Assembly: GCF_018304825.1 (NCBI RefSeq)
Contig: NZ_CP072648.1
Span: forward strand, 541,501 to 605,500
DNA from: Chloracidobacterium validum
Lineage (GTDB): Bacteria; Acidobacteriota; Blastocatellia; Chloracidobacteriales; Chloracidobacteriaceae
Reading direction: 5' to 3'
Length of the DNA: 64,000 nucleotides
Numbering within the stretch: position 1 is the first letter of the stretch; each line of letters opens with the position of its first letter. Below are positions 1-64,000 of the stretch, piece after piece. A program made the translations under genes and the position numbers. The notes beneath the pieces were generated by a model, which saw only the letters and a program-made list of their open reading frames with translations, did not search any database and had not been told where the DNA came from.

Positions 1-201
<201 letters not shown>

Positions 202-382
202 CATAGGGCCGCCGCTGGCTAGTTCCGACAGATAGGTTTGACACCCCTTTCACATTGGTGATAGAAGGCGGGCACTTCTGGTTGAGATTCCTGAGTGTTT
301 CTTGTTTCCGTCCTAATCCGTTCTCACAGATTGTGCGCTCGGAATCTCGACGCCATTCAGACCGCGATTTTTTGGAGAAGCC

Positions 383-1708
383 ATGACTTCATACATTAGT
401 CTTTGGCGCGCGTCCGCATTCTGCGTGTTGACCGCTTGCGGAGCGTCCGTGACGTTGGCGCAGTCGCCCGTGCCAACCACGATTGCGCCGACTAGTTCGC
501 CTGGACGTACGCTCATTGCGACCGCCGAGCGGCACTACAGGCAAGGTGAAGAAGCCTTCCGCAACGGAAACTTTGAGGCCGCTCAACGGTGTTTTGCCGC
601 GGCTAAATCCGTGCTTGAACAAGCGCCAGAGCAACTTCGCGCTGAACAGGACGTTCAGGCTTACGCTTTTGAATTACAAGGGCGTATCGAACTCTTGCAA
701 ACTGGGTTGCGTCAATCGGCGCTGGTGGCAAGTGGTTCCTATCGGGATGAGCTGGCCGCGCTGGACGTGAGCCGCATTAGCACTCGCCCAACGAGCGAGC
801 TTGATATGTCAAACTTTGACTTCAAGTTCACGGTGACAGCTCAGGTTTACCAGTTCATGAACTTCTACACGGTTGGGCGGGGACGCGCCACGATGGAGCG
901 CGGACTGGTTCGCTCAGGCCGCTACCGTGAGATGGCCGAGCGCATCTTCGCCGAGGAAGGTGTGCCAAAAGACCTAATCTGGCTGGCGCAGGTCGAGTCG
1001 GTTTGGCAGCCCCGCGCGTTGTCCTTCGCCAAGGCGCGCGGTATTTGGCAGTTCATTCCAGGAACGGGTGCGCGTTTTGGTCTCCGCCAAGACGCTTACA
1101 TGGATGAGCGGGTCGCGCCTGAAGCTTCAACCCGCGCTGCGGCGCGTTATCTCAAGTTTTTGCACAACTACTTTGCCGGTGACTGGTTGCTGGCAATGGC
1201 CGCCTATAACTGTGGTGAGCGGAATGTCGAGCGCGCGATTGAGCGGTGCGGCTATGCCGACTTCTGGGAACTACACCAGCGTGCACTGCTACCCCGTGAA
1301 ACCCAGAATTATGTCCCGGCAATTCTGGCGGTGATTGCAATTGCTAAAAATCAGAAGCAGTATGGTTTCGATGTGACCCCTGAACCGCCCATGCGGTATG
1401 ACACCTTCCCGCTTGACACACCAACCTCGCTAGCTGTGGCTGCTGAGGCGCTCCAGATGCCAATCAGTGAACTTTCAACGCTCAACCCGGAACTGCACCG
1501 GGGACTTGCGCCGACCGGTTTCAACCTCAAGATTCCCGCCGGTACACGCGAGCGGTTTGCCGTAGCCTATGCTGCGCTTACACCACAGGACCGGCTTGGT
1601 TCAGCGCCGGCTACCCCGACCTTGGCCGAAGGCCGGTCGGTGGCCCAGCCGCGTTATACCACGCGCAATGCCCGCACGACGGGTCGTCGTTATCGTACGC
1701 GGTACTAA
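383..1708 (+). CDS. Membrane-bound lytic murein transglycosylase, MltD-like
   Basis: This 441-residue exported protein probably cleaves peptidoglycan glycan strands in the periplasm. An N-terminal signal peptide (about residues 1-26, ending near LAQS) is followed by a helical region. A soluble lytic transglycosylase domain covers roughly residues 180-330. It contains the catalytic glutamate Glu205 in VESVWQPRA, the GIWQFIPGTG motif and the closing AYNCGERNV motif. Near residues 345-385, LAVAAEALQMPISELSTLNP and LKIPAG resemble a LysM module, which would bind peptidoglycan. The C-terminus is rich in Arg and Thr. The ATG is preceded by ggagaag. A rho-independent terminator follows at 1743-1790. 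The family call is firm; the exact subclass is less certain. Confidence 0.85.
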   Translation: MTSYISLWRASAFCVLTACGASVTLAQSPVPTTIAPTSSPGRTLIATAERHYRQGEEAFRNGNFEAAQRCFAAAKSVLEQAPEQLRAEQDVQAYAFELQGRIELLQTGLRQSALVASGSYRDELAALDVSRISTRPTSELDMSNFDFKFTVTAQVYQFMNFYTVGRGRATMERGLVRSGRYREMAERIFAEEGVPKDLIWLAQVESVWQPRALSFAKARGIWQFIPGTGARFGLRQDAYMDERVAPEASTRAAARYLKFLHNYFAGDWLLAMAAYNCGERNVERAIERCGYADFWELHQRALLPRETQNYVPAILAVIAIAKNQKQYGFDVTPEPPMRYDTFPLDTPTSLAVAAEALQMPISELSTLNPELHRGLAPTGFNLKIPAGTRERFAVAYAALTPQDRLGSAPATPTLAEGRSVAQPRYTTRNARTTGRRYRTRY

Positions 1709-1742
1709 GACCGATTTGGTTGCTCGACTGAAGGACTCTTCG

Positions 1743-1790
1743 GCCCCGTTGGCTGCGTTCCTAGCTGGGATGCTCCAAACGGGGCTTTTT
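1743..1790 (+). terminator. Rho-independent terminator after the lytic transglycosylase
   Basis: The arm gccccgttgg (1743-1752) pairs with ccaaacggggc (1775-1785) with one bulged A, and ttttt follows at 1786-1790. It lies 34 bases after the upstream stop codon and ends 10 bases before the pyrF ATG, so pyrF would need a promoter inside it or some readthrough. Confidence 0.7.
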
Positions 1791-1800
1791 CGTGCGCTGC

Positions 1801-2541
1801 ATGACCAGCCCTGAGCTTTCGCCGGCCGCGCGGCTTTTCGTGGCGCTTGACACCCCAGACCCGGCTTTCGCCGAGCGGCTCGTTCATGGATTGTCGCCCT
1901 ACGTTGGTGGGTTCAAGATCGGAAAAACGTTGTTTACGGCAGCCGGCCCGTCAATTGTGGCCTTGGCGCTGGCGACGGGCGCGCGCGTGTTTCTGGATTT
2001 GAAGTTCCATGACATCCCCAATACGGTTGCCGGTGCGGTGGTGTCAGCGGCACAGCTTGGCGTTCATCTGTGCACGGTACATACACTGGGTGGTCGGGCG
2101 ATGCTTCAGGCGGCAAGCGCCGCCTTGGCAACCATGCCAGGGAACGCGCCGCCAATGCATGGCGCTCGTCCGGTCATTCTGGGGGTCACGCTGTTGACAA
2201 GTGCCGATCAGGCGACACTCGACGAGGTTGGCATCCTCGGAACGCCTGAACAAGTCGTGTCACGGTTGACGCGACTGGCTGTAGAGTGCGGCCTGGGCGG
2301 CATTGTTTGCTCGCCACATGAAATCCCCACCGTTCGGAGCCTGGTGCCCGATGACTTCGTCATCGTGACGCCGGGTATTCGCCCACGCAGCGCCCTCCCA
2401 GATGACCAGCGGCGCGTGGCAACGCCAAGCGACGCCCTGGCGGCCGGTGCAACGTACTTGGTGATTGGACGGCCAATCACGGCTGCGCCCGATCCCGCCG
2501 CGGCTGCCCAGCGACTCCTGGATGAGATGACCGCCACCTGA
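1801..2541 (+). CDS. pyrF: Orotidine 5'-phosphate decarboxylase
   Basis: This enzyme decarboxylates OMP to UMP, the last step of de novo pyrimidine synthesis, in the cytoplasm. The beta-barrel begins with LFVALDTPDP. The diagnostic active-site motif DLKFHDIPNT has Asp66, Lys68 and Asp71, and the phosphate-binding end reads VTPGIRPR followed by YLVIGRPIT. Its length of 246 residues is normal. I chose the ATG at 1801 because the alternative GTG at 1792 lies directly against the terminator; neither has a clear Shine-Dalgarno sequence. No other pyrimidine gene is adjacent. Confidence 0.92.
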   Translation: MTSPELSPAARLFVALDTPDPAFAERLVHGLSPYVGGFKIGKTLFTAAGPSIVALALATGARVFLDLKFHDIPNTVAGAVVSAAQLGVHLCTVHTLGGRAMLQAASAALATMPGNAPPMHGARPVILGVTLLTSADQATLDEVGILGTPEQVVSRLTRLAVECGLGGIVCSPHEIPTVRSLVPDDFVIVTPGIRPRSALPDDQRRVATPSDALAAGATYLVIGRPITAAPDPAAAAQRLLDEMTAT

Positions 2542-2598
2542 CAACGCACCGGGCGGCGGCCGTGTGTTTTCTTTTCACGTACAGGAAGCAAATTGACT

Positions 2599-3294
2599 AT
2601 GTTGGAAGCAGGTTACCTGACTGCTTTCCATCCGAGGTCTATGCCCATGCTTCCACTGCTGATGACGCCGAGCTTGGTTGTTTTTCTCCAAGATGCGCCA
2701 AGTTTCAATCAATTGCCGTTACCGATGCGCATTACGTTCACGGTGGTTGCGATTGGAACGATGTATGCCGTCTGGGTCTTTGTTTTTCGGGACTTGGTAC
2801 GCCAGGCGACCCGAGTGGATACCCGTGACCGAGAGCGGTTGAGCAGCTTGGCGGAAGCCCATGATTTGGGTGCTGCGACCAGTGAGCCAGTCGTGCTCGA
2901 TCGCATCAATATCGCAGATGTAGATGAGTCTGAACGCGCCTACAGCGCCATTCAGCTATTCGAGCGCGGACTTGCCCTGACGAGCCTGCACCATCAAGGG
3001 TGGCAGTCCGAAATGGTGATACCCTATATCGAGCTGGAAGCGGTGCGGAGTTATGGTGAATGGCAGTTGACGGGGTTTCGCGCCGCCGTGCTTGGTCCAC
3101 TGGCTTATCTCGTTCAAAAGAAACGGTATTACCTTGGTGTGCTGGCAAGGAATAAGGAAGGTTCGACCCAGACGATATTGCTCCAGGGAAGCCGGCGTAT
3201 AACGGAAAAACTGGGTGATTCAATCCGTTTGGCGCAAGCCGCCGCACTATCCCCGATCGCCGATCCAGACCCCCTGTTGTCAGTGGTCAGCTAA
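2599..3294 (+). CDS. Hypothetical protein with one membrane segment
   Basis: I do not recognise this 231-residue protein. The ATG at 2599 follows aggaag at 2583-2588 at a suitable distance; a TTG at 2593 and an ATG at 2641 are alternatives. A hydrophobic segment near residues 45-63 (TFTVVAIGTMYAVWVFVF) is followed by a charged soluble part. This includes a possible beta-rich module (GWQSEMVIPYIELEAVRSYGEW) that could resemble a PH-like domain, although that is only an impression. It is probably a single-pass inner-membrane protein with its bulk in the cytoplasm. It lies 57 bases downstream of pyrF on the same strand. Confidence 0.6.
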   Translation: MLEAGYLTAFHPRSMPMLPLLMTPSLVVFLQDAPSFNQLPLPMRITFTVVAIGTMYAVWVFVFRDLVRQATRVDTRDRERLSSLAEAHDLGAATSEPVVLDRINIADVDESERAYSAIQLFERGLALTSLHHQGWQSEMVIPYIELEAVRSYGEWQLTGFRAAVLGPLAYLVQKKRYYLGVLARNKEGSTQTILLQGSRRITEKLGDSIRLAQAAALSPIADPDPLLSVVS

Positions 3295-3336
3295 AGCAAG
3301 TCTAGAGAAAAAGTATTTCCCCTTTTTCCCTGGGTT

Positions 3337-3348
3337 CGTTTATAAACG
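3337..3348. promoter_or_regulatory. Perfect 12-bp palindrome, possible operator
   Basis: cgtttataaacg is a perfect palindrome lying 76 bases upstream of the small ribbon-helix-helix-like gene. The embedded tataaa could serve as a -10 element, although no good -35 stands in front of it. Short palindromes of this kind are typical autoregulatory operators of ribbon-helix-helix proteins. The link to the neighbouring gene is inferred. Confidence 0.35.
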
Positions 3349-3423
3349 GGTAGGTACTTTCAAGTCATTCTCGCCACTTGAAGTCATGACCAAAAATAGC
3401 CCACAAAGGGGAACGTAAAGCAT

Positions 3424-3675
3424 ATGCCAAACACAAAACAGTCATCCACGCCAGGTGAAACAAAAAAGCGCCGTGGAAGGGTGGCGCAAAGCCTTACCAT
3501 TCCGGTGAGTCGTCAGACAATGGCCGTTCTGGAAACGTACGTCATGCTCGGACAAGCCACTTCAGCGAGCGCCGTAGCGGGCAAACTTCTTGCTCGCGCG
3601 GCTGATGAATTACGTGAAAATCTTGCTCGCCAGTTGAGTAGCAATCTTGGCCGCGAGCCGAAGGCTGAAGACTGA
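3424..3675 (+). CDS. Small basic protein, possible ribbon-helix-helix DNA-binding protein
   Basis: This 83-residue protein has a polar, basic N-terminus (KKRRGR). A segment of about 45 residues follows that reads like a ribbon-helix-helix fold: a short strand (AQSLTIPV), a first helix (SRQTMAVLETYVML), a turn (GQATSAS) and a second helix (AVAGKLLARAADELREN). This is a structural guess from the pattern of hydrophobic residues rather than a family match. The ATG at 3424 follows a weak aaag; the stronger agggga lies further upstream. A perfect palindrome lies 76 bases upstream, which would fit self-regulation. The partner and target are unknown. Confidence 0.5.
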   Translation: MPNTKQSSTPGETKKRRGRVAQSLTIPVSRQTMAVLETYVMLGQATSASAVAGKLLARAADELRENLARQLSSNLGREPKAED

Positions 3676-4195
3676 CCATTAGCCCATACAAGTAACCAGT
3701 CAAGCGATGCTGCCCATGGCAGCACATAGTCTTACGGTAGGGCGATGAAACGTCGTCCTACCAGCCTCGTCGCCGACCTGACCTGCGTCCATCCCCCCGG
3801 TGGACGACTCCTTATCACGCCGCTATCGCTAGCCAGGTTTTTGGTCGGCTCGCCTGGCTACAGGCTTTGTACCTTTCATCAGGGCGTGCTCTATCTCCAG
3901 ACTTGAAATTTCTCACTAGAACGCTTCGAGTTTCGGACTCAGGGGCATTCCCCCACCCACCACTGAAGTCCGCCTCGCCGCTGAAGTCCTCCGTAAGCGC
4001 CCGCTCATGGGGCGGTAACCTTGAAAAGCCAACCCTTGAAAATGATGCAGTGTCCCTTTCGGTACGAACGGAGTTCCTTTCATCGGCGCATAATCTGGAT
4101 TAGGCTTGCTCACGGCGGCTTTCCTCTGGCTATCCGGCTGCGTCCTCATCAGGTAGCCAACGTTACATTGACCTATTTAGCTAGGAACTCACGTT
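3676..4195. other. 520-base non-coding stretch with strong hairpins
   Basis: No credible gene is seen here. Short open frames exist on both strands (for example 3867-4103) but they lack ribosome-binding sites and protein-like composition. Two hairpins stand out. In 3736-3762 the arm ggtagggcga pairs with tcgtcctacc around a 7-base loop, with one G-U pair. In 3830-3860 tagccagg pairs with cctggcta. A ctgaagtcc-type element occurs twice around 3963-3990. It could be an unrecognised structured RNA, a long leader of the Clp gene or a decayed mobile element. It matches no RNA family I can recall; RNase P, tmRNA and SRP RNA were considered. Confidence 0.35.
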
Positions 4196-6541
4196 ATGTT
4201 CGAGCGATACACCGAAAAGGCCCGTCGGGTCGTTTTCTTTGCCCGGTATGAAGCCGGCCAGTTCGGGGCGTCATCCATTGATGCCGAGCACCTGTTACTG
4301 GGACTGATGCGCGAAGACAAGGTGCTGGCCAATCGGTTCTTTCTCAAGGCGCACCTGACACTCGATGGTGTACGGCGTGACATCGAAGCCCGCACGGTAC
4401 GGCGTGAGCGCACGACCGTAGCGATGGATTTACCCTTATCTCCCGAAGCCAAGCGCATTTTGGTTCATGCCGCCGAGGAAGCGGAGCGCATGAACTTGCG
4501 CGCAATCGGCACGGAGCACTTGCTGTTGGCTTTGCTGCGGGAAGAAAACAGCCTCGCGGCACGCATCCTCTATGAACACGGCTTGCGTCCACACGCCATC
4601 CGTGAGGAGATTTTGCGAACCCTATCGCCGCCACCGCCAGCGACGCCAACCGGCAGCAACAAAAAGGAAACCAGTGGCATTGCCGAATACAGCCGCGATC
4701 TGACCGACATGGCGGCGCGTCGAATGCTCGATCCCCTCATCGGGCGGAGCGTCGAGATCGAGCGGGTGATTCAGATTCTCTGTCGTCGCAACAAAAACAA
4801 TCCCCTACTGATTGGCGAACCAGGGGTGGGCAAAACCGCCATTGTCGAGGGACTCGCCCAGCGGATCGTCAGCGGTGAAGTACCCCGCTTTCTGGCCGAT
4901 AAACGGATCGTCGCGCTTGACTTGAGCTTGATTGTGGCTGGAACGAAATACCGTGGGCAGTTTGAAGAACGCCTCAAAAACATCATGCGCGAGCTGGCCG
5001 AAGCGCGGAACATCATTGTGTTTATTGACGAGATTCACACCCTTGTTGGCGCTGGCTCGGCTGAAGGCTCACTGGATGCAGCGAATATCATGAAGCCGGC
5101 GCTGTCGCGTGGCGAGATTCAGTGCATCGGCGCGACGACTCCGGCCGATTTCCGGCGCAGTATTGAAAAGGATCGTTCCCTTGAGCGGCGGTTCCAGTCG
5201 GTTCCCGTCGCGCCGCCCAGTGAGGATGATGCTCTCGTCATCCTGGCTGGCTTGAAGGAAAAATACGAAGACTTCCATGGCGTGACGTACACGCCAGAGG
5301 CCCTGGCCGCGGCGGTTCATCAGTCGAATCGCTACATTGTGGATCGCTTCTTGCCAGACAAGGCGATTGACCTGATTGATGAAGCTGGCACGCAGGTTAA
5401 GCTTCGGGCGGCCCAGCTCCCGCCAGCGCCCCGGCGGACCGGCTACTTTACAAACTTTGGCAATGAGTCATCGCCAGCCCCGGAAGCCCCCGCGCCGGTG
5501 ACGGTCGTTTCGCGCGCCGACGTGGAAGAAGTCATTGCCCGCTGGACGGGGATTCCGGTTGCCGCGCTCAAGGAAGACGATGTGCAGAAGCTTCTGCGCC
5601 TCGAAGACGAGCTGCACCGCCGGGTCATTAGTCAGGATCGAGCAATCTCAGCTCTTGCCCGCGCCATCCGGCGCTCGCGGGCCGGCGTCCGCAGTCCGAA
5701 GCGGCCGGTCGGCAGCTTCCTGTTCCTTGGGCCGACCGGTGTTGGCAAGACCGAGTCGGCGCGCACGCTGGCGGAACTGCTCTTTGGCACGGAGCGCGCA
5801 CTCATCCGTTTCGACATGTCGGAATATATGGAGAAGCACGCCGTTGCCAAGTTAATCGGCTCCCCGCCCGGTTACGTCGGCCACGAAGAAGGCGGGCAGT
5901 TGACCGAGCGTGTCCGACGGCATCCCTACTCGGTGTTGCTTTTCGACGAAATCGAGAAAGCGCACCCAGACTTGTTCAACCTGCTGTTGCAGGTTCTCGA
6001 AGACGGACAGCTCACCGATAGCCTGGGCACTACCGTCAACTTCAAGAACTGCATCATCATTTTGACCTCGAATATCGGGGCCCGGCTGATTCAGAAACGC
6101 GGACGCCTCGGCTTCCATCCGAGCGGTCAGTCAGATGACGAGGCTTCGGTGATGAATGCCGTCCGGCAGACCTTCAGCCCGGAGTTCATCAATCGGTTGG
6201 ATGACATCATCCTTTTTGAACCGCTCGTCGAAGCCGACCTCGAAGCCATCGTCGCCCTGTTGTTTGCCCACCTCAATGAAACGCTCGTCCACCGTGGGTT
6301 GGCGCTGACCGCCACCCCGGAAGCGCTCCGCTGGATTGTTCAGCAAACGGCATCCGAACGCCAATATGGGGCGCGGCCACTCCGGCGCGCATTGCAGCGC
6401 TTTGTCGAGGACCCGCTTTCCGATGCGGTCATTCGCGGTGATTTCAAGGATGTGACGCAGGTCGAAGTGTTCGTGGCGGATGATCAGCTTCAGTTCCGCG
6501 CCCTCGTGGTGGAGCCTACGGAGGTGTTGGCGGCCACCTAA
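4196..6541 (+). CDS. clpC: Clp protease ATP-binding subunit, ClpC/ClpA type lacking a middle domain
   Basis: This 781-residue AAA+ unfoldase would feed proteins to ClpP. Two Clp N repeats occupy about residues 1-145. The first AAA domain has Walker A GEPGVGKT at 207-214, and the second has GPTGVGKT at 512-519. A GRLGFH tripeptide loop after the second Walker B region matches the ClpP-docking loop. Typical ClpC proteins carry a UVR-type coiled-coil middle domain between IDLIDEAG and the second ring. Here there is only a Pro/Ala-rich linker of about 45 residues, so the architecture approaches ClpA. The start follows aggaact. No clpP, mcsA or mcsB gene is adjacent. A hairpin follows at 6577-6612. 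Confidence 0.88.
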
Positions 6542-6576
6542 AGGGGATGAGTTTGGTGTCAGCACTTCGGTGCGCT

Positions 6577-6612
6577 GGATGGCGTCGTTGGTATTGGGCA
6601 ACGACGCCATCC
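6577..6612 (+). terminator. 13-bp hairpin after the Clp ATPase gene
   Basis: ggatggcgtcgtt (6577-6589) pairs perfectly with aacgacgccatcc (6600-6612) around a 10-base loop, followed by ttgctttcc. The T-tract is weak, so this may be a terminator or an RNA-stabilising structure at the 3' end. Confidence 0.5.
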
Positions 6613-6709
6613 TTGCTTTCCGTGCCATTTCTTGACCGTCCTGCCGCCGCCGACTAGACTGCCAAGGCTATGTGCGCTTTCGCACACTCTTCTTTGAGGT
6701 CATCGTTCT

Positions 6710-8173
6710 ATGCCATTTCACATCACTGAGGACGGCAAAAAGCTCGTCACCCTGATTCCAGGGGACGGTATCGGGCCGGAATGCGTTGAGGCCACCCGCC
6801 GCATCATCGAGGCAACGGGGGCGGCGGTTGCGTGGGAAGAACGCGCGGCCGGCGCAAGTGTTTTCCAGCAAGGTGTACCGTCGGGCGTTTTGCCTGAAAC
6901 GATTGAGTCGATTTCCAAGACGCGCGTCGTGTTGAAGGGGCCGCTTGAAACGCCGGTCGGCTTTGGCGAAAAGAGCGCCAACGTGACATTGCGCAAGCTC
7001 TTCGAGACCTACGGCAACATTCGTCCGGTGCGCGAGATGCCGGGCGTGCCGACGCCGTTTACCGGGCGGCGACTGGACATGGTGGTTGTCCGCGAAAACG
7101 TCGAAGACCTCTATGCCGGGATCGAACACATGCAGACGCCCGGCGTGGCGCAGTGCCTGAAGCTCATTTCGCGCAAGGGCTGCGAGAAAATCGTCCGGCT
7201 GGCGTTTGAGTTTGCGCGGTCAGAGGGACGGACCCGCGTTCACTGCGCCACCAAGTCCAACATCATGAAGCAAACCGAGGGCATGCTCAAACGCACCTTT
7301 GAAGCCATTGCGCCTGAGTATCCCGACATCGAAGCCAATCACATCATCATTGATAACTGCGCGCACCAGTTGGTGAAGCGTCCAGAGCAGTTTGATGTCA
7401 TCGTCACGACAAACATGAACGGTGACATTCTCAGCGACCTGACCTCCGGGTTGATCGGCGGTTTGGGCTTCGCGCCTTCAGCCAACATCGGCAGCGAGGT
7501 GGCGATTTTCGAGGCCGTTCATGGGTCGGCGCCCAAGTACGCCGGTAAGGATGTCATCAATCCAACGGCCGTGCTGATGTCGGGTGTGATGATGCTGCGT
7601 CACTTGGGTGAGTTCGAGGCGGCCATCAAGATCGAGCATGCGCTTCTGGTGACGCTCGAACAGGGCATCCTCACCCGCGATATTGTTGGTGACGCCAAAG
7701 CGGTTGGGACGCGCGCCTTTACCGACGCCATCATCAACAACTTGGGCAAGCAATCTGAAAACTGGCGGGTCCGCGACTACAAGCCGATTGTCATGCCGAC
7801 CTTTCCGGCCGCGCCGGACGTGGTCAAGGCCGAGACGCGGCGGACCATTGGCGCCGACATTTTCGTGGAAACGGGCCAACTCCCTGAACAGCTTGGGCCG
7901 GCGCTCGAAGCCCTGGCCGAGGGCAGCGCGCTCAAGCTCAAGATGATTTCCAACCGTGGAACGAAAGTCTATCCATCGGTTGGCGCGATGACCGACTGCG
8001 TGGATCACTACCGTTGCCGCTTTGTGGCGCGGGATGCTGCCGGCGACCTCACCGACGCGCAGATTCTGGATTTGGTTCAGCGCATCGGTAGCCAGTACCG
8101 CTGGATGCACATTGAAAAGCTGCCTGAGTTTGATGGGGAAGCCGGATACACGAAGGCGCAGGGTGAGGATTAG
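6710..8173 (+). CDS. icd: Isocitrate dehydrogenase, long (Thermus-like) type
   Basis: It oxidatively decarboxylates isocitrate to 2-oxoglutarate in the TCA cycle. The 487-residue length, with about 140 extra C-terminal residues after the catalytic core, matches the Thermus-type long enzymes rather than the 416-residue E. coli form. Visible motifs are [10 protein letters not shown] at the N-terminus, the substrate-binding [31 protein letters not shown] and [15 protein letters not shown]. The Lys-Tyr pair in the last motif is the arrangement found in NADP-dependent enzymes; NAD-dependent relatives usually carry Asp-Ile there. NADP use is therefore likely but inferred. The gene stands alone and is followed by a strong terminator. 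Confidence 0.92.
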
Positions 8174-8287
8174 GCCCTGAAGCCGGATTGTCCATACGGC
8201 GCGCGAGCTAGGGTTTGCGCGCGGCAGCGCCGGCAAAGTCCCTGAAAACCACGACCGATTGCGAGCGGTCAAAACCAATGAGCACGT

Positions 8288-8317
8288 ACCCCGTCCGCAA
8301 GGGCGGGGTTTGTTATT
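8288..8317 (+). terminator. Rho-independent terminator after icd
   Basis: accccgtcc (8288-8296) pairs with gggcggggt (8301-8309), including one G-U pair, around a GCAA tetraloop. It is followed by ttgttatt. It separates icd from the tandem repeat island. Confidence 0.75.
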
Positions 8318-8390
8318 CCCGACCGGTCCCGAAGCCGCGCTGGCGACTGGTCAAGAGCTGGTCAGATGTTGCGGACGTGCGCGGAGGAGG

Positions 8391-10421
8391 GATTTCAACT
8401 GAATGACCGGACAGCCAGCGCCAGAAAGCAAAAACTTGCTTGACAAGCCAGGTGAAACAGGTTGCCTAATTGATGTGCCTTTGTAACAGTGAGTTTGGAA
8501 AAGGTAAGATACCTTTATCAAAGGAGTATAGTTATGACGCTGCCGTCACGCCGTCTGTCTGTCGCCAATCTGCTTGCCGTCCACGTGGTTGCTGCTCGCG
8601 TTGCCGCCGGCGTTGTTCTGTGCCTGGGCATGGCGGGCGTCTGGGGGTGGGCGGTCATCCAGAGTGAGTTGACGCCTGCTCACGCCCAGACTCAGGCGCC
8701 CCAGCCACCACCGACGGGCTGCGCTATGCCTGGCGGTTCGACTCAGGTGTTGACCTCGTCTTACTACTGGGTGGCGTCAGACGTGGAAACCACCTTGCTG
8801 CTCAACAACAAGAGTCCGCAGCCGTTGACCGTGCAGCCGACGCTGTTTGGGCTGGACGGGCAGCGGCATAGCGCCCCACCGCTGACCATCGCGGGGCAGT
8901 CGTTTCGGGTCGTGCCGTTGGCGGAGCTTGGGGCGCGGGAAGGGACGGCATTTGGGAGCGGGAGCGTGGCGTTGGCGTTTGAAGGGGCGCCGTTGGTGCT
9001 TGGGGCGCAAGTGGAGATGAAGGATCGGCGTGGACGGTTGGTGAGCGACCGGCTGTCGGATGCGCGGGTGAGTTTGGCGACGACCTGGTTGGCCGGGGTG
9101 TATCGGCTGCCGCGGGGTGGGGCGCTGAAGGTGGCGGTGACGAACGTGACAGAGCGACCGGTGGGGGTGCAGGTACGTGTGGATGGGAAAGGCGGGAAAG
9201 GCGTCCGGTTTGAACTTGGGGGGCGGGCGACACGGTTGGTAGATGTTGGGTTGGCGTTGGGGGAGGTGCCACGGTCTGGGGGTGTGGTGGTGGAGAGTGA
9301 TGAGCGGGGCGCGGTGCGAGCGAATGGGTGGGTGTGGAACGCGGCTGGGTATGTGAGTGTGGTGTCGTTCATGGATTTAGGGCGTGCCAGGGATGGGGTC
9401 TGGCATGCGAATGGCGTCCGGGTGCGACCGCTGGTGAAAGGGAAGTTGACGCCATACGTGACAGTTCACAACTTTGGCGCTCGGGAGAGCGAGGTGAGGG
9501 GGTGGTTGGTTGGACGGGTTGGGGAGGCGATGGCGCGGCGGGAGTTGGAGACGGTGCGGTTAGGGGCGGGCGAGACGCGGACGCTGGCGGTGGTTCTGAG
9601 TGAGGAGGAGCGGCGTGGGATGCAGATAGCCGGGATCGAGTTGGCGTATGGGAGTGGGGCTGGGACGATTGGGGCTGCGGTAGATGTGGAGCGGGAAGAT
9701 GGGGCGCGAGGGTATCGGGTGCCGGTGGTGGATCGGGAGATGATTCCGAGCGCGACGGGGAGTTATCCGGTGCGGTTGGGGATGGATGAGAACACGGTGG
9801 TGTATTTGAAGAACACGACGGACAAGGAGGTGCGGTATCACGCTTCGGTGCGGTTTGAGAGTGGGGAGGACTATGGGTTTGGGCAGGCGAAGCTGGGGCC
9901 TGGGGAAACGGTGATGATTGACTTGGGGAGGGCGAGATTGATGGGGCAGCCGGACGCGCGTGGGGAACGGATGCCGTTTCATGAGCGGGGGCAGTTTTTC
10001 TGGTCGGTGCAGGGTGTGGAGACGAAAGGGATAGTAGGGCGGGCGGAGTATCTAGACTACAGGACGGAGGCGAGCAGCACGTATGCTTGCTACAACTGCT
10101 GTGGGGATTTGTTTGGGAGTGGGTGGATTACCGGTCCTGGGGCGCTTGGGGTGACGCAGGTACGTCCCTACCGGGCTTTTGAGCAGTACCTGACGTGTTA
10201 TGGTGGGCTTCACGTTCCGCAACTGGCGTGGGTACAGACGTGGGAGTACAGTTCGGCGAATGGGGCTGGCGCGGTGGTGCAACCTGGACAGTCGGAAGCA
10301 GAAGTTTCAGGAAACCACATTGGCGAGATGGCCTTGTTGGCGAGATGGACGGCGTATGACTGCAATCTAGGCAGTTTCTTGCACACTGCGTGGTTTCCGG
10401 TGCAAGTGAAACCGTTGGTGA
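8391..10421 (+). repeat. Direct repeat copy 1 (2.03 kb), promoter region through codon ~629
   Basis: This segment matches 10844-12877 over about 2.03 kb. The offset is 2453 bases upstream and through most of the gene, becoming 2456 after one extra codon in copy 2. It begins at gatttcaactgaatg, well upstream of the start codon, and covers the leader, ribosome-binding site and most of the coding region. Similarity ends abruptly at position 10421. Long internal tracts (about 9328-9900) are identical or nearly so. Confidence 0.92.
8440..8470 (+). promoter_or_regulatory. Candidate promoter conserved in both repeat copies
   Basis: A perfect -35 hexamer ttgaca (8440-8445) is followed after 19 bases by cctaat (8465-8470), a weak -10. 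The same arrangement is kept in copy 2 at 10893-10923. The -35 match and the conservation are visible; the assignment as a promoter is inferred. Confidence 0.35.
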
Positions 10422-10804
10422 TACTTCATAGAGTCGGTCCCTTCAATCCGGCCACCATCACAGCAGATAATATCAACCATATCTCGGAGTGTGATGTCGT
10501 GATCGAGGTACATGGCTTCACAGAGAACTTGACATCACTTAATGTCCGCTTTCTGATTTACCCGCAAGAGATGACTGGATTTGGAAGGATAATTGTTCAA
10601 CCAGTAGAACGCAAAGTTACGGTCTTCGCGAGTGATCCCACGAAGATTGAGAAGGTTGAGTTTAAAGCCCAATTTGACCCTAACATGACCGATGTAGTGA
10701 CGGTACGGGGGCAGGTCAGGATTTTGCCAAGACCCGATGATTATGTTATTGAGCCGCCAGACGTAAGAGTCAGTACTGAACTTCTCACCGTCAACAAGCC
10801 GTAA
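8534..10804 (+). CDS. Secreted or surface-anchored protein of unknown family, tandem copy 1
   Basis: I do not recognise this 756-residue protein. The ATG at 8534 is fixed by aaaggag seven bases upstream. An N-terminal hydrophobic segment (about residues 18-42, AARVAAGVVLCLGMAGVWGWAV) followed by AHAQ suggests a signal peptide. The body is rich in beta-prone Val, Gly and Thr segments. A Cys-rich patch (YACYNCCGDLFGSGW, then YLTCYG) lies near residues 515-560. The last ~127 residues form a separate module (residues ~630-756) that differs from copy 2. Codons in the middle of the gene use G at third positions very heavily (ggg, gtg, ttg), unlike neighbouring genes. A surface or extracellular role is inferred. 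Confidence 0.8.
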   Translation: MTLPSRRLSVANLLAVHVVAARVAAGVVLCLGMAGVWGWAVIQSELTPAHAQTQAPQPPPTGCAMPGGSTQVLTSSYYWVASDVETTLLLNNKSPQPLTVQPTLFGLDGQRHSAPPLTIAGQSFRVVPLAELGAREGTAFGSGSVALAFEGAPLVLGAQVEMKDRRGRLVSDRLSDARVSLATTWLAGVYRLPRGGALKVAVTNVTERPVGVQVRVDGKGGKGVRFELGGRATRLVDVGLALGEVPRSGGVVVESDERGAVRANGWVWNAAGYVSVVSFMDLGRARDGVWHANGVRVRPLVKGKLTPYVTVHNFGARESEVRGWLVGRVGEAMARRELETVRLGAGETRTLAVVLSEEERRGMQIAGIELAYGSGAGTIGAAVDVEREDGARGYRVPVVDREMIPSATGSYPVRLGMDENTVVYLKNTTDKEVRYHASVRFESGEDYGFGQAKLGPGETVMIDLGRARLMGQPDARGERMPFHERGQFFWSVQGVETKGIVGRAEYLDYRTEASSTYACYNCCGDLFGSGWITGPGALGVTQVRPYRAFEQYLTCYGGLHVPQLAWVQTWEYSSANGAGAVVQPGQSEAEVSGNHIGEMALLARWTAYDCNLGSFLHTAWFPVQVKPLVILHRVGPFNPATITADNINHISECDVVIEVHGFTENLTSLNVRFLIYPQEMTGFGRIIVQPVERKVTVFASDPTKIEKVEFKAQFDPNMTDVVTVRGQVRILPRPDDYVIEPPDVRVSTELLTVNKP

Positions 10805-10843
10805 AAATTCATTGGCAACGCTTAGCTCCGGTGACTGAAGAGA

Positions 10844-12877
10844 GATTTCAACTGAATGCCCGGACAGCTAGCGCCAGAAAGCAAAAACTTGCTTGACAAG
10901 CCAGGCGAAACAGGCTGCCTAATTGATGTGCCTTAGTAACAGCAGGTTTAGAAAAGGCAAGATACCTCCATCAAAGGAGTATGGCTATGCTGCTGCCGTC
11001 ACGCCGTCTGTCTGTCGCCAATCTGCTTGCCGTCCACGTGGTTGCTGCTCGCGTTGCCGCTGGCGTTGTCTTGTGCCTGGGCATGGCGGGCGTCTGGGGG
11101 TGGGCGGTCATCCAGCGCGGGTTGACGCCTGCTCACGCCCAGACTCAGGCGCCCCAGCCACCACCGACGGGCTGCGCTATGCCTGGCGGTTCGACTCAGG
11201 TGTTGACCTCGTCTTACTACTGGGTGGCGTCAGACGTGGAAACCACCTTGCTGCTCAACAACAAGAGTCCGCAGCCGTTGACCGTGCAGCCGACGCTGTT
11301 TGCGCTGGATGGGCGGCGGCATAGCGCCCCACCGCTGACCATCGCGGGGCAGTCGTTTCGGGTCGTGCCGTTGGCGGAGCTTGGGGCGCGGGAAGGGACG
11401 GCATTTGGGAGCGGGAGCGTGGCGTTGGCATTTGAAGGGGCGCCGTTGGTGCTTGGGGCGCAAGTGGAGATGAAGGATCGGCGTGGACGGTTGGTGAGCG
11501 ACCGGCTGTCGGATGCGCGGGTGAGTTTGGCGACGACTTGGTTGGCCGGGGTGTATCGGCTGCCGCGGGGTGGGGCGTTGAAGGTGGCGGTGACGAACGT
11601 GACAGAGCGGTCGGTGGGGGTGCGGGTACGTGTGGATGGGAAAGATGGGAAAGGCGTCCGGTTTGAACTTGGGGGGCGGGCGACACGGTTGGTAGATGTC
11701 GGGTTGGCGTTGGGGGAGGTGCCACGGTCTGGGGGTGTGGTGGTGGAGAGTGATGAGGTGGGTGCGGTGCGAGCGAATGGATGGGTGTGGAACGCGGCTG
11801 GGTATGTGAGTGTGGTGTCGTTCATGGATTTAGGGCGTGCCAGGGATGGGGTCTGGCATGCGAATGGCGTCCGGGTGCGACCGCTGGTGAAAGGGAAGTT
11901 GACGCCATACGTGACAGTTCACAACTTTGGCGCTCGGGAGAGCGAGGTGAGGGGGTGGTTGGTTGGACGGGTTGGGGAGGCGATGGCGCGGCGGGAGTTG
12001 GAGACGGTGCGGTTAGGGGCGGGCGAGACGCGGACGCTGGCGGTGGTTCTGAGTGAGGAGGAGCGGCGTGGGATGCAGATAGCCGGGATCGAGTTGGCGT
12101 ATGGGAGTGGGGCTGGGACGATTGGGGCTGCGGTAGATGTGGAGCGGGAAGATGGGGCGCGAGGGTATCGGGTGCCGGTGGTGGATCGGGAGATGATGCC
12201 GAGCGCGGCGGGGAGTTATCCGGTGCGGTTGGGGATGGATGAGAACACGGTGGTGTATTTGAAGAACACGACGGACAAGGAGGTGCGGTATCACGCTTCG
12301 GTGCGGTTTGAGAGTGGGGAGGACTATGGGTTTGGGCAGGCGAAGCTTGGGCCTGGGGAAACGGTGATGATTGACTTGGGGAGGGAGAGATTGATGGAGC
12401 AGTCGGACACTCGTGGGGAACGGATGCCGTCGTGGTGTGAGCGGGGGCAGTTTTTCTGGTCGGTGCAGGGTGTGGAGACGAAAGGGATTGTAGGGCGGGC
12501 GGAGTATCTAGACTCCAGGACGGAGGCGAGCAGCACGTATGCTTGCTACAACTGCTGTGGGGATTTGTTTGGGAGTGGGTGGATTACTGGTCCTGGGGCG
12601 CTTGGGGTGACGCAGGTACGTCCCTACCGGGCTTTTGAGCAGTACCTGACGTGTTATGGGGTGCCCCACGTTCCACAACTGGCGCGGGTACAGACGTGGG
12701 AGCCCCGTTCGGCGAATGGGGCTGGCGTGGTGGTGCAAGCTGGACAGTCGGAAGCACAAGCCTCAGGAAACCACATTGGCGAGATGGCCTTGTCGGCAAG
12801 TTGGACGGCGTATGACAGCAATCTAGGCAGTGTCTTGCACACTGCGTGGTTTCCGGTGCAAGTGAAACCGTTGGTGA
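10844..12877 (+). repeat. Direct repeat copy 2 (2.03 kb)
   Basis: Second copy of the segment at 8391-10421. It starts at the same gatttcaactgaatg and stops at 12877, just where the two proteins change from near-identity to clear divergence. One codon has been inserted (MPSWCERG against MPFHERG). The 420 bases between the copies consist of the copy-1-specific 3' module and a short spacer. Confidence 0.92.
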
Positions 12878-13242
12878 CACTGGAAGGCCTGCCGTTTAAT
12901 CCCAGCGAGATAAGGGCCGGCGACAGCTCGACGTGTGGCGTGATTATCAAGGTTGAAGGCTTAAACTTTAATGTGCCATCAGTTGACGTTAAGCTGCGAT
13001 CGATTTCTGACAACATGAGAGGCGGCTTCGTTCAAGTCTCTGTTGAGAATTATCTGCGGGATGTCACAATATCCCTACCCAACACCAGTAAAATAGAAAA
13101 AATTCGGTTCACAACCCGGCAGGAAGGTATGCAGGGAGACAGGATTTTGGTGGGGGGAATCGCGCGCATTTTGCCGGATGATGCGTACGTCATTGAGACT
13201 CCAACGCGGACGCTTAACGACCTTGCCATTGTGAAGCCATAG
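10987..13242 (+). CDS. Secreted or surface-anchored protein of unknown family, tandem copy 2
   Basis: This 751-residue paralogue of the gene at 8534 shares the same signal segment, beta-rich body and Cys-rich patch (YACYNCCGD, YLTCYG). The ATG at 10987 has the ideal distance from aaaggag; an in-frame ATG at 10981 touches the ribosome-binding site and is unlikely. The first ~628 residues are nearly identical to copy 1. The remaining ~123 residues are only distantly similar, sharing patterns such as PFNP, SKIEKI and RILP. This C-terminal part is less GC-rich. It could be a binding module on a conserved surface scaffold; that is inference. Confidence 0.8.
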   Translation: MLLPSRRLSVANLLAVHVVAARVAAGVVLCLGMAGVWGWAVIQRGLTPAHAQTQAPQPPPTGCAMPGGSTQVLTSSYYWVASDVETTLLLNNKSPQPLTVQPTLFALDGRRHSAPPLTIAGQSFRVVPLAELGAREGTAFGSGSVALAFEGAPLVLGAQVEMKDRRGRLVSDRLSDARVSLATTWLAGVYRLPRGGALKVAVTNVTERSVGVRVRVDGKDGKGVRFELGGRATRLVDVGLALGEVPRSGGVVVESDEVGAVRANGWVWNAAGYVSVVSFMDLGRARDGVWHANGVRVRPLVKGKLTPYVTVHNFGARESEVRGWLVGRVGEAMARRELETVRLGAGETRTLAVVLSEEERRGMQIAGIELAYGSGAGTIGAAVDVEREDGARGYRVPVVDREMMPSAAGSYPVRLGMDENTVVYLKNTTDKEVRYHASVRFESGEDYGFGQAKLGPGETVMIDLGRERLMEQSDTRGERMPSWCERGQFFWSVQGVETKGIVGRAEYLDSRTEASSTYACYNCCGDLFGSGWITGPGALGVTQVRPYRAFEQYLTCYGVPHVPQLARVQTWEPRSANGAGVVVQAGQSEAQASGNHIGEMALSASWTAYDSNLGSVLHTAWFPVQVKPLVTLEGLPFNPSEIRAGDSSTCGVIIKVEGLNFNVPSVDVKLRSISDNMRGGFVQVSVENYLRDVTISLPNTSKIEKIRFTTRQEGMQGDRILVGGIARILPDDAYVIETPTRTLNDLAIVKP

Positions 13243-13337
13243 CCCTGGTCAAGTGCCTAAATGAGAACATCCTGAGAGTTAAGGGGCATTGGTTGCCCAA
13301 GCCCACCTTCTCGAGGTGTGTTGAAAAGTCCTGACGG

Positions 13338-13766
13338 GTGACACAAGACGCTGGCAGGCGGCAGTCCGGTTTCAACCGCCAAGAATTCAACCGTCAAGAA
13401 GCCAGTGTCGGTGAAACGCCGAAGCCATCTGAACTGACTGTTCTCGTGGTGGCCTTCAAGGACAAACGGCTCACGCTAGATGACCTCTTCAAAACGTCGG
13501 AAGCCATTCTCAAGGAGTTTAGCTTTCTGCTCAAGCACGACAAGGAAGAAAAGTTGTCAGACGACTACGCGCTGGCGCTTGGAAGCCTGGTTGACAAGGA
13601 CAATAAAAAGTACAAAGTGAAAATCCTTGTCGCCACGGATGTCACGGACAACTACATCATGATTGTTGGGACAACCGAGGAGGAGTTCAAAGCGCACGAG
13701 CAGGAAATTGACCAAATTTGGGGTAGCTTCACGATGTATAGCGGCGGCGCAAGCGGCAACAGCTAA
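13338..13766 (+). CDS. Hypothetical protein, possibly the C-terminal half of a PsbP/DcrB-like domain
   Basis: A 142-residue frame beginning at a GTG, without a convincing ribosome-binding site. The first ~30 residues are polar and include a repeated FNRQE. The rest has a pattern of strands and helices ending in EEEFKAHEQEIDQIWGSFTMY, which recalls the closing helix of PsbP/DcrB-like domains. Such domains are usually longer and preceded by a signal peptide, both missing here. The gene may have lost its 5' end next to the tandem repeats, or the start may be wrong. It is followed by a clear terminator. Confidence 0.5.
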   Translation: MTQDAGRRQSGFNRQEFNRQEASVGETPKPSELTVLVVAFKDKRLTLDDLFKTSEAILKEFSFLLKHDKEEKLSDDYALALGSLVDKDNKKYKVKILVATDVTDNYIMIVGTTEEEFKAHEQEIDQIWGSFTMYSGGASGNS

Positions 13767-13787
13767 ATCGTGTTTGGTCAGGGGTTG

Positions 13788-13823
13788 AAGCTGCCGATGT
13801 CATCAGGCGTCGGCAGCTTTTTT
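13788..13823 (+). terminator. Rho-independent terminator
   Basis: aagctgccga (13788-13797) is followed by a loop, then tcggcagc (13810-13817) and six T residues (13818-13823). An 8-bp stem with a strong T-tract lies 21 bases after the upstream stop codon. Confidence 0.85.
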
Positions 13824-13881
13824 CTTGCTGCCGGAACACCTGCTTGGCCGGCAGTCCACGGATGGCCACGATAGATAAGCC

Positions 13882-14463
13882 ATGTTTTTGTTCACGCCGC
13901 CAACCACCCAGCAGTTGGAAGCCTTTCTGGAAGCCCAGGCCGAACAGGCGCTGACCTATGCGCCAGAAGGCGCAACGCGCGCCGCCGTTGCCCTGCCAAG
14001 TGGCTACACCGTGGATCGGACGCGCATTCGGCTCGGCCATGGTGCCGCGACCTTTCACCACGCCTGCGCCGCGCTTCGCCGGTGGGCAATGTTCGAATTG
14101 CCTTGGCTGCGCTGCTACCGTCCCATGACCCCCATCGAAGTCGGGCAAGTGGTCGCCGTTGTGCCGTGGCACTTTGGGTTCTGGTCGCTAAATGCTTGTC
14201 GGGTGGTGTACGTCATTGCCGAGGAACGCCGGTTCGGCTTTGGCTACGGCACCTTGCCGTCCCACGTTGAATCGGGCGAGGAGCGATTCCTGATTGAATG
14301 GGAGCCTTCCAGCGATGGCGTGTGGTATGACATTCTGGCGTTTTCACGTCCGGCCCATCCGCTGGCGCAACTGGCGTATCCGGTGACACGGCTGTTTCAG
14401 AAACGCTTTGCCGCCGATTCGTGTCAAGCGATGCGCGCCGCAGTGCGGCCTACTGGCGCGTAG
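13882..14463 (+). CDS. DUF1990 family protein
   Basis: This 193-residue protein resembles the DUF1990 family. Supporting stretches are the vector-like RIRLGHGAATFHHACAALRRW, then FELPWLRCYRP, IEVGQVVAVV, RVVYVIAEERRFGFGYGTLPSHVESGEERF and the C-terminal FSRPAHPLAQLAYPVTRLFQKRF. The family is of unknown function and occurs in bacteria and plants. No signal peptide is apparent. It is followed after 36 bases by the alpha/beta hydrolase, so the two may be co-transcribed. Confidence 0.75.
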   Translation: MFLFTPPTTQQLEAFLEAQAEQALTYAPEGATRAAVALPSGYTVDRTRIRLGHGAATFHHACAALRRWAMFELPWLRCYRPMTPIEVGQVVAVVPWHFGFWSLNACRVVYVIAEERRFGFGYGTLPSHVESGEERFLIEWEPSSDGVWYDILAFSRPAHPLAQLAYPVTRLFQKRFAADSCQAMRAAVRPTGA

Positions 14464-14499
14464 CGGGACGGAGTAACTTTTAAGACTTGGTTCTAACCT

Positions 14500-15939
14500 A
14501 TGCGACGAGCTGTATTGCTGACAGTGTGGTTGGCCGGCCTGGCGCTCACCTGTGGTTTGGTGGCGGCCCAGTCCGCGCCTGGGCCGGCGGGCCCGATTCG
14601 TTTTGCCGAAGGACGCTACGAGTTGGGGCGCCGCACGCGGGCGCTCGAACGCGCCTGGATGCAGTGCCAGGACGCGGAGCGGCGCGCGGCTGTGATCCCA
14701 CGGGTGCAAACCGCCGTCCTGGGTTTCTTCTCCGGCAACACGGGCGTTGTGGCGCAGGCGCTCGACGACACGACGGCTGCCCTCCACAACCACACGCCGA
14801 CGGCTGCCGAGCGGTGGGTCATGGCGTTAGCCGCAACGCCGGCGCGGGCGTTTCTCGACCTGCGTGAACTGGTGTTGGAAGTCGAGCTTTCGGCCCTTTA
14901 TGAGGTGCCGTCACCGCGTCCACCCCTCACGCTCCGGTTGATGGTTGGGAAGCAAGTCACCCAGGTTCAACTGCCGTCCGAGGCGACCCTGCCGCATCGC
15001 GTGCGCGTGGCCTGTGAACCGACCCGGCAGGAGTCCGATACGGCGCTTGAGCTGGTGGTGGGGACGCCCGATGCGCCGAACCTGCGGACCTGGCGCATTG
15101 GACTGAGCCGGGCGCGCGATCTCGACCGGCGGCTGGCGGCCCTCAAGGCCGCCGTCACCGAGTTGAACCAGACACCACCAGCGCTGCCCATTGATGTGGC
15201 GACGCTCACCGCCCGTCTGGCAATGCTCGACACGCTACGCAAACGTGGGCCGGTGGAAACCGATCTGCCGGGCTTGCAACTCCTGCGAGACGCTGAAGCC
15301 ATGGCGCAACAGCTTCGCGCCAAACCGCAGACCTCGACCCTGGCTGGACGAACCGGCGAACTGTTCCTCAGCCTGCCGACGACCAAGGGGACGCTCCCGG
15401 TTCGGGCCTTGGCCGCGCCGGAAGCGCCGGTGGTCGTCGTGGCTTTCCACGGCGCGGGCGGCAGTGAAAACATGTTTTTCGATAGCTATGGCGACGGCGA
15501 GATCGTTCGGCTGTGTCGCGCGCGGGGCTGGTCCCTGCTGTGCCCGCGGGTCACCAGTCCGCTGGACGACTACGGCCCTGTCATCGAGCAACTGCCGGCG
15601 CTGGTCGCGCCCAAGGCGAAGCGGATATTCATCGTCGGCCATTCGCTGGGCGCGGCAACCACACTGGTCGTGGCAGCCAAGTACGCCGACCGCCTGGCCG
15701 GCATTGCGCCAATCTCCGGGCGCGCGCCCGGCAGTGTGGTGGCGCTGCGCTCGCTTCCCACTTTTGTTGCGGCCGGCACGAAGGATTTCTCGCGTCCGGG
15801 GTCGGAACAACTCGCCGACCGACTTCGCGCCCAGGAAACGCCGCTGACGTTCAAACTGTATGAAGCCGAGCACCTGCTGGTTGTGCCAGATGCCCTCCCT
15901 GACATTTTCAAGTGGATGGATGGTTTCGTTGGCAAGTGA
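14500..15939 (+). CDS. Exported alpha/beta hydrolase
   Basis: A 479-residue protein with an N-terminal signal peptide (about residues 1-23, VWLAGLALTCGLVAAQS). A long, probably helical N-terminal region (to about residue 285) precedes an alpha/beta hydrolase domain. That domain has an oxyanion-type FHGAGGSE, nucleophile Ser382 in GHSLGA, Asp429 in GTKD and His458 in EAEHLLVV. The C-terminal half resembles carboxylesterase/phospholipase-type serine hydrolases; the substrate is unknown. It converges on the minus-strand gene whose stop is 36 bases away. Confidence 0.78.
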   Translation: MRRAVLLTVWLAGLALTCGLVAAQSAPGPAGPIRFAEGRYELGRRTRALERAWMQCQDAERRAAVIPRVQTAVLGFFSGNTGVVAQALDDTTAALHNHTPTAAERWVMALAATPARAFLDLRELVLEVELSALYEVPSPRPPLTLRLMVGKQVTQVQLPSEATLPHRVRVACEPTRQESDTALELVVGTPDAPNLRTWRIGLSRARDLDRRLAALKAAVTELNQTPPALPIDVATLTARLAMLDTLRKRGPVETDLPGLQLLRDAEAMAQQLRAKPQTSTLAGRTGELFLSLPTTKGTLPVRALAAPEAPVVVVAFHGAGGSENMFFDSYGDGEIVRLCRARGWSLLCPRVTSPLDDYGPVIEQLPALVAPKAKRIFIVGHSLGAATTLVVAAKYADRLAGIAPISGRAPGSVVALRSLPTFVAAGTKDFSRPGSEQLADRLRAQETPLTFKLYEAEHLLVVPDALPDIFKWMDGFVGK

Positions 15940-15974
15940 CCACGGGCACGGAGCTGCCTGTCGAGCGTGGGCAA

Positions 15975-16523
15975 CTAGGGTCGGCGCACCATGAGCCTTT
16001 CACCCGGCTGCTCCTGCCGCGACCGCCTGGGGTTGCGTCCCCGTATAACCAGGGATGAAGCGGAAGGGTGGTCCTCAGGTGTGATAATTTCCACTTCTGC
16101 TCCGACTTCAACGTCCGTGGTCTGAAGCTCGTTGCGAAAGGCGCGAAACTCAAATTCGACTTCCTGGATCGGTTGAGTAGCTGAAAGCGTGATGCTCTTG
16201 CCAATGTCCTTGACCCGAATATCCGCAAAGCCACGCTGTTGCCACGGGATGGCAACCAAGGGCACCTCATAGGTGAACCGGTCGCCGTCATTGAGATCAA
16301 GGCGCACAATCACCCGCAACCGCGCGAGCGTGCCGTACTCGGTCGCCGTAATCTCCGGCGGGTCGAACCGGAAACTCTGGATGCTGACCCGCGGCCGAAC
16401 CTTGATCACGCGGCCGACTTGCGCCTGCCCATAGACAGAAGGCGGCTGGGATGCCGGAAGCAGCATCCCGATGGCAAACAGCGCCGCTGCTAAACCGACG
16501 CGGATGGTGCGTGACGACGGCAT
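15975..16523 (-). CDS. Exported hypothetical protein
   Basis: This 182-residue protein starts with a signal peptide (AALFAIGMLLPASQPPSVYGQA). A single beta-rich region follows (IQSFRFDPPEITATEYGTLARLRVIVRLDLNDGDRFTYEVPLV), with an immunoglobulin-like or beta-sandwich look. The C-terminus is basic and disordered (RNPRRSRQEQPGERLMVRRP). I do not recognise the family. It lies 47 bases downstream of the carotenoid desaturase gene on the same strand. Confidence 0.65.
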   Translation of the reverse strand: MPSSRTIRVGLAAALFAIGMLLPASQPPSVYGQAQVGRVIKVRPRVSIQSFRFDPPEITATEYGTLARLRVIVRLDLNDGDRFTYEVPLVAIPWQQRGFADIRVKDIGKSITLSATQPIQEVEFEFRAFRNELQTTDVEVGAEVEIITPEDHPSASSLVIRGRNPRRSRQEQPGERLMVRRP

Positions 16524-16570
16524 AGAGGTTTTCCCCGGACACAGGTGTGGCTTTCAAGGTGAGGGCAGCG

Positions 16571-18073
16571 TTACCGATTGCCAATGTCGCTGGCAACGGC
16601 CGCCGCCGCAAGCTTGCCCGACAACAGAACCAGTGGAATGCCCCCGCCAGGGTGCGTCCCCCCGCCGGTGAAGTACAGTCCGCGCACTTCCCGCGCCCGG
16701 ATAGGCGGACGCCAGAAAGCGTTGCGCAGGCTGTTGGACGACAACCCATAAATCGAACCGCGATGCGCGTTGAACCACGTCGCAAAGCGCTTCGGCGTCA
16801 GCATGTCCTCAAAAACAATGCTGTCGGAAAGCCCGGTCAGACCAACGGACTCCAACTGGGCCACGATTTGGTTGCGGTAATCCCGCGCGACGTTGTCCCA
16901 GTCGTAGGCATCGCACACCGCCGGAGCATTGACCATCACGAACAGATTTTCACCGCCCGGCGGCGCTTGGGTTGGATCGGTACGGCTGGTGGCGCACACG
17001 TAGATGGTCGGATCGCGCGGCGGGGTCAGCGTATCGAAAATTTCAGCAAACTCGCCGGGATAATCACGCGAAAAAAAGATGTTGTGGTGGGCGAGCTGGT
17101 CGAACTTGCGTGCTGTCCCCAGCAAAAGAATGAACCCCGAGCAAGACGGCTCAATCCGGGCAAGTCGCTGGTCGCTGTAAGCGCGGCGGCGGACACTTGG
17201 CAATAACCTGGCATAGGTGTAGAGCGCGTCGGCGTTCGAGACGATGGCATCTGCGACCAGTACATCGCCATTGGCAAGCCGCACCCCTTTGACTCCTCCA
17301 TGCTCGACTAGGATTTCGGCGACCGGAGCGTTCGTTTCGATGACGACACCCTGGGCCTCGGCGATCCGGGTCAGGGCTTCGGCAATCCGGTACAGGCCAC
17401 CGGCGACGTACCAAGCTCCGAAGGCAAACTCAACATAAGGAATGAGACAAAAGGTAGCTTGTGCCCGGTAGGGTGATGAGCCGTTGTAGGTTGCGTAGCG
17501 GTTGAATAGCTGCCGCAGATACGGGCTGGCAAAAAACTCGGCCGTTCGGTCGGCAACGGTTTTGAGGGTTGCCAGGCGTGGAAGCTGGCGCAGCAAGTGA
17601 CGGTCAAGCTGTCGCCAGAGTTGTCGCCAGTCCCGGAAGTCATTGAACAGAAACACCGGCGCTGTGGCCGTGTAGAGGTCGGCCCCGTAGCTCAGGAAGC
17701 GAAAAAAGGCGGCTTCGTCCTCTGGCGCAATCCGGCGCAGCGCGGTAACGGTTTTGGCCAGGTCAGACGATAGATCAAGACGCACGCCATCCGGCCACCG
17801 GTAGCGACAGATGGGGTCGAGCGGCTGAAGGGTCAGGTGGTCTTCAAGCCGCTCTCCGGCGACGGCAAAGGTGTTGCGGAGAATGTCCGGCATTGTGACC
17901 AGCGACGGACCCGTATCAAACGAATAGCCATCTGCCGTGATCCGGTTGAGTTTTCCGCCGACGGAAGGATTCTTTTCAAGCAGCCTGACCTGAAAGCCGC
18001 GGGCCGCAAGGTGGAGCGCAGCTGCCAACCCACCGAGTCCGGCGCCAATGACGATGACACGCGGTGTCGTCAT
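16571..18073 (-). CDS. crtI: Phytoene desaturase family protein (CrtI-like carotenoid oxidoreductase)
   Basis: A 500-residue flavoprotein of the CrtI family. The N-terminal dinucleotide motif VIVIGAGLGGLAAALHLAARG is followed by LLEKNPSVGGK and GYSFDTGPSL. The C-terminus has the family hallmark GGTHPGGGIPLVLLSGK that closes the FAD site. Members desaturate phytoene or modify other carotenes at the membrane. I cannot separate CrtI from CrtD- or CrtN-like variants by eye, and no other carotenoid gene is present. It sits 26 bases downstream of hspR at the end of the dnaK-dnaJ-hspR series, an unusual neighbour that could couple it to heat-shock transcription. Confidence 0.85.
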   Translation of the reverse strand: MTTPRVIVIGAGLGGLAAALHLAARGFQVRLLEKNPSVGGKLNRITADGYSFDTGPSLVTMPDILRNTFAVAGERLEDHLTLQPLDPICRYRWPDGVRLDLSSDLAKTVTALRRIAPEDEAAFFRFLSYGADLYTATAPVFLFNDFRDWRQLWRQLDRHLLRQLPRLATLKTVADRTAEFFASPYLRQLFNRYATYNGSSPYRAQATFCLIPYVEFAFGAWYVAGGLYRIAEALTRIAEAQGVVIETNAPVAEILVEHGGVKGVRLANGDVLVADAIVSNADALYTYARLLPSVRRRAYSDQRLARIEPSCSGFILLLGTARKFDQLAHHNIFFSRDYPGEFAEIFDTLTPPRDPTIYVCATSRTDPTQAPPGGENLFVMVNAPAVCDAYDWDNVARDYRNQIVAQLESVGLTGLSDSIVFEDMLTPKRFATWFNAHRGSIYGLSSNSLRNAFWRPPIRAREVRGLYFTGGGTHPGGGIPLVLLSGKLAAAAVASDIGNR

Positions 18074-18099
18074 ACATCCACCCCGGCTTCCATGCCGGT

Positions 18100-18537
18100 T
18101 TACAGTTGGCCGTTGCGTGGCGGTGACGGGGGGCGAACCCGAGCGGACGGTTCGAGCGTCATTGATTCTGCTAGGACAATGTGCGTGGGAGGAACACGCA
18201 TCAGTGCATTGGCGGACTGGGCTGCCAGATGCTCACGGACGTAATCGAGCAAGGCCATCATGTTGTGGTGCATTTCCTCCATCCGGTCGCGCATGCCCAA
18301 GATCACTTGGACGCCGGCCAAGTTAACGCCCATCTCGCGGGTCAGGTTGAGAATACACTGGAGCCGCTCCAGGTCGGCATCGGTGTAATAGCGTGTGTTC
18401 CGTGCCGAACGGGAAGGCACCAGCAACCCTTCTCGCTCATACATTCTGAGGGTTTGTTCATGAATGCCAAAGGTTTCAGCGACCATGCCAATCGAGTACC
18501 GGCGGGATTTGGCTTGCTTTTGTCCGCGTGTCGTCAT
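18100..18537 (-). CDS. hspR: MerR-family heat-shock repressor HspR
   Basis: This 145-residue regulator has the MerR-type winged helix. YSIGMVAETFGIHEQTLRMYEREGL is the recognition helix region, followed by RNTRYYTDADLERLQCILNLTREMGVNLAGVQVIL, as in HspR. HspR represses dnaK operons and uses DnaK as co-repressor in actinobacteria and other groups. Its position directly after dnaK and dnaJ supports the call. The start at 18537 follows aaggga; an upstream in-frame ATG at 18570 overlaps dnaJ. A palindrome in the promoter region of dnaK is the likely target, by inference. Confidence 0.85.
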   Translation of the reverse strand: MTTRGQKQAKSRRYSIGMVAETFGIHEQTLRMYEREGLLVPSRSARNTRYYTDADLERLQCILNLTREMGVNLAGVQVILGMRDRMEEMHHNMMALLDYVREHLAAQSANALMRVPPTHIVLAESMTLEPSARVRPPSPPRNGQL

Positions 18538-18566
18538 GGTTTCGTCCCTTCGTTTTTGAAGCGAGG

Positions 18567-19490
18567 TCACTCAACGCCGAGCGACTTGCGTGGATTTTCC
18601 GGGTTCAGGCGTTCATACTTGCGCAAAAGTTCCTTGGTTTCCTCGCTGATCACCGACGGCAGAACAATCTTGACCTCCACAAATTGGTCACCCCGCTGGC
18701 CGGGGCTGCGTAACACCGGAAAGCCCTTCTCGCGCAGGCGGAACTTCTGTCCAGACTGCGTTCCGGGTGGAATCCGCAACTGGGCCTTCCCCCCAACGGT
18801 AGGGACTTCAATCCGGGCCCCAAGGGCGGCTTCTGGCACGGTGATCGGGACAGTGCAGTAAATGTTATCGCCCTTGCGGGTGAAGAACGGGTGTGCCCCG
18901 ACATTGGTGACAAGGTACAAATCACCAGGCGGTCCGCCATTCACGCCAGGATAACCCTTACCGGCAAGCCGAACCTTTGAACCGTTGTCAACCCCGGCCG
19001 GAATCCGCGCCGTAATGGTTTCGCCCGGCCGCCCAGCCACCGGTGGGAGCGCAACCTTGACGGTCGTTCCCTCCATGGCCTGTTCAAATGTGATGGAAAC
19101 CGTTTGCTCGATGTCGCGTCCGGCCTGCGGAAACGGCCCCCGGCTGCTGCTGCGTCCGCCGCCAAACATCTCGGCAAAGATGTCCCGAAACGACGCGCTA
19201 CCGCCAAAGTCGAAGTTTGAAAAATCAAAGGGAATGCCGCCCCCACCCTTGGCCGCTTGGGCATGGGCTTCGGTGTAAACCCCAAAGCGGTCATACACCT
19301 TGCGTTTTTCCTCGTCACCCAGCACATCAAAAGCCTCAGAAATGGACTTGAACTTTTCCTCAGCCACTTTATCGCCAGGGTTGACATCTGGGTGGTACTT
19401 GCGCGCAAGCCGGCGGTAAGCCTTTTTGATTTCATCAGCGGAGGCGGTTTTGGAGACGCCGAGCGTTGCGTAATAATCCTGCTTGGTCAT
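18567..19490 (-). CDS. dnaJ: DnaJ-type co-chaperone without zinc finger (CbpA-like)
   Basis: A 307-residue J-protein. The J domain covers residues 1-70 with the HPD motif at 33-35. A Gly/Phe-rich region follows (FDFGGSASFRDIFAEMFGGGRSSSRG). The C-terminal substrate-binding domain then follows directly, with no Cys-rich zinc fingers, making it a type II (CbpA-like) J-protein. It stimulates ATP hydrolysis by DnaK and delivers substrates. It is located between dnaK and hspR. A strong hairpin lies between dnaK and this gene. Confidence 0.9.
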   Translation of the reverse strand: MTKQDYYATLGVSKTASADEIKKAYRRLARKYHPDVNPGDKVAEEKFKSISEAFDVLGDEEKRKVYDRFGVYTEAHAQAAKGGGGIPFDFSNFDFGGSASFRDIFAEMFGGGRSSSRGPFPQAGRDIEQTVSITFEQAMEGTTVKVALPPVAGRPGETITARIPAGVDNGSKVRLAGKGYPGVNGGPPGDLYLVTNVGAHPFFTRKGDNIYCTVPITVPEAALGARIEVPTVGGKAQLRIPPGTQSGQKFRLREKGFPVLRSPGQRGDQFVEVKIVLPSVISEETKELLRKYERLNPENPRKSLGVE

Positions 19491-19530
19491 GGCTTGCCCC
19501 GCTACGAAGTTGAAGCTAATCGTAAGTCCA

Positions 19531-19565
19531 GCCAGCCTCCAGTCCGATGCGGACTAGAGGCTGGC
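19531..19565 (-). other. Strong intergenic hairpin between dnaK and dnaJ
   Basis: gccagcctc (19531-19539) pairs with gaggctggc (19557-19565), and inside it agtcc pairs with ggact around a 5-base loop, with one C/A mismatch. The minus-strand transcript would carry a 15-position stem 37 bases after the dnaK stop. There is no T-tract, so a processing or attenuation role fits better than a terminator. Confidence 0.6.
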
Positions 19566-19602
19566 GGTAGGGTTAGCGGTCAGGTTGGTGACTGGCCCTG
19601 GG

Positions 19603-21501
19603 TCATCGTTTGTCGTCCACGTCAACATATTCCGCGTCAATGACATTGTCGTCGCCTTTACCCGCGTCACCATTGCTCTTTCCGGCACCGGCGGCGCGTC
19701 CGGCCGCATCCTTGTACATGACCTCCGAAACCTTATAGGTGGCCTTGGTCAGGCGATCATGCAGGCTGTTGAGTTCAGACAGGGATGCTGTTTCAAGCTT
19801 CGACTTGGCTTCTGAAAGGATGCCTTCTATCTCTGAAAGCGTGGTTGACTCGATCTTTTCACGGTTATCAGCAATGAGCTTTTCCGTTGAGTAAATCATC
19901 GAGTCGAGCTTGTTCTTGGCTTCAATCCGCTCCCGTAGCTCACGATCCTGGGCGGCGTTGGCGTCGGCTTCCCGCACCATCCGGTCAATGTCTTCCTTGC
20001 TGAGACCCGAACCCGACGTGACCGTGATTTTTTGCTCGCGTCCTGTGCCGAGGTCTTTGGCGGTGACATTGACAATGCCGTTGGCATCAATATCAAACGT
20101 CACTTCGATTTGTGGCACGCCACGCGGCGCAGGTGGAATGTCCACCAAGCGGAACATGCCAAGTGTCCGGTTGTCGCGGGCCATGGGACGCTCACCCTGG
20201 AGGACGTGAACCTCAACTGACGTCTGGTTATCGCTGGCGGTTGAGAAAATCTCGCTCTTGCGGGTCGGAATCGTAGTGTTGCGCGGGATCATGACCGTGT
20301 TGACCCCACCCAGGGTTTCAATCCCCAGGCTCAATGGCGTTACGTCGAGCAAGAGCAAGTCCTTCACGTCACCGGCGAGCACCCCGGCCTGGACGGCCGC
20401 ACCAATGGCCACGACTTCATCCGGGTTGACTGAGCGGTTCGGTTCCTTGCCAAAGAACTCCTTGACCATCTGTTGCACTTTGGGAATCCGCGTCGAGCCA
20501 CCGACCAGGATGACTTCGTCAATCTGGGATGGCTTCAGTCCGGCGTCCTCAAGTGCCTTGCGGCAGGGTTCAAGCGTGCGGCGGAGAATATCGTCCACCA
20601 GTTGTTCAAACTTGGCCCGCGTCAACTTCATCACCAGGTGCTTCGGTCCAGAAGCGTCGGCCGTGATGAAGGGCAGGTTGATTTCAGTTTCCATGGCTGA
20701 CGACAGCTCAATCTTGGCTTTTTCAGCGGCTTCTTTCAGGCGCTGAAGTGCCATCTTGTCGGCGGTCAAATCAATGCCCTGGTCCTTTTTAAACTCGCTG
20801 ACGATCCAGTTGATCAGGCATTCATCCACGTCGTCGCCACCCAGGTGGGTGTCACCATTGGTGGATTTGACTTCAACCACGCCTTCGCCGACTTCTAGGA
20901 TCGAGATGTCAAAGGTTCCACCACCAAAGTCAAAAACGGCGATGGTTTCGTCTTTCTTTTTGTCCAGTCCGTAGGCAAGCGCCGCCGCCGTGGGCTCATT
21001 GACAATACGCTTGACGTCGAGTCCCGCGATCTTGCCAGCATCTTTCGTGGCCTGCCGCTGGGCATCGTTGAAGTAGGCCGGGACGGTAATGACGGCCTCT
21101 GTGACTGGCTGACCCAGGTAGTCTTCCGCGGCGGTTTTGAGCTTTTGCAAAACCATGGCGGAAATCTCTGGGGGCGCCCATTCCTTGCCGCCGCCCATCA
21201 AGCGGACGTCGCCGTTGGGTCCCTCCATGACTTTGTAGGGAACTTGCTTGGTCTCGCCTTTGACTTCGTTGAAGCGGCGACCGATGAAGCGCTTGACCGA
21301 ATAAAACGTGTTCTCTGGATTGGTTACGGCTTGACGCTTGGCCACTTGTCCCACCAGACGGCTGCCGTCCTTGGTGAACGCCACAACGGATGGCGTCGTC
21401 CGAGCGCCCTCGGAGTTGGTAATGACGATTGGCTCGCCGCCTTCCATTACTGCGACGACTGAGTTGGTCGTCCCTAAGTCAATGCCGATGATTTTCCCCA
21501 T
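19603..21501 (-). CDS. dnaK: Molecular chaperone DnaK (Hsp70)
   Basis: A 632-residue Hsp70. The ATPase domain starts [13 protein letters not shown], and further nucleotide-binding motifs are [10 protein letters not shown] and [12 protein letters not shown]. The substrate domain begins near [14 protein letters not shown]. The lid and a Gly/Asp-rich tail end in [13 protein letters not shown], the usual DnaK terminus. I chose the ATG at 21501 (MGKII); a frame extending to 21522 is unlikely. It is first in the dnaK-dnaJ-hspR series. grpE is not in the window. A promoter-like region with a palindrome lies at 21603-21633. Confidence 0.97.
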
Positions 21502-21602
21502 GGCTGTTCTGTTGCACTCCACACGTCGTTGAGATGAGGTTCACGAAACGTGGCTGGGTGGTGGCTGCTTGCCGGTTGGCCAACGTCGGAACTTCCATGT
21601 CG

Positions 21603-21633
21603 AGACTTTAATATATGAGTCTTTTATTGTCAA
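21603..21633 (-). promoter_or_regulatory. Candidate dnaK promoter with overlapping palindrome (possible HspR operator)
   Basis: On the minus strand a perfect -35 ttgaca lies at 21633-21628. It is followed by a spacer and TTAAAG/TAAAGT-like -10 sequence. The inverted repeat agact-N10-agtct (21603-21622) covers the spacer and -10 region. This is where a repressor would act. The sequence differs from the actinobacterial HAIR element, so the HspR assignment rests on position and gene context. Confidence 0.5.
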
Positions 21634-21658
21634 CTTTTTCTTACTTTGATGCTGTGAG

Positions 21659-22639
21659 TCAGGGGTGACGTGGCGGGTGGCTTTTCTTGGCGCGAAGCAT
21701 CATTTGCCCGTCGTTCGCAACCAAGTAGAGCCGTCGCGCCACCGTCGCGTCAGTCACCTGCGGTGCATAGCGCACACTAAACCAACGGCGTCGAACCTCA
21801 TCCGTCAGAATGGCGGCGGCGTTGGGTTCATCGAGCTTGAAGGCGCGGCCGCCAGTGCCTTCGGTCAACTGCCGGATGGCTTCAAGCGGTTTGGGCCCGA
21901 GCCGCTTGGCGCGCGGCGCGCCATAGGTTCGGTCCTGGGCCTGGAGGACATAGACCACCACATCCGCTGATTGCAGCGCTGCCAAGGCCGCTTCAAAGGA
22001 GGTGCGTGAACCTTCGTCATAACCATCTGAAAGCAGCACGATGACCCGCTTGCTGACGGTGGTCGCCGGGCGAAAGACATCTTCCGTAACCGCCAGCAGC
22101 GCGTCGTAGAGGCACGGCGTCGAACGCTTACGGAAAAGCTTTGCGCCGGCCACGAGTTGCGCCGCATCCTCCGTCAAGTCGCATAGAATCTCAGGCTCTT
22201 TGGCGTAGCCGATGAGCATCAATCGGTCGCCGGTGAAGAGTTCCCGGATCAGTGACCGTGCCACCTGTTCCATGTCGCCCGTCTCAGCCTGGAACGTAGC
22301 GGAATTATCAGCTAAAAAGACGATGGTTGCGGCTGATGGGTCTGGCTCAACGCTTTCGAGGGTCTGCTCCAAGCCAGCATCGTAGAGCGTCAGATCGGTG
22401 ACCCCAAGCTGCGTGGGGGGAGCGTCTGGAGTCGGGACTTGGGCGATCACGGTCAGACGTGTCCGGGATGTTTGGTTCTCACCCACGCGCCCCGACTGGG
22501 CCGCCGTGCCGCTACTGGACAACCCAACCATCAACCCAACCCCCGTCCGCGCCAGAAAGGTCCGGCGGCTCATCACCGGACTGTTCTTCGCCGGGGTAAC
22601 CTCATCTGACGAATGGACGCGGCTAATCTTCTGACGCAT
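21659..22639 (-). CDS. Tat-exported VWA-domain protein of the acidobacterial VWFA-related type
   Basis: From the ATG at 22639 this is a 326-residue protein. Near residue 23 it has MSRRTFLARTGVGLMVGLSS, a twin-arginine signal. The family region then begins with LTLYDAGLEQTLESVEPDPSAATIVFLADNS, which resembles the VWFA-related domain abundant in acidobacteria. An A-domain follows (VIVLLSDGYDEGSRTSFEAALAAL). The MIDAS is imperfect: DNSAT replaces the usual DxSxS. It is probably a periplasmic or outer-surface binding protein. A start at 22573, directly at MSRRTF, is also possible. The tail is basic (RAKKSHPPRHP). Confidence 0.75.
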   Translation of the reverse strand: MRQKISRVHSSDEVTPAKNSPVMSRRTFLARTGVGLMVGLSSSGTAAQSGRVGENQTSRTRLTVIAQVPTPDAPPTQLGVTDLTLYDAGLEQTLESVEPDPSAATIVFLADNSATFQAETGDMEQVARSLIRELFTGDRLMLIGYAKEPEILCDLTEDAAQLVAGAKLFRKRSTPCLYDALLAVTEDVFRPATTVSKRVIVLLSDGYDEGSRTSFEAALAALQSADVVVYVLQAQDRTYGAPRAKRLGPKPLEAIRQLTEGTGGRAFKLDEPNAAAILTDEVRRRWFSVRYAPQVTDATVARRLYLVANDGQMMLRAKKSHPPRHP

Positions 22640-22788
22640 AACCTCTGACACGCGGCAGGATGCTCTTGGTGGCGAGGGAATTCTCAAGTTGGTACATAAC
22701 CCAGCCGTTGTTATGCTTGGTCTCTGGGGCGAGCCGAAGGGCATCTGGCGACTGAAGGGCCGCCTTCAACGTGGGGAATACTAGCACT

Positions 22789-23736
22789 ATGCCAAACACA
22801 TCCGACGAGCGTTTGTTGATTGGGATTGAATGCGCCGCGACGTTTCTGCGTGGCGTCGTTTGCGAGGCAAGCGGTGAAGTCGTCACCCAGCGTCAGCATG
22901 GACTCACCGGCCATGCGCCGACCGAGGCCGTGGCATCAGTCCGGGCGCTGGTTGCAGAGCTGCTATCGACTGAATCCGATGCCGCGCTCTTCGGTGGGGT
23001 TGGCATTGCCTTGCCAGGAAGCCTCAATCGGGCGACGGACCGCTGTGAGTCGCGCTCGCTGTGGTCAGCAGTGGCGCTGGACGACCTACGACCCTGCGGT
23101 TCGCTCGGGGCGGCGCAGCTTGTCTCACGGGCGGCGGCGGCGCTGATTGGCGAGTACCGGTGTGGTGTCGCGCGCGGTTGCCAGACCGTGGTGTACGTGG
23201 AAACCGGCTATGAGGTTTCCGCGGCCATGCTGCACAAAGGGCGCCTCTGGACCGGCGCCACCGGGATTGCCGGGATGATTGGCTACGACTCCGTAGATGT
23301 GGATGGCGAAGTCACGCTCCAGGAACGAATCGGTGGGGACGGCCTCATTCGTCGCGCTCAGGATCGGATGTACCGGGACCGCACCTCTTCGCTCTCACGG
23401 CGCGGGATTCCGCGTAATCGGGAGATTGGCCTCGAAGACCTGCTCAACATGGCGCGTCTCGGGGATGAACTAGCCCAGGTCATGATCACCCGGGCTGGGG
23501 TTCACGTCGGCATGGCGGCGGCGCGGCTGATCAACTTGCTCAACCCAGAGCTGCTCCTGATTGGCGGTGAACTGGCGGCGGCTGGGCAAATCCTCCTCGA
23601 CCCGGTCCGTGAAGAAGTCGAGCGGCGCACCGCGTCGTCGGCGCTGGCCGTGTGCCGGATTCTCTTATCCACAGTTGATGCTGCCGTTGGCGCTGCCCAA
23701 GTTGCCGGCCAGGCGGCGCGAGACGCTGTAACCTAG
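22789..23736 (+). CDS. ROK-fold protein with degenerate active site
   Basis: This 315-residue protein follows the ROK (sugar kinase/repressor) layout: LLIGIECAATFLRGVV at the N-terminus, FGGVGIALPG, RCGVARGCQTVVYVETGY, GATGIAGMIGYDSVD and LINLLNPELLLIGGELAA. Key residues are missing. The phosphate-loop GGT is replaced (ECAAT), the catalytic Asp position reads SR instead of ND, the TGIGGG loop reads TGYEVS, and the zinc-binding His and Cys cluster are absent. There is no N-terminal DNA-binding helix pair. It is probably not an active kinase. Its stop overlaps the stop of the convergent gene in ctag. Confidence 0.65.
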   Translation: MPNTSDERLLIGIECAATFLRGVVCEASGEVVTQRQHGLTGHAPTEAVASVRALVAELLSTESDAALFGGVGIALPGSLNRATDRCESRSLWSAVALDDLRPCGSLGAAQLVSRAAAALIGEYRCGVARGCQTVVYVETGYEVSAAMLHKGRLWTGATGIAGMIGYDSVDVDGEVTLQERIGGDGLIRRAQDRMYRDRTSSLSRRGIPRNREIGLEDLLNMARLGDELAQVMITRAGVHVGMAAARLINLLNPELLLIGGELAAAGQILLDPVREEVERRTASSALAVCRILLSTVDAAVGAAQVAGQAARDAVT

Positions 23737-24515
23737 CGCGCTGACCCGCGCCCTGACTCGTCGCCACGGGAGAGGACGTAATCCGCCAGCCGCTTGCCAA
23801 AAGCGCGCGGCTGAGTCGGCCCGCTACAGTTGAAGACCAAGCCATCGAGCGGCAGGGTTTGAAGCTGGGTGAACAGTTGCTCGCCGTTGACGCGAACCGG
23901 AATCGGTTCAAAATCCGCCGACGCCAGCACTTGGTCAAAGAACGCTGCCAGGGTGTCTTCGGCGGTGAACACTGCCGCGAGCATGCGGTCATCAGCATCG
24001 GGGGCCAGTACCAACTGGGCACTGTCCGCGCCGGTGCGCTTTAGAACCAGCACATAGGCATCATAGTCGCGGAGCAACCCGATGGGGGTTTCGCCGGCAT
24101 CAATCGTTTCCAGGGCACTTTCAAGTTCGATAATCCGTGCCCATTGCTGTAGTAGTGGAATGTGTTGGCGTTGGTAGTGAACCCCTTCGGGCAGCCCCGG
24201 ATTGATTTCGACACCGGCGAGTTCGGCATCAAGTGCGCCAAAGAGGTTGGCCCCATCCGTGACAAGGCACTGTCCGTCCAGTTCTTTCCCTTCCTGCGCA
24301 ACCCAGGCTTCAACGGCGCTCAAGTCGGTGAAAACTTTGATCCATCGTTCCCCGGCAGCGTCAACAAACGTCAGAACCACAGCCTCACCTTCTGGGCTGG
24401 TGTGAACCGGCACGTGCCAGTCCACATGGGTCATGAGGCTGCGAAAAAGCGTGGCGTGGGTGATGCGTCCGGCCAGGTGCTCGCGTACGGCCGTCCGGGC
24501 GTCGGGCAAAGGCAT
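23733..24515 (-). CDS. SseB-like domain protein
   Basis: This 260-residue protein resembles the SseB N-terminal family. The first half (FRSLMTHVDWHVPV, then GERWIKVFTDLSAVEAWV, then FGALDAELAGVEINPGLPEGVHY) has the usual layout of SseB-type domains, and the second half seems to repeat a related fold. The family is linked to serine sensitivity and type III secretion in a few bacteria, but its biochemical role is unclear. No signal peptide or membrane segment is seen. Confidence 0.6.
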   Translation of the reverse strand: MPLPDARTAVREHLAGRITHATLFRSLMTHVDWHVPVHTSPEGEAVVLTFVDAAGERWIKVFTDLSAVEAWVAQEGKELDGQCLVTDGANLFGALDAELAGVEINPGLPEGVHYQRQHIPLLQQWARIIELESALETIDAGETPIGLLRDYDAYVLVLKRTGADSAQLVLAPDADDRMLAAVFTAEDTLAAFFDQVLASADFEPIPVRVNGEQLFTQLQTLPLDGLVFNCSGPTQPRAFGKRLADYVLSRGDESGRGSAR

Positions 24516-24636
24516 AGCGGAACTTCTCCATGAGTAGCAGGGTCTGACCTCAAAGGACTACCACCAGTGTACTGGACACGTTGAAAAAGAAAACCTCTCC
24601 ACGGCCGGGTTATCGCCGATAACCGCTCTTTTGCGT

Positions 24637-24642
24637 TATAAT
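24637..24642 (+). promoter_or_regulatory. Candidate -10 element before the membrane J-protein
   Basis: tataat at 24637-24642 is a perfect -10 hexamer 67 bases before the start codon. The -35 region (around 24614-24620) has no good match, so this is only a weak promoter call. Confidence 0.3.
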
Positions 24643-24708
24643 CCTAAGCCGCTTCGCTGCGCTCTCCGCGCCGAGTGACACTTTTTCCGATCAACCCAAC
24701 GTGGCGCT

Positions 24709-25485
24709 ATGGGGGATTTTTACGAGATACTCGGTGTGTCCCGTGAGGCTTCGCCGAACGAGATTCGGTCGGCCTTCCGCCGCCTGGCACGGCTCCACCA
24801 TCCCGATGTGAGCCAGTCTCCAGATGCCGCCGAGCGCTTTGCTGAAATTACCGCCGCGTATCGGGTGCTTAGCCACCCAGACTTGCGGACACGGTATGAT
24901 CGGGGCGAGACCGTTGAGCCGGCGCCCCCACCGCCACGGGAAAGTCGGCGGCGGCGCGCCGCTCGCGTCCGGGCCTATAAAATTCGGATTGAAAGCATCA
25001 TCAACGACATGCTTGAAGCCGAGCGGCGCGAAGCCGAGTTTCGGGCCGAGGCGGTGCTGTTTGTGGTCGTCGGGTGGCTGTCAACGCTAGCCGCCACGGC
25101 CGCGCGTCCATCTGTTCTCTTCGGCGCAAACGATGGTTGGGTGTGGCTGGCCCTGTGGGGTGTTGGAATCTTCAGCCTATGGTATCTGGCGCGACGCCTC
25201 TGGGTGATGCTGGAACATTACACCTACCGGCAAACCTTGCTTTCGGTGACGGAACCCGCCGTCCCTACGCAGCCCTTCAGCCGGAGTGTCGTTGTGGCTG
25301 TTCTTTTGGCAGGCTATGCCACGGCTTTGGTGGCCGGTTATTGTCTCGGTGCCGTTGTCAGCGCTTGGGAGCATAGGTCCTTTCCAGCCTTTGGCGCGCT
25401 CCACGATGGCGTGTTGTTCCCGCCTATCGTGCTGTTGCTGCTGAGCCACCTTCATCGGTGGGAACAGGCCTTGCGCCGGGTCTGA
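24709..25485 (+). CDS. J-domain protein with membrane segments
   Basis: A 258-residue protein. Residues 1-65 form a J domain ([25 protein letters not shown], with HPD at 31-33). A basic, Arg-rich stretch follows. The second half has about four hydrophobic segments ([72 protein letters not shown]). It probably anchors DnaK activity at the inner membrane. The client is unknown. It is separate from the heat-shock operon. Confidence 0.75.
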
Positions 25486-25523
25486 GCCTGACGGTGATTG
25501 CGCGTTCCAGACTCAAGGCCAAA

Positions 25524-25546
25524 TGTGCAAAATGTCACACTTGTGA
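25524..25546 (+). promoter_or_regulatory. CRP/FNR-like site upstream of pfkA
   Basis: tgtgc-N6-tcaca (25524-25539) matches nine of ten bases of the CRP consensus half-sites. It overlaps a second symmetric element tcaca-ct-ttgtga (25535-25546). A -10-like tatagt follows at 25571-25576. With a start site about 25583, the two elements centre near -51 and -42, positions used by activators. The sequence match is visible; which regulator binds is unknown. Confidence 0.4.
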
Positions 25547-25670
25547 AACCGTAGGCCCTTGACGCTTTGCTATAGTGGCGTTGGGTGTATTTGGACGTTC
25601 GTTTGGGGAGTCGGGCTTGCGTGACTTCTCGGGCGAGCGATTTCTTGGATACATGGGACGAGGTAGCGTC

Positions 25671-26711
25671 ATGGAAATTCGTACATTAGGTGTATTGACG
25701 GGGGGCGGTGACGCCCCCGGCCTCAATGCCGCGCTGCGCGCTGTCGTCCGCCGCGCCATGCAAGATGGGATTCGCGTGCTCGGCATTCATCAAGGGTGGA
25801 ATGGCCTCATCCACGGCCGAGTCGAACCACTGACGCGGTACTCTGTTTCGGGCATCCTGCCACGCGGTGGAACTATCCTCGGTACTTCGCGCACCAATCC
25901 CGTGGAGACCGATGAAGTCGCTGAGCGAGTCCGCGCCAACTGGCGCAAGTATGAACTTGACGCGCTCATCGTCATTGGTGGGGAAGGAACCTTGAGCGCG
26001 GCGCTGGAGATATACCAGCGGTATGGTTATCCGATTGTTGGCGTCCCCAAAACGATCGATAACGACTTGTGCGGAACCGACATGACGTTTGGTTTCGACA
26101 CCGCGCTCTCGGTGGCTACCGAGGCGATTGACCGGCTGCATACCACGGCGGAGTCGCATGACCGGGTCATGGTGGTGGAAGTCATGGGGCGGCATGCCGG
26201 GTGGATTGCAGCCGGGTCCGGGATTGCTGGTGGAGCCGACATCATCCTTGTTCCAGAGCACCCGTTTCGCATCAGCGAGGTGTGTCAAATCCTGAACCAC
26301 CGCAAGTCGCTAGGGCGATTTTTCTCGATCATCGTTGTTGCGGAAGACGCCCACCCTCACCCAGATGAAGATTTTCTCGCGCCAGAAGAGCGCGAGCGGG
26401 TGTTTCAACACACGCGCCTTGGGGGCATCGGACACTTGCTTGCCAAAAAGATTGAAGAACTGACCGGCATTGAAACTCGTGTGACGGTGCTCGGCTACAC
26501 GCAACGGGGCGGCGTACCGACAGCTTATGACCGCCTGCTGGCGACACGGCTCGGTGTCAAGGCGGTCGAAATGGTATGCGCCGGCGAGTTTGGTTGCATG
26601 GCGGCATTGCAGGGCATGCGCCTCGTGTCGGTTCCGATTGAACGGGCCGTGGCCTGCATCAAACGTCTGGATGATGAGTTGTATGCGACAGCGCGCGTCT
26701 TTTTCGGCTAA
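25671..26711 (+). CDS. pfkA: 6-phosphofructokinase
   Basis: This 346-residue enzyme phosphorylates fructose 6-phosphate in glycolysis. Motifs are GVLTGGGDAPGLNAALRA at the N-terminus, ILGTSRTNP, IGGEGTLSAA and PKTIDND, then VEVMGRHAGWIA. Donor-selecting residues are mixed: Gly106 (E. coli position 104) is typical of ATP enzymes, while Lys127 (position 124) is typical of PPi enzymes. The same mix is known in some group III PFKs that use ATP, so ATP is my guess. The ATG at 25671 follows gagg; an open frame extends upstream to 25575 but lacks support. A CRP-like site lies upstream. Confidence 0.9.
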   Translation: MEIRTLGVLTGGGDAPGLNAALRAVVRRAMQDGIRVLGIHQGWNGLIHGRVEPLTRYSVSGILPRGGTILGTSRTNPVETDEVAERVRANWRKYELDALIVIGGEGTLSAALEIYQRYGYPIVGVPKTIDNDLCGTDMTFGFDTALSVATEAIDRLHTTAESHDRVMVVEVMGRHAGWIAAGSGIAGGADIILVPEHPFRISEVCQILNHRKSLGRFFSIIVVAEDAHPHPDEDFLAPEERERVFQHTRLGGIGHLLAKKIEELTGIETRVTVLGYTQRGGVPTAYDRLLATRLGVKAVEMVCAGEFGCMAALQGMRLVSVPIERAVACIKRLDDELYATARVFFG

Positions 26712-26806
26712 GCTATCGGTTAAGCTAAATGGCATGCCAGGGGCATCATGGTGTTTAGCCACCTATTCGCCTGGTGCCTTGACCGTTTCTGGAGCGCGGC
26801 CGACTG

Positions 26807-28915
26807 ATGAGACAATGCCCGACTTGTGGAACCACTTACCCTGATGACGCCAAGTTCTGCCCACGGGACGGCGCTACGTTGGTCAGCGCGGGTTCCGTTT
26901 CGGATGATCCCTTCATCGGGAAGGTCTTGGCTGGCCGTTATGAAATCCTCTCCAAACTGGGCGAAGGCGGCATGGGGAGCGTCTATTGTGCGCGCCACCG
27001 CCTGCTCGGCCGCGTGGATGCCGTCAAGGTTCTGCGTCCAGACACCTCAAATGCCGATGCCGGACGCCGTTTCCTGCGGGAAGCCAAGCTGGCCGCCAGC
27101 ATCAATCATCCCAACGCGGTCGTTATTCACGATTTTGGCGAAGCTGAGTCGGGCGTAGCCTTTCTGGCCATGGAATACATCCAGGGCCAATCCCTTACCA
27201 AGCTTTTGCAAAAGCAGCGACCGCTTCCGTTGGGACGGGTGGTGCCCATGGTTCGGCAGATTGCTTCGGCGCTCGATGCCGCGCACCAGTTAGGCGTGAT
27301 CCACCGCGATCTCAAGCCCGACAACATCATGGTTCTGGATGGCGACCGCATCAAAGTGGTGGATTTTGGAATCGCGAAGGCCGTTGGTGGACAGGAAAGC
27401 CTGGTTCCGATGACGCAAGTTGGGTTTATCGTGGGGACGCCGCAGTACATGTCGCCTGAGCAGGCAATGGGTGAACCGCTCGATGCCCGCTCGGATGTCT
27501 ATGCGTTGGCGCTGGTCACCTACGAGATGCTGACCGGTGAACCCGCCTTCCAGGGCGATTCGATGCAGGCCCAGATGGTCGTCCGCTTGTCGGAGCCTCC
27601 CCGTCCGATGGCCCAGGCCGCGCCGCATGTCTCAGTTCCCCCTTCGATTGAAGCCGTGGTGCGACAAGGTTTGGCGCAGTCGCCGGCCCATCGTCCGGCT
27701 TCCGCCGGCGCGTTTGCCACGCAGCTCGAAAAGGCTTTTGCCGCCGATGGTACGCAGGCCATGTCCGCCACGCCGGCCGCCAGCCAGCCAACTCGGTATC
27801 AAGGGGTGACCATTGCCACGGCCGGGGCGCGCTCGCCAGTGGACACCCAACCCTCGTCCCCGGTGCCGGACGACGTGTTCCGTCCGCCCGCTGCCTATGC
27901 CGCGCCGCCGGGTGCGACCGTTGTGCAGCCGACGCCGTCTGCCCAACCAACGCCGTCATCCACGCCAATCCCACGCTTTGAGCCATCCCCCACGCTGCCA
28001 ACGCCACCGGCGCATCCCATTGCCAAGCCAAGCGCCTCGAAGTCAAACGTCGTCCTGATCGGCGGTCTGGTCGCGGTGGTTAGCGTGGTGCTGCTTGCCA
28101 TCGTGCTTGGCGTCGGGCTGTATGTTTTCTACGCGCCGCGCGAATCCAGCTCGGCCAAGCCTGACAATCCCGCGTCGCCGGCTAAAACTGACAGCACGGC
28201 GATACTTCAGCAGTCCCGCTCGTCGCGTGAAGCCGGCAACTACCCCGCTGCCTTGGAGTTGGTTGACCAGGCACTGACTACCAACCCGACCTCCCCTGAG
28301 TTGCGAATTGAAAAAGCTGAAATTCTGTTTGAGCAAGAGCGTTTCGTGGAGTCGGAAGACATCGTGTATGGTGTCTTACGCTCGCACCCCAATTATGGCC
28401 CGGCTTACCAGAATTTGGGTGTGTTGAAGTACCGCCAGGCAAAGACCGAGGAAGCGATTGCCCATCAGAAGCGGTGCCTGGAGCTTGATCCAGAGCCGGA
28501 ATACGCTTGTTACGCCCACGCCTGTCTCGCCCAAATCTACGCCGATCAATACTTTTCCAACAAACGGAAGTTTGCCTCTGCCTCGGAAGCGGCTGAACGC
28601 GAGGCCCGCGCTGCCCTGTCAACTGCGACCCGAAAAAGCCTGGAAGCGCCGCCCCGGCTCGTGCTGGCGATGCTTTTCGTTGACCGCCAGCAGTTTGGAC
28701 TGGCGCGTGAGCAGTTAGAAAAAATTTTGCAGGACAACGCGCTCCGGCGCGACCGCGACCTAGCGGCCGTCTATGCTCAACTGGCCGTGGTTGCTTTCTT
28801 CGAGAAACGCTATGCTGAAGCAGCGGAAGCTGCTGACCAGGCTGTTCAACTCGACCCCCAAAACAAAAGCTATCAAAAACTTGCCGACACCCTGCGCCGG
28901 TATCGAAAGCGTTAG
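26807..28915 (+). CDS. Hanks-type serine/threonine kinase with zinc ribbon and TPR
   Basis: A 702-residue membrane kinase. An N-terminal zinc ribbon (CPTCGTTYPDDAKFCPRDG) comes first. The kinase domain follows, with GEGGMGSVY, the lysine in DAVKVL, catalytic Asp168 in HRDLKPDN and DFGIAK. A Pro-rich linker leads to one membrane segment (NVVLIGGLVAVVSVVLLAIVLGVGLYVFY, near residue 420). A periplasmic TPR region follows to the C-terminus. The kinase part is therefore cytoplasmic and the TPRs outside. Acidobacteria have many such kinases; the substrate is unknown. The gene at 29043 may be functionally linked. Confidence 0.88.
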   Translation: MRQCPTCGTTYPDDAKFCPRDGATLVSAGSVSDDPFIGKVLAGRYEILSKLGEGGMGSVYCARHRLLGRVDAVKVLRPDTSNADAGRRFLREAKLAASINHPNAVVIHDFGEAESGVAFLAMEYIQGQSLTKLLQKQRPLPLGRVVPMVRQIASALDAAHQLGVIHRDLKPDNIMVLDGDRIKVVDFGIAKAVGGQESLVPMTQVGFIVGTPQYMSPEQAMGEPLDARSDVYALALVTYEMLTGEPAFQGDSMQAQMVVRLSEPPRPMAQAAPHVSVPPSIEAVVRQGLAQSPAHRPASAGAFATQLEKAFAADGTQAMSATPAASQPTRYQGVTIATAGARSPVDTQPSSPVPDDVFRPPAAYAAPPGATVVQPTPSAQPTPSSTPIPRFEPSPTLPTPPAHPIAKPSASKSNVVLIGGLVAVVSVVLLAIVLGVGLYVFYAPRESSSAKPDNPASPAKTDSTAILQQSRSSREAGNYPAALELVDQALTTNPTSPELRIEKAEILFEQERFVESEDIVYGVLRSHPNYGPAYQNLGVLKYRQAKTEEAIAHQKRCLELDPEPEYACYAHACLAQIYADQYFSNKRKFASASEAAEREARAALSTATRKSLEAPPRLVLAMLFVDRQQFGLAREQLEKILQDNALRRDRDLAAVYAQLAVVAFFEKRYAEAAEAADQAVQLDPQNKSYQKLADTLRRYRKR

Positions 28916-29042
28916 GTCAACGAAATTTTTAGGCCGCCTTGGGCGCAACAATTCACGCACTGTTTCGATAACCAGAAAAACAGTGATTGATGCTGTGCGT
29001 TAGGCCCGCGCTACGGGTCATCACGCCAAGGAGTTTGCCGCT

Positions 29043-30218
29043 ATGACGAACCGGATTCAGCCCCAACGAACAGCCCCACTTACCCGCGCCGTCCAGCCGA
29101 AGGTTTCCGAGCCACGGGCGACGCCGGCCGCGCCAACCAATACTGTGGCACCGGCGAATACGACCCGCCTCTCCGAGCTACAGATGATGGGTGCGCTGCG
29201 CAAGGGCCAGGTGTTGGCGGCTTCAGCCACGACTGCCGTTGCGACGCCAACGCGCTTGTCCCCAACCGGTCCGCTGGCCGGCGCGCGCCCCAACCCGGCG
29301 GCGCCAACCCGTTTGTCTCCACTGGCGGCTGACAGTCATCTCAACGGCGCGGCCTTTCGTGTCACTGCGCCCGGAGCGAATCCGAATGCGGCTCCGCCCG
29401 TCATTGTCGTGAATGGCATCAGCACGCCATTCTCTGGCGCGAGCCGTCTCGCCCAGGAAGTTTCGCGGGTGACGGGACGACCGGTTGAGATGGTCTATAA
29501 CAACTCCGATCCGGCGGTGGCCGCTGGTGTCACCCTCGCCCACCACACCCGGCAAGCCCGCGCCCGCGCCGAGGCTGATTACAACAACCTTCCATTGCCG
29601 GTGCGGTTGGCAATCGGGATCAACCCCGCCAATCGGGAAGCGTTCATTCTGGGTCGGACGGCACGCTATGTCGCCGAGGCTGCGGTCAACCCGGCCACCG
29701 CAGACTGGACCAAGCGCAACGCGCTGCAAAATCCGCCGGCCGCCCAGACGCAGGCCAACTTAATTTTGTCCCAACTCGAAAACTATCCAAACAGTCCGGT
29801 TCGGGTTGTTGGGTACAGTCAGGGCGCGGCCATCAGCGCGGAGGCGCTCCGCTTGGTCGAGCAACATCTCGCGCGTCAACATGGCCAGGCTGCGGCGAAC
29901 CAAATGCTGGCCCGCGTCCAGGTCATGACGCTTGGCGGGGCTGCCAACGCCAATGATTTTCCGGCCGCCGTCAACGTGACTTCCATTGCCCACCAGACCG
30001 ACATCGTGAGTCAGTATTTTGGCGCGAATCGTAGCGCCTTCGGACGCGGCAACGTCGGCGACTTTGTGAACTTCATCCGCGAAGGTTTTGGTGTGCGCCA
30101 GCACCTGAACTACCTCGGCGCGAACGGCAACCCCGAAGTCACCCGCCGGATGCAGGATTGGATGGCCAATCCGGCCGGCAGTGATCGCAACATCATTCTG
30201 CCGGATTATCGCGGCTAG
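29043..30218 (+). CDS. Putative serine hydrolase with disordered N-terminus
   Basis: This 391-residue protein has a Pro/Ala/Thr-rich, probably disordered N-terminal part (about 1-105), with the motif TRLSP twice. The rest looks like an alpha/beta hydrolase: the strand PPVIVVNGIST opens the domain. The nucleophile elbow is VVGYSQGAAISAEAL, with Ser near residue 260. Possible acid and base residues are the Asp in HQTDIVSQ and a late His (RQHLNY). GYSQG is the elbow found in cutinases and related lipases. No signal peptide is visible, so its location is unclear. The start follows aaggag. Confidence 0.6.
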   Translation: MTNRIQPQRTAPLTRAVQPKVSEPRATPAAPTNTVAPANTTRLSELQMMGALRKGQVLAASATTAVATPTRLSPTGPLAGARPNPAAPTRLSPLAADSHLNGAAFRVTAPGANPNAAPPVIVVNGISTPFSGASRLAQEVSRVTGRPVEMVYNNSDPAVAAGVTLAHHTRQARARAEADYNNLPLPVRLAIGINPANREAFILGRTARYVAEAAVNPATADWTKRNALQNPPAAQTQANLILSQLENYPNSPVRVVGYSQGAAISAEALRLVEQHLARQHGQAAANQMLARVQVMTLGGAANANDFPAAVNVTSIAHQTDIVSQYFGANRSAFGRGNVGDFVNFIREGFGVRQHLNYLGANGNPEVTRRMQDWMANPAGSDRNIILPDYRG

Positions 30219-30240
30219 TCTGGTTCACCGGCTCAGGCTT

Positions 30241-30272
30241 GCGGGGCGGCTTCAAGGCTGAAGCCGCCCCGC
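30241..30272. terminator. Hairpin between convergent genes, likely bidirectional terminator
   Basis: gcggggcggcttc (30241-30253) pairs perfectly with gaagccgccccgc (30260-30272) around aaggct. It lies between the plus-strand gene ending at 30218 and the minus-strand gene ending at 30315. T-tracts on either side are poor. Confidence 0.6.
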
Positions 30273-30314
30273 GCTTGGTTTAAGTCTCAGATTGGTTTCG
30301 GGTCGAGGAATCGC

Positions 30315-31499
30315 CTAGGCGGTGGCTGATTTGGTTGAAGCGACCCGCGGACGCTCACTGTAGAAGCCCTCATACTTGGCAATAATGCCCATCATGATTT
30401 CATCCGCGCCACCGCCAATCGGGAAGAGCCGCGTATCGCGGAAGTACCGCGCCAGCGGGTATTCCTCGGTGTACCCCATGCCGCCGTGGAACTGGAGGCA
30501 CACATCGGCGACCAGTCGAACGAGTTGCCCGCCCTTGAGCTTGGCCATGGAAGCTTCGCGCGTCATGTCCTGCCCGGCGATGAGCTTTTCCGTGCAGTGG
30601 TAGCAAAGTTGCCGCAGGCACTCAATCTCCGTGACGACTTCCGCCAATCGGAACTGAATGTATTGGTTGTCAATCAGTGGCTTGCCAAAGGTTTTACGTG
30701 TTTTGAGGTAGTTCTTCGTGATTTCGACGATGCGTTCCGCGCCGGCATAGCAGGTCACGGCGGCAATGAGCCGTTCTTTCTGGAACTGCTGCATCTGAAG
30801 CCTGAACCCCTGTCCCTCGTCGCCAATCCGGAAGGCCTTCGGTACGCGCACACCTTCAAACGCCAGCTCGGCGGTGTCGGATGACCAGTTACCCAGCTTC
30901 TCGATTTTCCGGCTTACGACAAAGCCTGGCGTATCGGTTGGCACCATGATGAGTGACATGCCCTCAAATGATTCGCCCGGGGAGGTGCGTGCCAACAGGC
31001 AGACCCAGTCGGCCTGGGTGCCGTTGGTAATCCACATTTTGTTGCCGTGAATCACGTAGTGGTCGCCATCCGACTCGGCGCGCGTCCGAATGCGGGCGAC
31101 ATCCGAACCGGCATCAGGCTCGGAAACCGCGATGGCGCCAACCTGTGTCCCCCGAATGGCCGGCTCAAGAAAGCGCTTCTTGAGGTCATGGGAACCAAAC
31201 TCAGCCAAAGCTGGCGTGCACATGTCTGTGTGCACGGTGATCCCCATTGGAACTCCCCCACAGGGAATGCGCCCAAGCTCTTCGGCGCGAATCACGTTGT
31301 ACCAGTAATCTAGGCCAAGTCCGCCATACTCGGTCGGATAGTTCACGCCAAGAAAGTCCAAGTCACCCATTTTTTTGAGGATGTCATGGGCGGGCCAAAT
31401 GCCATCTTTTTCCCACTGGTCAACGTGTGGGTTAATTTCTTTCTCGATGAAATCACGAAGCGTTTTGCGAAAGAGTTGGTGTTCTTCATCAAACTGCAT
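30315..31499 (-). CDS. Acyl-CoA dehydrogenase
   Basis: A 394-residue FAD enzyme that introduces a 2,3-double bond into acyl-CoA. Family motifs are AIAVSEPDAGSDVA, the FAD-binding KMWITNGTQAD, TRKTFGKPL and GGMGYTEEYPLARYFRDTRL. The C-terminal PIGGGADEIM lacks the catalytic Glu present at that position in short- and medium-chain enzymes (YEGT). As in long-chain and isovaleryl-type enzymes, the base probably comes from another helix; the Glu in AERIVEITKNY is a candidate. The exact substrate cannot be told. It is near methylmalonyl-CoA epimerase, which would fit fatty-acid or branched-chain breakdown. Confidence 0.88.
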   Translation of the reverse strand: MQFDEEHQLFRKTLRDFIEKEINPHVDQWEKDGIWPAHDILKKMGDLDFLGVNYPTEYGGLGLDYWYNVIRAEELGRIPCGGVPMGITVHTDMCTPALAEFGSHDLKKRFLEPAIRGTQVGAIAVSEPDAGSDVARIRTRAESDGDHYVIHGNKMWITNGTQADWVCLLARTSPGESFEGMSLIMVPTDTPGFVVSRKIEKLGNWSSDTAELAFEGVRVPKAFRIGDEGQGFRLQMQQFQKERLIAAVTCYAGAERIVEITKNYLKTRKTFGKPLIDNQYIQFRLAEVVTEIECLRQLCYHCTEKLIAGQDMTREASMAKLKGGQLVRLVADVCLQFHGGMGYTEEYPLARYFRDTRLFPIGGGADEIMMGIIAKYEGFYSERPRVASTKSATA

Positions 31500-31591
31500 G
31501 GGGCAAGCCTCCTTACCGATGGGGATGGGGGAACTACTTCTCCGGGCTTGAGCAACTTCTGAGCTGGGGGCAAGCGCTGAGCGGAGCGCCC

Positions 31592-32734
31592 CTATGAAGT
31601 TGGTTCAGATGGGATGGTAAAATCGCTTGGGATGACAATGCCATATCGCGTGACAAGCTCATCGAGCTTGGTTTCGACCTTTCGCTGGCGGAGCTTTTCG
31701 CCAATCTCGCGCTTGGTTGGTTCGTCGAGCGCCTTGGGCCGTTTATCCTCAAGCTTGATGATATGAAATCCAAACTGGGTCTGCACGGGCATGGTTGAAA
31801 TCCCCCCGACCTGGAGCGCTTTGACGCCTTCAAAGAAGGGCGCGACCATCATGCCTTCCCGAAAGTAGCCCAAGTCGCCGCCCTGCTTCTTTGAGCCAGG
31901 GTCATCGGAATACTGCTCGGCCAGTTTGGCGAAATCAGCGCCACCTTGAAGCTGCTTGATGATGTTTTCAGCCTTGGCGCGGGCTTCTGCCTCGGTAAGC
32001 GGCTTGGAGGGCGCTTTACCATCCGGCGGCGCGGTCGCCGGGGTGGTGGAAATCAAGATGTGGCTGGCCTTGTATTCTTCAAATTCTTCTGGATGTGCCT
32101 TGTGGTACGCCTCAATCTCTTCATCTGAAGGCTTGGCTGCTTCCTGAAGCTTGGCAATGATTTCATTGCCAACGATGTTAGCCTGGAAGAGTCGCCACTG
32201 GAGTTGAAAAGCCGGTGTTTTATTGACGCCGGCCGCTTCACCACGAGTCCGCGCGACTTGAAACTCACCGTATTTTTCCTTCAGTTCATCCATCTTCGGC
32301 GCTTGGCGAAACTGCGGATTCTGGGTCAGGAAATCTTCAAAAGCAGTCGGCTGGTCGCGGTAAAAGGCAGCCACATCTTCACTGGTGATTGGTTTTTCCT
32401 TGGCTTCAGGGCGGCGTTTCCACATTTCGCCAACCAGTTGCCCATAGGTAAGGTCGAGTTGGCTTTTGAGTTCAGGCTTTTGGAAAAGACCGCGCTGTTC
32501 GGCTTCCGCCACAATGGCTAAGGAACGGGCAATTTGTTTGCGGAATTCATCCTTGCCTTTGGGGTCTTCGCGGAGGCTGGCCAGATTGGCAGCCGGAAGT
32601 TCGGCTAAAAAGGCATTGATGTCAGCCGTGCTCAGGGTAAGTGGAGGCTGGGGTTTGGTCAGGTAGCTTTGGGCAACCAGCGCGCCGGACGCGAGAACGC
32701 ACACGGCGGCGAAAATGATGAGTGATTTTTTCAT
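31592..32734 (-). CDS. Peptidyl-prolyl isomerase, SurA/PrsA-type parvulin
   Basis: This 380-residue exported foldase has a signal peptide (KKSLIIFAAVCVLASGALVAQS) and a long helical N-terminal chaperone region. The parvulin (PpiC) domain follows, about residues 225-335: YKASHILIST, then ADFAKLAEQYSDDPGSKKQGGDLGYF and VQTQFGFHIIKL. Such proteins help fold periplasmic or outer-membrane proteins. The C-terminus is a helical region that may pack with the N-terminal one, as in SurA. It stands between an epimerase and an acyl-CoA dehydrogenase, with no visible functional link to either. Confidence 0.85.
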   Translation of the reverse strand: MKKSLIIFAAVCVLASGALVAQSYLTKPQPPLTLSTADINAFLAELPAANLASLREDPKGKDEFRKQIARSLAIVAEAEQRGLFQKPELKSQLDLTYGQLVGEMWKRRPEAKEKPITSEDVAAFYRDQPTAFEDFLTQNPQFRQAPKMDELKEKYGEFQVARTRGEAAGVNKTPAFQLQWRLFQANIVGNEIIAKLQEAAKPSDEEIEAYHKAHPEEFEEYKASHILISTTPATAPPDGKAPSKPLTEAEARAKAENIIKQLQGGADFAKLAEQYSDDPGSKKQGGDLGYFREGMMVAPFFEGVKALQVGGISTMPVQTQFGFHIIKLEDKRPKALDEPTKREIGEKLRQRKVETKLDELVTRYGIVIPSDFTIPSEPTS

Positions 32735-32839
32735 GGAAGGACAGTTTCCTCAGCAATACAGTTCCTCAACAATACAGGGCTGTTGGTTGATGTTGTCTGC
32801 CACCACCAACCTACCCTCAATGTCAAGCAGAGCAGGCAG

Positions 32840-33289
32840 TCAATCGGCAGGGGCATCGGTTGGAGATAAAACGCTCGCCGATAATATGGTCTGAGTCGGC
32901 TTTTGGGAAAGCTCAACGAGCACCCCGCCCGTGCCTTTGGGATGAACGAAAGCCACGAGGCATCCTTCAGCGCCAAGGCGTGGCGTCTCGTCAATCAACG
33001 GAATGCCCTGCGCCTTGAGGCGTGCCAGAGTGGCTTCGATGTCATCCACGCCAACACAAATGTGGTGAATGCCGCCGCCGCGTTTGCTGATAAACTTGCC
33101 CACCGGCGTTTCTGGGCCGGTCGGTTCGAGCAGCTCGATACGGCTTTCCCCAATCGGAAGCATGGCGACCCGAACCCCTTGTTCATTGACGGTCTCGGTG
33201 TGGGTGAGGGTCAGTCCAAGCGCCGCTTGGTAGAAATCCAGGGCCTTTTCTATGGATTCAACGGCGATGCCAAGGTGGTCAACGTTCAT
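32840..33289 (-). CDS. mce: Methylmalonyl-CoA epimerase
   Basis: A 149-residue member of the glyoxalase/VOC family. The N-terminus MNVDHLGIAVESIEKALDFYQAALG provides the first metal-binding His. The second unit has GGGIHHICVGVDDIEATL, and FVHPKGTGGVLVEL provides the rest of the site. The enzyme interconverts (R)- and (S)-methylmalonyl-CoA in propionate metabolism. The short family length supports the ATG at 33289 over an upstream extended frame. A matching mutase is not in the window. Confidence 0.88.
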   Translation of the reverse strand: MNVDHLGIAVESIEKALDFYQAALGLTLTHTETVNEQGVRVAMLPIGESRIELLEPTGPETPVGKFISKRGGGIHHICVGVDDIEATLARLKAQGIPLIDETPRLGAEGCLVAFVHPKGTGGVLVELSQKPTQTILSASVLSPTDAPAD

Positions 33290-33387
33290 AAAACACCGGC
33301 TCGGTCTTTCTTCAAAGCGTTCTACAAAAGTACCAATCGCTTGCCCAGCGAATGGCCACTGCATATTGCACGGCGCATCACGCAAGC

Positions 33388-33413
33388 GCCAGTGGGTACT
33401 GCCAGTGGGTACT
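33388..33413. repeat. 13-bp tandem duplication
   Basis: gccagtgggtact occurs twice without a gap (33388-33400 and 33401-33413), in the space between mce and the natB-like gene. It looks like a simple slippage product. Confidence 0.7.
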
Positions 33414-33452
33414 GCCTGAAGTGTTTCCGCCAGCCAAAGCCCTACCCAAACA

Positions 33453-34709
33453 CTAGGAGCGGAACAAAATTTCTTCACGGTTGAAAAGGGCTGTCCCCAC
33501 GGCGACTGCAATTGCCGCGTAAATAGCTGAAGACAAAAAGGTAAGGCTAAAAAAGCCGACCGTGAGCGACCCGGCGAGCGACTGCTTGATGGCCAAGGCG
33601 CAGTTGAGCAACGGAATGAGGCTCATACCAAGTGGGTTTTCATCACCGACAAACAGCGACAGCATCGCCGGCAGGATGACTACCATCACGAAGGGCAGGG
33701 AATAGGACTGGGCTTCTTTTTGGTTGCGCGCAAAGGACGACAAAATCATGAGCAGCGACGAGGTAAACAGCGTGAGCGGCAGTGTAACCAGCGTCATGAC
33801 GGCCACCGCCGTATAGGAAATGGCAATTTTCCCCTGCGTGAGTTGCGCAAAGTAGCTCAATCCAATGACAAACGACCCAACGAGTCCAATAATGGTGAAA
33901 ACGGCGGAAGCAAAGCTAACGGTCGTAATCGTCAGGGTCTTGCCTAGGATGATTTCGGTCCGGGTGGCCGGCGAGACCAGCAGGGTTTCCATCGTGCCCC
34001 GTTCCTTTTCGCCAGCGCCCAAGTCAAAGGCGCTGGTCATGCCGCCAAACGCCGCCGTCATCACAATGAGGTAAGGCAGCAGTGCCCCCAGGATGAGTCC
34101 ACCAACGCTTTTGTCGGAAGCAACGCTGCGTTTGGCGAGTGTCGTCGGCGTGATGAGCGCCGCATCGAGGTTGAGTCGCTTGAGGCGTTCGTTGGTGGTT
34201 GTCCGGTTGAACTCATCAATCACATCCTGAATGCGCCGCATCGCCGAAATGGATTTCTCATTGGATGGGTCAAAGACGAGTTCAAGCGCGAGCGTTCCAT
34301 TCGCCACAAGGGTTTGCTCGCTGTCAGCCGGCGCAATGATGGCGGCCCGCGCGGTGCGTTGCTGCACGAGGGCGTCCGCTTGGCTCGTATCCTGGACCGT
34401 AATCACCGAAAGGGACGCATCGCGCGCGATGGCTTCCCGAAGCGCTGCCGGTCCATCAACGATGGCAATCGTGAGCACCTCGGCTTTGTCCTCGGCCGCC
34501 TTTCGGTTGGCAAAGTATCCAATTACGACCAGCAGCAGAGGTGTAATCAGCAGCGGCGAGATGAAAACGCCAAACAACACGCGCTTGTCGCGCAGTGTTT
34601 CGCGCATTTCTTTCTCATAGACGAAGCCAATGCGTTGCCATGACCACGGCGAGACCGGGTGGCGGTGTGGTGGCGGTGTGCGCGGGGAAGTTGGAAAGTC
34701 GTTTGGCAT
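33453..34709 (-). CDS. natB: ABC-2 type transporter permease, NatB-like
   Basis: A 418-residue membrane protein. A first membrane segment (VLFGVFISPLLITPLLLVVIGYF) follows a cytoplasmic N-terminus. A large extracytoplasmic domain (about residues 75-210) comes next. Five further segments fill the second half, including the GEKERGTMETLLVSPATRTEIILGK motif characteristic of ABC-2 permeases. The layout is that of NatB, the permease of the sodium-exporting NatAB system. Sodium as the substrate is inherited from family resemblance and is uncertain. It is 57 bases downstream of its ATPase gene. Confidence 0.8.
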   Translation of the reverse strand: MPNDFPTSPRTPPPHRHPVSPWSWQRIGFVYEKEMRETLRDKRVLFGVFISPLLITPLLLVVIGYFANRKAAEDKAEVLTIAIVDGPAALREAIARDASLSVITVQDTSQADALVQQRTARAAIIAPADSEQTLVANGTLALELVFDPSNEKSISAMRRIQDVIDEFNRTTTNERLKRLNLDAALITPTTLAKRSVASDKSVGGLILGALLPYLIVMTAAFGGMTSAFDLGAGEKERGTMETLLVSPATRTEIILGKTLTITTVSFASAVFTIIGLVGSFVIGLSYFAQLTQGKIAISYTAVAVMTLVTLPLTLFTSSLLMILSSFARNQKEAQSYSLPFVMVVILPAMLSLFVGDENPLGMSLIPLLNCALAIKQSLAGSLTVGFFSLTFLSSAIYAAIAVAVGTALFNREEILFRS

Positions 34710-34765
34710 GGTTGAGCGTCATTGTCCAAGGTGAATGTCTGTGGTCGCCAACGGGACTGGCGGCA

Positions 34766-35512
34766 TCAGTTGTCGGGATCATCTGGCGCGACGAGTCGGA
34801 GAAAGACGTCTTCCAGAAAGGTCGCGCCGGTCTGGTGGCGGAGTTCGGCCAGTGTCCCCACCGCCACAAGCCGGCCAGCATGGATGATACCGATCCGGTC
34901 GCAGAGCCGTTCGGCCTCGCTCATGATGTGCGTTGAAAAAACGACTGTGCGTCCCTCGTCCCGACAGCGCCGAATGAAGCCAACAATTGTGCGTGAGGTC
35001 ATCACATCGAGACCAGTTGTCGGCTCATCGAAAATCATGACCGGCGGCTCATGGATAATCGAACGGGCAATTGACGTGCGTTGTTTTTGTCCGGTCGAAA
35101 GCGTATCGCAGCGCGCCTTGGCGAAGTCGTGCATGTCGAGCGTCGTAAAGATGTTCTCGATGCGCGTTCGTAGCGTCGCGCTGTCAAGGCCGTGCAAGCG
35201 CCCGAAGTATTCCACCATCTCACGGACGGTCAGCCGACCATACAATGCCGTGGTGGTTGAGAGAAAGCCAATGTTGGCGCGAACGTTTTCGGGTTCAAGT
35301 CGGACGTCGAAGCCCGCCACATAGGCTGTGCCGTCCGTTGGTTGAAGCAATGTTCCCAGCATGCGCAACGTCGTGGTTTTGCCGGCCCCATTCGCGCCGA
35401 GGAGTCCAAAAATTTCCCCGGCCTGAACGGAGAAGCTCACGCCATCCACCGCGCGGACATCGCCCCGCTTTCGGTCCCGGTAAACTTTGACGAGGTTTTC
35501 CGCTGCAATCAT
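34766..35512 (-). CDS. natA: ABC transporter ATP-binding protein, NatA-like
   Basis: This 248-residue ATPase has Walker A GANGAGKTT, the signature loop LSTGQKQRTSIAR and Walker B VMIFDEPTTGLDV, with the switch His in STHIMSE. Gln in place of Gly in the signature loop (STGQK) is common in this subfamily. It pairs with the permease encoded directly downstream. It is divergent from the peptidase gene at 35659, so promoters for both should lie between 35513 and 35658. Confidence 0.87.
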   Translation of the reverse strand: MIAAENLVKVYRDRKRGDVRAVDGVSFSVQAGEIFGLLGANGAGKTTTLRMLGTLLQPTDGTAYVAGFDVRLEPENVRANIGFLSTTTALYGRLTVREMVEYFGRLHGLDSATLRTRIENIFTTLDMHDFAKARCDTLSTGQKQRTSIARSIIHEPPVMIFDEPTTGLDVMTSRTIVGFIRRCRDEGRTVVFSTHIMSEAERLCDRIGIIHAGRLVAVGTLAELRHQTGATFLEDVFLRLVAPDDPDN

Positions 35513-35658
35513 GCGCGCTAGTGTGCCGGAAGTCAGCGTGCCCGGACAAGTCAGTAACGTTCACGCCATCAAACAGTTGCTCTAATGGGCAGACATCGCA
35601 TAAGGCATGGCGAAGCATCAACCCCGTGACTATCGCGTTAAACCAAGGAGAATCCGGT

Positions 35659-37947
35659 ATGTACTTTCAACGGCAGGTAAGCTGGTCTGAGTGGTGGCTT
35701 GGTGTCCTGCTCACCGCTTCGCTGGTTGTGCCGGTGGCGGCCCAGTCGGCGCCGACCGCCGCCAAAAAAGCCACCAAGCAACTCACGCTCGAAGCGCTTT
35801 TTGACCCCGTTCAGCGCGTCAACTTCTCCGGCAGCCTGCCACGGCTTGTCTGGCTGCCCGGTGGCCAGCACTACCTAGCATTTGAGGTCAACGCGCAAAC
35901 CCGCCAAACTGAAGTCGTTCGGGTCGAAACTGCGACCGGTAAGCGCACACCATTTCATGACCCGGCGCGCATGCAGTCCGCGCTCGAAGCGGCCGGCATG
36001 GCGGCCGATGACAGCCGCGCCGCCGCCAGCTTGCGGACGGCGGTCTTTGACGCCGGCTTTCGCCGGGCGCTCCTCAGCGGTGACAATGACCTGTACTGCT
36101 ATGACTTCGTTGCCGAACGGGCGGAGCGCCTCACCATGTCGCCCGCCGCCGCCGAAGAAGAATATGACTTCAGCCCCGATGGCAGGCGGGTCAGTTTCGT
36201 GCGTGGCAACGATCTCTTTGTTCTTGATTTGGCGGCTTCGCCCCGGACTGAGCGCCGCCTGACGCAAGACGGTTCAACGAGTATTTTCAATGGCATTCTC
36301 GATTGGGTTTACGAAGAAGAAGTCTATGGGCGCGGGAAGCGCCGTGGCTATTGGTGGGATCCGTCGGGAACGCTGCTGGCTTACCTGCGCCTGGATGACA
36401 CGAATGTTCCGGTTCACATCCTGACGGATGATGTTCCCTTTCGGCAGCAGGTGGAACGGACGCACTATCCGCAGGCCGGCGATCCAAACCCGCTGGTCTC
36501 GCTTCGAGTGGTGACGGTTGATGGCGAGCAGGCGGAAGTCGGTCTGCCGGACTACCCGGCCGACGACCGTATCATCACCCGTGTGGGATGGCACCCACGC
36601 GAGGCGAACCGGCTGCTGTTCGAGGTTCAAAATCGGCGGCAAACCCGGCTTGACCTGAATGCGACGACCGTTCTGATGCTGGAGAGCATGCCACCGCAGC
36701 CGCGTCCGGCGGCCGTGGAGCGCCTGCTCCGCGAAGAAAGCACAACGGCCTGGGTCGAAGTCGTCGAGCTTCCCCTGTTTCTTCCTGACGGTTCGTTCCT
36801 CTGGCAGAGCGATGAAAGTGGCTTTCGGCATATCTATCGCCATGCCGCTGATGGAAAGCGCCTCCGCGCGCTCACGCAGGGGGAATGGGACGTGCGTGAG
36901 GTGTATGGCGTCGGAGATACCCACGTGTATTTTTCCGCTGCCGCCCACTCACCCATTGCCAACCACCTGTACCGCGTCAAGCTCGATGGTCGTGAGCTAA
37001 CGCGCCTGAGCCAAACCGAGGGGACGCATGCGGCCGACTTCAATGCTGACTGTACGGCGTATTTCGATGTGTCGAGCACGGCGGCTGAACCCCCGCGCCT
37101 GAGCCTTCACCGGGCAGATGGAACGCCCATCCGGGTGGTCGCGGATAACGCTGAAGCGCGCGCCCTGGCGGATGAGTATGGCGTCGCGCGACCAGACTTC
37201 CTGCAAGTCAAAACCCGCGACGGCTTCGTGATGGAAGCCATGGTGTTGCGTCCACCGGATTTCGATCCACAGAAAAAGTATCCGGTCTGGTGTTATGCCT
37301 ACAGTGGACCCGGCGCGCAGTCGGTTGTGGATCGGTGGGGCGGACAGCGCATGCTCTGGCATCAACTGCTGGCGCAGCGGGGCTATCTGGTTTGGGTATG
37401 CGACAATCGTTCGGCCAGTGGCAAGGGGATGCGTTCGATGGCCCCAGTCTATGGCAAGCTGGGCGAGTTGGAGCTGCGTGACCTTGAAGATGGCATCGCC
37501 TACCTAAAAACCTTGCCTTACGTGGACGGCAACCGGATTGGCCTGTGGGGTTGGAGTTATGGCGGCTACATGACCGCCTATGCGTTGACGCACAGCACGG
37601 CGTTCAAGTGCGGTATTGCCGGCGCGCCCGTCACGGATTGGCGCAACTACGACTCAATCTACACAGAACGCTACATGAAGCTGCCGGAGGATAACCCGGA
37701 GGGCTATGCGCGTAGCTCGGTTGTCGCGGCTGCCAAACAACTCCACGGCCCGCTGCTGCTCATCCACGGTCTGATGGATGACAACGTCCATCCGCGCAAC
37801 TCCGTGCAGTTGATGGATGCGTTACAGAAAGCTGACCGTCCTTTCGACTTTCTGGCTTATCCACAGTCTCGGCATGGGGTGGTCACGCCCTACCGGGTCA
37901 AGCATCTGTATGGTCGTATGCTCGCGTTCATCGAGCGGCATCTGTAG
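35659..37947 (+). CDS. Dipeptidyl peptidase IV-like S9 family serine peptidase
   Basis: A 762-residue exported peptidase. A signal peptide (about 1-29, GVLLTASLVVPVAAQS) precedes an eight-bladed-propeller-type domain, roughly residues 60-520. The C-terminal catalytic domain has Ser633 in GWSYGGY, Asp707/708 in GLMDDNVH and His739 in SRHG. DPP IV-like enzymes remove X-Pro dipeptides in the periplasm. The propeller contains YEEEVYGRGKRRGYWW, where the EE pair would bind the substrate amino end in DPP IV, supporting exopeptidase activity. The ATG at 35659 follows aaggag. Confidence 0.9.
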   Translation: MYFQRQVSWSEWWLGVLLTASLVVPVAAQSAPTAAKKATKQLTLEALFDPVQRVNFSGSLPRLVWLPGGQHYLAFEVNAQTRQTEVVRVETATGKRTPFHDPARMQSALEAAGMAADDSRAAASLRTAVFDAGFRRALLSGDNDLYCYDFVAERAERLTMSPAAAEEEYDFSPDGRRVSFVRGNDLFVLDLAASPRTERRLTQDGSTSIFNGILDWVYEEEVYGRGKRRGYWWDPSGTLLAYLRLDDTNVPVHILTDDVPFRQQVERTHYPQAGDPNPLVSLRVVTVDGEQAEVGLPDYPADDRIITRVGWHPREANRLLFEVQNRRQTRLDLNATTVLMLESMPPQPRPAAVERLLREESTTAWVEVVELPLFLPDGSFLWQSDESGFRHIYRHAADGKRLRALTQGEWDVREVYGVGDTHVYFSAAAHSPIANHLYRVKLDGRELTRLSQTEGTHAADFNADCTAYFDVSSTAAEPPRLSLHRADGTPIRVVADNAEARALADEYGVARPDFLQVKTRDGFVMEAMVLRPPDFDPQKKYPVWCYAYSGPGAQSVVDRWGGQRMLWHQLLAQRGYLVWVCDNRSASGKGMRSMAPVYGKLGELELRDLEDGIAYLKTLPYVDGNRIGLWGWSYGGYMTAYALTHSTAFKCGIAGAPVTDWRNYDSIYTERYMKLPEDNPEGYARSSVVAAAKQLHGPLLLIHGLMDDNVHPRNSVQLMDALQKADRPFDFLAYPQSRHGVVTPYRVKHLYGRMLAFIERHL

Positions 37948-38212
37948 CTTCTCAAAGCGCGGCGGAAAATCCCGCCGGGTATCGCGCCCCCGTTTCTCCC
38001 CGTCAGAGCTTTTCAGACGAAATGCTCCGGGGAACTAACCGGCTTCCGTCCGACTGCGTGACGTGGCGCTTGGAACTTCCAACCAAGGCTGTTAGACTCG
38101 CGCCTGATTGGGCACGACTTGGGCTGCGTGAGCCGGTTGAAGCGGGCAAGTAACGTGTGACGCGGTCCTTGGAGGTTGGTTCAAGATACTTTGTCGCGGA
38201 GGCAACTGGCAC

Positions 38213-38956
38213 ATGTGGGAAAGGTTGAAGCGCCTGTTCCGTTCAATTTTCGGGGGTATGATTGACGCGGCTGAAGACCCCGAACTCATTCTTCAGCAAA
38301 TCATTCGAGACATGCGCGACCAGGTTCCGAAGCTCAATGAGAACGTGGCGCAGGTGATGTCGAATGAAAAGCTGCTCGAACGCGAAGTTGCCACGCTCGA
38401 ACGAGAGATTCCAGAGCTTGATAGCAAGGTCAAGGCTGCTATCAAGATGGGACGCGATGATATTGCCACGACCTACATCGCCTCATTGCAGGAAAAGCAA
38501 AACACACTGACCCGTGTCAAAGAACAGCTCGTCGTCGCAAAGAAAGCTTCGCAGCAGGCGATTCGCTTTCGGGATGACTACTTGCTCAAGATGAAGCGCA
38601 AGCAGGACGAAGCCACGCAACTCATCAGCGAGAGCAAGCGCGCGCGGATGCAAGAGCAACTTGCCGCAACGATGGCCTCCTTCCAGATTGGTGACACGGC
38701 GGGTTCATTTGATGAAATGCGCGAGAAGATCAATCGGCGCGCGGCGGCGGCAGAAGCCAAGATGGAACTGTCCAACTCTGGTGTTGACGCTCAAATGATG
38801 CAGCTTGAACGTGATTCCTACAACATCCAAGCCCAGGATGCGCTCATGGCGTACAAGCGGCAGATGGGGCTGATCCCCGACGAGCCGGCGGCCCTGACGG
38901 AATCAACCGGTGGCGAGCGAACCCTGGGCCCGGCGCAAAAGAAAGCTCTGGAATAA
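38213..38956 (+). CDS. pspA: PspA/IM30 family membrane-stress protein
   Basis: This 247-residue coiled-coil protein begins with an amphipathic helix (MWERLKRLFRSIFGGMID) and AEDPELILQQIIRDM, then continues as a long helical hairpin, the PspA/Vipp1 layout. The family forms ESCRT-III-like rods and rings on stressed membranes. The C-terminal tail (LGPAQKKALE) is short. No pspF or other psp gene is adjacent. The ATG is preceded by ggagg. The 265-base upstream stretch holds a small hairpin (cggcgg/ccgccg near 37960) and nothing else recognised. Confidence 0.9.
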   Translation: MWERLKRLFRSIFGGMIDAAEDPELILQQIIRDMRDQVPKLNENVAQVMSNEKLLEREVATLEREIPELDSKVKAAIKMGRDDIATTYIASLQEKQNTLTRVKEQLVVAKKASQQAIRFRDDYLLKMKRKQDEATQLISESKRARMQEQLAATMASFQIGDTAGSFDEMREKINRRAAAAEAKMELSNSGVDAQMMQLERDSYNIQAQDALMAYKRQMGLIPDEPAALTESTGGERTLGPAQKKALE

Positions 38957-38984
38957 CCAGCCCTGATGGACCGTGTTTGACCGC

Positions 38985-39020
38985 CCAGACGCCCACCCTC
39001 TCCGTGGGCGTCTGGTGTTT
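38985..39020. terminator. Terminator between pspA and exonuclease III genes
   Basis: ccagacgcccac (38985-38996) pairs perfectly with gtgggcgtctgg (39004-39015), followed by tgttt. It lies between convergent genes and could stop transcription from both sides, although T-tracts are short. Confidence 0.7.
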
Positions 39021-39049
39021 GGCGCGGAACAGCCGGCCCGGCCTGCCAA

Positions 39050-39844
39050 TCACGCTGAAAGGCGAAAGGTTGCGATGACCGGCGCGTGATCGGAAGGTCG
39101 CTCCTTGCCACGCTCGGCGCGGTCAATCGAGGCGGAAGTGCAAGCCTTGGCCAAAGCCTCAGTCGCCCAAATATGGTCAATGCGCCAGCCACGGTTACGG
39201 GCGAATCCGCCAGTCCGGTAATCCCACCAGCTATAGAGGCCTAGTGTGTCTGGATGCTGTTGACGGACACTATCCCGCAGTCCCCAGTCCTCCCAGCGTC
39301 TTAGAAAGGCATGCTCCTGAGTATGAAACATGACGGTTTCGCGGTTGCCCTCTGGATCATGGAGGTCAATGTCCGCCGGGGCGATGTTGTAATCTCCGCA
39401 GAGCAGTAGCGGCTCGCTGGATGCGAGATACCCCTTGAGAGCATTGGATAGGCGTTCGAGGAAGGCCAGTTTGTAGGCAAATTTCGGCGAACTCACCGCT
39501 TCGCCATTCGGGACATATACCGAGGCCACGCGAACCCCCCGAATGGTCGCCATCAAGAAACGACGCTGGTCGTCAGGCACATCGTCCGGCAGGCCACGCT
39601 GCACGTCCGTCTGTGACTCGAATGACAAAATGGCGACGCCATTATAGGTTTTCTGGCCGTACACGCTGGCAATATAACCAAGCTGCTCAAATGCTTCGCA
39701 GGGAAAGTCAGCATCCGGTATTTTGGTTTCCTGGAGGCACAAAACGTCCGGTTCGGTGCGTTTGAGCCAGTCCAGGACGTGCGGTAGCCGAACGCGAATG
39801 GAGTTGACGTTCCAGGTGGCGACAGTCAGTGTTTCACTCGTCAT
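39050..39844 (-). CDS. xth: Exodeoxyribonuclease III
   Basis: A 264-residue AP endonuclease/3' exonuclease used in base excision repair. Motifs are ATWNVNSIRVRL, the metal-binding Glu in LCLQETK, YVPNGE, CGDYNIAPADIDL and GWRIDHIW, with the closing SDHAPV that holds the catalytic His. All active-site residues expected of the family are visible. The ATG at 39844 was chosen over an upstream frame because MTSETLTVATWN gives the normal N-terminus. It is divergent from dnaX, with 56 bases between them. Confidence 0.93.
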   Translation of the reverse strand: MTSETLTVATWNVNSIRVRLPHVLDWLKRTEPDVLCLQETKIPDADFPCEAFEQLGYIASVYGQKTYNGVAILSFESQTDVQRGLPDDVPDDQRRFLMATIRGVRVASVYVPNGEAVSSPKFAYKLAFLERLSNALKGYLASSEPLLLCGDYNIAPADIDLHDPEGNRETVMFHTQEHAFLRRWEDWGLRDSVRQQHPDTLGLYSWWDYRTGGFARNRGWRIDHIWATEALAKACTSASIDRAERGKERPSDHAPVIATFRLSA

Positions 39845-39900
39845 GCGCCAAAGTGTATTCGGGCATCCAATGCAAGGCAAATCGGTGAACTTTTCTGTCT

Positions 39901-41685
<1,785 letters not shown>

Positions 41686-41714
41686 CTTTCACTTGTTCGC
41701 CCTTGGTTCAGGCT

Positions 41715-42434
41715 TCAGCGCAATATCTGACGTGCCGTGGCAAACACGCTATCGAGCATCGGCGCGGTCAAGCGTCCGGTCAGCGTGTTTTGCTGGCTTG
41801 GGTGGTAGCAGCCAAGCAACGTCAGGTGGTTGTCGAGTTCATGACGCGCGCCATGAGAGAAGACTGGCTTCGGGGTAGGGATAGATACGCCAAGCTGGCG
41901 CATCGTTTTGAGTAAGTGCTCAAAGGCAAACCGACCGAGTGCCACGATGACGCGCACTTGGGTTAGTGCGCGCATTTCACGCGCTAGAAACGGCAAACAC
42001 TGCCTTGCCTCGTCCGGGCTTGGGCGGTTGTCGGGTGGTGCGCAGCGAACCACCGCGCAAACGTAGCAGTCTGCAAGCTGCAAGCCATCATCCAGATGGG
42101 TCGAGGTCGGCTGATTGGCGAATCCAGACCGATGTAGCGCGCGAAAGAGCCAGTCTCCACTCCGGTCGCCGGTGAAGATGCGCCCAGTCCGGTTGCCGCC
42201 ATGGGCGGCCGGCGCCAGTCCAACCACGAGCAGCTTGGCGCGCGGGTCTCCGAACCCGGGCACGGGTTTTCCCCAATAGGCGTCAGCCCGAAAGCGACGT
42301 ACTTTCTCCAGCGCCACCTGCTCACGCCAAGTCACCAAACGCGGACAGCTTCGGCAAGCTATGATCTCTTGCCGAAGCTGCTCCAAGTGCCGCAAGTTTT
42401 CAGCCTGGGGCTTGACTATACCGCGGTGAGCCAT
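41715..42434 (-). CDS. Uracil-DNA glycosylase, type 5 (UdgB-like)
   Basis: This 239-residue protein has an Fe-S cluster type N-terminus (IIACRSCPRLV) with further Cys residues later. The signature GLAPAAHGGNRTGRIFTGDRSG identifies the type 5 uracil-DNA glycosylases. YHPSQQNT is the family's second motif. These enzymes excise uracil, hypoxanthine and other damaged bases and are frequent in thermophiles. Its start overlaps the last codons of ilvE by 19 bases, indicating co-transcription. Confidence 0.85.
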   Translation of the reverse strand: MAHRGIVKPQAENLRHLEQLRQEIIACRSCPRLVTWREQVALEKVRRFRADAYWGKPVPGFGDPRAKLLVVGLAPAAHGGNRTGRIFTGDRSGDWLFRALHRSGFANQPTSTHLDDGLQLADCYVCAVVRCAPPDNRPSPDEARQCLPFLAREMRALTQVRVIVALGRFAFEHLLKTMRQLGVSIPTPKPVFSHGARHELDNHLTLLGCYHPSQQNTLTGRLTAPMLDSVFATARQILR

Positions 42435-43336
42435 TCGTGCCGGTCTTCGCGCTCCCCTTGAATGATGCCGAAGTAGGCATCCTGAAGCTGTTTGGTGATT
42501 GGACCACGCTTGCCTTCGCCAATCTTGATTTTGTCGAGGGTGCGGGCCGGCGTGATTTCACAGGCCGTACCAGTGAGGAACATTTCATCGGCAATGTAGA
42601 GTTCTTCACGCAGGATGCTCCGTTCGACGACTGGAATGCCCAGGTCTTCGCACAGGCGCATGACGGCGTCGCGGGTAATGCCCGGAAGCACCGCCCGCCC
42701 AATAGGAGGCGTGATGACCGTGCCATCGCGCACCATGAAGATGTTTTCCCCACTGCCCTCGCTGACATAACCGGCTGCGTCGAGCGCAATGCCCTCAGCG
42801 TAGCCGTTGACGATGGCTTCCATCTTGATGAGTTGGGAGTTCATGTAGTTAGCCCCGGCCTTGGCTGTGGTGGGAAGCGTATTGGGTGACATCCGCGCCC
42901 ACGAGGACGTGCACAGGTCAACCCCGGCTTCAAGGGCGTCGCTGCCAAGATACCGTCCCCAGGGAAAGCAGATGATGTAGGTCTCGACCGGCGCGGGAAA
43001 AGGGTTGACGCCAAACGCCCCATAGCCCCGGAAGACAATCGGGCGCACGTAGCACTGCTGGAGCTTGTTGACCCGTACGGTTTCAATACAGGCCGTGAAA
43101 ATTTGTTCCATGGTGAATGGAATGGTCATCCGATAGATATGGCAGGAGTCAAACAAGCGGCGAACGTGCTCACGCAGGCGGACGAGCCGCGGCCCGCGTG
43201 GCGTTTGATAGCAGCGAATCCCCTCGAACACTGAGGAGCCATAATGGATGACGTGCGACATGACGTGAATGCGCGCGTCCTCCCACGGGAGCAGTTTGCC
43301 GTTGTGCCAGATTTTTTCGGACGTTTCGAGTGCCAT
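42416..43336 (-). CDS. ilvE: Branched-chain amino acid aminotransferase
   Basis: A 306-residue fold-type IV PLP enzyme that transfers the amino group between branched-chain amino acids and 2-oxoglutarate. The PLP lysine is Lys159 in TAKAGANYMNS. Other motifs are HYGSSVFEGIRCY, the YVRPIVFRGYGAFGV substrate region, GSGENIFMV and FLTGTACEI. The start is preceded by ggagg at a good distance. It belongs to a minus-strand series with arginase upstream and uracil-DNA glycosylase downstream. Confidence 0.93.
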   Translation of the reverse strand: MALETSEKIWHNGKLLPWEDARIHVMSHVIHYGSSVFEGIRCYQTPRGPRLVRLREHVRRLFDSCHIYRMTIPFTMEQIFTACIETVRVNKLQQCYVRPIVFRGYGAFGVNPFPAPVETYIICFPWGRYLGSDALEAGVDLCTSSWARMSPNTLPTTAKAGANYMNSQLIKMEAIVNGYAEGIALDAAGYVSEGSGENIFMVRDGTVITPPIGRAVLPGITRDAVMRLCEDLGIPVVERSILREELYIADEMFLTGTACEITPARTLDKIKIGEGKRGPITKQLQDAYFGIIQGEREDRHEWLTAV

Positions 43337-43419
43337 GGTCGGTTCCTCCGTGGAAAGCGAGACCGAGCCAGCCGCGCGTCGGCTACATCCAAGACTAGCT
43401 CGCCCAGCGCCCCGAAAAC

Positions 43420-44358
43420 TTACAGGATTTTTTTGCCAAGCGCGGAAAGAAGAAGTTCTGCGCCAAGTTCGCCGGTTCGATTATGGGTATCGAGAACGGC
43501 ATTAATCTCGACCATCTCGACCGAGAGCATGTTGCCCGAATCGTGAATTTTCTCCATCGCTAAGTGGCTTTCACGATAGGTGCCGCCGCCTGGAACAGGC
43601 GTTCCAACACCTGGAGCATAATACGGATCAACGAAGTCCATGTCGAATGTCGCGTGAAAGCCAATGGTGTGGCGCGTCACGAGGTCAAGCGCTTCATCCA
43701 TGACCGCGCTCATGCCGCGCTCATCGAGGTCACGCATGGTGTAAACCCGCAGTCCTAATTGACGCGCCAATTGACGCTCGCCGTCATCAATTTGACGCAC
43801 GCCAATAATAGCACAGTCTTCCGGGCGAACCTTGGGTGCAAAACCCCCGATCTGCGTCAAAAGGGCAGGCCCATAACCGAGCAATACAGCCAGCGGCATA
43901 CCATGAATGTTGCCCGATGGTGAAGATTCTGGAGTATTGATGTCGGCGTGGGCATCAATCCAGATAATACCAATCCGGTGGCCGCGTCGCCGGTAATAGG
44001 CGGCAATCCCCGCAACGCTACCAATCGCAATCGAGTGGTCCCCGCCAAGCACAACTGGTAGCGCGCCCTGTTCGAGAATCGCTTCAACGTGATTGGCCAG
44101 AATCTCATTTGATTTTGCCACTTCGGATAAGTACTTGTGCCGAGCATCGGTGTCAGTCACCCGGCGCATTTCGGCCAGTGCCACTGGGACGTTCCCGATG
44201 TCTTCGACGGTGTAGCCCAGTTCGGTCAACTTGGCGCTCAGACCGGCGATGCGCACGACGGATGGCCCCATATCCACCCCACGCCGGTCTGCCCCCAAGT
44301 CCATGGGGACACCGACAATGGTTGCCTTGCGCTGCCGGGAAGGATGGTTGTTTGCCAT
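43420..44358 (-). CDS. rocF: Arginase family protein
   Basis: This 312-residue enzyme probably hydrolyses arginine to ornithine and urea. Manganese-binding motifs are GGDH (105-108), DAHAD (Asp135, His137, Asp139) and DMDFVDP near residue 240. The N-terminal [24 protein letters not shown] is typical of arginases rather than agmatinases. The third motif reads TFDMDFVDP where most arginases have SFDVDVLDP. The ATG at 44358 follows ggagg. The following gene is an S26-like peptidase on the upstream side. Confidence 0.88.
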
Positions 44359-44434
44359 GGAGAACCTCCAGCAAGTCCTTGGGCGCGCGGCATGTGGAAT
44401 GGCTTGCCCCTGACGAAAAAGGTGCGCCCTCGGG

Positions 44435-44911
44435 CTAAAAGGATTTGACTTTGCGGAAGCGCCAGCGATTGAGCCAGCCGGCAAGCCGAGTCCGTAGGCG
44501 ACGCCAGAAAGTGGTCAGGTCTTGGCGGACGCCGTTGCTTTCAATCCGCAGCACGCGCCCAATGACATTCGAGACCGGAACCGATACGTCTAACTCTTCC
44601 GCCGCATCGCCGCGTGTCACGACGTACAGGGTCGCATGACGCTGTTCAAAGCGCAGGATACGATGAACGACAGCGGTCTGGCTGCTCGTGCACAGAAGCA
44701 CGATGTCCCCGGCGCCAAGTTGCGCTGTGGAGATTTGCTCAATCGTAAGCCAATCGCCGTCGGCAATGGTCGGGCGCATGGCGCTCCCATTGACCCGAAA
44801 ACGATAGAAACCCTCCCGCAGGAGTTCAGCGCGGGCCGTCCGTAAAATGTCAGGCGATTCTAAGGTGTGCTCTCGGATTGGAGACGCTTTTGTTTTCCCG
44901 GTCGTCCGCAT
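44435..44911 (-). CDS. S26/S24-like peptidase without visible membrane anchor
   Basis: A 158-residue protein. [20 protein letters not shown] holds the Ser of the signal-peptidase/LexA-like fold, and [10 protein letters not shown] continues the core. VVHRILRF matches the His-containing motif of the archaeal/SipW-type signal peptidases, implying a Ser-His rather than Ser-Lys pair. No transmembrane segment is present, unlike typical signal peptidase I. The C-terminus is strikingly basic and Trp-rich ([22 protein letters not shown]), which could make an amphipathic membrane-binding helix. Function is uncertain. Confidence 0.6.
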
Positions 44912-45076
44912 GCGCCACGCCCCACCGGATGGTAAGAATGGGTAGTATTCTCAAGGTTATAGCCAAGGCATATTAGTTTGAGCCACGGCTGCATTTCAAT
45001 CTGACTGGTCATCTTTTAGCTGGTCATCTTTGCGCCCAGCCGCTATCGCTGACTTAAGACTTTGCCAAGTTTGAAG

Positions 45077-47302
45077 TCAAGTGCGTCGGTAAGCGGCTGG
45101 GGCCACGACGGTGGCATTGCCGCCGCGGGTTGTCACGTGGGCTAGCGCATCCTGGAGGACTGAAACAAACTTGTTGAACGGCATGCCTTCAAACAAAGGA
45201 AGATCGCTCGTAACGGCAACGCTGATGGTCACGACCCGATGTGGCGACGCCGCATGCGGGATGCCTTTGTTCTGGATGGACTGTCGCAGGGCTTCCGCCT
45301 GAGCATAGGCCTGATCGGCGTCCGCATCTGGAATGAGCACAAAGAACCCCTCATTCGGGTCATAGGCGGCCATCCCGCCTGACTCAGCGAGTTGCGCATC
45401 AAAGAGTCCGGCGACGATTTCCAGGCACGGCTGGCGGAAAGCCACTGGGTATGATTCAAAGAAATCAAGTCGCGCCAAGCAAAGCGCTAGTGGGTAGCCG
45501 TGGCGGGCAGCGCGTGTCCACTCCCGCTCATGGAGCTTCTGAAACTGGGCTGGGGTGAGAAGCTCACCGAGCCGACTTGTGCTGAACGGCATTTCGCTTG
45601 GTGGCCCTGGTGTCAGCAAGTTGCCCAACCCGCCTGGTATTTCAAAAGAAAGGGGTGGTGGGGCTGTCACGCTCGGCGGCGCCACCGGTAGCAACTCGGC
45701 CTGAGGGTCGAGCGCCAAAGCTTCGGCGCGCAAGTCGGCTGCCTTGTCGCTGTCGCCGCGGGATTGGTAAAGCCGCGCCAAGACCATGCACTCACGGGCT
45801 GCATCCGTTTGGCGTCCGGCGTCCAGGTAGAGTTCCTTGAGCTGGAGGCGGGTTTCGATGGCGTCTGGCTGGGAGGCGGCCATGCGTTCGACGAGTGCCA
45901 GCCGGGCCTGCATCAGTTCAGGGTTTTGAGCCAGCAGGCTATCGAGCAACGCGACGCTATACTCACCAGAAGTCGTATCGGCGCGGTTCGGCGTGGGGGC
46001 TGAACTGGCTTTGGCGCCTGCCTCAGATGCCGTGGTCATGCGGTCGTAGTAACCGGCTGCTGAAGGCGACTCGAAGCCTTCGGGAAATCCGGCCGATGGG
46101 GGTGGCTCGGCTTGCTCAGGCTTCTGGCTGGTTAGGGCTTCAAGTCGCTGCCGCGCCTTGCGGCTGGGTTGGTAGTGGATGGATTGTTCAAGCGCCCGGA
46201 TGGCATCCGCTTCACGACCGGCGTCAAGGTAAGCCTGGGCCAAGAGGTCAAGCGTGCTGGCCAGCTTACGCTTTTCGCCAACCCGCTCATACGCCTCAGC
46301 CAGGCACTCAATGGCCGGAATGTGGTTCGGTTGGTGTTCGATGATGCTCCGAAGCAGCGCCGTCGCGCGTTTTTTCTGTCCCCGGTCAATGATGATACCC
46401 AACAGGCTACGGACAATCTGAACGGCGCGGTCGGGCTGTCCGTGTTGAACGCAGGCTTCGGCGACTTCGAGGCGGTGTTCAAAGCGGCTTTGATCAATGG
46501 CATACAGGCGGTCGAACGTGGCTTCGGCCGCGTCGAGTTCGCCGCTCCGAAGATAAGCGCGCCCCAAAATCACAGTGAGGTCAAGGTTATTTGGCGTACG
46601 ACGAATCTGTTGTTGAATGCGCTCGTAACCGATCAACGCTTGTCCAGCCGCGGTGCACGTTTCCGCGTAGCCGTCAAGCGCGCTGGTGCTGTCTGGGTGG
46701 ATGGCCATCGCCCGGTCGTAGGCGGCCAGCGAACCTTCCCAATCCTGGCTGCCCCGGAGGACGGCTCCGGCAGCCAGAAACTGCTCAAAAGCATCAGTTC
46801 GTTGACCAGCCCGCACATAGGCTTCCGCCAAGTCCAGTTTGATTCGTCCATCGGCAGGATCAAGTTTGGCCAGTTCGCGCAGTGCGGAAATCAGCGTTCC
46901 ATCCGCGCCTTGTTTACGAGCGACGTCAACGGCCAGCCGATAGGCTTGTTTGGCGTCAGCCAATGTGCCTTGTTTTCGATGGAGGTTTCCCAGCGCCAAG
47001 GGATACTCTGGCCGCTCCGGCTGAAGTCGGGTAACTTTTCTGTAGAGTGCAATCGCCTGGGGTAACTGTTGTTGGCGGACGTAATGCTCAGCGACAAAGA
47101 CAAACCGTTCAGCGGCTTCGTCGGTGCGGTTCACCCGTTGGTATAGGTCGCCCAGAATGTTGGCGATGGTGATATCCCGTGGGTCGGTGCGCGCCACGAG
47201 TTCATAGTCCTTGATAGCCGCATCGAGCTTGCCTTGCTGGGCATGCTTTTCAGCCTGCTTCAGTGTCTTTTCGCGGTCAAACGAGCGGGAGAATAGGGCC
47301 AT
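45077..47302 (-). CDS. TPR protein with degenerate GGDEF domain
   Basis: A 741-residue soluble protein. Residues 1-400 and about 440-560 contain many TPR units (for example AAIKDYELVARTDPRDITIANILGDLY). The C-terminal ~160 residues follow the GGDEF fold: FQKLHEREWTRAARHGYPLALCLARLDFFESY, then LEIVAGLFDAQL, then the signature position, then VVTISVAVTS. The GG(D/E)EF motif is replaced by AAYDPNEGFFVLIP, so c-di-GMP synthesis is not expected. It is the last gene of an operon after a Hanks kinase (29-base gap) and a SiaC-like protein. A scaffold or effector role is inferred. Confidence 0.8.
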   Translation of the reverse strand: MALFSRSFDREKTLKQAEKHAQQGKLDAAIKDYELVARTDPRDITIANILGDLYQRVNRTDEAAERFVFVAEHYVRQQQLPQAIALYRKVTRLQPERPEYPLALGNLHRKQGTLADAKQAYRLAVDVARKQGADGTLISALRELAKLDPADGRIKLDLAEAYVRAGQRTDAFEQFLAAGAVLRGSQDWEGSLAAYDRAMAIHPDSTSALDGYAETCTAAGQALIGYERIQQQIRRTPNNLDLTVILGRAYLRSGELDAAEATFDRLYAIDQSRFEHRLEVAEACVQHGQPDRAVQIVRSLLGIIIDRGQKKRATALLRSIIEHQPNHIPAIECLAEAYERVGEKRKLASTLDLLAQAYLDAGREADAIRALEQSIHYQPSRKARQRLEALTSQKPEQAEPPPSAGFPEGFESPSAAGYYDRMTTASEAGAKASSAPTPNRADTTSGEYSVALLDSLLAQNPELMQARLALVERMAASQPDAIETRLQLKELYLDAGRQTDAARECMVLARLYQSRGDSDKAADLRAEALALDPQAELLPVAPPSVTAPPPLSFEIPGGLGNLLTPGPPSEMPFSTSRLGELLTPAQFQKLHEREWTRAARHGYPLALCLARLDFFESYPVAFRQPCLEIVAGLFDAQLAESGGMAAYDPNEGFFVLIPDADADQAYAQAEALRQSIQNKGIPHAASPHRVVTISVAVTSDLPLFEGMPFNKFVSVLQDALAHVTTRGGNATVVAPAAYRRT

Positions 47303-47331
47303 AGCCGTCTCCGTGTGTTATGGAAGTGAGG

Positions 47332-48522
47332 TCAGTGATTGCTTAGTGGTCTCAAGATACGTACGACTTCCTGCGCCGTTGGGCGGGCAGACGGGACTTT
47401 GTGCAGCATGCGCATCGTAACAGCTTCGAGAATGGGTGGCACATCTGGGGCAAAGCTCGCTAGTGGCGGGGGCGCGCTCTGCAAGTGAGCTGTCATCAGT
47501 GCTGCCACATTGCCGTTCTCGGCCGTGAAGGGAGGCCGCCCGGCGAGAATTTCATAGGCCACGACCCCCAGGCTGTAGATGTCCGCCCGCCCATCGTAGG
47601 GCAGAAAGCTGAGTCGCTCCGGCGGCATGTACTTGGGTGTTCCGACAATCAACCCGCGGGTGGCTTCTGGGTGGAAGCCGTCCTCGCCCATCAGTTTGGC
47701 GAGTCCAAAGTCAAGCAGTTTGACAACTTCGCCGGTTGGTGGGCGATGCAGAAAAATGTTATCCGGCTTGATGTCGCGGTGAACGATGTGCATGGCGTGG
47801 GCTTCAACCAGCACTGAGGCGACTGGAAGGATGATCTCCAGGCAGCGTTGAGCGGACATTTGCCCCAATCGCTTGAGTTCCTGCCCAAGGGTCGCGCCGT
47901 GCAGAATTTCCATCACCAAGTAGGCAAATCCATTTGAGGAAATGCCAAAATCGAGGACATTGACGGCGTTGGGATGCTGGACCCGGCAGGCCGATATTCC
48001 CTCTCGTTTGAACCGTTCGAGTTCCTCGGGCGTGACGCTCCCGCCGCGCGGCTGCAAAATCTTGACCGCGACCGAGGTGTTCAGCGCCAGGTGGGTTGCT
48101 TCATAGACCGCGCCGTAGCCACCAGCCCCGATCTTTCGTTCGAGCCGGTAGCGTCCATCGAGAACGGTTCCGGGCAAGGCTTCCGTGTAGGCCGAAAAAA
48201 TTGTTTGCGCCCGCGCCTGGGACTGCAACAACGCTTCCTGAGCGCGAACTAGGGCTTGATTCTTTTCAAGCAGCTCACGGTTTTTGGCCTCAAGCTCGTG
48301 CTGGATGCGGAGGAGGCGACTCTGGGTGGTGTCGCCAATCCCGGTCATCTTGACGGCTTGCTTGAGGAGCGCACGATACTTTTTCGTCAGCTCTGAAAAC
48401 TGATGCTGCCATTCTTCAGGTTTGGCAAGACCTTCAGCCGCTATTCGCTCGGCCGTGGTTAGAACGGCAAACTCCGTGGCAAAGACTTCTTCAGCGGCTG
48501 TTTTGGGTTTTGGTTCAGGCAT
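47332..48522 (-). CDS. Soluble Hanks-type serine/threonine kinase with N-terminal coiled coil
   Basis: A 396-residue kinase without a membrane segment. The first ~120 residues form a helical stalk (FSELTKKYRALLKQAVKMTGIGDTTQSRLLRIQHEL, then a long coiled coil). This resembles signalling linkers placed before cyclase or GGDEF domains. The kinase domain has GAGGYGAVY, the Lys in VAVKIL, HRDIKPDN and DFGLAKL, and ends near residue 395. All catalytic residues are present. The gene starts 7 bases after the SiaC-like gene, with no own ribosome-binding site, so translational coupling is likely. Confidence 0.88.
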   Translation of the reverse strand: MPEPKPKTAAEEVFATEFAVLTTAERIAAEGLAKPEEWQHQFSELTKKYRALLKQAVKMTGIGDTTQSRLLRIQHELEAKNRELLEKNQALVRAQEALLQSQARAQTIFSAYTEALPGTVLDGRYRLERKIGAGGYGAVYEATHLALNTSVAVKILQPRGGSVTPEELERFKREGISACRVQHPNAVNVLDFGISSNGFAYLVMEILHGATLGQELKRLGQMSAQRCLEIILPVASVLVEAHAMHIVHRDIKPDNIFLHRPPTGEVVKLLDFGLAKLMGEDGFHPEATRGLIVGTPKYMPPERLSFLPYDGRADIYSLGVVAYEILAGRPPFTAENGNVAALMTAHLQSAPPPLASFAPDVPPILEAVTMRMLHKVPSARPTAQEVVRILRPLSNH

Positions 48523-48529
48523 GCGACCG

Positions 48530-48910
48530 TCAGGAGGGGATCGCTACAAATTTGAATGGAATCGAGAAGTCTTCGGCAAACTCTTCCCCGTGTTCTTTCA
48601 TGTCGTCGTCGTCTTCGTAGTAGTGCCAGTTCATGACGACGGGGCGTCCTGATCTCACGGCATTTTCGACCATTTCCAGAATCGTGATGATGCACTTTGA
48701 GGAACTGGTATTGAAGTAGTCCAAACGGAAGTTGAACGTAACCGGCGTAGAAGACTCATTCAGAAAACGGGATAGCCACTCCAGCACCGGTTGATAGAAG
48801 TGCATCGCATTTTCGGGGTAGGAGTCGCCTTCCATTTCGAGAACGCCGGTTGTGGCGTCGAAAGCGATACGTGGCGTCGCCTTGGCTTTCTCGATGACCA
48901 GATTTTCCAT
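48530..48910 (-). CDS. SiaC-like protein (DUF1987)
   Basis: A 126-residue protein matching the SiaC/DUF1987 family: GVLEMEGDSYPENAMHFYQPVLEWLSRFL, then FRLDYFNTSSSKCIITILEM, then GRPVVMNWHYYEDDDDMKEHGEEFAEDF. In Pseudomonas SiaC, a Thr in the NTSS motif is phosphorylated by SiaB, and the unphosphorylated form activates the diguanylate cyclase SiaD. Here NTSS is intact with Thr68. The ATG at 48910 follows gagagtgg; the longer upstream frame adds a non-homologous extension. It leads the operon with the kinase and the TPR/GGDEF protein. Confidence 0.85.
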   Translation of the reverse strand: MENLVIEKAKATPRIAFDATTGVLEMEGDSYPENAMHFYQPVLEWLSRFLNESSTPVTFNFRLDYFNTSSSKCIITILEMVENAVRSGRPVVMNWHYYEDDDDMKEHGEEFAEDFSIPFKFVAIPS

Positions 48911-49122
48911 GGATCCACTCTCTTCAGATGGTTGGCTTTTTGGGGTGGCCGCAACCGCGACCAGCGCCAGTGTGAAGCATGCTTCAACACAGAGTTTTGC
49001 ACTGAACACCGGTTGATTGATTCAGAGCCAACAATAAACGAAGTCTGTCCAGACTGCAAAATAGTAAGGACACGGCTTGTTCTTGAGCCGGTTACCTACC
49101 AGTTGGCTACGGTGAGTGCCGG

Positions 49123-49788
49123 CTACGCTGGCCACCGCGCGTAAAAATCTGCCAGCTCTGGTAGATGCAGGGTATGTCCCAGTTCTGTGATCCGCGCTTG
49201 GCAATCTGGTTCTGAACCGTAGGGCGGCGGGTGGAGGCGGGCGTCGCCGCGCGCCACGGTTTTGACCGTCAGAAGACCGCGCCGTCCTCCACGGCGGGCC
49301 TGCCAGTGAACATACAGACGCAGCCCATTCCAGGCAATGAAGACGTTTGGGCCGGGCAACAGGCCGAGGAGTAAGGTGATGGGGAGTAACCCGATGTTGA
49401 GCCAAAACCCTCGCTCGTGGACGCCAACCCGCGCCGCAAGCCACTGTCTCCATTGGCTTTGGATGGCTTCGTCAGCCAATTCCCCATCATGGATGAGTTC
49501 GACGGCATCAGCGTGTCCAATGGCCCGCAGCAGCCCTTCACCGGGATGGGTCCACCGCTCAAGCCACTGCCAGACCCGCCGGATGCCACGCCAGAACCGG
49601 TTGGGTGGCTCATGCAAGAGCGTCTGGGCCGCGTCGTGAATGCGATGAACCCGGTGCAGTAGCTTGTCCAGAAAACCACTTGGTGGTCTTTCATCATAGG
49701 CGGTCAACATTTCGGGCGGCGCATAAAATACCCAGCCCCGCATCTGGCAACGGATGACATAGACTCGAATGACACGTCGTTGTTTCAC
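49123..49788 (-). CDS. Hypothetical protein with a hydrophobic segment, resembling mitochondrial K+-H+ exchange-related proteins
   Basis: This 221-residue protein has one clear hydrophobic stretch near residues 130-150 (FWLNIGLLPITLLLGLLPGPNVFIAWNGLRLYVHW). The helical region before it has many Trp and Arg residues. The GLLPGPNVF-x-N-LRLY-HW pattern recalls the eukaryotic Mit_KHE1 family, but this is recollection rather than a search. The start is a GTG that overlaps the kynureninase stop (GTGA), so the two genes are coupled. Function is unknown. Confidence 0.55.
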   Translation of the reverse strand: MKQRRVIRVYVIRCQMRGWVFYAPPEMLTAYDERPPSGFLDKLLHRVHRIHDAAQTLLHEPPNRFWRGIRRVWQWLERWTHPGEGLLRAIGHADAVELIHDGELADEAIQSQWRQWLAARVGVHERGFWLNIGLLPITLLLGLLPGPNVFIAWNGLRLYVHWQARRGGRRGLLTVKTVARGDARLHPPPYGSEPDCQARITELGHTLHLPELADFYARWPA

Positions 49789-51071
49789 GACTCACCACGC
49801 TCCGTCGTCAGGGCGCGCCAGGCCGTTGCAAGTCGCCAGATGTCCTGGAAGCTGTTGTAAAGCGGCGCTACGGCGCAGCGCAGGATGTCTGGTTCGCGCA
49901 CATCCACAATGACGCCATGGCTTTGCAGCCAGTTCGCCAATCGGCGCGGCTCAGGCACGCGCCACGAAAGCTGGCCGCCCCGCAGTGCCGGGGCGCGTGG
50001 GGTCAAGAGCTGGAGATTGAGTCCATCGAGGAGCGCCAGAGCGTACTCGGTCAGCCGCAGTGATTTGGCCCGTAGCCGCGCCATTTTCGCCTGGTGGAAC
50101 AAATCCAATGAGGCCCGCAGCGCCGCCATGGACAAAATCGGCAGATTGCTGAGTTGCCAGCCCGCCGCGCCGGGAGCCAGTTCGTAGGTGTCCGGCATCA
50201 GAAAGCGCGTGTCGGAACGGTGTCCCCACCAGCCGACCAAGCGCGGCAGGTCAAACCGACGGGCATGCCGGGCGTGAACAAAGAAGCCGGCGACCGCCCC
50301 AGGCCCGGCATTGACGTACTTGTAGTGACACCAGACCGCGCAATCCACATTCCAGTCATGTAACGCCAACGGGACGTTGCCAATGGCATGGGCCGCGTCA
50401 ACACACACGACACAGCCCTTGGCATGGGCGAGTTCAACGATGGGGGCGATGTCAAAAAACTGTCCGGTGGCGTAATTGACGGCTGCCAGCAGAACGACCG
50501 CAACTTGGTCGCCTTCCCGATCCAGTTGCTCCAGCATATCTTCCGTGCGTAGCAGGTCCTCACCGGGCCGGGGACGGATTTCAACAATGGCTTCCTGGGC
50601 GTTGAAGCCGTGGAAGGCCGCTTGACTGGCTGCCGCGTAACGGTCAGAAGGAAAGGGACGCGCTTCGAGCATGATTTTGAAGCGTTGCTGGGTTGGGCGA
50701 TAAAACGACGCCATGAGCAGGTGTAAATTGACGGTCAGCCCGTTGGCGATGGCGACTTCCTCCGGTTGCGCGCCGACGAGTTCGGCGACCAAGGGCAGCA
50801 AGTCGGCCGCATAGTCAGCCCAGGGATGCGGCGGCGTGAAATGGCCGGCAACGCCCAGCGACGCCCAGCGATCGAGTTCGGCCAGGACGGCTTGCCGAAC
50901 CGTTTTGGGTTGCAATCCAAGTGAATGACCGCAGAAATAGTGTTGTGGCTGCCCGGTTGACGGGGCGATGGGCAGGCAAAAATGCTCACGGAAGCTGGCG
51001 AGTTCGTCAGCTTGGTCTTGTTCGCGGGCAAAGGTTTCATCGGCGCGAAAACGAAAGTCCATCATAACCAT
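49785..51071 (-). CDS. kynU: Kynureninase
   Basis: A PLP enzyme of about 428 residues that splits kynurenine (or 3-hydroxykynurenine) into anthranilate (or its 3-hydroxy form) and alanine. Motifs are YFCGHSLGLQPKTV at the N-terminus, EEVAIANGLTVNLHLLMASFY, CVDAAHAIGNVPL and the PLP lysine in WCHYKYVNAGPGAVAGFFVH. Starts at 51071, 51065 and 51062 are all possible near ggatggttatgatgg. It has no visible partners of the kynurenine pathway. It is divergent from prmC across 76 bases and is followed by an overlapping unknown gene. Confidence 0.9.
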   Translation of the reverse strand: MVMMDFRFRADETFAREQDQADELASFREHFCLPIAPSTGQPQHYFCGHSLGLQPKTVRQAVLAELDRWASLGVAGHFTPPHPWADYAADLLPLVAELVGAQPEEVAIANGLTVNLHLLMASFYRPTQQRFKIMLEARPFPSDRYAAASQAAFHGFNAQEAIVEIRPRPGEDLLRTEDMLEQLDREGDQVAVVLLAAVNYATGQFFDIAPIVELAHAKGCVVCVDAAHAIGNVPLALHDWNVDCAVWCHYKYVNAGPGAVAGFFVHARHARRFDLPRLVGWWGHRSDTRFLMPDTYELAPGAAGWQLSNLPILSMAALRASLDLFHQAKMARLRAKSLRLTEYALALLDGLNLQLLTPRAPALRGGQLSWRVPEPRRLANWLQSHGVIVDVREPDILRCAVAPLYNSFQDIWRLATAWRALTTERGES

Positions 51072-51147
51072 CCGTGGGGTGTGAGCGGGGGAAGTGACGT
51101 GCAGCTGCCACGTCCCTAGCGTATAACGGCTGGGCGGTTGAGGTGCA

Positions 51148-52074
51148 ATGTCAGTGACACTGGGTGAACTCGTCAAGGAAGGCGCTCAACGCCTGGCCGC
51201 CGGTCAGGTTCCAGACCCCTACCGAACGGCGGTCCACTTGGTCCGGGAAACTTTGGAGGTTGACGCTGCCAAGCTCATTGCCCATCCCGAACACCAAGTG
51301 GATGAGGACGTGGTCGCCTTGGTTCGGCAAGCGTTCGCGCGTCGCGCCGGCGGTGAGCCGTTACAATACATCACGGGGCGACAGTCGTTCTACGGACGCA
51401 CGTTTCAGGTTACGTCGGATGTGCTCATCCCACGCCCAGAAACCGAGCTACTGGTGGAGGCGGTGCTTGACTACACTCGTGGCCAGGTGCGAACCGACTG
51501 GCGCGTCCTCGATGTAGGAACTGGGTCCGGCTGTTTGGCGGTGACACTGGCGGCTGAACTGCCCGGCGCTCAGGTGTGGGCCGTGGATATTTCACCGGCC
51601 GCGCTGGCTGTCGCCACCGCCAACGCGCAATGCCAGGGGGTTGCCGAGCGCGTTGCATTCGTCGAAAGCGACTGGCTATCGGCATTGCCGACAGACACGC
51701 CGCCATTCGACATCATCGTATCGAACCCGCCATACATCGCCGAACATGAGTTCACCGGGCTACAACGCGAGGTGCGCGATCACGAGCCATACGTCGCCCT
51801 CATTGCCGGACCGTCCGGGACTGAGGCTTACGAGCGACTCCTATCCGAGCTGCCACCATGGCTTGCGCCAGGCGGTATCCTGGCGTGCGAAGTTGGTTTT
51901 GGTCAGGCCACACAGGTCGGCGCGCTCGCCGAAATCCACGGCTGGCAGGTGCAGCGCGTCATGAACGATCTCCAAGGTATTCCACGTGCGTTGCTGTTTA
52001 CGCCGTTACCGATGTGGTGGACAATCAACGAGCGCGTCAACTACCCACCTGGGTCGTCAAGCGACACATACTGA
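51148..52074 (+). CDS. prmC: Peptide chain release factor N5-glutamine methyltransferase
   Basis: A 308-residue SAM-dependent enzyme that methylates the GGQ glutamine of release factors. The N-terminal helical domain carries PLQYITGRQSFYG and VLIPRPETELLVE. The methyltransferase core has LDVGTGSGCLAVTLA and the hallmark NPPY at 193-196. The C-terminus extends about 20 residues past the usual end. The start follows gaggtgca. prfA, its common neighbour, is not present here; two coiled-coil genes follow instead. Confidence 0.92.
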   Translation: MSVTLGELVKEGAQRLAAGQVPDPYRTAVHLVRETLEVDAAKLIAHPEHQVDEDVVALVRQAFARRAGGEPLQYITGRQSFYGRTFQVTSDVLIPRPETELLVEAVLDYTRGQVRTDWRVLDVGTGSGCLAVTLAAELPGAQVWAVDISPAALAVATANAQCQGVAERVAFVESDWLSALPTDTPPFDIIVSNPPYIAEHEFTGLQREVRDHEPYVALIAGPSGTEAYERLLSELPPWLAPGGILACEVGFGQATQVGALAEIHGWQVQRVMNDLQGIPRALLFTPLPMWWTINERVNYPPGSSSDTY

Positions 52075-52091
52075 CCGTGCGGGGTTGTTAT

Positions 52092-52655
52092 ATGGAAACA
52101 AAGCCAACGCTTGAAACCATCCTTGACCGTCTGAACGCCATCGAAGCGCAAGTCATCACTCGCATGGACAATGTTTCAGATCACCTTACCCAACTGACGA
52201 AGCAGGTTCAGGGCTTGGAAGCACAGGTCATGCAGCTTGCGGGGCGGATTGACCGACTCGAAACGCAGTCCACGCAGCTTGTGGGACGGATTGACGGATT
52301 GGAAGCACAGGTCACGCAGCTTGCGGGGCGGATTGACCGACTCGAAACGCAGTCCACGCAGCTTGTGGGACGCATTGACGGATTGGAAGCACAGGTCACA
52401 CAGCTTGTGGGGCGGATTGAGAGCCTAGAAACACAGGTCGCGCAATTTGCGGGGCGTATGGATGGTCTCGATGCGCGCGTCGGTCGCTTGGAAGAGCAAG
52501 TTATCGCCGGGTTTGATGTTGTTCGGAGCGAACTGAAGCTCATGAACCGCAAGCTCACCGTGTTGGCCAAAACAAGTCTCGACCATGAGGCACGGCTTGA
52601 CCAGCTTGAAGATCTCACGGAAGCCGCCCTATCGGCCTCAAATGGGAAGGGCTAG
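52092..52655 (+). CDS. Coiled-coil protein, heptad-repeat twin
   Basis: This 187-residue protein begins METKPTLETILDRLNAIEAQ. It continues as a coiled coil of 14-residue (two-heptad) units such as LAGRIDRLETQSTQ and LVGRIDGLEAQVTQ. The C-terminus has GFDVVRSELKLMNRKLTVLAKTS. The next gene has the same N- and C-terminal frame but an 11-residue repeat. I know no function; the family may be a scaffold or cytoskeletal-like protein. The ATG is only 17 bases after prmC, and the ribosome-binding site (ggggttgtt) is weak. Confidence 0.7.
   Translation: METKPTLETILDRLNAIEAQVITRMDNVSDHLTQLTKQVQGLEAQVMQLAGRIDRLETQSTQLVGRIDGLEAQVTQLAGRIDRLETQSTQLVGRIDGLEAQVTQLVGRIESLETQVAQFAGRMDGLDARVGRLEEQVIAGFDVVRSELKLMNRKLTVLAKTSLDHEARLDQLEDLTEAALSASNGKG
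52233..52400 (+). repeat. 84-bp tandem repeat inside the heptad coiled-coil gene
   Basis: Two near-identical 84-base units (52233-52316 and 52317-52400) encode two 14-residue units each. Further diverged 42-base units lie on both sides. Repeat number could change in frame by slippage or recombination. Confidence 0.9.
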
Positions 52656-52751
52656 ACTTTGGCGCTGTTTCCAGTTGTCTGTGCCACCGGTCAACGTCCT
52701 TCCACACTTTCTGATGCTGAAACTGGACTCAAAACGAAGAAAGGATTCCGT

Positions 52752-53171
52752 ATGGAAACGAAGCCAACCCTTGAGACCATCCTTGAACGAATGAACGCCA
52801 TGGAGTCACGTCTGATGACCCGGATTGATGATGTAGAGAACCGGTTATCTGCCCGGATTGATGACGTAGAGAGCCGGTTATCTGCCCGGATTGATGATGT
52901 AGAGAACCGGTTATCTGCTCGGATTGATGATGTAGAGAACCGGTTATCTGCCCGGATTGATGACGTGGAGAACCGGTTGACCACACGCATCGAGACGCTT
53001 GAGACACAGGTCAGGGAAGGCTTCCAGCAGGTGCAGGCTGAACTCAAGCTCATGAACCGAAAACTCGAGGTGATGACGCAGGACATCATGGACATGCGCG
53101 CCCGTGTGCGCGATGTCGAGCACCGGATGGATGAGGTCGAAAACGAAGTCCGGGCGAAAATTGCCAGTTGA
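52752..53171 (+). CDS. Coiled-coil protein, hendecad-repeat twin
   Basis: This 139-residue protein starts METKPTLETILERMNAMESR, closely matching its upstream sister. The middle consists of five exact or nearly exact 11-residue units (LSARIDDVENR), a hendecad pattern that favours right-handed or straight coiled coils. It ends with GFQQVQAELKLMNRKLEVMTQDIMDMRARVRDVEHRMDEVENEVR. The ATG at 52752 follows aagga. It is likely oligomeric and cytoplasmic; function unknown. Confidence 0.7.
   Translation: METKPTLETILERMNAMESRLMTRIDDVENRLSARIDDVESRLSARIDDVENRLSARIDDVENRLSARIDDVENRLTTRIETLETQVREGFQQVQAELKLMNRKLEVMTQDIMDMRARVRDVEHRMDEVENEVRAKIAS
52841..52972 (+). repeat. 33-bp tandem repeat, four units
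   Basis: Units of 33 bases starting with ccggttatctgc run from 52841 to 52972 with only a few substitutions; partial units flank them. They encode the 11-residue hendecads and keep the reading frame. Confidence 0.9.
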
Positions 53172-53194
53172 CCCGGCAAGTGACCGCAGTTCCT

Positions 53195-54766
53195 TCACCG
53201 TGTCACCTGGACTACCCGCACCTTGGGATAGTCGCTTGGAAAGTCAACGACCTGTCTGACTTGGAAACCTGGCAGGGCCGGCGCTTCAAACCGTTCCGAG
53301 CGGTAGTCGAGGATGACCCAGGCCCGCCGAACCTCACGCTCGAGGGATAAACGGTCAACTTGGCTGTGTCCGTTTGGTTCTCCGGTTGGCACCGGCTGAG
53401 TTGAATAGATCATCGCTCCCAACCCATAGCGTGGCGCATAGTAGGCAAGGCACACATCTACGGCGTCTGGGTCAATCACCACCCGGTCGCCTGGCTCGGC
53501 CTGCTGGCGAATAAAAGCCAACGCCGGACGCACATCGCTGTCACGGGCGGTCGTCGTGTAGTGCAGGCGCGTACCTTGCCAAAACAAACCGGCAACACAG
53601 AACCCAAGCGCCAAGGGTCGTTGCCACCCGCGCACTTGGTCGAGCGCCACAGCGATACAGAACCACACCGCCGGTGTCGTAAAGAGTAGGTAGCGGCCTA
53701 ACTCCATGCCACCTTTCCGCAGCGATAGCCCGCTGGCAATCAACAGCGGGAGCATCAGCAACATGACGGGAAGCGCGGCGCGCACATCCGTTCGTGCCAA
53801 GTGAAGGCAGCGCCCAAGCCCAATCCCGGTCAGGAGAGCAAACCACAAGATCAACAGGACGTTGAAAGCTAAAGGCTGCCAGAAGAAGCTCCCCGGCAGG
53901 GTGATGTGTTCTGTCATGAGCCGGGTGAGCCATTCGCGGGTGTGGTCGAGATAGACGGCGTATCCGAGAACGGTTTCCTGGATATAGCCAAAGGCTTGCC
54001 ATCCGACGTCCCCCAGCGTCAGTGGCTTGCGCCAAGTTTGTCCGCGCCGCATCTGGGCAAGCATGACCGCAACCCACGGCGCGTAAAGAAGTCCCATCGT
54101 CCCGTGTGCGATGAGCCACCGGTAGGTTTGGCGGCGCGTTCCAGCCTGTGTCGGCCCGAATGCGGAAAGCAAAAAGTGCGCGTTGAAGGCCAGGATGGCC
54201 AGCAGGGCGAAGTAGTGACAATACAGTGCTGCCAATGAGCACCACACATAGATTGCCAATCCGCGTTCAATACCGGTTTCACGCCACATGGCGTAGCCGC
54301 GTGCCGCGCCGAGCACAAGCGCCATCACCAGTGCATACATCCGGGCTTCTTGGGCAAAGAAAACTTGGTGGGCAGATGTGGCCATCAGGAGCGTCATGGT
54401 CAGCGCCGCCCATCCGCCGTAACGTGGTGCGACCAAACGAAACGCTGCGATCAGTGCCGCAAGGCTGGCAACGACGGAAAGCGACCGCACGGCAGCGGCA
54501 CTGTCGCCAAAGAGTCGCATCCAGCCCTTCAGCACAAAGTAAAACAGTGGTGGGTGGACATCTGCCGCCGCACACCGGACGATCTCGGCCAGCGGTTTGC
54601 GCGCTACGTCAATGGAATACAGCTCATCCAGCCAGAGGTTTTGCGTCGCGATCCCCCACCACCGCAGCCCAAGCGCCAATGGCAACACGCCAAGCCAAAA
54701 CAGCCGTCCCGTCCCGTCCGAAACCGCATTTTCAGCTCTGACGTGGTTAGCCACACGCGCTGTCAC
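53195..54766 (-). CDS. Membrane glycosyltransferase of the GT39/ArnT type
   Basis: This 523-residue polytopic membrane protein has about eleven hydrophobic segments. The first loop holds NLWLDELYSIDVAR, with the Asp-Glu pair used by lipid-linked glycosyltransferases of this superfamily, and HPPLFYFVLKGW after it. These enzymes transfer a sugar from a polyprenyl-phosphate donor to a protein, lipid or cell-wall acceptor. The start is a GTG only 6 bases after the stop of the radical SAM gene, so the two form an operon. The acceptor is unknown. Confidence 0.8.
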   Translation of the reverse strand: MTARVANHVRAENAVSDGTGRLFWLGVLPLALGLRWWGIATQNLWLDELYSIDVARKPLAEIVRCAAADVHPPLFYFVLKGWMRLFGDSAAAVRSLSVVASLAALIAAFRLVAPRYGGWAALTMTLLMATSAHQVFFAQEARMYALVMALVLGAARGYAMWRETGIERGLAIYVWCSLAALYCHYFALLAILAFNAHFLLSAFGPTQAGTRRQTYRWLIAHGTMGLLYAPWVAVMLAQMRRGQTWRKPLTLGDVGWQAFGYIQETVLGYAVYLDHTREWLTRLMTEHITLPGSFFWQPLAFNVLLILWFALLTGIGLGRCLHLARTDVRAALPVMLLMLPLLIASGLSLRKGGMELGRYLLFTTPAVWFCIAVALDQVRGWQRPLALGFCVAGLFWQGTRLHYTTTARDSDVRPALAFIRQQAEPGDRVVIDPDAVDVCLAYYAPRYGLGAMIYSTQPVPTGEPNGHSQVDRLSLEREVRRAWVILDYRSERFEAPALPGFQVRQVVDFPSDYPKVRVVQVTR

Positions 54767-54772
54767 GAAGCG

Positions 54773-55885
54773 TCACACGAAGTTGGGGTTGTTGCCTGGA
54801 TGGCGCAGCGTCCAGAGCATTTTGTTGATGGGGTGGCACCGGCAAATCGGTTGGCACTCATCAACGTTGATGGAGGCTATGACCTGCCGCCGCCGGTCGC
54901 TTTCCCAAATTTCTTTGAAGGTGTGCGTGCTGAGATCGCCTAAACAAAACTCTTCCTGCCCACGGGTCTGTGAGCAGTAATAGACTTTCTTGTTGGCCTC
55001 GATGACCGGAAAGAAGGTGGCGTAACACTTGCGGTAGGCGCTGCGTTCCAAATCGGGCGAGAGCACGCCCGCGAATTGATCTTCTTTGACAAACACGCGA
55101 AACGTTTCCGTTTCGTGGGCTTGCTTGGCCGCGCGGGCGCGGTAGAGCGCGTCAAGGTAAAAATCGCGGTCGTAAAATTCGTTTGATGACTTTGGATGCA
55201 GAATGACCGGCTTGACTTGGAAATAGTCAATGCCGGTTTCCTTGACGCGCCGGGTCGCTTCCTCGATCTCGGCAATGTTTGTCGGCTCAACGGAAATTTG
55301 CGCGCCAATCTGAACCTTCGTTCCCTGGCGACGTTTTTCTTCGGCAAGATTCGTGAGGTTCTCCAGAACTTTCTCAAAGTCGTTGACCTTGTGAATTTTC
55401 TCACGAGTCTCAGGCGTGCCGGCGTTGAGTGAAATCCGAATCCAAGTGCAGTGGCGGGCGACAACCTTGGCTTTTTCGGGCGTCAGCAAACCACCGTGCG
55501 TGATAATCGCGGAATCTACCGCTTTGTGCGAGGTATATTCGACGAACTCCATGAGATTCGGGTTGACGAACGGCTCGCCACTGCCCGAAAAAATCATGCT
55601 CTTCGTGCCGAGCGTGACTAGCTCATCGAGCAACGTCCGGTAAAAGGCCAACGGCATGATGCTGGCGTCTGGGTTGGCTTTTTTGGATTTGTCGTCCCCC
55701 TTGTGCGAGCCAAAGTAGCCACCATGCATGCACCATGTGCAAAAGTGATTGCAGATGGTCGAAGGGCTAAGTTCCATCGTGATCGGATAGACATTCTTGC
55801 CCTGCCACCAGTCATGCATCACGTCCATGTGCGTGAAAAGTTTGAGAGGTGAGAACACATCCGTTCGGAGGTCAGGTTGGTGCAT
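54773..55885 (-). CDS. Radical SAM protein with SPASM-like C-terminus
   Basis: A 370-residue radical SAM enzyme. The cluster motif CNHFCTWC uses Cys45, Cys49 and Cys52. GSGEPFVNP and RISLNAGTPETREKIH are the usual barrel motifs. The C-terminus contains seven or more Cys in a SPASM-like pattern (CYATFFPVIEANKKVYYC, then FCLGDL, then CQPICRCH), suggesting further iron-sulfur clusters. Between the second and third sheets it has an unusual stretch, GGYFGSHKGDDKSKKANPD. The reaction is unknown. It pairs with a glycosyltransferase, and a terminator-like hairpin precedes it. Confidence 0.82.
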   Translation of the reverse strand: MHQPDLRTDVFSPLKLFTHMDVMHDWWQGKNVYPITMELSPSTICNHFCTWCMHGGYFGSHKGDDKSKKANPDASIMPLAFYRTLLDELVTLGTKSMIFSGSGEPFVNPNLMEFVEYTSHKAVDSAIITHGGLLTPEKAKVVARHCTWIRISLNAGTPETREKIHKVNDFEKVLENLTNLAEEKRRQGTKVQIGAQISVEPTNIAEIEEATRRVKETGIDYFQVKPVILHPKSSNEFYDRDFYLDALYRARAAKQAHETETFRVFVKEDQFAGVLSPDLERSAYRKCYATFFPVIEANKKVYYCSQTRGQEEFCLGDLSTHTFKEIWESDRRRQVIASINVDECQPICRCHPINKMLWTLRHPGNNPNFV

Positions 55886-55916
55886 GGCCGCTAGGTTTCC
55901 TTTGCCAGAACAAACG

Positions 55917-55942
55917 AAAAATGCGTACGAATCCGTACGCAT
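55917..55942 (-). terminator. Terminator or attenuator before the radical SAM gene
   Basis: On the minus strand atgcgtacg (55942-55934) pairs with cgtacgcat (55929-55921) around a 4-base loop and is followed by four T residues (55920-55917). It lies 128 bases after the DUF1501 stop and 31 bases before the radical SAM start. It therefore may end upstream transcripts or regulate entry into the radical SAM/glycosyltransferase operon. A protein operator is also possible. Confidence 0.55.
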
Positions 55943-56070
55943 CATTCGGAGAACCTGCCTTGCCGTCAAGCCGTGAGGGTGAATGGCTCCCATCACGCGC
56001 CAAGTTGGCTCTCCACACTCCGCCAGGCTCAGACCGGGTGCGCAACCGCTCCGGTGGGTGGCTCTGGTTG

Positions 56071-57363
56071 CTACCGGCCGAGAAAACCCACCAAGCCGGA
56101 CGGCTTGATCGGGTAGCCAGGAAGCACCGACCCGGACTGGGCTAGCCCCAAATGGTGGGTGATGGTTTCAGCCAAGACGGTGCGGAAGTCGGTAGTCACG
56201 GGCAAGTCCCGCCCGTCGGCCAGATTGGCCGGCGCAAGCTTTGGCACATCCCCATAGACTCGTCCGCCCCGGACACTGCCCCCGACTGCGAACATACAGG
56301 AAGCGCGGCCGTGGTCGGTGCCGCCAGCGCCGTTTTGCCGGACTGTTCGCCCAAACTCGGTCATCGTCAGCACGAGCGTATCGCGCATCCGCTCCGGCCC
56401 CAGGTCCTGGACGAAAGCGGCAATCGCCCCGGCAAAATCACGAAAGAGCCGATTGAGCTGCCCAAACGATTGTCCCGGCGCGCCCTGGTTGGCATGTGTA
56501 TCCCAGCCGCCACAGTCGGCAAAAGCAATCTCAAGCCCAACATTGGCCTTGATGAGTTGCGCGGTTTGCCGCAGCGCGTTACCTAGCGGTGAGCTGGGAT
56601 AGGTTGCGCCATGTTCTGGTTGAAACCGGCCTGGATTGGCTCGTTTGAGAAACTTCACGGCTTCAAGGCTTTCCTGGCCCGTGCCACGCAGGGCATCGGC
56701 CGCCGCCTGTGCGTACATTTCTTCAAAGCCAGTTGTGACGTGCTTGGTAGCACTGCCAGCCTGGAGCTTGAAGGCCTGTATATCAGCCAAGGCAATGACA
56801 TTGGCTTTGCCCTGTAGGGTGCGCGGCGTTAGCTGGGTAAACGACACCGCCCGAAACGGCGACGCCCGGTGAAGTGGCGCGGCTTGCAGGTAGCGGTTCA
56901 GCCATCCGTCTGGTGTCCCCTTGCGCCCCGGCGTGGCGGATTCCATGTAGTCCTGAGCATCAAAGTGTGAGCGCGTCCCATCCGGCGACCCCACGCCGTG
57001 GATAACGGCCAGTGTTCCGGCTTGAAACAAGGGCAAGAGAGGTGCCAGGTGTGGGTTGAGTCCGAAGCGTCCATCGAGGTCAAGCGCCGTAGATGGGTCC
57101 CCGGCCTTTGGAGGCGCAACCGCCAGCAGTGGACGTAGCTGGCGGTAATGTTCATCGGCAAGCGGCATGACGGCGCTCAGCCCATCCATCGCGCCACGCT
57201 GAAAAATCACCACAAGCCGTTTGCGCGGTTGGGTAACGTGAGGCTCCTGAGCGCTTACGTGCCAACCCAACCACTGCTCGAAAACTGGGAGTGCCAGCGC
57301 CGTTGCACCCAGTCCGGTCGCGCCAAAGCGCACGAACTGCCGACGAGAGCATGAATGTCGCAT
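56071..57363 (-). CDS. DUF1501 family exported protein
   Basis: A 430-residue protein with a Tat signal (CSRRQFVRFGATGLGATALALPV). The DUF1501 (sulfatase-like) body contains RLVVIFQRGAMDGLSAVMPL, the FADCGGWDTHANQG metal-site region and TEFGRTVRQNGAGGTDHGRASCMFAVGG. DUF1501 proteins are usually encoded with a DUF1800 protein, as here, and are abundant in Acidobacteria and Planctomycetes. They are thought to act on sulfated or phosphorylated compounds outside the cell; the substrate is unknown. Confidence 0.85.
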   Translation of the reverse strand: MRHSCSRRQFVRFGATGLGATALALPVFEQWLGWHVSAQEPHVTQPRKRLVVIFQRGAMDGLSAVMPLADEHYRQLRPLLAVAPPKAGDPSTALDLDGRFGLNPHLAPLLPLFQAGTLAVIHGVGSPDGTRSHFDAQDYMESATPGRKGTPDGWLNRYLQAAPLHRASPFRAVSFTQLTPRTLQGKANVIALADIQAFKLQAGSATKHVTTGFEEMYAQAAADALRGTGQESLEAVKFLKRANPGRFQPEHGATYPSSPLGNALRQTAQLIKANVGLEIAFADCGGWDTHANQGAPGQSFGQLNRLFRDFAGAIAAFVQDLGPERMRDTLVLTMTEFGRTVRQNGAGGTDHGRASCMFAVGGSVRGGRVYGDVPKLAPANLADGRDLPVTTDFRTVLAETITHHLGLAQSGSVLPGYPIKPSGLVGFLGR

Positions 57364-57401
57364 CTTGGTTTCTACCTTTCTCAACTGCTGCGCCGATTGA
57401 C

Positions 57402-59480
57402 CTAGCGGCGCTGGAACTCTGGTGAACCCAGGACAAGTCCGGTGAGTTGGGCGGTCAGCGGGAGCGGCATGCCGGCTTGGGACAACGTTTCAATTGCCCG
57501 GTCGTAGCGCCGGATAGCAGGCGTTGTGCCCGGCCCAAAAGCTTTTCCGCCGGATGCCATTCGTCCCCGACGCGGTTCTGCGGGCGCATCGTCGTCATCG
57601 GCGTCCTCCGCCAGGCCCAAGTCGGTCTCAGCGGGAGTTGGCTTGGCTACCTTGAGACGGTGCGGGTCGGCGACAACATCCAGGAGCGCCTGGCGCGTTG
57701 TGTCAGACACGTCACCTCCGACATAACGGTTGAGCAGCGTATCAACAACAGCCTCACTGCCGGCGTTCGGCGTTGCCGTCGAGACTTTGATCCCAGGCAG
57801 GTTTCCACTGGAAAGCGCGAGGGCAAAGTTGAGCCGATTGAGCAGCGCACCGGTGTTGACCCACGCTTCGGCCACATCCTTGTAGCCGGTCGGCGGTTGG
57901 CAACCATAGAGTGGCATGCCAAGCCGCGCCAGTGCCCCGATCAGCGCCTGCGCATCGGTGATGTCCGCGTTGGTTGCGCGGAGCGTACTAGCCACAAATT
58001 CAAGCGGCGTTTTGACCTTGGCGCGATAGGTTTCCGGCGCAAAGAACGCTGGATCATCAAACAGCGTTTGCAGACAGGCGCGAATGTCCCCTTGTGTGCG
58101 CTCAAAGGTTGCCGCCACCGCCGCGACCAGCGACGCCGGAGGCTCGTCGGCGACAAACCGGCGGCACAGTTTGGTTGCAATGAACTTGGCCGTGGATGGA
58201 TGTCGCGCCAGCAGCGTGAGCACCAGTTCGCCATCCCGTTTGCCACCGCCGGCTGGAATCTTCGTGCCCAGGACGATCTTCTCGCCCTGGTCATGCGCCC
58301 AGTCACGGTAGATGAACGAGCCGGGCGGCAGGTCTGGGGCGTCAAGTCCTCCAAAACGGTTGCGCCGCTGTCCACCGAATGGCTGGTGGATGCTCCAGCC
58401 GGTAAAGCACCGGGCGACTTCCTGCACATCCTTCTGCGTATAGCCACCGTCCACGCCGAGCGTGTGAAGCTCCAGGAGTTCGCGGGCGTAGTTTTCGTTG
58501 ATGCCTGGTTGCCGCCGCTGCGCCGCTCCAGGCGTAACACCCGGCCGTTCCGGTTGCGGCCCTGCGGTCGGTGGCGGAGGGAATGGGCGCTGGCCACCAC
58601 GGTTGAAAATACCGCCCTGTCCCAAACGTCCGCCAATCCTGCCTTGTCCGCGAGGTGCTTGTCCCATCTGCCCTGACCCTGGGCGTCCGGCATCTGGTGG
58701 GCGTTGTCCCCGACCAGGCAACTTCACATCCGGCGTCACGGATTGCCAGTTGTCGAGATAGAACAGCATGGCCGGACTCTGCGCCGTCGCTCGCAACAGG
58801 TCTTCAAACCGCCCCAGCGCATGCGGGCGGATGGCTTCCCGCTCGTATTCATTGATGAACACGCGCACGAGATTTTTTCCGGCAAAGACATTGAAATGGT
58901 TGAACCAAAAGTCAGTCATGACTTCCTGCAACTGGCGTTCGCTATAGACGGCGCGCAGCAGCTTGGCTTCCTGAAGGTCGCTGACCATGCGATATGGCGC
59001 GCGCTTGCCGTCGCCGAAGGCTTCACGGTACCGTTCCATCATCTGTCGGCGCTCGTCCGGCGATAGCGTGGACAGAGCTTCCCCAGGACGCTCCGGGGCG
59101 CTGCCTTGATTGCGGCGTATCAACGCCTGCCGCATTTCACGGGCTTGCGCTTCAATTCGCACCATATCGGCCGTTGGCAGGTCGAGCATCGAGAGGCGCT
59201 TCAATCGGACGTGAAGGGCGCTGTCATCAATGGTTGCGGGCTGAAGCTGCTGGGCAACGTACTGGCGCAGTCCCATGCGGCGGACCCGCTCAACGTCGCC
59301 GGGGCGTGGGCCATAGCCCAAACGGTTGAGGACGTGCAGGACGCGCTGCTCTTCGGTCAGGGCCGCCGGTGTTTTAGGCGCGGTGGCCGGTACGCGCGGC
59401 GTAGCCGCCAGTGACATGAGCGGCAGCAAGCACAGGGTGCCAGCCAAAACAAAGTTCAATCCACGGAACATACGGGGCAT
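57402..59480 (-). CDS. DUF1800 family exported protein with low-complexity insertion
   Basis: From the ATG at 59480, supported by aggaga eight bases upstream, this is a 692-residue protein with a signal peptide (FVLAGTLCLLPLMSLAA). Family motifs are VLHVLNRLGYGPRPGDVERV, the DFWFNHFNVFAGK region and INENYARELLELHTLGVDGGYT. Inserted before the last of these is a Gly/Pro/Arg-rich stretch of about 90 residues, from LPGRGQRPPDAGRP to RQPGINEN. The pairing with DUF1501 38 bases downstream is standard. The function of the pair is unclear. Confidence 0.83.
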   Translation of the reverse strand: MPRMFRGLNFVLAGTLCLLPLMSLAATPRVPATAPKTPAALTEEQRVLHVLNRLGYGPRPGDVERVRRMGLRQYVAQQLQPATIDDSALHVRLKRLSMLDLPTADMVRIEAQAREMRQALIRRNQGSAPERPGEALSTLSPDERRQMMERYREAFGDGKRAPYRMVSDLQEAKLLRAVYSERQLQEVMTDFWFNHFNVFAGKNLVRVFINEYEREAIRPHALGRFEDLLRATAQSPAMLFYLDNWQSVTPDVKLPGRGQRPPDAGRPGSGQMGQAPRGQGRIGGRLGQGGIFNRGGQRPFPPPPTAGPQPERPGVTPGAAQRRQPGINENYARELLELHTLGVDGGYTQKDVQEVARCFTGWSIHQPFGGQRRNRFGGLDAPDLPPGSFIYRDWAHDQGEKIVLGTKIPAGGGKRDGELVLTLLARHPSTAKFIATKLCRRFVADEPPASLVAAVAATFERTQGDIRACLQTLFDDPAFFAPETYRAKVKTPLEFVASTLRATNADITDAQALIGALARLGMPLYGCQPPTGYKDVAEAWVNTGALLNRLNFALALSSGNLPGIKVSTATPNAGSEAVVDTLLNRYVGGDVSDTTRQALLDVVADPHRLKVAKPTPAETDLGLAEDADDDDAPAEPRRGRMASGGKAFGPGTTPAIRRYDRAIETLSQAGMPLPLTAQLTGLVLGSPEFQRR

Positions 59481-59684
59481 CGGTTGCGTCTCCTGGCTCA
59501 AGCAAACTCAATTGCCTTGCGGCTTCCATCGTCGTGGTATGAGTTGCGGCAACCCAAAAAAGTTTGAGAAACAGCTTGTTCCAGCGCCTGTCCGCGCTGG
59601 CTGATTGTTCATGCCTACGCAGTTTGTGGTACTTACGCACCTTTGCGCCGAAAACGCGCGCATCTCTTTGCACGAGGCTTTTTC

Positions 59685-61025
59685 ATGACTGAGAAAAACA
59701 AAACGGCTGTCCCCAGTCCCGCGCCGATTGCCGAGCCAAAGGGCAAACTAGGCGTCTTGCTGGTTGGGCTTGGGGCGGTAAGCACGACGTTTATTGCCGG
59801 CATCGAGGCCGTTCGGGCGGGCAAGGCGCTGCCGATTGGCTCGCTGACCCAGATGGCATCCATTCGGCTCGGCCAACGGACCGAAAATCGCAACCCGCGC
59901 ATCAAGGATTTCGTCCCGTTGGCGACGCTCGACGACTTGGTTTTTGGCGCTTGGGACATTTTCCCGGACTCCGCCTATGAAGCGGCGCTCCATGCCGGTG
60001 TTCTCGACCAAACGCTCATCGAGGACCTCAAACCATTTCTCTCGAAAATCAAGCCGATGCCGGCCGCCTTCGACCGGAACTATGTCAAGCGACTTGATGG
60101 CACAAACGTCAAAACAGCCGCCAACAAGTATGAACTTGCCGAACAGCTCATCGCCGACATCGAAAACTTCAAGAAAAAAAACAAATGCACACGGCTGGTG
60201 ATGATCTGGTGCGCTTCGACCGAGGTGTACCTGGCGCCGTCGCCAAAGCACCATGGCACGCTCAAGGCCTTTGAAGCCGCGATGAAGGCGAACCACAAAA
60301 GCATTGCTCCTTCGATGCTCTATGCCTACGCCGCCCTCACGTGTGGCGTTCCCTTTGCCAATGGCGCGCCCAACCTGACGGTGGACATTCCGGCGCTTAT
60401 CGAGCTGGCCCAAAAGAACAACGTCCCGATTTGTGGCAAAGACTTCAAAACTGGGCAAACATTTATGAAAACGCTCATCGCGCCGGGGCTGAAGTCGCGC
60501 ATGCTGGGTTTGCAGGGCTGGTACTCAACCAACATTCTTGGCAACCGGGATGGTGAAGTGCTGGATGACCCAGAGTCCTTCAAAACCAAGGAAGAATCGA
60601 AACTCTCCGTTCTCGAATACATCCTCCAACCGGAGCTATACCCAGAGCTGTACAAGGATTTTTCGCACGTCGTGCGCATCAACTATTACCCACCCCGCGG
60701 CGACAACAAGGAAGGCTGGGACAACATTGATATTGTCGGTTGGCTCGGCTACCCAATGCAAATCAAGATTAACTTCCTGTGTCGGGATTCGATTCTGGCG
60801 GCGCCCATTGTGCTGGACTTGGCGCTTTTCCTTGACTTGGCGCAGCGCGCCGGGATGCGCGGAATTCAAGAGTGGCTGAGCTTCTACTTCAAAAGCCCGA
60901 TGGTCGCGCCACAGCTTTACCCGGAACACGACATTTTCATTCAGCTCATGAAGCTGAAGAACACGCTTCGCCATCTGCGGGGCGAAGACCTCATCACGCA
61001 CCTGGGGTTGGAGTATTACGACTGA
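59685..61025 (+). CDS. ino1: Inositol-3-phosphate synthase
   Basis: A 446-residue NAD-dependent enzyme that turns glucose 6-phosphate into inositol 3-phosphate. Motifs are LLVGLGAVSTTFIAGIEA near the start, ASTEVYLAPS, CGVPFANGAPNLTVD, then GKDFKTGQTFMKTLIAPGLKSR and GWYSTNILGNRDG. The length matches the bacterial myo-inositol-phosphate synthases. The ATG at 59685 was preferred to an upstream frame with no homology. Inositol lipids or osmolytes, such as those of thermophiles, could be the product; nothing nearby decides this. Confidence 0.9.
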   Translation: MTEKNKTAVPSPAPIAEPKGKLGVLLVGLGAVSTTFIAGIEAVRAGKALPIGSLTQMASIRLGQRTENRNPRIKDFVPLATLDDLVFGAWDIFPDSAYEAALHAGVLDQTLIEDLKPFLSKIKPMPAAFDRNYVKRLDGTNVKTAANKYELAEQLIADIENFKKKNKCTRLVMIWCASTEVYLAPSPKHHGTLKAFEAAMKANHKSIAPSMLYAYAALTCGVPFANGAPNLTVDIPALIELAQKNNVPICGKDFKTGQTFMKTLIAPGLKSRMLGLQGWYSTNILGNRDGEVLDDPESFKTKEESKLSVLEYILQPELYPELYKDFSHVVRINYYPPRGDNKEGWDNIDIVGWLGYPMQIKINFLCRDSILAAPIVLDLALFLDLAQRAGMRGIQEWLSFYFKSPMVAPQLYPEHDIFIQLMKLKNTLRHLRGEDLITHLGLEYYD

Positions 61026-61042
61026 CCACGGAGCAGGATTCA

Positions 61043-62635
61043 ATGGCTTGTCCGGCATCCCTGGAAGTGACGCGGATTCCCTTTTTGTCGAGGCTGCGTC
61101 AGACACGGCCCTGGCCCTGGTGGATGGCTGCCGGTAGTGCTTTGCTCTTCGTCCTGGCCTTGCCGCCATTCAGGCTGTGGCCGCTGGCTTTTGTGGCGTT
61201 TGGGCTACTGCTCTGGACGATTACACGGGCTGAACGGATGACGACCGCGACGCTGCTTGGCTGGCTGGCCGGGACGCTGTTTTATTACGGGTCAAGTTGG
61301 TGGGCGACGCACTCGTTGATCGTCTATGGCAACATTCCGACACCTGTGGCGCATGGGTTGATCATCATTGCTGCCGGACTGGTGGCGCTGCCAACGGCAG
61401 TATTTGCCTGGGGCGTTCACCTGACGACGCGCCACGGCACCGGGCTGGGGTGGTGGTGTGTCCCAGCTTGGTGGTGTGTAAGCGAGTGGCTGCGCGGGGA
61501 GCTGTTTGCCTTTGGCTGGAATCCGCTGGCCAACGCCGTTGCCACCGAACCCTGGCTGGCGCGTACGGCGATGCTTGGCGGACATTACCTAGTTGGCACC
61601 CTGGTGGCTGCTTTTGCCACCGGTGTCATCTATGCCCTTCAACCGCGGCAGCCTTTCCGGCGGGCGGTCGGCGCGTTGGCCGTCGGTATGTCGGCAATCC
61701 TCGTGCCGGCCGTGGTGGCGCTGGGGTTCGTGTCACGGCCGGTTGAAACCACGCGCCTGACGGTCATCGCCGTGCAGCCCTGCGCGCCGCTGATGGCAAC
61801 CGAAGCCGCGGCCTATCGTCAAGCTGAACGCCGCCAGATGCAGCTTGCTCTGGAAGGTCTGCGCCAAGCCCCCCCAGAAGCGCCGCGCTTGGTGGTTTTT
61901 CCCGAATCACAGATTGCGCTGGAGGCTGATCGGCCGGGCGCGGATGACCAGCTTCGACCGTTGCTGGAACAAGGCGCGCATGTCCTCACGAACGCGACGC
62001 GCCGGGTACGAGGAGGCTTTGCCAACGCCGCCTTGCTTTATGCGCCTGACGGTCGCGTTGTCGAATATCAAAAAACGCACCTGATGCCCTTTGGTGAGTA
62101 CATCCCTTTCCATCGCTATGTTCCGGTCACGCTACCGACCCTGGCGATGGAAGCCGTGCCGGGCACGCAGGTCAGCGCCTTGCCGATGACAAACGACCTC
62201 CGGCTTGGTGTCAGTATCTGCTTTGAGTCCACGTTTCCGGGGCTCCATCGTCAGCTCCGTCAACAGGGCGCCACCCTGCTGGTCAATCTGGCCAACGACG
62301 GTTGGTTTGGCGATACGCCGGGCAGTGAACAGCACCTTCGGCATCTAGTCTATCGGGCAATCGAGACGGGGTGCCCGGTGGTTCGTGTGACAAACGATGG
62401 CGTCAGTGCGCTCCTCGACAGTGGTGGGCAAGTATGGGATAGCATGCCGCATAATCAGCCTGATGTGCGTATCTGGCAGGTCAGCCCAACTCTGCCATCC
62501 ACGCCCTATGTGGTGATTGGCGACGCGGTGCCTTTTGTTTGCTTGGCTGTAGCGGTGGCCATAACGCTGTGGACACTCTGGACGCGAGTCCGGTTTTATA
62601 CCGAAGCGATTACCGACCTCGTGGCCGGAGAGTAG
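61043..62635 (+). CDS. lnt: Apolipoprotein N-acyltransferase
   Basis: This 530-residue membrane enzyme adds the third acyl chain to lipoproteins. About six membrane segments in the first ~200 residues precede a nitrilase-type domain. The catalytic triad is visible: Glu288 in VVFPESQ, Lys344 in YQKTHLMPFGEY and Cys393 in GVSICFES. A last membrane segment lies near the C-terminus (AVPFVCLAVAVAITLWTLW). The ATG at 61043 follows ggagcagg and lies 17 bases after ino1, suggesting co-transcription. Confidence 0.92.
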   Translation: MACPASLEVTRIPFLSRLRQTRPWPWWMAAGSALLFVLALPPFRLWPLAFVAFGLLLWTITRAERMTTATLLGWLAGTLFYYGSSWWATHSLIVYGNIPTPVAHGLIIIAAGLVALPTAVFAWGVHLTTRHGTGLGWWCVPAWWCVSEWLRGELFAFGWNPLANAVATEPWLARTAMLGGHYLVGTLVAAFATGVIYALQPRQPFRRAVGALAVGMSAILVPAVVALGFVSRPVETTRLTVIAVQPCAPLMATEAAAYRQAERRQMQLALEGLRQAPPEAPRLVVFPESQIALEADRPGADDQLRPLLEQGAHVLTNATRRVRGGFANAALLYAPDGRVVEYQKTHLMPFGEYIPFHRYVPVTLPTLAMEAVPGTQVSALPMTNDLRLGVSICFESTFPGLHRQLRQQGATLLVNLANDGWFGDTPGSEQHLRHLVYRAIETGCPVVRVTNDGVSALLDSGGQVWDSMPHNQPDVRIWQVSPTLPSTPYVVIGDAVPFVCLAVAVAITLWTLWTRVRFYTEAITDLVAGE

Positions 62636-62636
62636 G

Positions 62637-62675
62637 CCTCTCCACGCGCCGCGGATGTTCTGAAGCGTGGAGAGG
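62637..62675 (+). other. Hairpin after lnt
   Basis: cctctccacgc (62637-62647) pairs with gcgtggagagg (62665-62675) around a 17-base loop, directly after the lnt stop. It has no T-tract. The rest of the 325-base gap to pyruvate kinase shows short frames but no convincing gene. Confidence 0.5.
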
Positions 62676-62960
62676 ACGCCGGCCACCGACCACGACGCTT
62701 GTTCAGGGGCGGCTCAAAAGCCGTTCTTTCCTGGTTTCGTGGGCTTGTTCGCCCCCGATGCCACAACCGGATGGTGTGCGCCGTGGGGCCGCGACCGGCA
62801 GCCATTGCGGTATGCGCTTTGGGTGGTACAGTTGACGCAGCCGATCCGGTGGCGAGCGCGTTGCTGCGTGATGGCGGCTGGAATGGCTTGGCGTCCACGA
62901 AAAGCATTTTGACCTGGAGCGCTGCGCTCCAATCCCCCTTGGAAGGAACCCCGGAACCCT

Positions 62961-64000
62961 ATGGCGCGCGCCAAAATTGTCGCTACGATTGGACCAGCTT
63001 CTCGTCATCCAGACATTCTCCGAACCCTGCTGACATCCGGCGTCAACGTCGCGCGGATCAACATGTCGCATGGCACGCACGAGGGCCATGCTGAGGTTAT
63101 CCACTCACTTCGCCAGTTGGCAGCGGAACTTCACCAGCCGTTGGCGATCTTGCTTGACCTGTGCGGACCTAAAATTCGCACCGGCCGACTGGTGGGAGGT
63201 GAGCCGGTCACGCTCTTGACCGGCCATCGCATTGTCATCACACCGGAGGATATTCCCGGCAATGCCGAGCGAATCAGTTGTAGCTACGATGGCTTGGCTT
63301 ACGATGCAAAGCCAGGCGACCGGATATTGATTGATGATGGGCTTATTGAGTTGAGCGTCACAGCCGTTCACGGCACTGACGTGGAATGCCTCATTCTCAA
63401 CGGTGGTGTCCTGAGCGAGCGAAAGGGCATCAACTTGCCCAGCATTCCAACCTCGCTCCCTTCGATGACGGACAAGGACCGGGATGACCTGCGGTTCGGT
63501 ATCGAACATAAGGTGGATTATGTCGCGTTGTCATTTGTCCGCTCGGCCGAGGATTGCCGCCAGTGCAAAAGCTACATTGCCGAGCTGGGGGCGCAGACGC
63601 CGCTCATTGCCAAGATCGAAAAGCCCGAAGCCCTCAACCACCTGGATGAAATCCTTGACATCGTAGATGGCGTCATGGTGGCGCGTGGCGACCTGGGCGT
63701 CGAGGCTGAAACCGAGCGGGTTCCAATTTTCCAGAAGGAAATTATCCGCCACGCCAACCGCAAGGGACGGCTCGTCATTACGGCAACGCAGATGCTGCAA
63801 TCCATGGTGGAAAATCCGCGCCCAACACGCGCCGAAGCCTCGGATGTCGCCAACGCCATCCTCGACGGCACTGACGCCGTCATGCTGTCGGCTGAATCCG
63901 CCGCCGGAAAATTTCCGGTCGAATCCGTGCGAACGATGCGGCGCATCGTGGGGTACACCGAGGATGCTTTTGCCGGCCAGCAATCCTGGCGAGCCGGAGC
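62961..64000 (+). CDS. pyk: Pyruvate kinase, N-terminal part (3' cut by window)
   Basis: The gene runs off the window after 346 codons. It converts phosphoenolpyruvate and ADP into pyruvate and ATP. Family motifs are [45 protein letters not shown], then [10 protein letters not shown] and [13 protein letters not shown]. The active-site regions [10 protein letters not shown] and VARGDLGVE follow. [42 protein letters not shown] completes the barrel. The ATG at 62961 is preceded by ggaagga about 13 bases upstream. The C-terminal regulatory domain lies outside. Confidence 0.93.

What the first reader, a model, noticed from the sequence alone, without database searches (positions are those of the whole stretch)
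52092..53171. Sister coiled-coil genes that switched repeat length (14-residue heptads against 11-residue hendecads)
Adjacent genes share the start METKPTLETIL and the ending ELKLMNRKL, but the middle of one is built from 14-residue (42/84 bp) units and the other from 11-residue (33 bp) units. Heptads and hendecads give different superhelical twist, so the pair may form rods with different geometry. Exact DNA repeats allow in-frame length change, so rod length may vary among strains.
Basis: partly seen in the sequence, partly recalled or inferred. Interest (0 to 1): 0.58.

Follow-up and report, generated by a model that had tools for sequence, protein, structure and literature searches.

The report
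Coiled-coil gene pair with interchangeable rods
Two neighbouring genes of a photosynthetic hot-spring bacterium make rod-shaped proteins with the same starting tip, but their rods grew from different repeated building blocks, and related species carry similar tips on rods of other lengths, a small natural example of how protein rods change length and twist.

Summary
Genes A (52092-52655, 187 aa) and B (52752-53171, 139 aa) share METKPTLETIL and an inner ELKLMNRKL block, which is not the C-terminus (32-34 residues follow). A's middle is heptads (42/84-bp units), B's is hendecads (33-bp units); shuffle tests confirm both registers. The genome is Chloracidobacterium validum BV2-C.

The same locus behind prmC in other genomes of the genus shows what happened. 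End pieces are conserved (dN/dS 0.07-0.18) while the rod between them differs by species: B-type cap-to-block distances are 41 residues plus 0, 14, 55 (5x11) or 67 (4x14+11). The shortest form already holds two hendecad stutters, so B amplified a resident stutter rather than converting heptads. Between two close species, three tandem genes each differ by exactly one 42-bp unit. The TKPT[IL]ET[VI]LER start recurs in 10 of 162 class genomes, some without rods.

I read the family as cytosolic coiled-coil spacers. Partner, function, oligomeric state and within-species variation are untested. Length-variable coiled coils are known, so this is a variant of a known kind.

The parts
51148..52074 (+). 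prmC-like gene (protein N5-glutamine methyltransferase, named from recall), the constant upstream neighbour
   Evidence: ORF; found in 6 of 6 other genomes of the genus
52092..52655 (+). gene A, 187-aa coiled-coil protein, heptad rod
   Evidence: ORF; single helix 7-184 predicted, pLDDT 93.2
52092..52133 (+). A: N-terminal cap METKPTLETILDRL
   Evidence: shared with B and with the family
52212..52463 (+). A: array of 14-residue (42/84-bp) heptad units, residues 41-124
   Evidence: TRF; 3.5 residues/turn
52509..52556 (+). A: inner conserved block GF..V..ELKLMNRKL, residues 140-155
   Evidence: aligned to B
52557..52655 (+). A: A-type tail with stop
   Evidence: conserved in G006 A and in a rod-less protein of viral contig L104
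52752..53171 (+). gene B, 139-aa coiled-coil protein, hendecad rod then heptads
   Evidence: ORF; single helix 7-138 predicted, pLDDT 96.1
52752..52793 (+). B: N-terminal cap METKPTLETILERM
52821..52985 (+). B: five 11-residue (33-bp) units, residues 24-78
   Evidence: TRF, units laid out, 11/3 periodicity
53019..53066 (+). B: inner conserved block GF..V..ELKLMNRKL, residues 90-105
53067..53171 (+). B: B-type tail with stop
   Evidence: conserved in G001, G005 and G006

Best explanation
A and B belong to an uncharacterised family of small, soluble, wholly alpha-helical coiled-coil proteins. Each has a conserved N-terminal cap (METKPT[IL]ET[VI]LER, whose first six residues precede the predicted helix) and one of a few conserved C-terminal pieces; between them sits a replaceable rod. 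The rod lengthens or shortens by whole tandem units through slippage or unequal recombination between direct repeats, and the units seen are those that keep the frame and a continuous hydrophobic stripe: 7, 14, 28 or 35 residues (heptads) or 11 (a hendecad). In C. validum, B amplified a hendecad already present next to its cap, whereas A and the B-type genes of other species amplified heptads. Shown: homology, registers, conserved ends against unit-wise rod change. Inferred: slippage or recombination as the mechanism, homo-oligomers, cytosolic location, use as spacers or tethers whose ends bind something, and a B rod nearly straight or slightly right-handed against a left-handed A rod.
For: Registers: shuffles; core spacing; spectrum. 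Homology of A and B. B-type distances from Met1 to ELKLMN/ELKLIN of 41, 55, 96 and 108 residues in G001, G005, C. validum and G006, that is +0, +14, +5x11, +(4x14+11). Three tandem genes in G001 and G005 all differ by exactly 14 residues although prmC differs by dS only 0.11. Array periods in 11 of 14 genes (3 have none) are multiples of 21 bp except the 33 bp of C. validum B. End pieces under purifying selection: dN/dS 0.176 for A, 0.074-0.181 for 6 of 6 B pairs. Units within 8 of 8 measured arrays differ by dS 0-0.38, less than B end pieces of distant species pairs, 0.79-1.49. Rod-less relatives with the same cap. Continuous helices.
Against: The third locus does not keep the rule across distant pairs: only 1 of 6 cap-distance differences is a multiple of 7 (35; the others are 15, 150, 20, 115, 135, computed). 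The gene is decayed or missing at this locus in 3 of 7 genomes, so an important job is unlikely. No neighbour outside the genus is shared among the 8 relatives looked at, so nothing points to a partner. Oligomerisation, expression and location are untested.
Confidence: 0.62

Rival explanations
1. Neutral turnover: the arrays expand and shrink by replication slippage, purifying selection only removes changes that break frame or coil register, and neither rod length nor period matters to the cell.
For: Rods differ widely while ends stay; units young or homogenised; loss in 3 of 7 genomes; differences present even between close species.
Against: Nothing observed excludes it. That arrays are kept in 11 of 14 genes, with repeated independent expansion, hints at some use for a rod but does not show it.
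Confidence: 0.4
2. B works as a lipid-surface protein like exchangeable apolipoproteins: its 11-residue units form an amphipathic 11/3 helix lying on a membrane or on the chlorosome envelope.
For: All 15 PDB sequence matches of B at E up to 0.01 are apolipoproteins (best E 4.3e-9, A-IV); best Pfam hit PF01442 at E 3.9e-12. The host has chlorosomes (PMC8245765 abstract).
Against: Score 46.7 is far below the PF01442 cut-off of 90. The hydrophobic face of the unit covers only about 65 degrees and is flanked by Glu and Arg; B is acidic, net charge -8. Class A lipid-binding helices have much wider apolar faces (recalled). The rest of B, and A and the other orthologs, are ordinary heptads.
Confidence: 0.06
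3. The unit differences are partly assembly artefacts (collapsed or expanded repeats).
For: If G001 is the 2011 C. thermophilum B assembly (recognised from recall of its contig length), it was made by 454 pyrosequencing (PMC8245765 section 15), and all three tandem genes are one unit shorter there.
Against: The arrays in these three genes are under 250 bp, within a 454 read (recalled). Units carry distinguishing bases. The third locus is longer, not shorter, in G001. The other isolates, C. validum included, were sequenced with PacBio. The difference in unit type between C. validum B and G006 B cannot come from collapse.
Confidence: 0.07

Closest known systems
Chicken BG proteins: cytoplasmic coiled coils built from 21-nt heptad exons of varying number (PMC5938342, passages)
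   Same: Coiled-coil length varies by whole heptad units between genes and haplotypes; fixed end domains
   Different: Eukaryotic, unit is an exon, membrane protein, heptads only
PadC phytochrome-diguanylate cyclase linkers (PMC9587094, passages)
   Same: Bacterial coiled coil between conserved ends whose length differs mostly by multiples of seven, with a minority class at -4
   Different: Short linker between enzyme domains, length tied to signalling, no exact DNA tandem arrays described in the passages seen
Mixed heptad/hendecad coiled coils and stutters (PMC4786415, passages)
   Same: Heptads twist left, hendecads slightly right; a 4-residue stutter makes a hendecad
   Different: General geometry; no gene family with interchangeable arrays
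Exchangeable apolipoproteins A-I, A-IV, E (PF01442)
   Same: 11-residue helical periodicity; best sequence matches of B
   Different: Below the family cut-off; narrow hydrophobic face; pattern convergence in my reading
Reovirus sigma-1 and gp26 tail needle coiled coils (matches of A)
   Same: Heptad coil with similar core pattern (E 4.5e-9 and 2.6e-7)
   Different: Viral structural proteins; similarity is of pattern, not evidence of descent
Repeat-variable helical proteins such as Borrelia Bdr and streptococcal M proteins (recalled; one search listed one paper, not read)
   Same: In-frame tandem repeats in helical proteins that vary in number
   Different: Membrane- or surface-linked in those cases (recalled); A and B show no membrane segment or signal sequence by eye (no predictor run)

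Membership tests
Heptad coiled coil (A) | Hydrophobic core period of 3.5 residues | tested here: met
   Power at 3.5 in residues 13-140 reached by 0 of 5000 shuffles; at 11/3 by 517 of 5000
Hendecad coiled coil (B, residues 21-89) | Hydrophobic core period of 11/3 residues | tested here: met
   Power at 11/3 reached by 0 of 5000 shuffles, at 3.5 by 4018 of 5000; 4-4-3 core steps
Coiled coil (A and B) | Two or more helices packed in an oligomer | not testable with these tools
   Only monomer prediction was available; it gives single helices
Family with TKPT[IL]ET[VI]LER cap (defined here) | N-terminal cap motif | tested here: met
   Both genes and 18 further genome places match, all read as motif at or near the start of a small predicted coil-like ORF
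Apolipoprotein A1/A4/E, PF01442 (B) | Score above the curated cut-off | tested here: not met
   46.7 against 90
BLOC1_2, PF10046 (A) | Score above the cut-off and match over the family's length | tested here: not met
   Score 44.1 passes 33.4, but the best stretch matches only positions 50-94 of 96, and several unrelated coiled-coil families (HSBP1, bZIP_1, SlyX, FlaC_arch) pass too; read as a generic coil cross-match
Trimeric coiled coils (sigma-1, gp26) as relatives of A | Trimeric assembly | not testable with these tools
   Sequence matches only

The most novel reading that the evidence does not exclude
The unit type is a selected geometry switch: by amplifying either a resident stutter (11 residues, near-straight or slightly right-handed) or a heptad pair (14 residues, left-handed), a lineage sets both the distance and the relative rotation of two conserved ends without changing the ends, and C. 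validum keeps one rod of each kind side by side.
Probability: 0.12. Interest if true: 0.66.

Novelty: new variant of a known kind. Interest (0 to 1): 0.4.

Why it matters
Coiled coils are known to mix periods and to vary in length, but orthologs within one genus that carry the same end pieces on rods rebuilt from different near-exact DNA repeats, one of another helical period class, are good natural material for asking how new rod geometry arises. The shortest relatives show the seed (two stutters) from which an array could be copied, so the steps can be rebuilt and measured in vitro. If rod length or twist matters to the cell, the three tandem genes with one-unit differences between two close species give a ready comparison.

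Tried and rejected
Family searches as a route to function: Pfam, NCBIfam and PHROGs return dozens of generic coiled-coil cross-matches; rejected as identification. Neighbour genes as a route to function: the 8 relatives outside the genus that I examined sit next to unrelated-looking genes (read by eye, no family search run on the neighbours); in the genus the constant neighbour is prmC, and I see no link. Genome-contig search with protein B: 1 hit, read as a generic coiled-coil match (L070, residues 9-54), not used. Weak matches in other families of the class were not counted as family members unless they carried the cap. Promoter/terminator scan of 51900-53400 found neither.

Paper searches: none found; Chloracidobacterium with coiled coil: 3 papers, none about these proteins by title and abstract start. 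I found no paper on this family in those eight searches, which cover only openly licensed papers. What I saw: PMC8245765 abstract and sections 15 and 16; PMC12816986 abstract and passages; PMC5938342, PMC9587094 and PMC4786415 passages; all others search listings only.

The first prmC dN/dS run used a wrong frame for G001 and G005 and was replaced. The binomial figure (6 of 8 length differences multiples of 7, 1.8e-4) is not relied on: the eight were hand-picked, partly dependent, and used the array-only value at the third locus.

Full report
What is there. The window is G000:C1:541501-605500. G000 has 3,659,143 bases in 2 contigs, one of 2,659,040 bp and so the other of 1,000,103 bp: exactly the two chromosomes given for Chloracidobacterium validum BV2-C (PMC12816986 abstract), a chlorophototroph of the class Blastocatellia. 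Gene A (52092-52655) starts 17 bp after a prmC-like gene (51148-52074); gene B (52752-53171) starts 96 bp after A; the next large ORF (53195-54766) is on the other strand. No sigma-70-like promoter or terminator was found between 51900 and 53400, so co-transcription with prmC is possible but unproved.

TRF finds 42/84-bp units in A and 33-bp units in B. A and B align over 173 columns at 38% identity, E 1e-27. The shared ELKLMNRKL is internal; the tails after it differ. Register was tested two ways. By hydrophobic power against 5000 composition shuffles: A residues 13-140 at 3.5 residues/turn 0 of 5000, at 11/3 517 of 5000; B residues 21-89 at 11/3 0 of 5000, at 3.5 4018 of 5000; G006 B residues 36-100 at 3.5 0 of 5000, at 11/3 2618 of 5000. 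By a simple dynamic programme for core spacing: A gives 3-4-3-4 through its array, B gives 4-4-3 repeated and then 3-4. AlphaFold2 on a thin 4-sequence alignment predicts one unbroken helix for each, residues 7-138 in B (pLDDT 96.1) and 7-184 in A (93.2), with METKPT before the helix. Both are monomer models (pTM 0.54 and 0.45) and say nothing about packing.

The same locus in the genus. Six other genomes of the genus are held. All six have prmC. G006 has A (121 aa) and B (151 aa). G001 and G005 have three tandem B-type genes: 115, 143, 83 aa and 129, 157, 97 aa. G003 has a decayed A-type remnant. G002 and G004 have nothing recognisable behind prmC. So 4 of 7 genomes carry intact copies. G001 has a contig of 2,683,362 bp, which I recognise from recall as C. 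thermophilum B; G005 is then probably C. aggregatum (inference). For C. thermophilum B and C. aggregatum E an ANI of 93.64% is published (PMC12816986 passage); prmC of G001 and G005 differs by dS 0.11.

Ends conserved, rods replaced. Measured from Met1 to ELKLMN (ELKLIN in G005), B-type genes are 41 (G001), 55 (G005), 96 (C. validum) and 108 residues (G006). With the units read off, the surplus over the shortest is 14, 5x11, and 4x14+11. A differs by 70 residues between C. validum and G006. All three tandem genes differ by exactly 14 residues between G001 and G005. In the shortest form the core spacing after the cap is already 4-4-3-4-4-3, two hendecads; G006 keeps stutters on both sides of its heptad array; C. 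validum B repeats the 4-4-3 pattern throughout. I therefore read the 33-bp array as an amplified resident stutter, not a heptad array that mutated.

Array periods. TRF on 14 genes of the genus finds arrays in 11; 3 have none (G001 gene 3, G005 gene 3, G005 third locus). Ten of the 11 have only periods that are multiples of 21 bp (21, 42, 84, 105, 126, 189); C. validum B alone has 33 bp.

Selection and age. End pieces of A (C. validum-G006) have dN/dS 0.176; end pieces of B have 0.074-0.181 in 6 of 6 pairs; prmC has 0.145-0.213 in 6 of 6 pairs. Units within one array differ by dS 0 to 0.38 in the 8 sets measured, below the 0.79-1.49 between end pieces of B in the distant species pairs. The arrays are thus young or homogenised. 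Site counts are small, so these numbers are rough.

A third locus. Elsewhere in the genome (G000:C1:697827-698111) a 95-aa paralog begins METKPTIETVLERMAEQTA and carries three 7-residue units; its relatives are 126 aa (G006), 241 aa (G001, 28/35-residue units) and 106 aa (G005). G001 and G005 differ there by 133 residues inside the array (19 heptads) plus 2 outside. Against the rule: with cap distances 54, 69, 89 and 204 at this locus, only C. validum-G006 (35) is a multiple of 7 among the six pairs.

The family beyond the genus. A degenerate DNA pattern for TKPTxETxLxR (third-from-last positions limited to I/M/L/F, I/M/V, L/F, D/E and R/S by the codon letters) matches 10 of 162 class genomes, with 0 reversed-pattern control matches. 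In a phylum sample of 396 genomes it matches 5, all in the class, and none of the 349 outside it. It also matches 2 viral contigs. The 20 genome places all read as small ORFs with the motif at or near the start; the viral ones are rod-less proteins of 67 and about 70 aa, one with an A-type tail. Exact matching makes these minimum counts: G006 B, for one, is missed by the pattern. Only this phylum and the viral collection were searched for the motif.

How it probably works. Conserved ends and a disposable rod suggest a spacer or tether: the rod makes an oligomer and sets distance, the ends do the binding. Purifying selection on the ends, together with decay or absence in 3 of 7 genomes, points to an accessory role. 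By the geometry in PMC4786415 (passages), heptads twist left and hendecads slightly right; relative to 3.63 residues/turn I compute -3.7 and +1.0 degrees per residue, so B's hendecad stretch should be nearly straight and A clearly left-handed. Five 11-mers add about 8 nm. Whether cells use that is unknown; neutral turnover under a keep-the-coil filter explains most of the data as well.

A side result. The two sister rods resemble different solved proteins by sequence: B's 15 matches at E up to 0.01 are all apolipoproteins, and A's 4 matches at E up to 1e-5 are two reovirus sigma-1 sequences, the gp26 tail needle and a 'conserved membrane protein'; sigma-1 and gp26 are trimeric coiled coils (recalled). 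I read this as pattern convergence: B is below the apolipoprotein family cut-off (46.7 against 90) and the apolar face of its unit spans about 65 degrees.

Known or new. Length variation of coiled coils by whole heptads is in print (chicken BG; PadC linkers), and so are stutters and mixed periods. What I did not find, in the eight searches listed under Tried and rejected, is this family, or a case where orthologs in one genus amplify units of different period class between conserved ends. I therefore file it as a new variant of a known kind.

Noticed in passing
L071:2130-3327 and L072:2088-3411: Three tandem B-type genes (G001, G005) whose first codons and the residues just upstream of the start are nearly identical among the copies within a species, suggesting recent duplication or gene conversion.
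   Followed up: partly
L085:1495-2220 (G001 third locus): A 241-aa relative built from 105-bp and 84-bp units; its counterpart in close species G005 is 106 aa.
   Followed up: yes
L108 (G005 third locus): The cap reads METKPTIEIVLRTM instead of METKPTIETVLERM, a departure from the otherwise constant motif.
   Followed up: no
L074, behind prmC (G003): Decayed A-type gene: cap without its ATG and a detached MMNRKLTALAE piece.
   Followed up: no
L103:6163-6366: Viral contig with a 67-aa rod-less protein bearing the cap, about 1.2 kb from a 1221-aa ORF on the other strand that looks like a phage tail or fibre protein by eye.
   Followed up: no
L104:302-514: Viral contig with a rod-less capped protein with an A-type tail, next to the end of an integrase-like ORF (read by eye).
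   Followed up: no
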